This document shows, one piece after another, positions 1-35,140 of a stretch of DNA of 35,140 bases (position 1 is its first letter; the number at the start of each line of letters is the position of its first letter). The DNA is from a virus. The stretch covers positions 1 through 35,140 of IMG/VR virus record IMGVR_UViG_3300035204_001535; one strand, given 5' to 3'. Made by a program: the position numbers and the translations under genes. Below the pieces are notes generated by a model. It ran no database searches and was not told the origin of the DNA. It saw nothing but the letters and a program-made list of their open reading frames with translations.

Positions 1-1375
1 CCGCCTGTAGATAGGTAGAAAAAATTCCACTTGCATTAACACTAAACTGTATACCATTGGCAAAACCATATCCATAATTGCCACCTATATGACCTACATT
101 AAGAGTATCCATATAAACCCAACAGGAGTATGTAAAGTCAGTTGTAGGGAAATTAGTACCAGCACCACAATTTATTGTTGTAGTCTGCCCTCCATCAAAC
201 CGATAATAAGGCTGGGGCATGGTATTGGCTACATGGTCTTGTATACCTTGATGGTCAACAGAATAATTTCCATAATGCATTAAAGTGCCAATATCACCTA
301 CACCATCTAGTGTTAACTGAGTAGTTGCACCATTTCCCACCATAAAATCTATACCATTCTCTGTAGCTCCAGCTTGATTTGAACTTATCTGACCAATTAA
401 CGTACCCCACTCATTTTCAAACTTTATTCCACAAGTTTGATTACCAGCAGTTCGTTTAATTTTTAAAGTTGGGTTAGTTGCCTTCGATATTAATATATCC
501 CCAGCAAATGTGGCGTTTTGTTCTTTTGTTAGCATTAATGCCTCTACAAGGCTTCCAGATGTATTCTCTGTGAAAAAATTAATATATCCACCTCTATTAG
601 ACCCAGATGGTTCTGCTTTTATTCTCGCCTTTACACTATCAACATCATAAGCAGACCAAAAATCAATACCAGAACCATAACCAGTACCATCACTATTCTT
701 TAATGTCATATACCAAGCAGAACTGCCATTTGAATTGTTAAATGTGGGTATAGCATTAACATTTAATTCAGCACCATTTACTGTAACATTCCCAGCAAAT
801 GTGGCGTTAGCTGAACCATCCAATATTAATGTTGACATACCACTACCAGTATATCCACCCGCATCTGTACCGATTGAAATAGTATTAGCTGAGTGGTCCC
901 ATTGAACTGCACCAAATTGACCAGCACTAGTACCTTCACCAATAAGAATCCTTGCACCATTCTTTATTATTTTAATATCTCCAGCGGTAGATATTCCATA
1001 ACCGTCTGTTTGTGATGCACCATCTACGCCAATTCTCCCACCAAATGTAGCGTTACCTGAGTAGTCTAGTTTCATCATGTAACTACTATCAGAATAATTG
1101 TACACAACTAATCGGTCATTAGAACCACCTTCATTATTAATTCCTACAAGTTTATCTCCACCTCCACTATCACCTCTAAAGAATGCCCTTCCAGTTACTA
1201 TATCACCCCCATTTGTATAAAACGCCGCCCCACTAAAGTCTCCACCTATTGTTGTACTTGAGATTGATGCATTTGTCTTGCCTGTAATAAGCCCAGAAAA
1301 TGTGGCACCAGATGTAGATGCATACCCAGAATGGGTGTGGTCGCTAAGAGATATTTGTTTCCAGGTTGTACCCAT
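1..1375 (-). CDS. Tail fibre protein, C-terminus beyond the window edge
   Basis: The frame is open from an ATG at 1375 to the left edge (about 458 codons) with no stop. The product starts MGTTWKQ, as does the fibre gene at 2778, then becomes Gly/Ser/Thr/Asn-rich with recurring short blocks of the type 'NATFGG..GVDG', typical of beta-rich phage fibre shafts. AAGGAG lies about 10 bases before the ATG. The ATG overlaps the stop of the preceding 49-residue gene (TAATG), so translation is probably coupled. Role: distal receptor-binding fibre (inference from composition and position at the end of the structural operon). If the window is a circular genome, the frame continues over the junction and stops after two more codons (GAT TTG TGA). 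Confidence 0.75.
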   Translation of the reverse strand, partial: MGTTWKQISLSDHTHSGYASTSGATFSGLITGKTNASISSTTIGGDFSGAAFYTNGGDIVTGRAFFRGDSGGGDKLVGINNEGGSNDRLVVYNYSDSSYMMKLDYSGNATFGGRIGVDGASQTDGYGISTAGDIKIIKNGARILIGEGTSAGQFGAVQWDHSANTISIGTDAGGYTGSGMSTLILDGSANATFAGNVTVNGAELNVNAIPTFNNSNGSSAWYMTLKNSDGTGYGSGIDFWSAYDVDSVKARIKAEPSGSNRGGYINFFTENTSGSLVEALMLTKEQNATFAGDILISKATNPTLKIKRTAGNQTCGIKFENEWGTLIGQISSNQAGATENGIDFMVGNGATTQLTLDGVGDIGTLMHYGNYSVDHQGIQDHVANTMPQPYYRFDGGQTTTINCGAGTNFPTTDFTYSCWVYMDTLNVGHIGGNYGYGFANGIQFSVNASGIFSTYLQA

Positions 1376-1524
1376 TATTCAGTATTCTCCTTCGCCGCCT
1401 GACGTTCAAACCCCTTGCCAATCTTATCAAGTATCTTAGCCACTATATGCGCATCCTTCCCCTGGATAGTGGTTGCTTGAATTGCTTTTATAATAAACAT
1501 TAACTCATCCGCTGTCAGTCTCAT
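1375..1524 (-). CDS. Small hypothetical protein (49 aa)
   Basis: An ATG at 1524 opens 49 codons beginning MRLTADELMFII, predicted mostly helical and charged, ending with a TAA that shares its last base with the next ATG. It overlaps the end of the preceding 64-residue gene by 20 bases. No domain is recognised. Its place between two fibre genes and tight coupling suggest a small fibre-assembly or structural accessory protein, but this is only positional inference. Confidence 0.55.
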   Translation of the reverse strand: MRLTADELMFIIKAIQATTIQGKDAHIVAKILDKIGKGFERQAAKENTE

Positions 1525-1699
1525 CTAACATCCCTCTATGCATGATTGCTATTTTTTCCATTACCTTATAGGCAACTTCCAGTTCCGAACCTTCAAACGT
1601 TGACTTCAGAATAAGTTTTAAAAGAAAGTCGGTGTCTTTAATACTGAGTGCAGGTTTGATAGCCACCGATTCCTTCACCTGGGGAACCAGTTTACTCAC
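1505..1699 (-). CDS. Small hypothetical protein (64 aa), GTG start
   Basis: This frame starts with GTG at 1699, overlapping the TAG of the upstream fibre gene by one base (TAGTG). The product begins MSKLVPQVKESVAIKP and continues as amphipathic helix (FLLKLILKS, VAYKVMEKIAIM). Its tail overlaps the next small gene by 20 bases. Like the 49-residue neighbour it has many helical residues and no cysteines or membrane segment. I do not recognise the family. The two small proteins may act together because they are always-coupled partners between two fibres (inference). Confidence 0.55.
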   Translation of the reverse strand: MSKLVPQVKESVAIKPALSIKDTDFLLKLILKSTFEGSELEVAYKVMEKIAIMHRGMLDETDSG

Positions 1700-2778
1700 T
1701 ACTCTGTCCTTATGTAGACCGCACCGCTAGAAATTTGTATATGTCCAACAGCACCAAATGCATCATCATTAGTTCCCGCAACTAAATCATCGGCAAACGT
1801 CATTGCTTTAGCGCATACTACAGCCGCTGTCTGGGTAAAAGTGTTACTACCTGACTCAGTATTACCAACATTCCATGAATCTAAACTTTCATCCCAATAA
1901 AACGCCTGGGCTACACCTGAACCACTTCCTGTACCTCTATAGGCTATAATACCACAATCCTGGGTAGGGGCTGTAGCGGCGGCCCAGTTAGAATTAAGGG
2001 TGATAACATTATCAGCAAGGTCAATAGTCTCAGTATTAATAGTTGTAGTAGTACCGCTAACAGTTAAATTGCCAGCTACTGTAACCGTACCGTTAGAACT
2101 ATCCCCAGCTATAGTTAAAGCGGTTACTAAAGAATTTGCTGAGTTAGCCGTGGAACTTGCCTCACGGGGAACCTGGAAAATAATACTTGAATTTCCTGTA
2201 CCAGTAGAATTACCTGAATTAATAGTCAAATTGGCACCATCTAAATCATTAGTCACACCACCAGCCGTTTGACCGATTGGACCTATAGTTGATGCCGTCG
2301 CATCATAAGTAATATCATTGCCATTTACTCTCAAGTCTCCAGTAACAGTAAAGTCCCCGCCAGCAGTCATTGTTACGCCGTTACCTATGGTAGTTGCCGT
2401 GTCAATTAATACTAATGCCGCCTCTAGGTTGTCTTTACTAACATCCACATCAGTATTGACATTAGCCGTAGGGAAAGTACAATTTGCTAAATTACCACTT
2501 GCTGGCGTACCCAATGCTGGGGTGGTCATAGTAGGGCTGGTTAATGTTTTGTTCGTTAAAGTCTGTGCATGGTCCTTAAAGACAAATTCATCATTCCCAG
2601 TAAGCAATGGTAATGTAACTGTCCTATCAGCGGCTAATTCACTAGCGGCAAATACATACTGATGGTCTTCACTTGTATCATCAATTTGTGGAGTTGTTAA
2701 TACAGGAGATGTTAATGTTTTATTTGTTAGTGTCTGGGCTGTACTAACATCCGCTAATTGTTTCCATGTTGTTCCCAT
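1699..2778 (-). CDS. Tail fibre protein with TLTNKTLTSP repeats
   Basis: This 359-residue protein starts MGTTWKQLADVSTAQ and carries two copies of the phage fibre motif 'QTLTNKTLTSP' (about residues 15-25 and 71-81), then Gly/Thr/Asn-rich beta-type sequence and a 'GNLTVSGTTTTINTE' segment of the kind found in many fibre and collar proteins. It contains no enzyme motif. The ATG has AAAGGA nine bases upstream. The MGTTWKQ head is shared with the last fibre gene, so that short segment may be a common attachment or trimer-start element. Role: part of the adsorption apparatus. Confidence is high for a fibre, low for its exact position on the virion. Confidence 0.8.
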   Translation of the reverse strand: MGTTWKQLADVSTAQTLTNKTLTSPVLTTPQIDDTSEDHQYVFAASELAADRTVTLPLLTGNDEFVFKDHAQTLTNKTLTSPTMTTPALGTPASGNLANCTFPTANVNTDVDVSKDNLEAALVLIDTATTIGNGVTMTAGGDFTVTGDLRVNGNDITYDATASTIGPIGQTAGGVTNDLDGANLTINSGNSTGTGNSSIIFQVPREASSTANSANSLVTALTIAGDSSNGTVTVAGNLTVSGTTTTINTETIDLADNVITLNSNWAAATAPTQDCGIIAYRGTGSGSGVAQAFYWDESLDSWNVGNTESGSNTFTQTAAVVCAKAMTFADDLVAGTNDDAFGAVGHIQISSGAVYIRTE

Positions 2779-2790
2779 TATTATTTTCCT

Positions 2791-3444
2791 TTATTCTGAT
2801 GTTCCGTAGAACAAGTTTGTACCATCAAAGTATATACCCCCAGCAGTTGCTGTTGGCGTACTAGCGGTACTTATTAATTTCATTGTACCATCTGACTTCA
2901 GAGTCAGTAACTCATCATCACCTTTTTTAAGTTTCACTTCGGTATCTGTCAATTGTACATTGCCTTTACCTGCACCCTTTGACATGGCACCATTTTCAGC
3001 ATCCATTACAATTTGACTGCCTGAGAGTGTACCATCTTGAAATGTGACACTCCCCTTGGTAAGTAAATCCTGGCTAACATTTACAGTAGTGCCAACGAGT
3101 GTAAATAATGATACACCAGTAGTAGTATCATTTGATATTCTCACTTCCTTGGTGATAATAGCACCCTTACTCACCTGTAAATCACCTGTTGATGCCGTGT
3201 ATTTCAAAGATTCATCAGTATTGTCACCATAAACTATAAGGTCGCACCCTGTAGTACTGTTTCCTATAGTAAAATCCCCCAATAACTCCATTGTACTGGT
3301 CCCCAGGTAAAGTGGGCTGCCAACCCCTTCACCGTCAAATACTTGTTTTACTGAAGTTTCTAGGCCTTGATTAGATACAGTACTATGTACAGTTAGTAAA
3401 TCTTTAAAACTTTCTGCAATGATCTTATTTGATAATGATGCCAT
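2791..3444 (-). CDS. Tail fibre or fibre-connector protein (217 aa)
   Basis: The protein opens with 'SNKIIAESFKDLLTV', a start seen in phage fibre and baseplate-attached proteins. It then turns into a beta-rich shaft with Gly/Thr/Ser repeats and ends 'GGIYFDGTNLFYGTSE', a tail shared in style with many phage fibre proteins. It has no signal peptide, membrane helix or catalytic motif. It sits 12 bases after the 2001-residue ejection protein gene and 12 bases before the TLTNKTL fibre gene, so it is the first of three successive fibre-type genes. Likely the virion-proximal fibre segment (inference). Confidence 0.7.
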   Translation of the reverse strand: MASLSNKIIAESFKDLLTVHSTVSNQGLETSVKQVFDGEGVGSPLYLGTSTMELLGDFTIGNSTTGCDLIVYGDNTDESLKYTASTGDLQVSKGAIITKEVRISNDTTTGVSLFTLVGTTVNVSQDLLTKGSVTFQDGTLSGSQIVMDAENGAMSKGAGKGNVQLTDTEVKLKKGDDELLTLKSDGTMKLISTASTPTATAGGIYFDGTNLFYGTSE

Positions 3445-3455
3445 GCTGGAATATC

Positions 3456-6400
3456 CTAATTTTCCGACTTCTCTTCACCTGTAATTTTCATACCGGTTTG
3501 GATCTTAAATAAATCTTCAGCAGCTTTTGGATCTTTTTGCTTTTTATAAAATCTCTTTTCTTTTTCAAGTGCATCAAATCCCCATATATTTTTCCCTGTA
3601 TTGCCTTTTCTCAACAATACATTATTAGCCAGCTTGCCCAATAAATCCTTATACTGATTGTCTATTATATGACCAGATTCCCTAAGTGTGTTTAAGTTGT
3701 CCAGGTACCAGTTTAATTGATACTGGTAAACATGGTCTTTTGTGGAGTGTTCTAATAGGTCATAAACATATCTTAGATCCTTATTAGGATCATCATATGA
3801 ACTAGCAAATATTCTGACGAATGGAATATTATGCAATGGAGGCAGCGTTTTCTTATTGAAATAATGCTGGCCTGTTTTAAAAGTCCTGTTAATAAGGTTG
3901 CCTAATCCCCCACCCAAAAATTCTATAGCGTGTTCCATATCATTCGGGTGGACATTAATTCCACCATATCTATATGGCTGACCAGAATTGTATTTAACCT
4001 CACCACCGGATAAGGTGTGTATAGCATCAGAAAAGTCCACATATAGTTTTGGGGTGCCTGGTTTAACCCTAAAAGATTCTTTTGTTAGTGTGCTGAAACC
4101 TTCTGGCCTGATCGGGCCACCATGCCATTTTTCATTCATAGAATATTGTGCTATTAAGTTGCCCGGTATGGTTGGAACTGCAGCAGAAAATGATCCAAAA
4201 TTTATTGGAGAGAATGCATTCGCAAATGCTGTCATTGCTCCACTTACATACTTGCCGTATTGCAATTCCTCCTGGTCCTGCAGCTGCTGCTTTTCCCAAT
4301 GCATTTCAGCCATCATGGCACCAAGCGCATAAAACAGGTTATAACCATAGGCCAGGGGTATTTTTAATCCAATATTGGGGGCTGTCATGTTTATATTATT
4401 ATAACGGCTAAATTCATCCTGTTCTAAATATTCATCTGGGTCTGAACCAAGGCTCATTAAGGCTATTGAATACCCCATAAAAGTCATACCGGCGGCATAA
4501 TATTGTGTTGCGCTGCTATTATCAAATAGAGACTTGCCCATTCTAACCGTTCCCTGAACATTAGCATTCCCAAATAAATACATAGCATTCAACCAAGATC
4601 CATATTCACCCTTTCTGTTAAAGTCTACCGTTATTTCTCTAGCTTTTCTAGCAGATTGGTTTTTACTGTAACCGGCATCCCTCATTGCCTTGTATGTGGA
4701 AAGCCTGACACCCACTTCAACCGCATCAGAATACGCGTTCCAATACTTGCCAATCTTTTGCCCGACTTTTAAAGGGGAACCGCCCTTACGCTGCTCTTCC
4801 AGCATTTCTATTATTTCAGCTTGCGCTTTGTCAAAATCCCTATATGAACGCCAGGACACTTTCCCCCCAGCCAGTTTCATTTCATCATATAGATCTGACC
4901 AATCATCAAAGCCTTCTTTATTTAATTCATTATGAATAATCCCTCTAGCTGGAGCAAAACTCAATACATCCTTAGCCACCTGGGATGCCATATCATTACC
5001 TTCTTCACCAGCCAGGTGGATCATGGAAGTTTCTAAATCTCTAACAAAATTTCGGATCATAAATGATGGCGACCAGGTGGTGGTAACCGCCCTCATAAAA
5101 TTAACAACCTTACTCAAGTAAGGTACTGACGGTTTTCCAACTCGATTTAACGCATCCAGCATACCTTGATTTTCTACAGTAATTACATATTTGCTCCCAG
5201 CCTCTGTAGTCACAAACTGGTCCCTTCCAATTCTATGAGGCAGTAGGAATGAAATTTCCCCATCCTGGTCAAATTGTGGGCGGTAGCGCAACTTTTCTAC
5301 CGTAACTCCTTCTATGTCATAGTTCCTAGCTAGATGAAGAAATGCCAGCCCTACCTGGTTGTTTTCTGCCCTGTAAATTGTTTCTTCCAGGTTGAGCATT
5401 GTCTGTACCACGGAATTTCTACGCTTATTCGCGCCGCCTCTAATGGAAAAGTCTTCCCTTCCCCTGGTGTCAAATCCCCTTGTTTTATAAAAAGTAGAAA
5501 TGTCTTCATCATTTAATTCCGCTCTTAATGGCACATAAAATGAAAACTGGTTTTTTAAAGCATCATATGTTTCCTGGGAAATCAATCCGCTTTCTAACCT
5601 AATATCCAAAATTGGATTAACAAATGTGGATCTAAACTCAGCAGCAAAAGCCTTCATCTGAGTTTTATTGTATTTTTTTAGAATCTTACCGGCTGCATAA
5701 TTTGATATACCGGAACCGTCATTACCTTCATATCCACGCTCTTTAGCTACCTTATTTCTTTCTTTGGCATGTTGGGCATACAAGTACTCATGCAACTCAT
5801 CAAGGGTTAAGCCTTGTCTTTTTAGTTTAGCTGTAAAATCTTCTAATTTTTTATAAAATGATTCTGTCCTGGCGGTGGCCTTATTATCAGAAAGCATAGC
5901 TATGGTTTCAAGATCTTCATTTTCAAAAAGTTCTCGCTGCTCCCCAATATTATTTTTTACTTCTTCCACTAGATCAAAAAACGGGGCCATTCTGTTTATA
6001 ATTTTTCTTCTAATAACCGCTATGGGGCCGGTTGTATCTACATCTATAGTGGCCTCATCTGCAAAGGTTGGCTGCTTATCCTTATATTCCATATAAACAA
6101 TATCAGGTTCAGGATTGCCAAATTCTTCTTCAAAATATTCCTTATCCCAATCTTCTGGCATATATTTGTCATCCCATTTTATTCTTCCAGTTTCTTCAAA
6201 TCCAAACTTTCTATATAAAGTCGGCAAGAAGGTGGCATAACAGTCTAATCGGATTGGAACCTTAAATGATTTTGCCTGTTGGATTACTATAGGCATCATT
6301 TCTTTTAAAACCCCAGTTTGGGTACCATCACTAAATACAGATACAATATCTATATACTTACCCTTTGGATCATCTACTTCCATTATTACATAACCTGCCC

Positions 6401-9400
6401 TCCCATCAGCAGATTTATAAATATGGGGGGTTTTCTTTATGCCATTTTCATCTGTAAATGTATCTTGATATTCATTAGGCAAATATGCATGGACCTGTGC
6501 GCCTAACGGGCCTAATAGTTGCTTTGCTTTGATTAATAATTTATGGAAAGTCTCACCGGCATCTTCGCCAGTAAGTTCGGAGGGTGCTAGTAACCGACTT
6601 TGTCTAGAATCTCCTGGAGCCTTTCGATGCTTATCTTGTTGCCGTCCTTGATCACCTCTTGATGCATCATCCGTGTCTCTTGGCTCACCCTGGTCTTGCT
6701 GACCGGTTTCTTGAGTGTCTGCTCCAGGTTCTGCAGTTCCGGTATCGCTACCTTCTTCAACTGCTCCAGGTCGGGTGATTTGGCTTTCGCCTCGACCAAT
6801 GTCCTTAGCATATCTCGATGTGGACTGTTGTTTGTTAAGTCGTTCATTTACTGCTCCTGCAAAATCACTCAAGTCTAATTCAGTACCACGTGATCCTGCC
6901 CTTAAATATAAGTCTTTTTCCATATACCACAATAGTGCTTGTATTTGGTCCGCTGAAAGGTCAGATCCGGTCTTTCTATTGTATGTATCTGTGATCTTTT
7001 GAATGGCATGCCGGTACAGAATGAATTGATCCTTTGTTGTTGGTGCCTTAGCAAAGGATTCTCTCATTTTACTTAATGCCTTTTCCCTGTCCTTGCCCTT
7101 TAATTTTCTAATTTCTTTGTACTCTTCTTTGGCCTCTGACCAAGACATTGCTAGGCCACCGGTTTCCGCAAATGGGTTACCAAGCCATCTACGAATCTGC
7201 CTGGTCATCCATCTGTCTATGGTGGGTATGTCGCTGACACCTTTTAGGTTAAGCCAAAATGCACCAACCTTTGGACCAAACATTTCAGATCCAAAAACAT
7301 CCTTATCTTTCATGGCTAAGTTTTGAGGCTTTTCAAACCCTAAATTTTTAACCATTTTAAGTACATCAGCACCGGAGTGCGTTGCCATCATCCAATCATC
7401 CGCTGCAAATGTATCACCGCCAAATTGTTCAACCAGGGCCATGTATTTTTTGATATTGTTATAAACAGCAGGTTCTATTCCACGCTCTACACCTTTATCG
7501 CTTTTATATGTTCTTTGTGTAACTGGGTTACCGGCCTTATTGTATGTGGTTGTTTCTTCGGTTGGATCTTTTCCTGACCTGATCCATTCCTTGAAAAAAT
7601 CAATACTAAAATCAATATTTTCCTTTGGTGCTTTTGAAAGACTAAATGCCGCCACTAACGCCCTGAAATGGTTTTGGTTGTCTAAGTCCCCTAACTCCGG
7701 TAATTCGCTGTCTCTGAGGCCTTCTACGGCGTTTCTAAAGCCATCACCGTACCATCCTAATGCTATATCAACCAGGTCTGAATTTCTCTCATCAGCTACA
7801 AATTCTATTAACTCACTTGTCCCTACTTGGTTGACACGGTTTAATACCTTTTTTCGATAGTCTTCTGTGAATTTTTCATTATTTCTTTCTACTGGTTTTC
7901 GCCTGGTCTTGTTTACCAGAGTCATTGCGGTTTCTACCGGGGCTGGCTGGTTTTTTAAACCGGTCATTATTTCTACAAATTCCGCTATACGTTCCTGGTT
8001 TGTAGGATTATTAGGATCTATGGTTTCTTCACCAACAGCCCAGCCTAGTGCCTTACCGGCAGCTACCGATCCTACGCCTGGTATACTGAATGCTATAAGT
8101 TCCGTAAGAAGTTGTTCACCACTTGGAAATTCCCATTCTTCTAAACCATCTCTGTTAATCCCTGCCTCATCAAATAAACGGCCTAATCCAGCCCTGGCTG
8201 CCTCTCCAATTCTTTCTTCACCCATCTCCGTAAAAATACCATGATAACCAAGTTTTGCCATCACTTCAGATATTTTTTCCAGCGACACCGCCGGATTCTT
8301 CTTTTTCATTGCTTTCATTATTGCGCTTTTAACAGCAACCGCTTTTTGAGGCTTTGGAATAAGTTTCACTAGGCCGCCTGATAATTCGCTCATGTATTCA
8401 ATAGCTACATCACCATAAGCATTGGCAAATGCCTCCCAGGGCGTAAAATCGCTTTCATCAAAAAGAAACCTTGCCACATCTTCGGTTAATTCAACTTCCC
8501 AGTTAGCTACCTTTGGCAGCATTAATTCCTGGTATCTCTCGCCAACCCTGGGTGCGCCCAATGTCCCCGTATACAACCCTGTTTTAGCAACTGTTTTGAC
8601 ACCAACTTCAACAGCCCTATTGGCAATTATTTTTTTAAATTTTTCATTGGACAATTTGTTCAATGCAAGGTTAATAGTTTCCCTGGTTGCTTTCTTTGTG
8701 GCAGTTGCAATACCACCGGTTGCCCATATTTCACCAGCGAATGCTGGCATCTCATTTAAAATAGATGCAACATTATATCCTAAATCCCCGTCTACTTCCT
8801 GATAATCCAGATAGAGTGTTAATAATTCTAAATCTTTTCTACCTCCTGCAGTTGACCAATAATCTTCTGATGGAGGATTTTCCATTCTCTTTGCAGCCAT
8901 AGCCAACTCTGCCAGATCAGCCATACCCAGTACTGAACCAATAATTGGAATCCATTGGCCTCTTGTATCTGCAGGGTGGGGGTATATAAACTTATCAAGC
9001 CACCCCAGCTTTCCTCTTTTGTACTTGCCAGCAAAATACATGTAGGCTGTATTGTAGTCAAAATTTCCCCCGTGTTCCTGGCTTAACATTTTTTTCAGGT
9101 CAGCATTCACCTTATCCAGCTGGCCTTCATCACCGAAATGCCTTTGGATTATCTTATGATTTTTTTCCAGGTCATCAATATTTCGCTGTTTTTTCTTTTC
9201 GCTATCATACGGTTGCATATTCGATTCAATAGCATCATTCATAAAAAACGCTTTGGAAATATCTTCATTCATTTCAATAGCATCAAATTCACTAATAAAT
9301 GGCGTATAATCTTTAAGATTGTCTGTTGCCTCTAAATACTGATAATTCATGGCATCAGAGAAATGATCAAAGTTTAATGGCGCATATTCATATGTACCAT

Positions 9401-9461
9401 CATCCCTAACTTTTATTTGTTTTCGTTCCGGGATTTTAACTATGGGAGGGAGAACTGGCAT
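3456..9461 (-). CDS. Giant internal virion (ejection) protein with GNAT-like and LPD38-like regions
   Basis: At 2001 residues this is by far the largest gene, as is usual for the big internal protein that podoviruses inject ahead of their DNA. Its start overlaps the previous gene by one base (TAATG). Visible parts: charged N-terminus; helical, alanine/glycine-rich region about 150-500; a Gln/Glu/Asp/Gly-rich linker about 872-958; a GNAT-acetyltransferase-like stretch about 990-1130, including 'LPTLYRKFGFEETGRI'; and a C-terminal part from about 1450 with 'TTTWSPSFMIRNFVRD', matching in style the large polyvalent protein domain LPD38. Several hydrophobic stretches near 1600-1700 could insert in membranes. 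Role by family: ejected protein helping genome entry, possibly with an enzymatic payload. The GNAT call rests on pattern only. A second gene appears nested in another frame at 6587-6847. Confidence 0.8.
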   Translation of the reverse strand: MPVLPPIVKIPERKQIKVRDDGTYEYAPLNFDHFSDAMNYQYLEATDNLKDYTPFISEFDAIEMNEDISKAFFMNDAIESNMQPYDSEKKKQRNIDDLEKNHKIIQRHFGDEGQLDKVNADLKKMLSQEHGGNFDYNTAYMYFAGKYKRGKLGWLDKFIYPHPADTRGQWIPIIGSVLGMADLAELAMAAKRMENPPSEDYWSTAGGRKDLELLTLYLDYQEVDGDLGYNVASILNEMPAFAGEIWATGGIATATKKATRETINLALNKLSNEKFKKIIANRAVEVGVKTVAKTGLYTGTLGAPRVGERYQELMLPKVANWEVELTEDVARFLFDESDFTPWEAFANAYGDVAIEYMSELSGGLVKLIPKPQKAVAVKSAIMKAMKKKNPAVSLEKISEVMAKLGYHGIFTEMGEERIGEAARAGLGRLFDEAGINRDGLEEWEFPSGEQLLTELIAFSIPGVGSVAAGKALGWAVGEETIDPNNPTNQERIAEFVEIMTGLKNQPAPVETAMTLVNKTRRKPVERNNEKFTEDYRKKVLNRVNQVGTSELIEFVADERNSDLVDIALGWYGDGFRNAVEGLRDSELPELGDLDNQNHFRALVAAFSLSKAPKENIDFSIDFFKEWIRSGKDPTEETTTYNKAGNPVTQRTYKSDKGVERGIEPAVYNNIKKYMALVEQFGGDTFAADDWMMATHSGADVLKMVKNLGFEKPQNLAMKDKDVFGSEMFGPKVGAFWLNLKGVSDIPTIDRWMTRQIRRWLGNPFAETGGLAMSWSEAKEEYKEIRKLKGKDREKALSKMRESFAKAPTTKDQFILYRHAIQKITDTYNRKTGSDLSADQIQALLWYMEKDLYLRAGSRGTELDLSDFAGAVNERLNKQQSTSRYAKDIGRGESQITRPGAVEEGSDTGTAEPGADTQETGQQDQGEPRDTDDASRGDQGRQQDKHRKAPGDSRQSRLLAPSELTGEDAGETFHKLLIKAKQLLGPLGAQVHAYLPNEYQDTFTDENGIKKTPHIYKSADGRAGYVIMEVDDPKGKYIDIVSVFSDGTQTGVLKEMMPIVIQQAKSFKVPIRLDCYATFLPTLYRKFGFEETGRIKWDDKYMPEDWDKEYFEEEFGNPEPDIVYMEYKDKQPTFADEATIDVDTTGPIAVIRRKIINRMAPFFDLVEEVKNNIGEQRELFENEDLETIAMLSDNKATARTESFYKKLEDFTAKLKRQGLTLDELHEYLYAQHAKERNKVAKERGYEGNDGSGISNYAAGKILKKYNKTQMKAFAAEFRSTFVNPILDIRLESGLISQETYDALKNQFSFYVPLRAELNDEDISTFYKTRGFDTRGREDFSIRGGANKRRNSVVQTMLNLEETIYRAENNQVGLAFLHLARNYDIEGVTVEKLRYRPQFDQDGEISFLLPHRIGRDQFVTTEAGSKYVITVENQGMLDALNRVGKPSVPYLSKVVNFMRAVTTTWSPSFMIRNFVRDLETSMIHLAGEEGNDMASQVAKDVLSFAPARGIIHNELNKEGFDDWSDLYDEMKLAGGKVSWRSYRDFDKAQAEIIEMLEEQRKGGSPLKVGQKIGKYWNAYSDAVEVGVRLSTYKAMRDAGYSKNQSARKAREITVDFNRKGEYGSWLNAMYLFGNANVQGTVRMGKSLFDNSSATQYYAAGMTFMGYSIALMSLGSDPDEYLEQDEFSRYNNINMTAPNIGLKIPLAYGYNLFYALGAMMAEMHWEKQQLQDQEELQYGKYVSGAMTAFANAFSPINFGSFSAAVPTIPGNLIAQYSMNEKWHGGPIRPEGFSTLTKESFRVKPGTPKLYVDFSDAIHTLSGGEVKYNSGQPYRYGGINVHPNDMEHAIEFLGGGLGNLINRTFKTGQHYFNKKTLPPLHNIPFVRIFASSYDDPNKDLRYVYDLLEHSTKDHVYQYQLNWYLDNLNTLRESGHIIDNQYKDLLGKLANNVLLRKGNTGKNIWGFDALEKEKRFYKKQKDPKAAEDLFKIQTGMKITGEEKSEN
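6587..6847 (-). CDS. Putative nested gene (86 aa) inside the ejection protein gene
   Basis: On the same strand but in another frame from the 2001-residue gene, an ATG at 6847 is preceded by AGGAG with a six-base gap, a near-ideal ribosome binding site. The 86-residue product looks like a real helical protein: 'MNDLTNNSPHRDMLRTL', then 'LEQLKKVAIPELQNLEQT' and a C-terminal 'IERLQEILDKVGY'. In the main frame the same bases encode a low-complexity Gln/Gly/Asp/Arg-rich linker. That pattern, a structured product in the alternative frame and a disordered one in the main frame, is what overprinting produces. The family is unknown. A helical or coiled-coil virion accessory or chaperone is conceivable. 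It could still be a fortuitous open frame. Confidence 0.5.
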   Translation of the reverse strand: MNDLTNNSPHRDMLRTLVEAKAKSPDLEQLKKVAIPELQNLEQTLKKPVSKTRVSQETRMMHQEVIKDGNKISIERLQEILDKVGY

Positions 9462-10654
9462 TACTTGAAGGGATATGGTGGTGGTGGTTTCAATCGATCC
9501 GAATACTCTTTTAGCATCTTTATAAAATCATCGCCAACGCTCATCTGAGAACCTGCAGGATTTTGGTTTTTACTGTTTTGGTTCATAAGGTTAACCTTTG
9601 GCTGAACCTTGCTCCCTGGATGATTAAGGCCAAATGACCTCTTGTATGCTGGTTGGTTTTCCAATGGTTCGCCAAAACTCTGGACAAATGGCACCGTTTC
9701 ACCTTTTTTGTACTTTTCTATATTAGCAAGTTGAGTAGGTGTAGCTACTGGAATAGAACCTCCTGGAGGTATTGGTTTTGGATCAGCGACACTAGAAAAC
9801 TCATACGCTTGTTCTGGATTATCTTGTCGTTCCCTTTGAGTCATTTCTTTATGTTTTTCTGTCCTAACAACATTACCCTCCGCATCTCGGGCAAATTGCC
9901 TTTTTCCTTCACGATCTATCTCCACACCTTCTCTAAGGGCTGATGCTGCTTTCCGATCTTCATCGGTGGCCCTTTGTTCTACCGGGACCGGCCTTTCTAT
10001 TCCATACCTGAGAGCCAGCTTGTCTGTTTCATCAACAATTTTTTCTTTTATTGATTTTATTTTAGCTGTTTCAGTTTCTTGTTTACTGAGGATTTTACCT
10101 ATCCTTTCAGTAACAGTTTTAATCCTATTTGGTAATGAGTTTGCTTTTTTCGCATTATAAAGATCGGGGTTTAGCTTTTCATCAAGTGCTGTCATCCGTT
10201 TTCTATATCGTGCTTGATTCTTTATGTATGCAGCTGCAGCCTCATCTGACAATTCTATTTTTTGCGTGTTAACAGTAACCTGACCTGCGCCCCGAACATA
10301 CATATCCTTTGGTGTTTTTAGTTTCTTTTCTATATAATATCCACCTTGTTCTCCCTGAACTTCCCATTGATAATGTTGGTGATATTGGTCTTCTACTGCC
10401 CTGGACTCTACATTTAGATCCTTCCATTCGGTTTGTAATGCTTTTCTCCTTGTAATCAATGTTTTAATCTGGGCATCGGTTAGCTTTGCGCCTTCTAATT
10501 CCCTGGTAAGATCGGTGCCAAGTATTTCTAACAGCTTAGTTTGCATATCAGTATCATTATCAAACGATGCCTTTTGAAAGGCAACATCCAATAGCAGGGT
10601 TTGCATTTTTTTATTTTCTTTTAATTTCATTAATTTTTCATATCCGGTTGGCAT
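9461..10654 (-). CDS. Internal virion or tail-associated structural protein (397 aa)
   Basis: The protein is strongly helical and charged through about residue 300 (for example 'AKIKSIKEKIVDETDKLAL') and ends in a Pro/Asn/Gln-rich tail finishing 'LKPPPPYPFK'. No enzyme motif, membrane segment or signal peptide is seen. It lies between the 229-residue helical protein and the giant ejection protein, with a one-base overlap to the latter, the usual place for the middle member of a three-protein ejection set in podoviruses (compare P22 gp7/gp20/gp16 or T7 gp14/15/16 by position only). Function is inferred from context. Confidence 0.6.
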   Translation of the reverse strand: MPTGYEKLMKLKENKKMQTLLLDVAFQKASFDNDTDMQTKLLEILGTDLTRELEGAKLTDAQIKTLITRRKALQTEWKDLNVESRAVEDQYHQHYQWEVQGEQGGYYIEKKLKTPKDMYVRGAGQVTVNTQKIELSDEAAAAYIKNQARYRKRMTALDEKLNPDLYNAKKANSLPNRIKTVTERIGKILSKQETETAKIKSIKEKIVDETDKLALRYGIERPVPVEQRATDEDRKAASALREGVEIDREGKRQFARDAEGNVVRTEKHKEMTQRERQDNPEQAYEFSSVADPKPIPPGGSIPVATPTQLANIEKYKKGETVPFVQSFGEPLENQPAYKRSFGLNHPGSKVQPKVNLMNQNSKNQNPAGSQMSVGDDFIKMLKEYSDRLKPPPPYPFK

Positions 10655-10656
10655 TA

Positions 10657-11346
10657 CTAATCTCCTTTCAAAAATTTTGGATTAGTTTCTAGTTGTAGTA
10701 AAATTTCATATAATTGACCTGCGGACCTTGGGTCAATTTGCGCTAGGTTCTGAATAGCGTTCTTTTTACCAGACAACGTACCGGCAGAATAAAACGCATC
10801 CACCTGGTCATTAATCTGATTTTGCTGCCGCCAACCAATTCCCTCTGCAGCTACATTAAACCCAAAGTCTATAAGCTGTGAATGGTATTGCCTCTTAGCC
10901 TCCCTGGCTACTGCTTTCCTTTGTTCTACACTTGATTCTATGCCCATTTCAAGCTGGGATAATTGACCCTCCGCGGTTGCCTTCGCCTGTGCATTCTTTT
11001 GTGCAATTCTTTCAGCCATATCTACCATAGCTGCCCGAGTCTTTACATCAACTGTATCAGCTATTTTTTTCGCTACAACTGTCTTATCTAGAAAGGCCGA
11101 TGATGCGCCACGAATGTTTTGTTTAACTTCTTCAGCCTGGTCTTTTAACTGTCTATTGGCAACTTCCATTGTCCTACCAGCTTGCATAGGATCTGCTGCA
11201 CGGTTCCTGGCCCGTTGTAAGGCTTTCTTTTCAGCCGGGGACATCTTAGCCCTTTCCTGAGCCTCTTTACTTCTTTGGGATGCCTGGTATGCATCCACCC
11301 CGCCTTTAACTAGGCTGGCTACTGCTAATGCTGTTGATAATGCCAT
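10657..11346 (-). CDS. Small internal virion protein (229 aa), gp14-like by position
   Basis: The N-terminus 'MALSTALAVASLVKGGVDAYQ' is a short hydrophobic or amphipathic helix, followed by an alanine/glutamine/lysine-rich helical body (repeated 'AxRAKM', 'EEVKQNI', 'AERIAQKNAQAKATAEG'). This layout matches the small ejection protein that forms a channel in the outer membrane in T7-like systems (gp14), which also has an N-terminal hydrophobic stretch and Ala/Gln-rich helices. It is the first of three successive internal-virion-type genes. Sequence-level homology to T7 gp14 is not claimed. Confidence 0.6.
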   Translation of the reverse strand: MALSTALAVASLVKGGVDAYQASQRSKEAQERAKMSPAEKKALQRARNRAADPMQAGRTMEVANRQLKDQAEEVKQNIRGASSAFLDKTVVAKKIADTVDVKTRAAMVDMAERIAQKNAQAKATAEGQLSQLEMGIESSVEQRKAVAREAKRQYHSQLIDFGFNVAAEGIGWRQQNQINDQVDAFYSAGTLSGKKNAIQNLAQIDPRSAGQLYEILLQLETNPKFLKGD

Positions 11347-11351
11347 TTTAC

Positions 11352-11603
11352 TTACTCCTTCTGCAATGCAAGGCTGAATACATTCCCGTCATTATCCTTA
11401 AAAAAGATCTTTGCATTGTCTTTATCATCTGAGAATACCTGTATCTCCTTGTTATTAAGTGTATTACCATCGGGCTGGGTGCCTACTACTTTTATTTCAT
11501 CCTGCTTGTTTCTGACACCTCTATCAATATCATCAATCTGATCAACAACGCCATTTAACTGCCTATCAATTCCATCACCCAAGCCTGTTTTAATTTTTCC
11601 CAT
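11352..11603 (-). CDS. Small virion-operon protein (83 aa)
   Basis: A short acidic protein. Residues 1-40 are helical ('IDRQLNGVVDQIDDIDRG') and the C-terminal half is beta-type ('IQVFSDDKDNAKIFFKDNDG'). It overlaps the stop of the upstream 501-residue tail gene by one base and is five bases from the next gene, so it is part of the structural operon. There are no cysteines, membrane segments or known motifs. It may be a small tail or head-closure accessory protein. The family is not recognised. Confidence 0.6.
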   Translation of the reverse strand: MGKIKTGLGDGIDRQLNGVVDQIDDIDRGVRNKQDEIKVVGTQPDGNTLNNKEIQVFSDDKDNAKIFFKDNDGNVFSLALQKE

Positions 11604-13108
11604 TACGCTACCCCAAGTTCAATTTGGTGCAGTTCAAATTCTGGATTGGTTCCTATTCGGCTGGTAGTGGCCTGAACCTTTATATATTTTGCCCTCATAC
11701 CAACAACTCTTGTTTCTGTCATTGTTTTACCAATACTAGACGGCTCCCCTGGTAAAAGAAATTGTTTCACCAGGCCTTCTTCATTCTGGACAAAAACATA
11801 TAAAATATTTTTTGATTTATAGCGTATCGATAAGGTTCTAACCATTGTTGGATTATCCATTAAACCAACCTGCAGCAGCGGGGAACTATAAACATGAACC
11901 ATATTTTCTGTCCCTGAACTATTTTCCTTAAATATGTTTACTGTATTATCGCTCGCTGATGTCATGGTGCGGACATATTTTGCATTGTGCAAATTGGATG
12001 GATTGGTTCCGCCTGAATCCAAAACATTTTGATCACTCCCGCTGTTAATGGGAACCGGCAATTCTACAGTACTATTAACATCAATATCTTCAAATGCCAA
12101 AAGGTAATGGCTTTGTGCAAATCCATTATCAGGCTGCTGATACTTTGTTCCCCATTGAGGAGTAACATTTAACATGGTATCATACGGGAATAAATCTGAA
12201 GTCCTATCGTATAAAGATTCAAAAACAATATCACAATATGAATCTGCATCTATAATATCAGCACTAGATCCATATTCAAATGATGTCACTTCTTCCACAT
12301 TTTCACCCTGGGGGATTGTCTCATCTGCACCGCCCTCAAAATTATTACTTGAATAATAAATACTAGGTGTAATTGCGGTACCTTGAACTTCTACATTCAT
12401 CCTGGGAAAATAATTACTCCCAGATTTTCTGTAAGCGTTAAAAGAAAAATCTAAAATACCCGGTATGCAAAATGTTGTTGCGCCTGTGATGTCGCTATAC
12501 TGTACCCCTGCGCCAACATGACCAGTACCTGATGCCCTGGTCAAACCAGAAAACTGATACCAGTAGAAATTTTTTGTCCCAGTATTTGTAGAATTATAAC
12601 CAACTGTAAATGTACCGGTAGTGAAGTAGGTGGCAAATCTATTTTGAAGATCGGCTGCTGCAATTGTTTTAGACTTCCCTGCTGCAAATACTGATATATC
12701 TACAGTTACGGCCTCGTTTAGTGGAGCCGAATACAGAAGATTGTAATTCCCCATTGCTACAGTTACACCGCTAATATAAATCGATGGCTGAATAATGTAG
12801 CCATTGTTTAAATAGATTGTACTATACTCCAAAGGATGGTAAACATGCGGTAATTTATCTTTTAATGTATTATTATCTCTCCATGGAACAGTATTTGACC
12901 AATGGAAATTGTAAAACCCACCCGCTAAATAATCGCCAACAAAGCTACCTAAATAAATTGTTTCTCCTCCAGAATCAGTTACTTCCAATACGCGGACTTC
13001 ATCCGCTAAACCGGATATATGCCCAGACGTTACATCTGCAACCCTTCTTACAGTTCCAGATACAGCAGAATAGCTGGACAGACTAGCTGCATCACCATTA
13101 CTGGGCAT
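11603..13108 (-). CDS. Tail structural protein (501 aa)
   Basis: A beta-rich protein high in Ser, Thr, Asn, Gly and aromatic residues with few lysines, typical of secreted or virion surfaces. The last 150 residues alternate hydrophobic strands and end 'KYIKVQATTSRI...FELHQIELGVA', the kind of ending seen in galactose-binding/discoidin-like beta-sandwiches ('ARYIRV' motif), so a carbohydrate-binding C-terminal domain is possible. It overlaps the 784-residue tail-hub gene by one base. Its place after the hub suggests a tailspike, nozzle or hub-associated protein. The lectin-like idea is inference. Confidence 0.6.
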   Translation of the reverse strand: MPSNGDAASLSSYSAVSGTVRRVADVTSGHISGLADEVRVLEVTDSGGETIYLGSFVGDYLAGGFYNFHWSNTVPWRDNNTLKDKLPHVYHPLEYSTIYLNNGYIIQPSIYISGVTVAMGNYNLLYSAPLNEAVTVDISVFAAGKSKTIAAADLQNRFATYFTTGTFTVGYNSTNTGTKNFYWYQFSGLTRASGTGHVGAGVQYSDITGATTFCIPGILDFSFNAYRKSGSNYFPRMNVEVQGTAITPSIYYSSNNFEGGADETIPQGENVEEVTSFEYGSSADIIDADSYCDIVFESLYDRTSDLFPYDTMLNVTPQWGTKYQQPDNGFAQSHYLLAFEDIDVNSTVELPVPINSGSDQNVLDSGGTNPSNLHNAKYVRTMTSASDNTVNIFKENSSGTENMVHVYSSPLLQVGLMDNPTMVRTLSIRYKSKNILYVFVQNEEGLVKQFLLPGEPSSIGKTMTETRVVGMRAKYIKVQATTSRIGTNPEFELHQIELGVA

Positions 13109-15462
13109 TAGAGTGCATACCTCGCATTATCAAATTCTTGGTTATTAACAAAAAGCAAATCCCCGTCCTGACTTAGCGCAATAGTATCTATTGCGGCATT
13201 GGAATGGGCCATTTTTACCCATCTGCTAAAACCATCTTCCAAGAAACAAACAAATAAATAATTTAGATTACCAATTTTTACAATAAGCCTCTCCCTTGTT
13301 GAATCGTAAACAGCCTGGGTTGTTGAAATACTTGTTTTCATATTCCTGTAAATATCACGAATTGGCTTAGATATGGCTAACGGATCAAAATTAGGAGTAA
13401 TCATATAATAATCATTTTCACCAGCGAAAAATATTCTACCCTGACTTTCACAAACTGATGCCGCACTTACACATCCAAGATCCTGGATCGACTCACGGAC
13501 AGCAAAACTATTTGGATCACTACTTGTTGACCGCATTTTGAATATGCCTTTACTGGAGAGGACTACTAAATCCTGACCAATAGAACTTATACCGTTGATT
13601 TGACCGCCCTGTATATCAACCAGTTTCATAAAATTACTTGTAGGGATATTGTCTGGCTGATCCACTAGACTGTACATCAAACCGTTTTGGTGCGTTTCCG
13701 TAACCCCGTCATCAGTTACCTTAACATTACCAACCCAGTTTCTACCCATAAAACTATGCTGCACTTTATATTTTACATCATTCCCAACATCCACCATTGG
13801 ATGCTGTCTGCCAGGTGTCAGCCCTGTATCCCACATAGTAATTGAAACCGTCTTATCAGCGGAAGAATCATCCACGGTATACGCAATAGGCATATTGTTT
13901 TTATGAATTGTATACTCTGTTGTTGCCGTAGTCTCAGGTAACGAAAACCCAGCAACCCTTAAAAGCATTTGATGATTAGTAAGATCCTTTTTCATCATTG
14001 CGCTATTAACAATCACATCATTATATGTAGCTGCCGGGGAACCGCTTTCATAAGTAATTAAACAATTGTCATAATCACCATCAAAATCAGTTGTAATGGA
14101 CAAACTATCATCTAACTTCATAAGAAACTGACCCGCACATAACCGCGTACCGCTTTTAAACCATGATTCATTCCCAGCACCCGGCTGGGTTATTTTCCAA
14201 GTCGCATTCCAAAAGTCCGGCATGAAACTTTCAGAATCATCATAAAACTTATTAACCGTAAACACGCCATTAGAATAATCACTAATATCCCACTCTCCAT
14301 CTATTGTATTACCATCATCATCTGTAAATGATGCATGTAAAACATAAGTACCATCAGTATTGACGTTACTGCCCAGATCCTTTGGGTATACTGTCCCACT
14401 ATAATCCTTTAATGGACAATCAATAAGAACAAACTTATCATTTCCCAAGGGAGCCATATTGGCTATTGCGCGAGTCTCAGAATTTTTATCACCAGAAACT
14501 GAATCAAGCGGAAATGTTTTTATAAGCCTATAAACAGGTTTTAATTCTGGAGTGTCTGCAGCACTATCATGCCGGTATAACTTTACAGCGGTAATTCTAG
14601 GATTCCATTTATTAGTTGTTACTTCAGGGGAACCGGATGTATTGCTGTATATAAAATCGTTAAGCGTTATTTGTACAGATGTTCCTACCGTACTGTATGG
14701 TGTAATAAATCCGTCTGCATCTCCTGGCTTAACATTTGGACCAACACCCGACCCTATTACCTTATTGGAGTCGGTTGATAATGGAAGTTCCTGGTTCCCA
14801 TCAAAAACAGGAATGGCCTTATAATAATAATTTTTGTTATAAGAAAGATTGCCAACAGTTCGATCAGGTCTGTCATCAGTATTACCACTACCCCCACCAG
14901 GACTGTCCGTACTTAAACTTTTAATTGTAAATGGGTAATTGGTGCTATTTACTGCTGGCCTAGCATTATCAAACCACCAGCCAGAATTTGCCGTAGTTGC
15001 ATCCCAGGCTACATATGCCCCATAGAAAAAAGATCTACTATTTATATGCTGGATTAATTGCGGATAATCTGCTATCCCGTTAGCAACTCTAACAATATTC
15101 CCATCTGAATAAAAATCATAATAATTACCCGCGGAAGTTGCTTTATCCAGTATTGGGTTTGTAACCCCTGAACTGGCTGCCCAGGTGCCATCTATATATA
15201 AATAATACTTTCCAAAATCATCAACAAATATCCATTGGTTTAGATCATTATTAGATACATCTACCCAATTGAATGCGCCATGAAATTTTAGATCATCAAA
15301 GGTTTTTTCGTATTTAAAAGGCTTTCTAGATATTAAACTGCCAAATTTATCAATGTCAAAATTGACAAGATTCTGCGCTGACTTTGTGCCAATATCATTT
15401 GGGTCACCAAAGGTGTATATGCCGCCATCAAATTCATCTATAGTAACTAATCGATTTGCCAT
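13108..15462 (-). CDS. Tail hub / nozzle-type protein (784 aa)
   Basis: The opening 'MANRLVTIDEFDGGIYTFGD' followed by 'NLVNFDIDKFGSLISRKPF' matches the start of podovirus tail-tube B / head-completion (stabilisation) proteins, which begin with an element placing 'GG' and 'N...D..G.L..R.G' in the same way. The body is beta-rich and contains propeller-like repeats near the C-terminus ('GQDLVVLSSKGIFKM', 'LSQDGDLLFV'), consistent with the beta-propeller of such nozzle proteins. It directly follows the adaptor gene with a one-base overlap, the normal podovirus order. No enzyme motif is seen. Confidence 0.7.
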   Translation of the reverse strand: MANRLVTIDEFDGGIYTFGDPNDIGTKSAQNLVNFDIDKFGSLISRKPFKYEKTFDDLKFHGAFNWVDVSNNDLNQWIFVDDFGKYYLYIDGTWAASSGVTNPILDKATSAGNYYDFYSDGNIVRVANGIADYPQLIQHINSRSFFYGAYVAWDATTANSGWWFDNARPAVNSTNYPFTIKSLSTDSPGGGSGNTDDRPDRTVGNLSYNKNYYYKAIPVFDGNQELPLSTDSNKVIGSGVGPNVKPGDADGFITPYSTVGTSVQITLNDFIYSNTSGSPEVTTNKWNPRITAVKLYRHDSAADTPELKPVYRLIKTFPLDSVSGDKNSETRAIANMAPLGNDKFVLIDCPLKDYSGTVYPKDLGSNVNTDGTYVLHASFTDDDGNTIDGEWDISDYSNGVFTVNKFYDDSESFMPDFWNATWKITQPGAGNESWFKSGTRLCAGQFLMKLDDSLSITTDFDGDYDNCLITYESGSPAATYNDVIVNSAMMKKDLTNHQMLLRVAGFSLPETTATTEYTIHKNNMPIAYTVDDSSADKTVSITMWDTGLTPGRQHPMVDVGNDVKYKVQHSFMGRNWVGNVKVTDDGVTETHQNGLMYSLVDQPDNIPTSNFMKLVDIQGGQINGISSIGQDLVVLSSKGIFKMRSTSSDPNSFAVRESIQDLGCVSAASVCESQGRIFFAGENDYYMITPNFDPLAISKPIRDIYRNMKTSISTTQAVYDSTRERLIVKIGNLNYLFVCFLEDGFSRWVKMAHSNAAIDTIALSQDGDLLFVNNQEFDNARYAL

Positions 15463-16418
15463 TAATACATAACATCTGCTACCTGCATAGGTCCACCAAA
15501 CTGACCACCAAAATAAACAGATGCTGCCCTTTCACGATTATTATAATATCTATTAAAACATCTGTCAGCATCCGCTGATTGACCAAGCATTTCATAAAGT
15601 TTAGCCTGGGCATAGTCCACCAGTAAATGGTGAAAAGCGGTTGGGACAACTGGAGAAACACCACTTTCTATATTCTCATCATAATCCGTACCACGGACAA
15701 CCGCCTGACCACCTAATCCAAGATCATCCCAATTGGTTAATATTTCTGCAAACGTATATCCAAATCCATATGGACTATCAATCTCATAGCTGTCAGAAAG
15801 AGAATCTATAACATTGATATTTTCATCATTTTGAAAACCGGTATACGATCCAGATAAAGTAATATCCCTAACCGTTAATGTGCCTCTACCATCACCAAAA
15901 TATTGATTATCATCCACAATAGCTGTAACTGATGTGGTTTCACCTTTTATTGTATCGCCAATATGAAATGATTTTGATTTTAATCCGTCATAATCCAATT
16001 TTTTATGAGTTTCGGCTGGATTTAGTTTTTCAGCCACAGCGTAATAAACGAATGTTAATTTTTTAGCAGCAGTTGGGTAAGGAATAATTTCCATTCGACC
16101 ACCCTCAATTCTGTAGTATACAGGGGTACCGGTGGATATTTCATGTGATGCATTATACCTGGAACCAAGATCCTCAGATCCATATTGTATTAATACGTCA
16201 GAACCGTAAACAGGTGCCGTTTTTAACTGAATAAAATTATTAGGCAGAGGAATATATTTCCTCAAATTGTCATCTACAACCGTGGTCCAACTTTTTTCGT
16301 AACACCTGGCAAATACACTTATATCAGCCTGAGCATCAGATAAAAAATTTAAAGCCTCGGTAGCGTAGTTACCACCAAATGGGTAGGTGACTCTGGTTTG
16401 TAGATCAGTAAAAGTCAT
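15462..16418 (-). CDS. Head-tail adaptor protein (gp4-like) with beta insertion
   Basis: The start 'TFTDLQTRVTYPFG' and 'FLSDAQADISVFARCYEKSW' resemble the helical N-terminus of P22 gp4 / tail-tube A adaptor proteins, followed by 'PLPNNFIQLKTAPVYG' and 'MEIIPYP', also typical of that family. The C-terminus 'LVDYAQAKLYEMLGQSADADRCFNRYYNNRE' is the usual closing helix pair. About residues 140-240 are a beta-rich insertion with 'FHIGDTIKGETTSVTAIV', a motif type met as small inserted domains in virion proteins. The gene joins the portal ring to the tail. No Shine-Dalgarno is free: GGGAG lies inside the terminator hairpin just upstream. Confidence 0.75.
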   Translation of the reverse strand: MTFTDLQTRVTYPFGGNYATEALNFLSDAQADISVFARCYEKSWTTVVDDNLRKYIPLPNNFIQLKTAPVYGSDVLIQYGSEDLGSRYNASHEISTGTPVYYRIEGGRMEIIPYPTAAKKLTFVYYAVAEKLNPAETHKKLDYDGLKSKSFHIGDTIKGETTSVTAIVDDNQYFGDGRGTLTVRDITLSGSYTGFQNDENINVIDSLSDSYEIDSPYGFGYTFAEILTNWDDLGLGGQAVVRGTDYDENIESGVSPVVPTAFHHLLVDYAQAKLYEMLGQSADADRCFNRYYNNRERAASVYFGGQFGGPMQVADVMY

Positions 16419-16424
16419 AGTGAG

Positions 16425-16451
16425 AAAGGCTCCCGAAAACCGGGAGCCTTT
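16425..16451 (-). terminator. Hairpin between capsid and adaptor genes
   Basis: A perfect 11-bp stem (AAAGGCTCCCG / CGGGAGCCTTT) with a 5-base loop lies 16 bases after the capsid stop and ends 6 bases before the adaptor ATG. On the transcript it is GC-rich with a short U run (CCTTTCT), so it probably terminates partly. That would give high capsid and lower adaptor expression, as in many phages. It also buries the only Shine-Dalgarno-like sequence of the adaptor gene. Confidence 0.8.
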
Positions 16452-16467
16452 ATCTTATTTACTCAGC

Positions 16468-17538
16468 CTATGCATCCGCAGTATAGGCAGTTGGAAGACC
16501 AGAGTATGCTCCCTGGTGTCTACGGGACGATACGCAAAGCGCACCCATCCAGAAGACTTTACCAACAGCTAGGTCATAGTCTACAGGCTTAACAAATTCT
16601 TCAAAAACGAAATTTCGTTTTGCATGGTTTTTAAATCCCATGAAGTTTTCGTTAATCATAAACATGAAACCACTAGCACCAGCCTCACAAGCTGCATCAA
16701 CAACTATAGGAGTACCACGATACAGCAGATTTTGGAAACCAGCATCTGCCAGAGCAGATGAACTTGCACCAAATCGCTTTTGTGCGGTAAGTGACTCTTC
16801 GTACGAGTCAAATACGACCTGGCTGCAAACTATCATTGTCGGACTAGACCCATCAACAGTTAATGCACCATATCCACGCCTAAGCAGCGTTTGGATGTAG
16901 TTAGTATCAGCACTATCTATAAGGTCAGCATATTCAACCGCCGCATTGGCGGGAGATGCATCTGTATCTACAAGGGCGGTTTTTAAACCACCGGCCCATG
17001 AGTTTATGTCCTGTGAATCAATGCCGCCAAGAACATTAGCGGAGCCAGTTGCGGTGTTTACAATGTGCTGAAGGCCGGGGAATGAATCATTAGAACTAGA
17101 TGTATCACCTTGCGTACCATATAGGTTCGTAGCGAAAACATCTTTCAATGCCCGTTCCGCGTTCTTCATTTTTGCACCAAGAAGGTCAATCACCTTATCT
17201 GGACCGGAGTTTACCAGTTCTTCACGACCGGTAATCTGGATAGTAGCGTAGGCCTGTACCCAATCGTACTCGGCATCCGTGATAAAATCCAGGTGTCCAT
17301 ACTTCAGTTGATCTGCATCTTCGTAAAAAGCTGCAGTAGTTACAGGGGTAGGAGATGTGTTATCATTATCCAGCTTTGCGTACTGGATAGGTTGACGAAT
17401 TTTATAACCACCAGGTACCGGCTTGGAATTTCTAAGCATCGTATGACACAAAATATTTGAATCGTAGATGTTGTCTACCAAGACAGGTATATAATGGTTT
17501 TTCGTCACAGCATTAAGCTGATCAATTGCTATTGCCAT
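16468..17538 (-). CDS. Major capsid protein
   Basis: At 356 residues it follows a scaffold gene and precedes the adaptor, the standard place of the capsid protein. Its sequence has features of the HK97-fold group: N-terminal arm, 'YDWVQAYATIQITGREELVNSG' followed by a long helix 'VIDLLGAKMKNAERALKDVFATNLYG' (spine helix), and late segments 'NLLYRGTPIVVDAACEAG', 'MFMINENFMGFKNHAKRNF', 'LAVGKVFWMGALCVSSRRHQG' typical of the A-domain and P-loop strands in phage capsid proteins. AGAGG lies about 10 bases before the ATG. A strong hairpin follows the stop. The fold family is inferred from pattern and context. Confidence 0.85.
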   Translation of the reverse strand: MAIAIDQLNAVTKNHYIPVLVDNIYDSNILCHTMLRNSKPVPGGYKIRQPIQYAKLDNDNTSPTPVTTAAFYEDADQLKYGHLDFITDAEYDWVQAYATIQITGREELVNSGPDKVIDLLGAKMKNAERALKDVFATNLYGTQGDTSSSNDSFPGLQHIVNTATGSANVLGGIDSQDINSWAGGLKTALVDTDASPANAAVEYADLIDSADTNYIQTLLRRGYGALTVDGSSPTMIVCSQVVFDSYEESLTAQKRFGASSSALADAGFQNLLYRGTPIVVDAACEAGASGFMFMINENFMGFKNHAKRNFVFEEFVKPVDYDLAVGKVFWMGALCVSSRRHQGAYSGLPTAYTADA

Positions 17539-17561
17539 TTTTTGTTACCTCTTTTAGAGTT

Positions 17562-18443
17562 TTAATCAGTTACTAGATCATAATTATCAAGGACATGACG
17601 AGCAGCATCATCATAAGACTTAGGTTTATAAATGGGAGCCGAATGGTCCCCTTTAACCTCCCCGGTAGCCTCCGGGATATTCTTTAGATCATGTGCATCT
17701 TTAAATGCCTTGTATGCTTTGGTAACTGCAGAACTTTCAGCAGCATCAAATCGCGCCAGCTTATAAGCATCTTCGAGTGGAATTTCCTTTTTCATCGCCA
17801 TATCTAGAACTTCGGTTAGCGCATCATTATCACCTTCCAATTCCGGGAAGTTCTTTTGCAGCGTGTTCAAGTCAATTTCCAATTCTCGCTCTGCTTTAAT
17901 ATCAGCAAGTTCGTTTCTTAACTCTTCGACCGGGTTAGAGTCTGTACTCTGTTCACCTGTCTCGGTGTCCTGACTTTCTACATTATCCAATTTCACGGAA
18001 GTCTCTTTAAATAGCTGATGATCTTCACCAAGAAATTCCTTGAGGACACTCCTGGTTTCTTCATCTTCAGCTAAGAATTTATATCGGTCCATTTCGGCTT
18101 TGAGGGTTTTACGCTCTTCTGCCAGTTCCTGGTCCCGTTTAGTCTGGGACTTCTGCCATTCCGACTTATTCTTAGAGTCTTCCAAAGCAGCAAGTAAGGA
18201 TTCCTTACTGTATTCATCACCATCAATGGTAAATAAATCTGGCTGCTTTTCTTCCTGCACTTCCTCTGTGGGCGTTGGTTGCTCAGTCTCCCGCTCACTC
18301 TGTTCTTCGGAAAACTTCCGACTTTCTGGTACGGTTTCTTTAGTGGTTTCCTGATAGAAACCCTGATCCTTAACAAGACTTGCAGCCTCTGCTGCTGGTA
18401 TTCTAATCCCGTAAGTAGAATCCGCTACATTTTCCTGAGACAT
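17562..18443 (-). CDS. Capsid scaffold protein
   Basis: A 293-residue, very acidic, coiled protein rich in Glu, Lys, Gln and Asp with almost no aromatic core, directly before the capsid gene. It has a disordered N-terminal third ('EEQSERETEQPTPTEEVQEE'), then long helices ('LAEERKTLKAEMDRYKFLAE', 'VEELRNELADIKAERELEI') and a basic/His-containing C-terminal part, the layout of scaffolds whose C-terminal helix docks on the capsid protein. It starts at an ATG preceded by TAGGAG. No protease motif is visible, so the scaffold is likely expelled or cut by a host enzyme (inference). Confidence 0.8.
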   Translation of the reverse strand: MSQENVADSTYGIRIPAAEAASLVKDQGFYQETTKETVPESRKFSEEQSERETEQPTPTEEVQEEKQPDLFTIDGDEYSKESLLAALEDSKNKSEWQKSQTKRDQELAEERKTLKAEMDRYKFLAEDEETRSVLKEFLGEDHQLFKETSVKLDNVESQDTETGEQSTDSNPVEELRNELADIKAERELEIDLNTLQKNFPELEGDNDALTEVLDMAMKKEIPLEDAYKLARFDAAESSAVTKAYKAFKDAHDLKNIPEATGEVKGDHSAPIYKPKSYDDAARHVLDNYDLVTD

Positions 18444-18483
18444 GTATTTCTCCTAACAATTAGGTCATGCAGTATGCCTAAGT

Positions 18484-18960
18484 TCATACTTTTCCGAAAT
18501 CTCTTCCACCCCAAAACGCTAAAAAAACAAATCTCCCTCCAGTTAGGTTAGAATGAGGGGTTACCATGTGTTCATAATCAGCAGGATAACAGATCAATGT
18601 ATTGTATTCCCTAATCTTGAAACCATTTTTAAATAATACTTCACCGCCTCTAAAAGTTGAAGGATCTGATAATAAAATAGAACTTCCAACCTTACACCAG
18701 GTCATGTGATTTTTAGATCCGGTGTCTTTATGCCACTTATGGCCTTTAGGGCGGGTTTCCAGCCTACAATACGATTTTTCGCTGTTTAGTAATAATTCAG
18801 GGTCGAAATTTGCCTGTATACGGTCCAATATCGACTTGAGGCGACCTGTAGTATGCCTTATTTTGGTCTGTTTATTTACTTTTTGCTTTAATAAAAATGA
18901 TATTTCATCTTCACTTAAAAAGTTCTTATGCCTCTGCAGTTGGTTTAGCTTGCTCTTCAT
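18484..18960 (-). CDS. 2OG-Fe(II) dioxygenase (prolyl-hydroxylase-like)
   Basis: The 158-residue protein shows the signature of the 2-oxoglutarate/iron family: 'GHKWHKDTG' gives the HxD pair (H77, D79); 'GGEVLF' and 'TLICYPADYEHMVTP' follow, giving the distal iron ligand (H131); and 'GGRFVFLAFWG' supplies the Arg (R143) for 2-oxoglutarate. Length fits compact phage and bacterial members related to PKHD/P4H enzymes. It lies between the DUF5681-type gene (35-base overlap) and the scaffold gene, unusual for an enzyme of this sort. The substrate is unknown: hydroxylation of a virion or host protein, or of a nucleobase, are options. Family call is firm, role is not. Confidence 0.8.
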   Translation of the reverse strand: MKSKLNQLQRHKNFLSEDEISFLLKQKVNKQTKIRHTTGRLKSILDRIQANFDPELLLNSEKSYCRLETRPKGHKWHKDTGSKNHMTWCKVGSSILLSDPSTFRGGEVLFKNGFKIREYNTLICYPADYEHMVTPHSNLTGGRFVFLAFWGGRDFGKV

Positions 18961-19264
18961 GTTCCACCTTTATCTCTACTGGTTTTTTTTCAGGCAAAAT
19001 AATAACACCTGGCGTTTTGCCATCAGTTTCAATCCGAACCTGTTCAGCTTTAAGCTGAGGAGCAATCCGATCCATTATTAATTTCCAAGCAGTACCCTGG
19101 CGGTCATCAGCATCGTCTAATGCTGCTTTATATATCCTGTTAATTACTTTCGGGACATTGGGATGGGAACGCATTTCCTTTCCCCAGGAAGTGTTTTTCC
19201 GCCCCTTTACAGATCCTTTCGGATTCCCGGATTGACCCGGCTTAAACTTTGTATCTTTTTTCAT
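18926..19264 (-). CDS. DUF5681-type protein (112 aa)
   Basis: The N-terminus 'KKDTKFKPGQSGNPKGSVKG' is the hallmark of DUF5681, found in many phage and prophage proteins near terminase genes. The rest is helical and charged ('VINRIYKAALDDADDRQGTAWKLIMDRIAPQ'), with a flexible C-terminus. Its start overlaps the portal stop by four bases. No separate small terminase is evident, so a DNA-recognition or packaging role is possible, since the basic N-terminus and helical body would suit DNA binding. That is inference: the family itself has no settled function. Confidence 0.65.
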   Translation of the reverse strand: MKKDTKFKPGQSGNPKGSVKGRKNTSWGKEMRSHPNVPKVINRIYKAALDDADDRQGTAWKLIMDRIAPQLKAEQVRIETDGKTPGVIILPEKKPVEIKVEHEEQAKPTAEA

Positions 19265-21159
19265 GCTTTAGGTTCCCCCATTTCCATAGCAGCCTGTTCC
19301 ATAAGTTCTGGATTATTAGCAAGTTGATCAAAGATCACGGATGGGTCTTCACCCATCTGGCCAGTTACACTCTGCTGCTCTGCCTCTGCCTGGGCAGCGG
19401 CCTCTTTTTGCTCTTGAAGTTTTCTGAGCAATCTTTCTTTCCCTGGCAATTCCATATTCTCCAGGAGGTACTCCTGGTCTGTTAAAATTCCCATCTGTGC
19501 AAGTTGTAACATTTTGTTTTCAACAAAGGTTCTATTTTCTGGCAGCATAGATCCTTTCCTTGCCCTGACAGCAAATCTTTTTTCTTTAAATAATGCGCCA
19601 ATGATCCTTTGCATCTGTTCAACGCCGTCCGGGTCTTTAACAGAAACAAAATGAACTTCTGTTCCAAGATTTAAAAACATAGAAAGCCACATCTGTCCCA
19701 AAGTCTGAATACCATGATCTACTATCCTGGCCTTAAAATCAATTTTGGTTGTGGCAGCTTGCCTATAGATCTGCGCTTGGACACCGCTAGTAACATTGGT
19801 ATCAGCCTTACCCTGGGTTGCCCGGTTAACACCAGAAACAACTTCAAAAGAATCCATAAGCTGCTGGTAAAAATTGAATACATATCCAGGCACACTAGCC
19901 GGTGTTTTCATATCAACAGTCCCCGGACCCTTCTTGCGGATCACAGACCCTGGCTTATTGCTGATCTGATCCGTAACCTGGGCTGTTTCATCCACAACCC
20001 ACATTGGATTAGCTGTTAAAGAGATATTATCCAGTACCTGGCTGCTTAACCGGTCCATAGCTAAATTGATCGATTTTAAGCGTTTAGGCTCCGGTTTACC
20101 CCAAAAACTATGGGCTGACCCACTATTTTTTAATACCACATAAGGGAATGGATACGGTAACCCATTTGTACGGTTAAAGAAATTATATTTACTGGGACCA
20201 TCGTAAAGAATCTTACCATTGCAAATGGTCACCATTCGCATCTTTCCTGGGTACTTGTGGGTTTCCTTGCCATCAACGACAATCTTGCTGCCATCACGCA
20301 TTATACACTCTATAAGCAACGCCCTAGGCTCTAGATCTTTCATAGCATCACGATTGTTTTCATAATCCCATTTTGTTGATCCGGCTGTACCCTGGGTTGA
20401 AATTTGAACACGGCTACGATTAGTTTGACCATCCTTGCCTTCATTTATTTTCAAAGCCTCGTAATCACCCAATCTCCCCTCATGTACTACTTGAGAACCT
20501 TTTTCTGGGTACCGGTCCCTAATCTCATGGAGCGGAGTAGGTGCTGCATAAATAACATATTCGGTGTTTTCCAACTTGGTAGCTGATGGGTTAACAAAGA
20601 ATGTAAATGGGTCTACAACATCACAATCCGGTAAATCATCTTCATTGCGGAAGTGAACCTTTAATATGCCGGTCCCATAAACTAAAAAGTCAGTTAGCCA
20701 TTCTGGAATTAATGTAGGCATGTCTCTCAGACTCCAAACTTCATCCAGGACACCCTGCATCATATCAGCAATATCCTTGTCTTCTTCATCCTGACCATAC
20801 GCTATAATGTCAATTTTAGGAGGCTGGCTGCTTAAAATAGGAATCATAGTATCAACCGCTGACCCAATTAAGTCTAACGTCAACTCATTCTTGAACTTAG
20901 GCATCTTAAAATCCTTCCAATGTTCACCAGCATACAACGACTCAGACTCCCGCCATACATCTGCCATCTCCTTTTTAGCATTTTTGGAAATTTCAAACAT
21001 ATGCATTATTTTTTTCACAAGTTCGTTTTCACCCTCTTCATACCCTGACTCATGGTCAACTTCAGTAGGTACTGGGTCCATCATGTCAATCTTCTTATTT
21101 TTATCCATTGTTGACATTTTGTTCTTAACTGCGTTTACAAATCCGTCATAAATAGCCAT
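19261..21159 (-). CDS. Portal protein
   Basis: At 632 residues it is close to podovirus portal size and is placed one small gene after terminase. Typical features: 'LYAGEHWKDFKMP...NELTLDLIGSAVDTMIPIL' near the N-terminus, then 'IPEWLTDFLVYGTGILKVHF' (clip/stem lead-in), 'SFWGKPEPKRLKSINLAMDRL' and a C-terminal Gln/Ala/Glu-rich tail ('EQKEAAAQAEAEQQS'). It forms the dodecameric ring for DNA passage and binds terminase and adaptor. It begins at an ATG overlapping the upstream TGA by one base. Confidence 0.85.
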   Translation of the reverse strand: MAIYDGFVNAVKNKMSTMDKNKKIDMMDPVPTEVDHESGYEEGENELVKKIMHMFEISKNAKKEMADVWRESESLYAGEHWKDFKMPKFKNELTLDLIGSAVDTMIPILSSQPPKIDIIAYGQDEEDKDIADMMQGVLDEVWSLRDMPTLIPEWLTDFLVYGTGILKVHFRNEDDLPDCDVVDPFTFFVNPSATKLENTEYVIYAAPTPLHEIRDRYPEKGSQVVHEGRLGDYEALKINEGKDGQTNRSRVQISTQGTAGSTKWDYENNRDAMKDLEPRALLIECIMRDGSKIVVDGKETHKYPGKMRMVTICNGKILYDGPSKYNFFNRTNGLPYPFPYVVLKNSGSAHSFWGKPEPKRLKSINLAMDRLSSQVLDNISLTANPMWVVDETAQVTDQISNKPGSVIRKKGPGTVDMKTPASVPGYVFNFYQQLMDSFEVVSGVNRATQGKADTNVTSGVQAQIYRQAATTKIDFKARIVDHGIQTLGQMWLSMFLNLGTEVHFVSVKDPDGVEQMQRIIGALFKEKRFAVRARKGSMLPENRTFVENKMLQLAQMGILTDQEYLLENMELPGKERLLRKLQEQKEAAAQAEAEQQSVTGQMGEDPSVIFDQLANNPELMEQAAMEMGEPKA

Positions 21160-21383
21160 CAGTCAAACTCCTTTTTCCCCTTTTTAGAATAAATTTCTTC
21201 ATGGGCGTTTTTTATTTCAAAATAATGATTAAAATCTTTATGCATACCCGATTCCGATAATTTATTTTCATCACAATATTTTTTTACGTTTTCTTTACCC
21301 AATATGATACTCGGTTTCCAACACTTTTTTTCAACATCCCAAGTCTCAACAAATAAAATTTCTGTATTATCTAATCCCGACAT
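21159..21383 (-). CDS. Small hypothetical protein between terminase and portal (74 aa)
   Basis: The start at 21383 ('MSGLDNTEILFVE') is chosen because CAGGAG lies six bases before it. An upstream in-frame ATG at 21404 lies deeper inside the terminase gene without a good site. The product is charged and mixed alpha/beta ('TWDVEKKCWKPSIILGKEN', 'HKDFNHYFEIKNAHEEIYS') with a lysine-rich tail. It overlaps the terminase stop by 17 bases and the portal start by one. No known domain is seen. Position alone suggests a packaging or head-assembly helper. Confidence 0.65.
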   Translation of the reverse strand: MSGLDNTEILFVETWDVEKKCWKPSIILGKENVKKYCDENKLSESGMHKDFNHYFEIKNAHEEIYSKKGKKEFD

Positions 21384-22743
21384 ATTCACTCCTGTCATCC
21401 TCACCGGCTAACCTATCAATTAATTTTTCTATATTAGTCTTGGGACGGTTGTTGGGAGCATCGGGTCTGCCTATGTGCATCAGTAAATAACGGATTGCAT
21501 CTGGGATGTGATCTTCACCTTTTGTGTTAATATCCTCTGGCCTATGTTCATCATGCACCTGGGTGGGTATGGTCCTGATAACATTTTCACAATTCTTAAA
21601 TATTTTAAGTTTAGGTGGCTTATTTTCTAAATAATGAAGGTATTCCCTCATATTGTTCCAGCCGTTGATTCTGTCATTGTTCGCTTTTACACATGGAATA
21701 CCAGCAAACAGCATTATGTCAGCAATCGACATAATACTGGGCATCTTGTTGTTTAAATTCTTGCTGTTTTGCGGATTCCTGATCCACATGGCAGGATCAC
21801 AAATAGTTAAAAAAATGTCCTCATCACCAGATAATTCCAAAATTCTTGTAATATGGTGATTTAACTCCTTACCCTTCTCATAATGCTCACGATATATGTA
21901 AACATTACCGTCATGGTCTACGGCTGCCCATATACAGGCAAATGGTGCCGCAAATCCGTAGTCTACGGCCCTGTATCTGCGCCAGGTAGGTGGTATCTCA
22001 AATGGCTCAATTACATGCTCTTCCCTACACCATTGCTTGAAAAACTGACCAGCAAATATATCCCAATCACCATCCAACCAGGCACGACGTAATTCGTCCG
22101 GTAAACCCTTTAACATCTCTATATAACCTGGATCTACCTCCATCAATGTCGGATTATCATATACCCTGGATGGGATAAATATCCGGGTACCGGTGGTCAC
22201 CGGATCATTATACGTTTCATTGTAGGCAACATCCACAAATCGTGTTTTTACCCAATGATGACCAGGACCGCCTGGGTTTGTAGTGCAGAAGATCTGCGGT
22301 GTAAGTTCTGGAATTGTGGATCTTGCCGATGAAATTAAACGCAAATACAATTCCTCCTCAGCAATCAACGTTAACTCTTCTATACCAATCTTATGGTATT
22401 CATGGCCTAAAAACGCCGTCCAAGCATTCTGGTCTGTAAGGTGACCGGTACGGATCTTAGCACCTGACGGGAAACGAAATTCCGCTGGATTACCAACTAC
22501 CTTAACATCTAAAAACCTGTACATCTCCTTGGCCTTATCAATCCAATCACGCAAATCTGTATAATTACGACGTATTACCAAACCACGATATAATGGATTG
22601 TTTATATGAGAAGGCTCGATCATCCAGGCTGTCATTGCCGTCGATTTACCCCCTCCGCGGCTACCCCCAAATAAAATCTCTTTTTCAGAGCGGGTTAATG
22701 CCTCGGTCTGGGGACCAGGGTGGGGCTGGAATACTATATTCAA
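21367..22743 (-). CDS. terL: Terminase large subunit
   Basis: The ATPase half carries Walker A 'GGSRGGGKST' (26-35), Walker B 'KIGIEE' (118-123) with the catalytic Glu, and the coupling motif 'TTNPGG' (154-159). The C-terminal nuclease half shows acidic residues in 'RAVDYGF' (D260), 'TICDPAMW' (D315) and 'IPDAIRY' (D414). At 458 residues it is normal for phage TerL. It cuts and pumps concatemeric DNA into the prohead through the portal. The only start in frame is TTG at 22743, overlapping the previous stop as TTGA with AGGA seven bases before, an unusual start in this genome. Confidence 0.95.
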   Translation of the reverse strand: MNIVFQPHPGPQTEALTRSEKEILFGGSRGGGKSTAMTAWMIEPSHINNPLYRGLVIRRNYTDLRDWIDKAKEMYRFLDVKVVGNPAEFRFPSGAKIRTGHLTDQNAWTAFLGHEYHKIGIEELTLIAEEELYLRLISSARSTIPELTPQIFCTTNPGGPGHHWVKTRFVDVAYNETYNDPVTTGTRIFIPSRVYDNPTLMEVDPGYIEMLKGLPDELRRAWLDGDWDIFAGQFFKQWCREEHVIEPFEIPPTWRRYRAVDYGFAAPFACIWAAVDHDGNVYIYREHYEKGKELNHHITRILELSGDEDIFLTICDPAMWIRNPQNSKNLNNKMPSIMSIADIMLFAGIPCVKANNDRINGWNNMREYLHYLENKPPKLKIFKNCENVIRTIPTQVHDEHRPEDINTKGEDHIPDAIRYLLMHIGRPDAPNNRPKTNIEKLIDRLAGEDDRSEYVGIR

Positions 22744-23066
22744 TTAATTCCTAACCTGTTTAACAAAGGCTGCCTTCTCCCAGTAATCTTATTTAATGTT
22801 TTACGCCAACCTTTTTTATTATATGCCCGTTGAGTACCTACAGAATAACCTCTACTGATAATTTTTTTCATTCTACGTTTCATTTTTCTTTTACCACGCT
22901 TAGTGCTTGTATCATAGAAATAAACTTTTTTATTTCCAGATTTAACTTTCTCATCTGCACGGCTACCCGCTGTCACCCTCATTATATTTTTTGATTTTGA
23001 CGGGGGTTTCGGCGTTATCTTCTTTTTAATTGCCTTTTTATAATGCTGGCCCTGTTTTATTCCCAT
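22740..23066 (-). CDS. Highly basic small protein (108 aa)
   Basis: A strongly basic protein dominated by Lys and Arg ('KKAIKKKITPKPPSKSK', 'TKRGKRKMKRRMKKIISRG'), with an excellent AAGGAG site before its ATG and a TTGA overlap with terminase. Charge suggests nucleic-acid binding. Its place just before terL is where small terminase subunits usually lie, but it shows none of their usual helix-turn-helix sequence, so it may be a DNA-condensing or ribosome/RNA-binding protein instead. Function is unknown. Confidence 0.6.
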   Translation of the reverse strand: MGIKQGQHYKKAIKKKITPKPPSKSKNIMRVTAGSRADEKVKSGNKKVYFYDTSTKRGKRKMKRRMKKIISRGYSVGTQRAYNKKGWRKTLNKITGRRQPLLNRLGIN

Positions 23067-23080
23067 AACAATCTCCTTTT

Positions 23081-23152
23081 TTAATTTTTTCCATTTTTTT
23101 CGCGTTCAGCTACATGTGCAGCTATCTTTGCCAATATCTCACCAAATGACAT
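23081..23152 (-). CDS. Possible micro-protein (23 aa)
   Basis: An ATG at 23152, five bases after the stop of the preceding membrane-protein gene, opens 23 codons (MSFGEILAKIAAHVAERE, then a short basic end) and stops 14 bases before the next ATG. GTAAGGG lies a few bases upstream. The peptide is amphipathic helix. It fills what would otherwise be a gap in a tightly packed operon. Short length keeps confidence low. Confidence 0.35.
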   Translation of the reverse strand: MSFGEILAKIAAHVAEREKNGKN

Positions 23153-23157
23153 GGCCC

Positions 23158-23460
23158 TTACTTTCTTTTTTTCGCGAATGGATTTATGTTTTTCTGGTAC
23201 CATTTTAACTCCTCTTCCATTTGTTCATAACGAATCTGACTATCCTCAATATGAGTGTTGACCAACTCGGTAATTTTATCATTCGCCGCATCCATGTTCT
23301 CCTCTAATAATCTGAGCCTGTTTTCCATCTGGAACCAGCCGTAGATTAATGCCGCTATCGCGGCCCCGGCCTGTAATGCCCATTTTATGTTTAAACTGAT
23401 TACGGCATTATCATCTATTATGCTGCCACGGTATGACCTGGCGGTTTTTGGCTTTGTCAT
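23158..23460 (-). CDS. Single-span membrane protein with coiled coil (possible lysis protein)
   Basis: 100 residues: short charged N-terminus, one membrane helix about 26-43 ('WALQAGAAIAALIYGWF'), then a long coiled coil ('RLRLLEENMDAANDKITEL' onward) and a basic C-terminus. This is the shape of inner-membrane spanins or of holin-like/anchor proteins. It overlaps the preceding 44-residue gene as ATGA. The pair sits at the start of the morphogenesis block where lysis genes are common. No endolysin is recognised nearby, so the lysis assignment is tentative. Confidence 0.6.
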   Translation of the reverse strand: MTKPKTARSYRGSIIDDNAVISLNIKWALQAGAAIAALIYGWFQMENRLRLLEENMDAANDKITELVNTHIEDSQIRYEQMEEELKWYQKNINPFAKKRK

Positions 23461-23591
23461 ATTTTGTCAATTTCAATTCCACCAACCTCCCAGCCGGTAA
23501 GGCCAGAACAACTGAAAAAAGCCACTACCGTTAAAATCATCAGCAAAAATAAGAGCCAGACACCTAAAACAAGTATTTCATTTTTCTTCAT
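23457..23591 (-). CDS. Small membrane protein or lipoprotein (44 aa)
   Basis: Start at 23591 ('MKKNEILVLGVWLLFLLM') is preferred over an upstream in-frame ATG at 23660 that would add a non-hydrophobic stretch. A basic start, a hydrophobic run of about 20 residues and 'VAFFSCSG' look like a signal with a weak lipobox (Cys preceded by Ser), or simply a membrane anchor. The short C-terminus would then be periplasmic. An outer-membrane spanin partner for the downstream coiled-coil protein is one reading. The ribosome site (GGGAAAAC) is weak. Confidence 0.5.
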   Translation of the reverse strand: MKKNEILVLGVWLLFLLMILTVVAFFSCSGLTGWEVGGIEIDKI

Positions 23592-23728
23592 AAAGTTTTC
23601 CCAAAAAGTCAGCCGGTGAAACTCGATAGGGGTGCGGTGTGTGTCAGCGACCCCTCCCACGGGGTGACCAGGCCATAAAAAGGACTATGAGACACCTTAT
23701 CTATTACAGATCGATCTTTCATCATCCT

Positions 23729-23753
23729 ATTGTGCCACGATTGTGCCACAATC
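23729..23753. promoter_or_regulatory. Palindromic operator-like site
   Basis: GATTGTG-C-CACAATC (23739-23753) is a perfect 7+1+7 inverted repeat. It is preceded by a further half-like copy, ATTGTGCCAC at 23729-23738, giving tandem TTGTGCCAC units ten or eleven bases apart. It lies upstream of the first minus-strand structural genes. The form suits a dimeric repressor or activator, or an integrase/att core. Confidence 0.45.
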
Positions 23754-23951
23754 ACTCTAGCCACCGTCGGGATACTGCTCCCCAATAGTGCGCCCTGTCC
23801 GAGATGGGCTGGGAAAAAGTCTGCACCCTGCGAGCCGGTTTGAAGTGTCATCCATGGCAATAAAATAGTACCATTCCGATTACTGATCCACCGTGATCTA
23901 TGACGATCCACCCTGCAAGCCATACAATATAAAGTATTTCTTGCATCTTAA

Positions 23952-23978
23952 TGTTACATTTGTTACAATTGTTACGAG
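23952..23978. repeat. Three tandem 9-bp TGTTAC repeats
   Basis: TGTTACATT, TGTTACAAT and TGTTACGAG follow each other with an exact 9-base period, and TTGACA starts five bases later. Phased short repeats beside a -35-like box suggest an activator or repressor array. Confidence 0.5.
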
Positions 23979-24206
23979 TTTATTGACAATTTGAATTGAT
24001 TTCGTTCCTGAAATGGTCGGCAAAGGGGCTAGATACCGACGACGAAATCACCGAGTGAATGGACCGGTCAGGACACGGTAGGTACTCACTCGAGACTCGA
24101 AACGGGGGAAAGATTTTAACGGGCAATACAATAGAATTTGTCTCAACGATCTGACCGGGCTGAGAGTATAAATAAAAAGATTAGTTCTCTCTCCAAGGGT
24201 TGGCTA

Positions 24207-24272
24207 GTCGGGAGCAACCAACGGAAATAAATACCCGACAAGATTTTCACAAACAAACAAACGGAGAGAACA
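24207..24272 (+). promoter_or_regulatory. Hairpin leader copy 1
   Basis: GTCGGG (24207-24212) pairs with CCCGAC (24234-24239), leaving a 21-base loop. AAGATTTTCAC follows directly, then an A/C-rich stretch and GGAGAGAACA before the ATG at 24273. This is the long-loop member of the five-copy family. Confidence 0.6.
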
Positions 24273-24716
24273 ATGAGACAAGTACATATAAAAAACGAAA
24301 CTAGCTATGGTGCTAAACTATTAAAGTCTGGAAATGAAACATACAATCTGAGAAGACAAGTGATTAACATCATTTATGAATGCATCAATCTTGGTAAAAA
24401 TAATAACCTGAAAAGGTTACCAAGGATTGAAGTAAGGATTGTAGACAAGTGCGAATGCGACGTAGTTGGATACGCTTACCTGGATCAAAACATTATCCAT
24501 ATCCCCCAGGGGACAATTAAGCGTTCAAATGCATACCTTACTAATGTAGTGTTGCACGAAATATTGCATGCTATTGGTTTCAACCATATCAATGATTGCC
24601 CTTTGCTTGATCCTGAAATAAAAAGACTAAGCAAAGATACTTCATATAAATTGTTTTTGAAGTATTACAAACAATGGTCCAAGTACGGTGGACCGGCATC
24701 ATACGATAACTTATAA
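24273..24716 (+). CDS. Metzincin-like metalloprotein (HExxHxxGxxH)
   Basis: The 147-residue protein contains 'LHEILHAIGFNH' (H95, E96, H99, G102, H105), the exact zinc-binding consensus of metzincin metalloproteases, within a helix-like context preceded by beta-type 'AYLDQNIIHIPQ', as in the edge strand before the active-site helix. There is no signal peptide and no Met-turn that I can place, so it would be a minimal cytoplasmic member. It is first in the plus-strand block with leader copy 1 and GGAGAG upstream. Possible roles: cleavage of a host or phage regulator, or an anti-host factor. The zinc motif is certain, protease activity is inferred. Confidence 0.7.
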   Translation: MRQVHIKNETSYGAKLLKSGNETYNLRRQVINIIYECINLGKNNNLKRLPRIEVRIVDKCECDVVGYAYLDQNIIHIPQGTIKRSNAYLTNVVLHEILHAIGFNHINDCPLLDPEIKRLSKDTSYKLFLKYYKQWSKYGGPASYDNL

Positions 24717-24723
24717 CAACCGA

Positions 24724-24780
24724 GCCAGGGCGGTAAGTCCCTGGCAAAGATTTTCACAAACAAACGAAATGGAGAGAACA
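24724..24780 (+). promoter_or_regulatory. Hairpin leader copy 2
   Basis: GCCAGGG (24724-24730) and CCCTGGC (24739-24745) form a 7-bp stem with an 8-base loop. Then come AAAGATTTTCAC, AAACAAACGAAAT and GGAGAGAACA before the ATG at 24781. The stem sequence differs from the other copies while the pairing is kept. Confidence 0.7.
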
Positions 24781-25137
24781 ATGAAACTATCAACCATATC
24801 ACAATACCTGAAGTTCCGTGATTACTTAGAAAACCTAAGGAGTACTATTAACAAGTTTGATGGTCCTCAACGGTGGAGTAGGAACCAACCATTTGAAGAT
24901 GCATTAGGCAATCGAATAGTGTTGGTATCCGAAAGCAGGGACGGAGAAGAATACGGCATAGAACCGGGGAAGTTTTACCCGCCAAGCCTATTGATAACCA
25001 TCAATAATAAGCTGAAAAAAGAAGGCAAAGACTTGCCAATATTTCATTCCGATTATGATAGTCTAGATTATCATGTTAGTTATGTTTGGTCAGAAGACTA
25101 TAGGTTTATACACGCTATCGACTTACTCCCTCACTAA
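24781..25137 (+). CDS. Hypothetical protein (118 aa)
   Basis: The start at 24781 (MKLSTISQYLKFRDYLE) is set by GGAGAG seven bases upstream and by the conserved leader. A longer frame reaching back to 24688 would run through the hairpin and is not credible. The product is soluble, mixed alpha/beta and rich in Tyr, Asp and Ser, with no cysteine or recognised motif. It shares the MKL start and leader with the following gene, but not obvious sequence. Unknown function, probably an accessory or host-takeover protein (inference from position). Confidence 0.75.
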   Translation: MKLSTISQYLKFRDYLENLRSTINKFDGPQRWSRNQPFEDALGNRIVLVSESRDGEEYGIEPGKFYPPSLLITINNKLKKEGKDLPIFHSDYDSLDYHVSYVWSEDYRFIHAIDLLPH

Positions 25138-25150
25138 AAAAAAACACCAT

Positions 25151-25206
25151 GCCGGTGTGGTATATCACCGGCAAGATTTTCATAAACAAACGAAATGGAG
25201 AGAACA
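25151..25206 (+). promoter_or_regulatory. Hairpin leader copy 3
   Basis: GCCGGTG (25151-25157) and CACCGGC (25166-25172) give a 7-bp stem with an 8-base loop, then AAGATTTTCATAAACAAAC and GGAGAGAACA before ATG 25207. A 46-base stretch (25144-25189) is identical to the one at 26419-26464. Confidence 0.7.
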
Positions 25207-25665
25207 ATGAAACTGACAAATACACAAATAGATAAGCTATTTAAAGCTAACTATGATCCCCATGTATGCAATATAATTCTACATGGAGATGAATTACCAG
25301 GTTATGTATGGGAAGAAATTCAAGGCATACTTGGAATTAATTCATCAGGGGTACAGCTTGCGGTAATTGGTGTTAAAGAGTTGGGAACGACTGATACACC
25401 AGATACAGACCACCTTTCAGATGAAGAACGGTCTGCATTAAGCGACCGTTTAAACGAGGTTGAGCGCACCCATAGAAGATGGTGGGGATTAGATAAAATA
25501 AGCGGTGGCTATGTTCATGCCACGTTTTCCGATCATGATGAAAACTATATATACATCAACCTGAAAGGCGGTGTTCAAAGTGATTGTCAAAACACGGTGA
25601 CTAGCAATGAAGACCTAACCCTGGACAGAAAAACCCTTGATTGGACTGTACCGGAAGTCGCTTAA
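25207..25665 (+). CDS. Hypothetical protein (152 aa)
   Basis: The start at 25207 (MKLTNTQIDKLFKANYD) follows GGAGAGAACA. The in-frame ATG at 25195 lies in the ribosome binding site and is rejected. The protein is acidic, soluble and mixed alpha/beta ('SGVQLAVIGVKELG', 'EERSALSDRLNEVERTHRRW', 'NYIYINLKGGVQSD'). I recognise no domain. Like its neighbours it stands alone between leader elements instead of overlapping them, unlike genes elsewhere in the window. Confidence 0.75.
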   Translation: MKLTNTQIDKLFKANYDPHVCNIILHGDELPGYVWEEIQGILGINSSGVQLAVIGVKELGTTDTPDTDHLSDEERSALSDRLNEVERTHRRWWGLDKISGGYVHATFSDHDENYIYINLKGGVQSDCQNTVTSNEDLTLDRKTLDWTVPEVA

Positions 25666-25700
25666 CATATCCTGAGTACGCCAACTCAACCTAACAGCCT

Positions 25701-25767
25701 GGGGGGTGCTGAGAATCCCCCCTAAAGATTTTCACAACAAAACACAACACTCAAAAAGGAGAGAATA
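25701..25767 (+). promoter_or_regulatory. Hairpin leader copy 4
   Basis: GGGGGG (25701-25706) and CCCCCC (25717-25722) form a 6-bp stem with a 10-base loop, then AAAGATTTTCAC, an A/C-rich stretch and AAGGAGAGAATA before the ATG at 25768. The most diverged copy, yet the order of parts is kept. Confidence 0.6.
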
Positions 25768-26412
25768 ATGAAAACAATAATAGATAGTTATCGTGAACAA
25801 GTAGATAACACCCCGGAAGAAATATTGGCGAACACCCACTACTTATATCTTAAAGTGGTGGCATATGCTCAACGATATTGGGGAACAGATGATATATATG
25901 CAGAGGCGCATCATTGCGAGAATTGTGATCAACCAAGTAAAGATGGTTACAAGGATTACAATGGTCACAATTTCTGCGAGATATGTTACAATGACTTCGC
26001 AAACCAGGAACCTGAAGAAAAAACCTATGATAAGGAATTATCAGACCTGGCAGACGAGATTCGGGATGCAACTAACAAGGTAATCAGAGAGAAATTGGCT
26101 ACCAAAGAACAAGATGATGAATATCTAGGCAGTACCCAGGAAGATATAGATAGATATGCAGTACTACGGTGGTTTGATAAACACTCACAACCTAACCCAG
26201 ACGGGAATACACTTGCCATCAGGAAAACTGAAATTGATGGACGTATCGATCTGGAAGTGATTGACGTTACTCTTACTGAAGAGTTAATACGTCAAGAATA
26301 CGAAGATGGCGAGGATTCTGTACTATCTGAAATCCTGGATGCGGAAAAATGGCCTGAGGCTACTGGTGAACTTCTGGATGAACATTATCCCCAGGACAAT
26401 GAAGAAGAATAA
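25768..26412 (+). CDS. Hypothetical acidic protein with a Cys4 zinc cluster (214 aa)
   Basis: Residues about 49-71 contain 'HCENCDQPSKDGYKDYNGH' followed by 'FCEICY', a CxxC...CxxC pattern of zinc ribbons or LIM-like knuckles. The rest is acidic and helical ('KELSDLADEIRDATNKVIRE', C-terminal 'DEHYPQDNEEE'). Strong AAGGAGAG precedes the ATG. Possible role as protein- or nucleic-acid-binding regulator. The family is not recognised. It lies between two unknown genes and integrase in the leader-tagged block. Confidence 0.7.
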   Translation: MKTIIDSYREQVDNTPEEILANTHYLYLKVVAYAQRYWGTDDIYAEAHHCENCDQPSKDGYKDYNGHNFCEICYNDFANQEPEEKTYDKELSDLADEIRDATNKVIREKLATKEQDDEYLGSTQEDIDRYAVLRWFDKHSQPNPDGNTLAIRKTEIDGRIDLEVIDVTLTEELIRQEYEDGEDSVLSEILDAEKWPEATGELLDEHYPQDNEEE

Positions 26413-26425
26413 CCTATAACACCAT

Positions 26426-26480
26426 GCCGGTGTGGTATATCACCGGCAAGATTTTCATAAACAAGACAAAGGAGAGAACA
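26426..26480 (+). promoter_or_regulatory. Hairpin leader copy 5 (before integrase)
   Basis: Same GCCGGTG/CACCGGC stem and 8-base loop as copy 3, then AAGATTTTCATAAACAAG and AAGGAGAGAACA before ATG 26481. Confidence 0.7.
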
Positions 26481-27644
26481 ATGAAAAGTAGACTAGAAAA
26501 GCGTGGAAAAGTATGGTGGTATGCATCTGGTAGCCGTAATGATAGAATCAGAAAATCACTCGGCACCGGTAACAAGCATATTGCTGAAGAACGGCAAAGA
26601 GCCTTAGACCAGGAATCCTGGATCAAGGAAAATTGCCCTGGTATTTACATTCAGGAATTGCTAGATCGTTCAAAGATCAACTTTGAAGATGTTGTTTCAT
26701 ACATCAAAGATAGTGGCAGTACTGTTGTATCTATAACCTTGCAGAAGTTTGCTGAATCGTGGTTAGATGGCATTGAGTTTAAAACTCCAAAGACTGAAAA
26801 AACTAAACGGCAAAGGGTTAAAACCTTTATCAGTTTTTTTGGTAAAGATGTTACAGTTGACCAGGTGACAGCTACTGACGTTAACGGGTTTTTAGCTAAA
26901 CTGTTGGCAGATAATTATGCTGAAAGTACCAGGCAATCATACTTGACGGTTATTAAGGAGTTTTTCTCAGTAGCAACCGAAAGGTATAACCTGCCATTGA
27001 ACCCGGCAAAGTCAACAGAGACTACCAAGATCAAGGTAAAGGCAACTCCGAAAGATCCGATTTCAGGAGAATTGTTATTCAAGACAATTGCCCGCACGAC
27101 TGTTGAACTGTACCGGAAACTGTCTAAGCTACATCCAAAGCGTGGCTTTACATCGGAGTCAGCCAGGAAAGATCAAGCATTTTGGTCGATCATGGCCTAC
27201 ACCGGGGTAGCACCAATAGATGCATCTAGCTTGCAACCTGGAGATTTTGAGAATTTTGGCAAAGCCAGAACCAAGGTCGAAAACAATCATTCGGTGAGTG
27301 TTTACCTGGTAAGGGTAAAACAGTTGCTGAAGTTTGGTGATGATATTTTTGGCATCTGGTCAAAAAAACCATCTACCAGGGACAGCCAGATCGGTCAAAG
27401 CCGGGAACGGTTCAAGATACTGACAGATGGATGGACTTTTAAAGCCATTAGGCTATTTTACCTGAACGAACTTGAGGAAGAAGGTGCAAACCGGAAAACC
27501 ATCAAGGGTTTGGTAGGCCATAGCGAAAACTCACTAACGGCTGACAAGTACTACTTGAGAGGGAAAGAATCTGAGATGAAACAGGCCTCGCAGAGTTTAG
27601 CCGACAAATATGATTACTTACGGGAGGAGGTTGAAAATGACTAA
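26481..27644 (+). CDS. int: Tyrosine-family integrase, atypical catalytic set
   Basis: The start at 26481 (MKSRLEKRGKVWWYASG) follows AAGGAGAG. An earlier in-frame ATG at 26424 lies in the hairpin. Three parts: N-terminal arm-binding-like region (1-90); SAM-like core-binding domain (about 95-185, 'TLQKFAESWLDG...TRQSYLTVIKEFFSVA'); C-terminal catalytic domain with 'TFKAIRLFYLNEL' (box II, with Lys where His is usual), 'KGLVGHSENSLTADKYY' (His and nucleophile Tyr). The first catalytic Arg expected in 'TGLR' is Ala in 'YTGVAPIDASSL'. CTnDOT-type integrases also lack it, so the enzyme may still work. It inserts or excises the phage genome at att sites, which I could not locate. Confidence 0.85.
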   Translation: MKSRLEKRGKVWWYASGSRNDRIRKSLGTGNKHIAEERQRALDQESWIKENCPGIYIQELLDRSKINFEDVVSYIKDSGSTVVSITLQKFAESWLDGIEFKTPKTEKTKRQRVKTFISFFGKDVTVDQVTATDVNGFLAKLLADNYAESTRQSYLTVIKEFFSVATERYNLPLNPAKSTETTKIKVKATPKDPISGELLFKTIARTTVELYRKLSKLHPKRGFTSESARKDQAFWSIMAYTGVAPIDASSLQPGDFENFGKARTKVENNHSVSVYLVRVKQLLKFGDDIFGIWSKKPSTRDSQIGQSRERFKILTDGWTFKAIRLFYLNELEEEGANRKTIKGLVGHSENSLTADKYYLRGKESEMKQASQSLADKYDYLREEVEND

Positions 27645-27825
27645 AAATAATTTTAGTTGGGACGAATTTGATGAAACAAAAGATGAGCCAATGTTACTAC
27701 GGGCAACAATCACAAAGGACCAATATGCTGAATTTAAAATTCAGGCCACCAGGTCTGGTGTTAGTATCCCGGAATTTATTGGATCGGTTTTGAAAACCCA
27801 TCTGCGAAAGTCCAAGGTCAAATAA
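27637..27825 (+). CDS. Small RHH-like protein (62 aa)
   Basis: The ATG at 27637 follows GGGAGGAGG and overlaps the integrase stop by eight bases, so it is translated with integrase. An upstream in-frame ATG at 27610 is less likely. The C-terminal part, 'MLLRATITKDQYAEFKIQ' then 'GVSIPEFIGSVLKTHL', has strand-helix-helix spacing like ribbon-helix-helix (CopG/Arc) proteins. It could be a DNA-binding partner of integrase or an autoregulator. The fold assignment is by pattern. Confidence 0.65.
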   Translation: MTKNNFSWDEFDETKDEPMLLRATITKDQYAEFKIQATRSGVSIPEFIGSVLKTHLRKSKVK

Positions 27826-27866
27826 AAAAAGCCCCGCTGGGTGATACCGGTGGGGCTTTTTTTTTA
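27824..27866. terminator. Bidirectional Rho-independent terminator
   Basis: AGCCCC pairs with GGGGCT, with further inner pairs (one or two wobble) around a short loop. The stem is flanked by an A run on the left and nine T on the right, so it can end both the plus-strand integrase block and the convergent minus-strand early operon. Confidence 0.85.
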
Positions 27867-27884
27867 CATGGAACCCGCCAGTTT

Positions 27885-28160
27885 TCATTTGAGCCGGACT
27901 ATTTTTCTAATATCCTCTATTGCTCTATGGGTCCCAATTTTCCTAGAATCAAATTTTTGTATTGTTTCTCTAACGTCTCCGATCATTCTATCTAGCTGGT
28001 AGGTAGTGGCAATCATAGCATCCATTTTGTTTTCCACTTTATTAATGGCGTTTAAAATGGAATCCAGCTTACCCTTTGTATCTGTCCCTACGTTCTTCCC
28101 TAAGTTTTTTATCTTTTGCCTCATACTTTTTATCGTATTCATCAGCCTTTCTTTTTTCAT
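27885..28160 (-). CDS. Coiled-coil protein overlapping the FmdB-like gene (91 aa)
   Basis: Last gene of the early operon. The frame opens at 28166 (ATG ATT ATG). The second ATG at 28160 has AAAGG a better distance upstream and is used here; a third ATG at 28142 also has GAAAGG nearby. The product is a long charged helix ('NTIKSMRQKIKNLGKNVG', 'LDSILNAINKVENKMDAMI') ending 'GTHRAIEDIRKIVRLK', likely coiled-coil. It shares about 90 bases with the upstream gene in another frame. Function unknown. Confidence 0.6.
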   Translation of the reverse strand: MKKERLMNTIKSMRQKIKNLGKNVGTDTKGKLDSILNAINKVENKMDAMIATTYQLDRMIGDVRETIQKFDSRKIGTHRAIEDIRKIVRLK

Positions 28161-28362
28161 AATCATCCTTTCCCTGATTTGATAGTTTATTGTAATCTGT
28201 TGAATAAAATCCTTGACCTTTAAAGTGTACTGGAGTGGAGTTATAAACTCGTTTCAGATTACCGGCACAATTCCCGCATTGTTCTTTTTGGTTTTCTTTC
28301 ATCCCATGAAATATTTCAAAGGTAGTATCACAGGTTTCACAGCGGTATTCGTAGATTGGCAT
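28069..28362 (-). CDS. FmdB-type zinc ribbon protein (97 aa)
   Basis: The start 'MPIYEYRCETCDTTFEIF' with two CxxC pairs (C8/C11 and the 'CGNC' at about 32-35) is the FmdB/putative regulatory zinc ribbon signature. A short linker with 'GFYSTDY' and a charged helical tail ('KRKADEYDKKYEAKDKKLRE') follow, as in phage-encoded members. The domain is of unknown biochemical role in phages. The gene's tail is overprinted by the next gene. Confidence 0.8.
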   Translation of the reverse strand: MPIYEYRCETCDTTFEIFHGMKENQKEQCGNCAGNLKRVYNSTPVHFKGQGFYSTDYNKLSNQGKDDYEKRKADEYDKKYEAKDKKLREERRDRYKG

Positions 28363-28616
28363 TATTTATTCTCTTTTGTGTGGATTTTACTACATCTAAA
28401 ACAATCTATTTTTTCCAGACCATAGGCCGGTAAGTGATCATAAACATGATACCTTCCCTGCCACTCACAGTATTCCCAAACGGTAGAGCATTTTTCACAA
28501 TATTTTAATTGGTTAATTGTTTTTCTTTTATCAGCAGATCGTTTTATTTTTAGTTTTTCATTGTGTCTGGGTTTTATGATCCAATCCCAAAACTCTGTTT
28601 CTGGGTGTAGTGGCAT
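28362..28616 (-). CDS. Zinc-binding small protein (84 aa)
   Basis: Two CxxC pairs ('YCEKCSTVW' about 39-42 and 'DCFRCSKIH' about 71-74) separated by an aromatic segment ('EYCEWQGRYHVYDHLPAYG') indicate a four-cysteine zinc site. The gene overlaps both neighbours by one base. It resembles HNH-adjacent or zinc ribbon phage proteins in style, but no catalytic His-Asn is seen. Role unknown. Confidence 0.65.
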   Translation of the reverse strand: MPLHPETEFWDWIIKPRHNEKLKIKRSADKRKTINQLKYCEKCSTVWEYCEWQGRYHVYDHLPAYGLEKIDCFRCSKIHTKENK

Positions 28617-28840
28617 TAGTCATCACAAACTTCACAGGATTTATTTTCCTGTACCTCCTCGGCTATAGCATCCGCATTGCTTTGTTGTTTTTCAATTTTT
28701 ACATACATCCTTTGGGCGTTTATAATATCATCCTTGGTAATGTTTTGTTCTTTTGACCCATACCGGATAAGCATAGCCAAACTTTTTTTAATTAATTCTA
28801 CCCCAGGTGGCCCAGAATTAAGTTTGATAATTAATTCCAT
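28616..28840 (-). CDS. Small hypothetical protein (74 aa)
   Basis: A helical protein ('VELIKKSLAMLIRYGSKE', 'DDIINAQRMYVKIEKQQ') ending in a two-cysteine motif 'SCEVCDD'. It overlaps the upstream membrane peptide gene by 10 bases and the downstream zinc-protein gene by one. No family recognised. Confidence 0.6.
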   Translation of the reverse strand: MELIIKLNSGPPGVELIKKSLAMLIRYGSKEQNITKDDIINAQRMYVKIEKQQSNADAIAEEVQENKSCEVCDD

Positions 28841-28956
28841 TTTTTAAGCAGTTCCTGGATCAAGACTATACCAATCATAGAAAACACTAGGATCATCCCT
28901 ATTCCCAGGCCACCGATAAAAAGTGATCCTGATATTTTTATTAATGCCTCAACCAT
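28831..28956 (-). CDS. Single-span membrane peptide (41 aa)
   Basis: An ATG at 28956 with a near-perfect AAAGGAGG seven bases upstream opens 41 codons. The product is one hydrophobic helix ('LFIGGLGIGMILVFSMIGIV') between a short acidic start and a lysine-rich end, so it should sit in the inner membrane. Shape resembles small OadG-like subunits or a superinfection-exclusion/holin-like peptide, but homology is not claimed. Confidence 0.7.
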   Translation of the reverse strand: MVEALIKISGSLFIGGLGIGMILVFSMIGIVLIQELLKKWN

Positions 28957-29296
28957 TATTTACCTCCTTTGAATAATTTTCTAATGCATATTTTTTATAC
29001 TTTTCAGATTCTTTTCTTTCTTCCAGGTATTGTTCCAGGTCCATGGTGATTCTTGATTTTTGGTTATCACCTCTATGGATCAGCCAATCGGCATTTCCCT
29101 GGTCCATCCATTTGGGTGCTTTCCTGCGCTTGCATTGGATTTTCATATCATCCGCGACCAGGTCTATATCTTCAGTTAGTCCCAGGCTCCTTCCGTCGCT
29201 GGCATATGCTCTGGTACAATCCATGCCGTATTCGATCATAGTATCTCTTATTTCATATTCATACCGGTTGCCTTTTATTTTAGATTTACTTGGCAT
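28949..29296 (-). CDS. PD-(D/E)XK nuclease, Holliday-junction-resolvase-like (115 aa)
   Basis: The ATG at 29296 has GGGAGA 8 bases upstream and starts the conserved part (MPSKSKIKGNRYEYEIRDT). A longer frame to 29464 that overlaps the previous stop (TAATG) would add 56 residues and could be used instead. The motif 'NRYEYEIRD', 'LTEDIDLVADDMKIQCKRRK' gives Glu, Asp and Gln-x-Lys, as in archaeal-type Hjc and phage resolvases. It probably resolves recombination or replication junctions before packaging (family inference). Confidence 0.75.
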   Translation of the reverse strand: MPSKSKIKGNRYEYEIRDTMIEYGMDCTRAYASDGRSLGLTEDIDLVADDMKIQCKRRKAPKWMDQGNADWLIHRGDNQKSRITMDLEQYLEERKESEKYKKYALENYSKEVNNG

Positions 29297-29463
29297 ATTG
29301 TCTTTCTCCCAATTATCTAGATTGTCATTAATAATTTCTTCAAATTCAAAAACCACTTTACCTTTCCTTTCGTAGACCCAATTCATAGGATTGCTATGCA
29401 GTTGGGATACACTCGTATTATATTTTTGATATACATGAGGCACGCCAATTAAAAAGACGAACA

Positions 29464-30486
29464 TTACTTTGGCCTCAAAAATGCCTGAACCACCCGCATA
29501 TGTTCGCTTATTTCCGGGTCATCACTTTCGGTCACCATTACATCCGGCTCTTTGATTGGTTCGGTACGCTCTGGTGCTTTGTTATGTTTATACTCCCATT
29601 CGCTCACCAGGGTGTCTAATTCGCATGATTTGCACAATTGCCCAATCTGGTACTGCTCTCTGTTTTCAAACACCTCAGAAGATCCACAGGTGATGCAGAA
29701 TCCTTCCCATTGTTTGGCAACTGATTCCCGTTTGTCTACCCGTTCTTTGTTTTGGCTCCTAATGATATATCCAGATATACCATCTGTAAAAAATGTTTTA
29801 GGATTGTTGTATTGTACTTTACCGGAATTGACAAGTTCTACCAGGGTATGGCAAGCAGCCTTAACGCCATCTAAGCTAAAGTCGTTAACAGCTTGCATCA
29901 CGATCGGTCCCCATTTGGTTACCCCTCCTAGGTTATGCAAAGGATCGTAAAGGTTCCCAAAAACAGGTTCAACAATTTTTAAGATTTGAACAGAAAAAGA
30001 TACGCTGTCTTCATTATATATATTCTTATACCCTTCTTGTTCTAATATATTACCATTATTATTATTATATAATATATTAGGGGGGGTGGGGGTGGAACGG
30101 GGGTGGAACGCCGGTGTGTCGCCCGTTGTGTCGCCCGTGTTTTTTCGTGCTTGGTATCTATCGTATTTTACTACACTTACATGCAACCCTAGTGTGTCGC
30201 CCGTTGAACGCACCATACCCCTCCCCGTGAGTACACCGTATGCACGGCGTATTTGGCCTTTGCTGTAACTCTCTCTCCTATAGCCACTTAGCCAGGATAG
30301 GTCATCTCTTATTTCATTGATAGTCCCTTTCCATTCTCCCCGTTTTACGCCTCTTTTATCATCATCTATCCAGTTCACTTTCAGTAGAAAATAGATAAAT
30401 AATTCCCTGGCAATTGGATGGCAATCGTATAATTCGTCAGCTATAATAGCCCGGTTAAGTCTTATGTAATTTCCTTTTGTAGACAT
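29464..30486 (-). CDS. Replication initiator (DnaD/O-like) with zinc finger
   Basis: 340 residues. The N-terminal third has a winged-helix pattern ('FIYFLLKVNW', 'WKGTINEIRDDLSW', 'SKGQIRRAYGVLTGRGMV') like phage replisome organisers. A flexible Asn/Pro-rich middle (about 115-160) is encoded by the iteron region. The C-terminal part has a Cys4 knuckle ('FCITCGSS' ... 'LCKSCE', C264, C267, C285, C288). It likely binds the origin within its own gene and recruits host helicase, as lambda O does. No helicase or polymerase is encoded in the window. The function is inferred from layout. Confidence 0.7.
   Translation of the reverse strand: MSTKGNYIRLNRAIIADELYDCHPIARELFIYFLLKVNWIDDDKRGVKRGEWKGTINEIRDDLSWLSGYRRESYSKGQIRRAYGVLTGRGMVRSTGDTLGLHVSVVKYDRYQARKNTGDTTGDTPAFHPRSTPTPPNILYNNNNGNILEQEGYKNIYNEDSVSFSVQILKIVEPVFGNLYDPLHNLGGVTKWGPIVMQAVNDFSLDGVKAACHTLVELVNSGKVQYNNPKTFFTDGISGYIIRSQNKERVDKRESVAKQWEGFCITCGSSEVFENREQYQIGQLCKSCELDTLVSEWEYKHNKAPERTEPIKEPDVMVTESDDPEISEHMRVVQAFLRPK
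30042..30204. other. Putative replication origin: iterons plus AT-rich stretch
   Basis: Inside the initiator gene lie three 12-bp copies of TGTGTCGCCCGT (30115-30126 and 30127-30138 in exact tandem, 30193-30204), two tandem GGGGTGGAACG (30089-30099, 30100-30110) and, next to them, an AT-rich stretch with two copies of TAATATATTA (30043-30052, 30070-30079). Iterons beside an AT-rich unwinding element inside an O-like gene is the lambda-type origin plan. Confidence 0.65.
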
Positions 30487-30649
30487 TGTACCAGTATCTT
30501 AGTTTTTCAAGTAACCTTTCAAATTGTTGGGAAGACAGGGTATGTAATGGGCGTGTTTCCCCGATTAGAATATTTTTGATGAATAATAATTTTTTTGGTC
30601 CCAGGACTTTTTCTGCTTTGATATATTTTTTCAGGCATTCTACATCCAT
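30455..30649 (-). CDS. Small hypothetical protein (64 aa)
   Basis: An ATG at 30649 within the last codons of the upstream nuclease-like gene opens a basic helical product ('LKKYIKAEKVLGPKKLLFI', 'SSQQFERLLEKLRYWYNVYK'). It overlaps the initiator start by 32 bases, so it is coupled to it. No domain recognised. It could assist the initiator, which is inference from coupling. Confidence 0.55.
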   Translation of the reverse strand: MDVECLKKYIKAEKVLGPKKLLFIKNILIGETRPLHTLSSQQFERLLEKLRYWYNVYKRKLHKT

Positions 30650-31110
30650 TTTGTGTGTAGATCATTTCGCTCTATTACATATGATGGCCCATGGCCCAGG
30701 TCTTTTAAGCTGGATTTATTAATAAGTTCTTCTTCTGTTGCAAAGCCTACAATTTGATACTTTGGCATCTTTCCGGTAACCAGTACATAAAGGTCACAAT
30801 TGCCTAGTTTTTTAGTACGAACACATACCAATCTGCCATCAATGTACCTTGTGGTTTTTACATCAATCCTATGGGCATTTGACGTAATACAATCATACTC
30901 GTCAGGTCCATGATATGTTAGTTCTGGATAGATATTAAATGCCTTGCAGAAGGCTAATTCCCCTCCTGCACCGTTTAAATCAATTTCCCACATGCTTTGT
31001 TTTCCTCCTATTTTTGGTTGAGTACGGTTAGCCAGCCTCGCTCTTTTGTGTCTCTCTTCCGCTACTCGTGTTGCCATTAGTTGCTCTATTTGGTTTAGTG
31101 TTATTTCCAT
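30640..31110 (-). CDS. PD-(D/E)XK nuclease-like protein (156 aa)
   Basis: Core pattern 'LNGAGGELAFCKAF' (Glu51), 'DEYDCITSNAHRIDVKTTRY' (Asp73 and Asp83-Val-Lys85), then strands 'CDLYVLVTGKMPKYQIVGF', typical of restriction-like nuclease folds in phages. ATG at 31110; a second ATG 33 bases in is possible. Its 5' part overlaps the 118-residue frame's end by about 83 bases. Likely a DNA-modifying or repair nuclease of the early block. Confidence 0.7.
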   Translation of the reverse strand: MEITLNQIEQLMATRVAEERHKRARLANRTQPKIGGKQSMWEIDLNGAGGELAFCKAFNIYPELTYHGPDEYDCITSNAHRIDVKTTRYIDGRLVCVRTKKLGNCDLYVLVTGKMPKYQIVGFATEEELINKSSLKDLGHGPSYVIERNDLHTKWM

Positions 31111-31342
31111 TGATAGCCTGGTTTAGTTTATTGGTAATGTCAAACTCATCTTTTACCGGCTTACCATCCTTTGTGTACTTATGCTGAATGGCAGCAGCCA
31201 GGATGCTTGAGTTTTTTCTCCTGGTTAAGTAAAAATTTGCCCGTTCAATAAGATCCGTGAACGTAAAGTCTTCAAAGACTATATCTTCCCACTCCCCGTA
31301 TTCATTGTCAAATTGCACACTTGCGTAAAAAACTATTTCCAT
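31028..31342 (-). CDS. Small hypothetical early protein (104 aa)
   Basis: Start at 31342 (MEIVFYASVQFDNEYGEWED) because AAGGAGG lies nine bases upstream. The acidic beta-type N-terminal part is followed by a helix ('FTDLIERANFYLTRRKNSSI') and a low-complexity Asn/Gly/Ser tail ('NGNNTKPNRATNGNTSSG') that overlaps the next gene. No known domain. Confidence 0.6.
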   Translation of the reverse strand: MEIVFYASVQFDNEYGEWEDIVFEDFTFTDLIERANFYLTRRKNSSILAAAIQHKYTKDGKPVKDEFDITNKLNQAINGNNTKPNRATNGNTSSGRETQKSEAG

Positions 31343-31344
31343 TA

Positions 31345-31512
31345 TTATTTCCTCCTTGTTTTTTTCTGAATATCCCAGCCCCACTTTCTAAGATGTTGTA
31401 CTCCATTTCTAGTATGAGACTTTATAGTACCTTTTTGTAGATCATAGGTAGCCATTACTGTTTGACCATTTGTATTTACAATATATACACTTCTGCAGAT
31501 TGTTTTTAACAT
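31345..31512 (-). CDS. Small hypothetical protein (55 aa)
   Basis: An ATG at 31512, overlapping the stop of the upstream zinc-finger gene by a few bases, opens 55 codons (MLKTICRSVYIVNTNGQT ... WGWDIQKKTRRK). Its final codons contain the AGGAGG that serves the next gene. The product is short, basic and beta-type. It closes a gap between two genes in a tightly packed operon. Family unknown. Confidence 0.6.
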   Translation of the reverse strand: MLKTICRSVYIVNTNGQTVMATYDLQKGTIKSHTRNGVQHLRKWGWDIQKKTRRK

Positions 31513-31733
31513 TCTGGATCATCCTGAACGCCTTTTTTAGCATCCTTATGGGCAAATCCCGGTCCTAGCGGATGTTTATGTACCTTTGGATCACCAGATG
31601 GGTTTGCCATTGAGTATGGTGGCCCATAATTTTGAATTTCATTTTTTTCCAGGCATGTATAACAGACCCGCTCATCGGTGTCCATTAGTGTATGGTGGAA
31701 CTGACGGTTACAATCGTTGCATGTAAATACCAT
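31506..31733 (-). CDS. Zinc-finger small protein (75 aa)
   Basis: Two CxxC pairs ('TCNDCNRQFHHT' and 'VCYTCLEKN') form a Cys4 zinc ribbon. The C-terminal half is Pro/Gly/His-rich ('HKHPLGPGFAHKDAKKG'). AGAGGAA precedes the ATG. One of four small Cys4 proteins in the early operon; likely nucleic-acid or protein binding. Confidence 0.65.
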   Translation of the reverse strand: MVFTCNDCNRQFHHTLMDTDERVCYTCLEKNEIQNYGPPYSMANPSGDPKVHKHPLGPGFAHKDAKKGVQDDPEC

Positions 31734-31735
31734 AT

Positions 31736-32047
31736 TTATTCCTCTTTAATTTTTGTGGTATATATGTATATAGGAGTAAAGTCACCATGATAGCTGTTTT
31801 CAATATTGAACCAGAACCAATCAAAAGCCTCTTCATTTGTCATGGGTGAATTATTTAATCGAATGGTATGGATTATTTTTTCAATGCTATAAACCAATTG
31901 CCCCTTGCTTGTTATACTAATTACACAATTATCGTATCCATCACATTTAAGGGTTTCTCCAGGTTCGCCATATAATTCCATCAGTTCATCTATCAATTCT
32001 GTTTTTTTACTCATTTGTGGTTTAGTTGTGCCACTTAATAATGCCAC
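31736..32047 (-). CDS. Hypothetical protein (103 aa), GTG start inside an inverted repeat
   Basis: Frame opens with GTG at 32047 (MALLSGTTKPQMSKKTEL); an internal ATG at 32014 is an alternative. Neither has a well-placed ribosome site: AAGGAG is 18 bases before the GTG. The product is acidic and mixed ('ELIDELMELYGEPGETLK', 'AFDWFWFNIENSYHGDF'). A 12-bp inverted repeat brackets the start region. Family unknown. Confidence 0.55.
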   Translation of the reverse strand: MALLSGTTKPQMSKKTELIDELMELYGEPGETLKCDGYDNCVISITSKGQLVYSIEKIIHTIRLNNSPMTNEEAFDWFWFNIENSYHGDFTPIYIYTTKIKEE

Positions 32048-32112
32048 GAAAGATATTATCCGAGACTCCTTGTTATTACTTAGTGGATGCTCAATGGTAA
32101 CATTATTAAGTG
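32032..32112. repeat. 12-bp inverted repeat around a start codon
   Basis: CACTTAATAATG (32032-32043) is the exact reverse complement of CATTATTAAGTG (32101-32112), 57 bases apart. A third related copy, CCACTAAGTAATAAC on the minus strand, lies between (32072-32086). On the transcript this folds over AAGGAG and the GTG start. Confidence 0.6.
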
Positions 32113-32116
32113 ACTG

Positions 32117-32563
32117 TTATTCAAACGAAGGAAAGCGCATATACTGATAAAAGTACTGCCTTCCTTTCTCCTGATTATTTTTAGCGGTATGTAGTGCCAG
32201 GTTTAGCGTTTCCTCGCCCTTATACGGGTAAAATGCCACTCCTACAGGCTCATAGTAGATAGCCATCACATCCACTCTTTTTGATAGATCCTTTTTCTTT
32301 TTGGTGCCGGACCTGAATTTTATTTCCAGACTTGTGCCGGTCCTCATCTTGTGAACATGCTTTACCTGGACCCGGTAGAATTTTGATTTAATATCTTCAA
32401 CTACCATGTCAACTCCATCATCATCACATATATTTTGATAAACATGGTAGCCGTCGGTTAAGAGCCGTTGAGATACAGCCAATTCTCCAATTTTTCCGAT
32501 CCTGGTATAAGGTTTGTGCCGGTTAGAAACAGGGGCAGGTGAAACCACATGACTTTTTTTCAC
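32117..32563 (-). CDS. PD-(D/E)XK endonuclease-like protein (148 aa)
   Basis: Core 'RIGKIGELAVSQRLLTDGY' (Glu27), 'DDDGVDMVVEDIKSKFYRVQ' with Asp52 and Gln66-Val-Lys68, then 'VDVMAIYYEPVGVAFYPY'. This is the E...D...QxK pattern of the restriction-like fold found in group-I-intron endonuclease and resolvase relatives. It starts with GTG at 32563, with AGGGG about nine bases upstream. Third nuclease-type protein of the early operon. Confidence 0.7.
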   Translation of the reverse strand: MKKSHVVSPAPVSNRHKPYTRIGKIGELAVSQRLLTDGYHVYQNICDDDGVDMVVEDIKSKFYRVQVKHVHKMRTGTSLEIKFRSGTKKKKDLSKRVDVMAIYYEPVGVAFYPYKGEETLNLALHTAKNNQEKGRQYFYQYMRFPSFE

Positions 32564-32576
32564 AACTAAGACACCC

Positions 32577-32822
32577 CTATTTCTTAACCGGTTTCTTTTT
32601 GTATCTTGGTTTTCTATGCTTTGGCATAATTTTTAATCTCCCATTTGGAATAACTATTACAGCTACTTCACCTTGCGAATACGCGCCTAGGTATTTATCA
32701 GGAAACTTTTCCTCAAATTCTTTTACTGTCCCTATCATAAAATCTTGGATGAGTTTTGGGACATCCCAGGTCCGCATTCTAGGGCAACCCCCAGAACACT
32801 TATGCCGTGACCATCTTTGCAT
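32577..32822 (-). CDS. Small basic protein (81 aa)
   Basis: The ATG at 32822 has an excellent AAAAGGAGG site. The product has an N-terminal Cys/His pair ('RHKCSGGCPRMRTWDV'), a helix and a strongly basic C-terminus ('KHRKPRYKKKPVKK'), so it may bind nucleic acid. No family recognised. Confidence 0.65.
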   Translation of the reverse strand: MQRWSRHKCSGGCPRMRTWDVPKLIQDFMIGTVKEFEEKFPDKYLGAYSQGEVAVIVIPNGRLKIMPKHRKPRYKKKPVKK

Positions 32823-32927
32823 TTGGTCCTCCTTTTATTAAAAATTTTGCACGGGCCACCGCCAAACAGGAGGATCGTTTGGGTCTGGAACATTGCGGAG
32901 TCCTGGTGGCCCATGCTATTCAACAAC

Positions 32928-33395
32928 CTAGAAAGGCAAGCCGATTTTGGTCTTGAGTATATCTAGAATCTGATGGGCAGATTCCAGGTGGCCTATAGCC
33001 GTTTCCAGATCATCATCCACCGTTGCATCCGAGGTATGTGTGTTGGTAGGGGGTGGTGCAGGTGCAACAGATGGGGGTGGTGCTGTAGTAGCACCGGAAG
33101 TCCCTTGTATGCCATTTTCTATATCAGCATAGGTCATGCCGTTAACCCTAAACGCTGTATAATCGTTGCCATTATTATTGGTGGCACTATATTTTTCCAA
33201 GGTTACGGAACCGCCTTTGACTATTCCCAGAGTTTGGATGGCCTCATGGACCTTTTCGCTTGCTCGGAATGATCTGCCATCGGTGAACTTGTAATTTGCA
33301 TTGCCGTACTTATCGACGTAAGGCTTATCATAATCAAGTATACCGCTAACAGGCACTCCAATATCAAACTTTATGTTTTCGAGTGGGGATTCCAT
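32928..33395 (-). CDS. Possible SSB-like single-strand DNA binding protein (155 aa)
   Basis: N-terminal ~90 residues are beta-type ('YGNANYKFTDGRSFRASEKV', 'GGSVTLEKYSATNNNGNDYT'), compatible with an OB fold. A Pro/Ala/Thr linker follows ('APPPSVAPAPPPTNTH'), then an acidic helical tail ending 'KIGLPF', reminiscent of the SSB C-terminal tip. It lies next to the RecB-like nuclease, a common pairing. The SSB assignment is inference; no sequence-level match is claimed. Confidence 0.5.
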   Translation of the reverse strand: MESPLENIKFDIGVPVSGILDYDKPYVDKYGNANYKFTDGRSFRASEKVHEAIQTLGIVKGGSVTLEKYSATNNNGNDYTAFRVNGMTYADIENGIQGTSGATTAPPPSVAPAPPPTNTHTSDATVDDDLETAIGHLESAHQILDILKTKIGLPF

Positions 33396-34309
33396 TGTTG
33401 TTTCTCCTTTTGTTTTGTTTGATTAAGTGGAAATTCATCTATGAGTGTAAAAACCTCTCGTGGTTGTGGCTTATGTGTTGGCTTTGGAAAACCATCTTCA
33501 CCACAATCTATTTTTCTTCTGAATGAGTTATAATATCCATACCATTCATAACAATATTTTTTTTCCTTATGAATTGTGTAAGGGATATTGAATTCCATGC
33601 TTAGGTCTTCCTCAGATACAAGTGAAAATGGTTTTAATTTGAGTGTATGGGTAGGGTTTGTCCGGTAATTTTCCCTGATATAAAGCACACCGATTTTGTC
33701 CACGGTAATATTGTAAATGTTTTTCAATAGTATTGCGTATGCTGCTTGTTGAATAAAGTGATCATCTTTTTGGGTACCTGTTTTATTATCCACCAGGCAA
33801 ATAATATCCTTACCCCTGCTTGATTTCATTATGTACAATTGATCAGTCTGTCCAGCCCACCCTATTTGTGGATGCCAAAGGGGAATTTCATTGCCTATTA
33901 CTACAGGTAGATACTCATCATAAAAGGACGAATATGATTCCATGTATCTCCGTACCTTATAAATAAATTCATCAATGTCCATTTGTGTCATCCAAACTTT
34001 ATTAGGTTGTCTAAGGATGGTTTCAATCATTCTTTCCCTATTAATCTCAAACCCCCTTAAATAATCCTCAATTAGTTGATGGACGACTGTTCCAATTGTA
34101 GCTGCAGTATCCCTGATTATATCTGCAAACCAACCGGTGTTTTTTTGCCATTTGTCAAATGCTGGACCTTTTGACATTGTCATACCGAGAATGGTGGTGA
34201 CAGATGCCCGGTAAGTTTTTTTTATATCGCTGGCTGCTTTATGGTAATACCACCGCATTCCTGAAATACTTGATTTACCAATTCCTTCATCTTGTATGAT
34301 TTCTTCCAT
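33371..34309 (-). CDS. RecB/Cas4-family PD-(D/E)XK exonuclease
   Basis: The 312-residue protein has the full family pattern: 'GTVVHQLIEDY' (G73...H77), 'GQTDQLYI' (D156), 'CLVDNKTG' (D174, K176) and 'QQAAYAILL' (Q187...Y191). A strong AAGGAGG precedes its ATG. It overlaps the SSB-like gene by 25 bases. Likely trims DNA ends for recombination or processes replication intermediates, possibly with the SSB-like partner. Confidence 0.85.
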   Translation of the reverse strand: MEEIIQDEGIGKSSISGMRWYYHKAASDIKKTYRASVTTILGMTMSKGPAFDKWQKNTGWFADIIRDTAATIGTVVHQLIEDYLRGFEINRERMIETILRQPNKVWMTQMDIDEFIYKVRRYMESYSSFYDEYLPVVIGNEIPLWHPQIGWAGQTDQLYIMKSSRGKDIICLVDNKTGTQKDDHFIQQAAYAILLKNIYNITVDKIGVLYIRENYRTNPTHTLKLKPFSLVSEEDLSMEFNIPYTIHKEKKYCYEWYGYYNSFRRKIDCGEDGFPKPTHKPQPREVFTLIDEFPLNQTKQKEKQQWNPHSKT

Positions 34310-34328
34310 GTTTCCTCCTTGGTTTGAT

Positions 34329-34556
34329 TTATGCTCTTAGATGCTTTGCCTCAAAAGCAATTAGATCTGATTTGTTTATACGATACTCTCCATCACCCCT
34401 TCCAGGGAAACGATGGAATTTTAATAATCCAGAGTCACACCACTTTCTTATGGTCTGACGATCTTTATAGCCGAGCCTAGTAGCGACTTCGGTTAAAGAT
34501 AAGTATTGTTGGGATTGATAACTTGTTTTAGTTAGGTTCTTCTCGGTATGTGGCAT
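34329..34556 (-). CDS. Excisionase/MerR-type HTH protein (75 aa)
   Basis: 'YLSLTEVATRLGYKDRQTIR' followed by 'KWCDSGLLKFHRFPG' and 'GEYRINKSDLIAFEAKH' is the winged-helix pattern of the HTH_17/excisionase family (helix-turn-helix plus wing). It is first in the early minus-strand operon and diverges from the repressor gene. No ribosome site is visible before the ATG, so its leader may be very short. It may direct excision with the integrase, act as Cro-like switch, or both. Confidence 0.75.
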   Translation of the reverse strand: MPHTEKNLTKTSYQSQQYLSLTEVATRLGYKDRQTIRKWCDSGLLKFHRFPGRGDGEYRINKSDLIAFEAKHLRA

Positions 34557-34678
34557 TTAGTACTGGTTTTGGTATGATATGATATGTGGTTCATATATAA
34601 AAAGTAATATGACAATCGTAATAAAACAAGTTGTATAGTATGGTCAAACATGGTCAATCGTATCCATAGGAGGATGAT
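34557..34678. promoter_or_regulatory. Repressor/early-operon divergent control region
   Basis: It holds two tandem 10-bp repeats, ATGGTCAAAC (34640-34649) and ATGGTCAATC (34650-34659), and an ATGATATGATATG stretch near 34573. On the minus strand the repeats read TTGACC, usable as -35 boxes, and TATCAT about 20 bases before the early ATG could be a -10. A 10-base spacing is one helical turn, typical of repressor operators. Confidence 0.55.
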
Positions 34679-34960
34679 ATGACAGAATTTATGGCCCAGT
34701 TTAGTATAAAATTAAAGGAAGTTAGAAGAAACCTAAATGTGACCAGGGAAAAAATGGCAACTGATATAGATACAACTGTAAGTACAATATACTCATATGA
34801 AAGTGGGCGTAGAACGCCACCAATTGACTATATAAGCAGGTTGATAAACTTTTATAATCTAGACCCTGCTGATTTATTTAATGGTAAAGAAAATGTAGAC
34901 TATCTAGTAATAATAAAATATTTAGAAGATAAAATAAAAAAACTTGAACAGGACCGTTAG
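34679..34960 (+). CDS. Xre-family HTH repressor (93 aa)
   Basis: 'LKEVRRNLNVTREKMATDI' then 'TTVSTIYSYESGRRTPPIDY' is a canonical HTH_3 domain, followed by 'ISRLINFYNLDPADLFNG' and a C-terminal coiled helix ('YLEDKIKKLEQDR') for dimerisation. It lacks a LexA-like cleavage domain, so induction would not be by self-cleavage. AGGAGG lies five bases before the ATG. Likely the lysogeny repressor acting on the 34557-34678 operators. Its last codons lie in the left arm of a large palindrome. Confidence 0.8.
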   Translation: MTEFMAQFSIKLKEVRRNLNVTREKMATDIDTTVSTIYSYESGRRTPPIDYISRLINFYNLDPADLFNGKENVDYLVIIKYLEDKIKKLEQDR

Positions 34961-35030
34961 GACCGTTTTTTATAAACTTTCTTATACGTACGTACGTAAG
35001 GGGGTTTTATAAAAACAGTCCTACTGTCCT
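34950..35030. repeat. Large imperfect palindrome with ACGTACGTACGT centre
   Basis: Left arm 34950-34976 and right arm 35005-35030 match as an inverted repeat in about 23 of 25 aligned bases. Each arm carries two copies of AGGACNGT (left 34950-34957, 34959-34966; right, reversed, 35015-35022, 35023-35030). The middle has TACGTACGTACGTA (34985-34998), itself a perfect palindrome. Confidence 0.75.
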
Positions 35031-35140
35031 GCTTACATTTTAATTTCCAGTAATTTCCAGTAAACCTACTTTACGGTATTTGAAAGATTGTTCCATTGTT
35101 TCGATAAAAGTAACAATTTGTTCCTATAAAAGTCACAAAT
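35031..35140. repeat. Short direct repeats at the right edge
   Basis: TAATTTCCAG occurs twice in tandem (35041-35060). ATAAAAGTAACAA (35104-35116) and ATAAAAGTCACAA (35126-35138) match in 12 of 13 bases, 22 bases apart. No gene is seen in this AT-rich stretch. Confidence 0.5.

Follow-up and report, generated by a model that had tools for sequence, protein, structure and literature searches.

Structured leaders before successive genes of a divergent phage array: a candidate cistron-punctuation element whose slot holds hammerhead-type or tRNA-like folds in sister phages

Five consecutive genes of a phage genome are each preceded by a compact, GC-rich RNA fold and a short linear leader. We propose, with evenly balanced confidence, that this leader is a cistron-punctuation element, which would split a long message into single-gene mRNAs. 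A punctuation mark is the most likely reading because sister phages fill the same slot with self-cutting hammerheads or tRNA look-alikes. The array, its predicted folds, their covariation and the equivalence of the slot with hammerhead-type and tRNA-like folds in sister phages are established by sequence comparison. The stretch of DNA analyzed (the window) is a complete IMG/VR virus record of 35,140 bases. Its minus strand holds the terminase and most genes, and five divergent plus-strand genes end in a tyrosine integrase. Array genes lie 64-102 nt apart, in contrast to most of the minus-strand genes, which overlap or are almost contiguous; this agrees with an earlier sequence-only reading that had set the non-overlapping array genes apart from the rest of the window. 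Protein family searches gave no SSB-like match among the array genes and left most of them without any match. The genes are as follows.

24273..24716, plus strand: gene 1 (w1), 147 aa, SprT/metalloprotease-like with HEIxH (weak Pfam match, E 0.001, below the cut-off)
24781..25137, plus strand: gene 2, 118 aa
25207..25665, plus strand: gene 3, 152 aa
25768..26412, plus strand: gene 4, 214 aa, with CxxC pairs
26481..27644, plus strand: gene 5, tyrosine integrase, 387 aa, the last leader-bearing gene (PHROG phrog_1, E 7e-23)
21367..22743, minus strand: terminase large subunit, outside the element, which served to find and order relatives

Each of the five leaders consists of a hairpin, AAGATTTTCAYAA, an A/C-rich stretch and GGAGAGAAYA-ATG. 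The pattern AAGATTTTCAYAAMMAA-N{3,24}-GGAGAGAAYAATG has five matches in the window, each before one of the ATGs at 24273, 24781, 25207, 25768 and 26481, and none in 100 dinucleotide shuffles of the window, so that the five copies located by the sequence-only reading are confirmed. The five stem sequences that it gave are also correct; the stem score was reached by shuffled upstream 50-mers in 3 of 200 cases for copy 1 and in 0 of 200 for each of copies 2-5. The linear part, which had been called nearly invariant, does vary in copy 4, where about 9-10 extra nucleotides lie between the motif and the Shine-Dalgarno sequence (SD). A second helix had been missed: the bases immediately upstream of the stem (S2) can, in all five copies, pair with the start of the loop (S1). 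Since S1 pairing is possible in every window copy, each is a potential H-type pseudoknot (a-b-a′-b′), in which 1-4 nt separate the first strand of S1 from the stem and 0-2 nt separate the stem from the second S1 strand. Pairing predictions thus indicate that the window hairpins can form H-type pseudoknots, which are listed here with their linear leaders.

24198..24239, plus strand: copy 1 predicted pseudoknot, S1 24198-24202/24215-24219 (GGUUG/CAACC), S2 24207-24212/24234-24239 (GUCGGG/CCCGAC)
24240..24272, plus strand: copy 1 linear leader, AAGATTTTCA motif 24240-24249, A/C-rich stretch, SD GGAGAGAA 24263-24270
24719..24745, plus strand: copy 2 predicted pseudoknot, S1 24719-24722/24731-24734 (ACCG/CGGU), S2 24724-24730/24739-24745 (GCCAGGG/CCCUGGC)
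24747..24780, plus strand: copy 2 linear leader, motif 24747-24756, SD 24771-24778
25146..25172, plus strand: copy 3 predicted pseudoknot, S1 25146-25149/25158-25161 (ACCA/UGGU), S2 25151-25157/25166-25172 (GCCGGUG/CACCGGC)
25173..25206, plus strand: copy 3 linear leader, motif 25173-25182, SD 25197-25204
25695..25722, plus strand: copy 4 predicted pseudoknot, S1 25695-25698/25708-25711 (CAGC/GCUG), S2 25701-25706/25717-25722 (GGGGGG/CCCCCC)
25725..25767, plus strand: copy 4 linear leader with the longer spacer, motif 25725-25734, SD 25758-25765
26421..26447, plus strand: copy 5 predicted pseudoknot, same sequence as copy 3, S1 26421-26424/26433-26436, S2 26426-26432/26441-26447
26448..26480, plus strand: copy 5 linear leader, motif 26448-26457, SD 26471-26478

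Copies 3 and 5, which flank gene 4, are identical over about 46 bp (25143-25189 and 26418-26464), and the five copies therefore represent four independent structures. This identity suggests that the leader may have been copied recently with or around gene 4, and it touches weakly on the earlier idea of a transposable leader. The same two copies, and only those, pass a lax terminator scan, and GC-rich stems do follow stop codons, as a partial transcription terminator or attenuator between genes, perhaps acting with phage antitermination, would have it. We nevertheless consider such a terminator very unlikely. A U-tract is absent directly after the stem, where the window has AAGATTTTCA and the class B copies of relatives (see below) have CAAGAYTT; the element also stands ahead of the first gene, and ribozymes replace it in relatives. 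The attenuator that the sequence-only reading had put forward is for the first of these reasons not favored.

Both helices change between window copies. The S1 pairings had shuffle probabilities of 0.009-0.075 individually and of about 10^-6.3 jointly for the four distinct copies, values whose significance is overstated by such controls because the array copies are phylogenetically dependent. Across the phage group, 13 pseudoknot copies show 8 different S1 and 12 different S2 helices, and a strand of one S1 helix can pair with the partner strand of another, differing helix in only 13 of 142 combinations. In a pseudoknot alignment of only five rows, one of which (L430) is out of register by one in S2, 96.4% of the cells are paired and the covariation score is 0.427, compared with 0.192 after shuffling.

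The terminase was used as a query to collect 80 IMG/VR loci; here and below, loci are labeled with L-numbers. The nearest relatives of the window carry about 49 further leader copies before successive array genes, giving about 54 in all. Window-type leaders precede successive genes of the same divergent array in L159, L162/L429, L164, L165/L432, L428 and L430 (70-74% terminase identity) and successive array genes in L434-L436; there are 11 copies in L162, the last one before the integrase, and 12 in L428/L431. The arrays of relatives end in an integrase where the contig reaches that far. Their leaders run in the order fold, AARRYTT (mostly AAGATTT), AT-rich stretch, AAAGGATAA and ATG. As the SD and the spacer differ between the window and its relatives while the fold and AARRYTT stay, the junction of fold and motif appears to be the conserved unit. 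The motif itself comprises about seven loosely conserved nucleotides (AAGATTT, AAAATTT, AAAGTTT, AAGACTT, AAAGCTT and AAAACTT), and the linear part is 84% A+T over 42 copies, the window's own spacer being A/C-rich.

The fold takes three forms: a window-like pseudoknot, of which ACCGAGCCGGGACGGTTAATTCCCGGC in L428 is nearly identical to window copy 2; a long pseudoknot ahead of the first array gene; and class B, in which the hairpin contains a bulged base (AAG-U-CCC...GGG-C-AAGAUUU). In the long form, which may be a regulatory RNA in its own right, the inner loop TGTACTTGATTTTAGTC is strongly conserved.

L428 10590-10680, L429 2510-2600, L430 6690-6775 and L432 220-305, also in L433 and L434: long first-gene pseudoknot

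In the class B alignment, 96.3% of the cells are paired, seven of the eight pairs show two-sided changes, and the covariation score is 0.670, against 0.157 after shuffling. Selection on RNA structure, which the sequence-only reading had proposed from the differing stems, is thereby strongly supported in relatives. The pair under the class B bulge is G-C in 31 of 35 copies and A-U in the remaining 4. A pairing of AAGU with the downstream AUUU was considered for class B and dropped, since a G-C or A-U pair closing a one-nucleotide bulge fits better (35/35). No class B pseudoknot was found at the strength seen in class A; the pseudoknot itself is therefore inessential across the family. At one site in L430 (9190-9262), a window-like pseudoknot (ACCG.AACGGGA.CGGT...TCCCGTT) that lacks AAGATTT is followed directly, in tandem, by a class B hairpin with AAGACTT.

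Searches beyond these loci were less productive. The element matches no family among the Rfam 15 covariance models, riboswitches included. The window integrase as a query recovered no relative. Over viral contigs, the short pattern AAGATTTTCAYAAMMAA gave mostly single, chance-like matches, and a longer window-type pattern gave chance or coding matches; L135 has a similar linear leader but lacks a matching hairpin. With regard to the host, the MAG matches (Flavobacteriales L238 and Oligoflexales L239) may be misbinned.

The slot occupied by the fold is filled differently in sister phages. Descriptors written for this analysis, on which both the hammerhead and the tRNA-like calls rest, place hammerhead-type ribozymes in the leader slot of L222, L226, L211 and L203, and a variant with one extra U after CUGAUGA in L207, L217, L218, L225, L228, L230, L232, L235 and L201; many of these ribozymes combine the extra U with a very short stem III. 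The predicted hammerhead cut lies 23-37 nt from the ATG (mean 32.2), and the window-type motif lies 28-43 nt from it (mean 32.7). The L222 hammerheads match the Rfam models RAGATH-1 hammerhead or Hammerhead_1 below the gathering threshold (at best 30.1 bits against 56.3, E 0.04), and gathering-level Rfam scans of the hammerhead arrays gave no match. Neither the descriptor scan nor Rfam finds a hammerhead core (CUGANGA - stem II - GAAA - stem III - UH) in the window. In the hammerhead arrays L222 and L232, the first gene has the leader but no ribozyme, which is what one would expect of a 5′ end that is already fixed by a promoter. In L212, the gene at 2389 of the reverse complement has a hammerhead-like leader with the core CCGATGA; the putative cut adjoins the start codon (GTC^TATGG) and would give a nearly leaderless mRNA.

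In L188, L189, L190, L195, L197 and L203 (minus strand, upstream of the terminase), the slot holds tRNA-like folds, made of an acceptor-like stem and a T-arm with a TTCRANT loop, ending in C and devoid of an anticodon arm. In most of them a small hairpin lies 3′ of the fold, followed by an A/C-rich leader. ARAGORN called no tRNA in the tRNA-like loci searched. The folds may be RNase P/Z punctuation. Polycistronic RNA of mitochondria is punctuated by tRNAs, an arrangement that the folds of L188/L189/L195/L197 resemble, whereas the window element lacks an acceptor stem and a T-arm.

The terminase tree unites the window-type arrays in one clade (100/99), places most hammerhead arrays in a second and the tRNA-like arrays in a third, and has one further clade with none of these elements. 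As the element types are mostly clade-specific, direct swaps are limited to two cases. One is L203, in which one gene follows a hammerhead and another a tRNA-like fold. The other is gene 1, whose orthologs carry a window-type leader in L159/L447 and L434-L436 and a hammerhead in L207/L445 and L232. The expectation, attached to the sequence-only reading, that an irrelevant hairpin would be missing before the same genes in other phages thus has a split answer: same-clade orthologs of gene 1 keep the hairpin, and the sister clade has a ribozyme instead. Homologs of w1 in unrelated phages have neither a window-type leader nor a hammerhead. In unrelated phages (L446, L449 and L451), the w1 homolog is preceded by a different conserved, structured-looking leader with a GCTGAGAGTCAGC hairpin.

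The earlier suggestion of a common RNA processing element has more support than the other readings offered before, given that the element gives way to hammerhead-type ribozymes and tRNA-like folds in the same slot of sister phages. The common denominator of the three leaders would be a compact RNA with its 3′ edge some 30 nt upstream of the ATG, then an unstructured A-rich leader and a strong SD. In hammerhead arrays the 3′ edge is the predicted self-cleavage point, and hammerhead cleavage is established chemistry; RNase Z is the enzyme that one would expect to act at the 3′ edge of the tRNA-like fold. For window-type RNA, we infer from sequence the cut, its position and the enzyme. The integrase-side array would be transcribed as one long RNA, in which the compact GC-rich fold before each gene would end flush against single-stranded AARRYUU. 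The cut at AARRYUU, which fits RN^WUU, would then be made by an endonuclease of the host, with RNase E or a functional equivalent as the most likely one. The upstream RNA would retain the fold as a protected 3′ end, and the downstream gene would receive a short unstructured A-rich leader (about 30 nt) with a strong SD, so that each gene could be translated and decay independently as a single-gene message. The RNase E consensus is RN^WUU in single-stranded AU-rich RNA (PMC5222698), although it may not be that of the host. It fits 41 of 42 copies, a match that is partly circular and amounts to consistency rather than proof, since AARRYTT served to collect the copies. A fold is also present at the first gene of window-type arrays, though that gene has no array gene before it. 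As simple cistron separation does not need a fold there, an extra role in stability or regulation is possible.

Leader stem-loops can shield mRNA and keep the ribosome-binding site free. The element might accordingly be a passive 5′ stabilizer or insulator that shields the RNA and keeps the ribosome-binding site clear of upstream structure, with no specific cut. The roughly 54 copies of a compact GC-rich fold directly before an unstructured leader, and its presence even before the first gene, speak for such a role. It is nonetheless quite unlikely, as it leaves unexplained why a self-cleaving ribozyme, which takes itself out of the downstream RNA, should stand in for the element, and why AARRYUU is constant while the SD and the spacer differ between the window and its relatives. 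One could also imagine that the pseudoknot and AARRYUU form a new class of small self-cleaving ribozyme, given that the slot is that of the hammerheads, that conserved nucleotides adjoin the pseudoknot and that Rfam has no match. With only about seven loosely conserved nucleotides, a class B devoid of the pseudoknot and a size below that of most known ribozymes, this is highly improbable.

The main rival to punctuation is a translational operator like that of gene 32. A phage RNA- or single-stranded-DNA-binding protein would nucleate on the pseudoknot, spread over the leader and block the SD, and the array would be its regulon. The gene 32 leader of T4, T2 and RB69 comprises a pseudoknot, an unstructured A+U-rich stretch and the ribosome-binding site, with an RNase E site at -71, upstream of the pseudoknot (PMC3014915). 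The window copies are very similar in architecture, with a predicted H-type pseudoknot and an unstructured run to the ribosome-binding site, and they have a conserved motif between fold and SD. However, gene 32 is a single autoregulated gene, whereas the window has five unrelated genes with AARRYUU downstream of the fold. Moreover, the sequences of stem, loop and S1 are free to vary, the pseudoknot is missing from class B, and the array genes gave no candidate binding protein. The hammerhead that replaces the element before an orthologous gene is also hard to reconcile with a specific operator. By analogy with gene 32, an operator is conceivable but, on this evidence, unlikely.

Several other readings were rejected. 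For a promoter with AAGATTT as its -10 box, there is no consistent -35, the start would fall near the SD, and a promoter scan did no better than shuffles. An RNase III site is a long duplex of about 11 bp or more, and the window stems, with 6-7 bp (or 8 bp in copies 3 and 5 if one more pair is counted), are too short. In the early region of T7, RNase III sites between successive genes yield single-gene mRNAs, but these are long duplexes cut within the stem, as opposed to the 6-8 bp of the window. By inspection, an HDV-like or pistol ribozyme does not fit, because the helix order a-b-a′-b′ comes without their extra helices, and a known riboswitch is rejected for want of an Rfam match. PeSL cassettes of T4-type phages, which combine an early promoter and a stem-loop between small non-essential genes and have been proposed to aid gene shuffling, share the repeated stem-loop with the window leaders, for which the promoter scan gave no promoter signal. 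Cluster K mycobacteriophages have SAS/ESAS elements, in which a 13-bp GGGATAGGAGCCC at the start site and 17-bp inverted repeats are conserved in sequence (PMC3203893). The likeness is that a start-associated repeat is combined with an inverted repeat upstream of it, at some of the non-structural genes; unlike these, the window stems differ freely and can form pseudoknots, and there is no sequence similarity. The SAS repeat GGGATAGGAGCCC is absent from the window leaders, which carry GGAGAGAAYA-ATG at the start codons.

The closest precedent for punctuation is that of prophage hammerheads. Multiple hammerheads flank single prophage genes near integrases, for which processing into gene-length mRNAs was proposed, and cutting of long RNA by hammerheads was shown for A. 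tumefaciens (Perreault 2011; PMC3088659). These arrays (PMC3088659; Rfam RF03152, RAGATH-1 hammerhead) likewise place a repeated compact RNA before single genes near an integrase. The window element is smaller and lacks the CUGANGA/GAAA core, so any cut must be trans-acting. While hammerhead punctuation of prophage genes is thus already published, the pseudoknot/hairpin-AARRYUU family and its exchange with ribozymes and tRNA mimics appear new. Slightly more tentative than the punctuation role itself is the wider proposal that three RNA modules of unrelated chemistry serve a single phage group as interchangeable punctuation before each gene of its integrase-side array: a pseudoknot or hairpin with a nuclease site, which would be an undescribed RNA family, a hammerhead ribozyme, and a tRNA-like RNase P/Z mimic.

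Hammerheads were recognized in phages more than ten years ago but, to our knowledge, still lack a proven role. That the same slot can hold a ribozyme, a tRNA mimic or a pseudoknot next to a nuclease-like site, and that orthologous genes can have either a ribozyme or a pseudoknot, makes it testable whether the cut itself, whatever its chemistry, is the selected function. If this proposal is true, these phages would supply a family of RNAs that Rfam does not include and, possibly, a small natural device with which genes of a single transcript can be separated.
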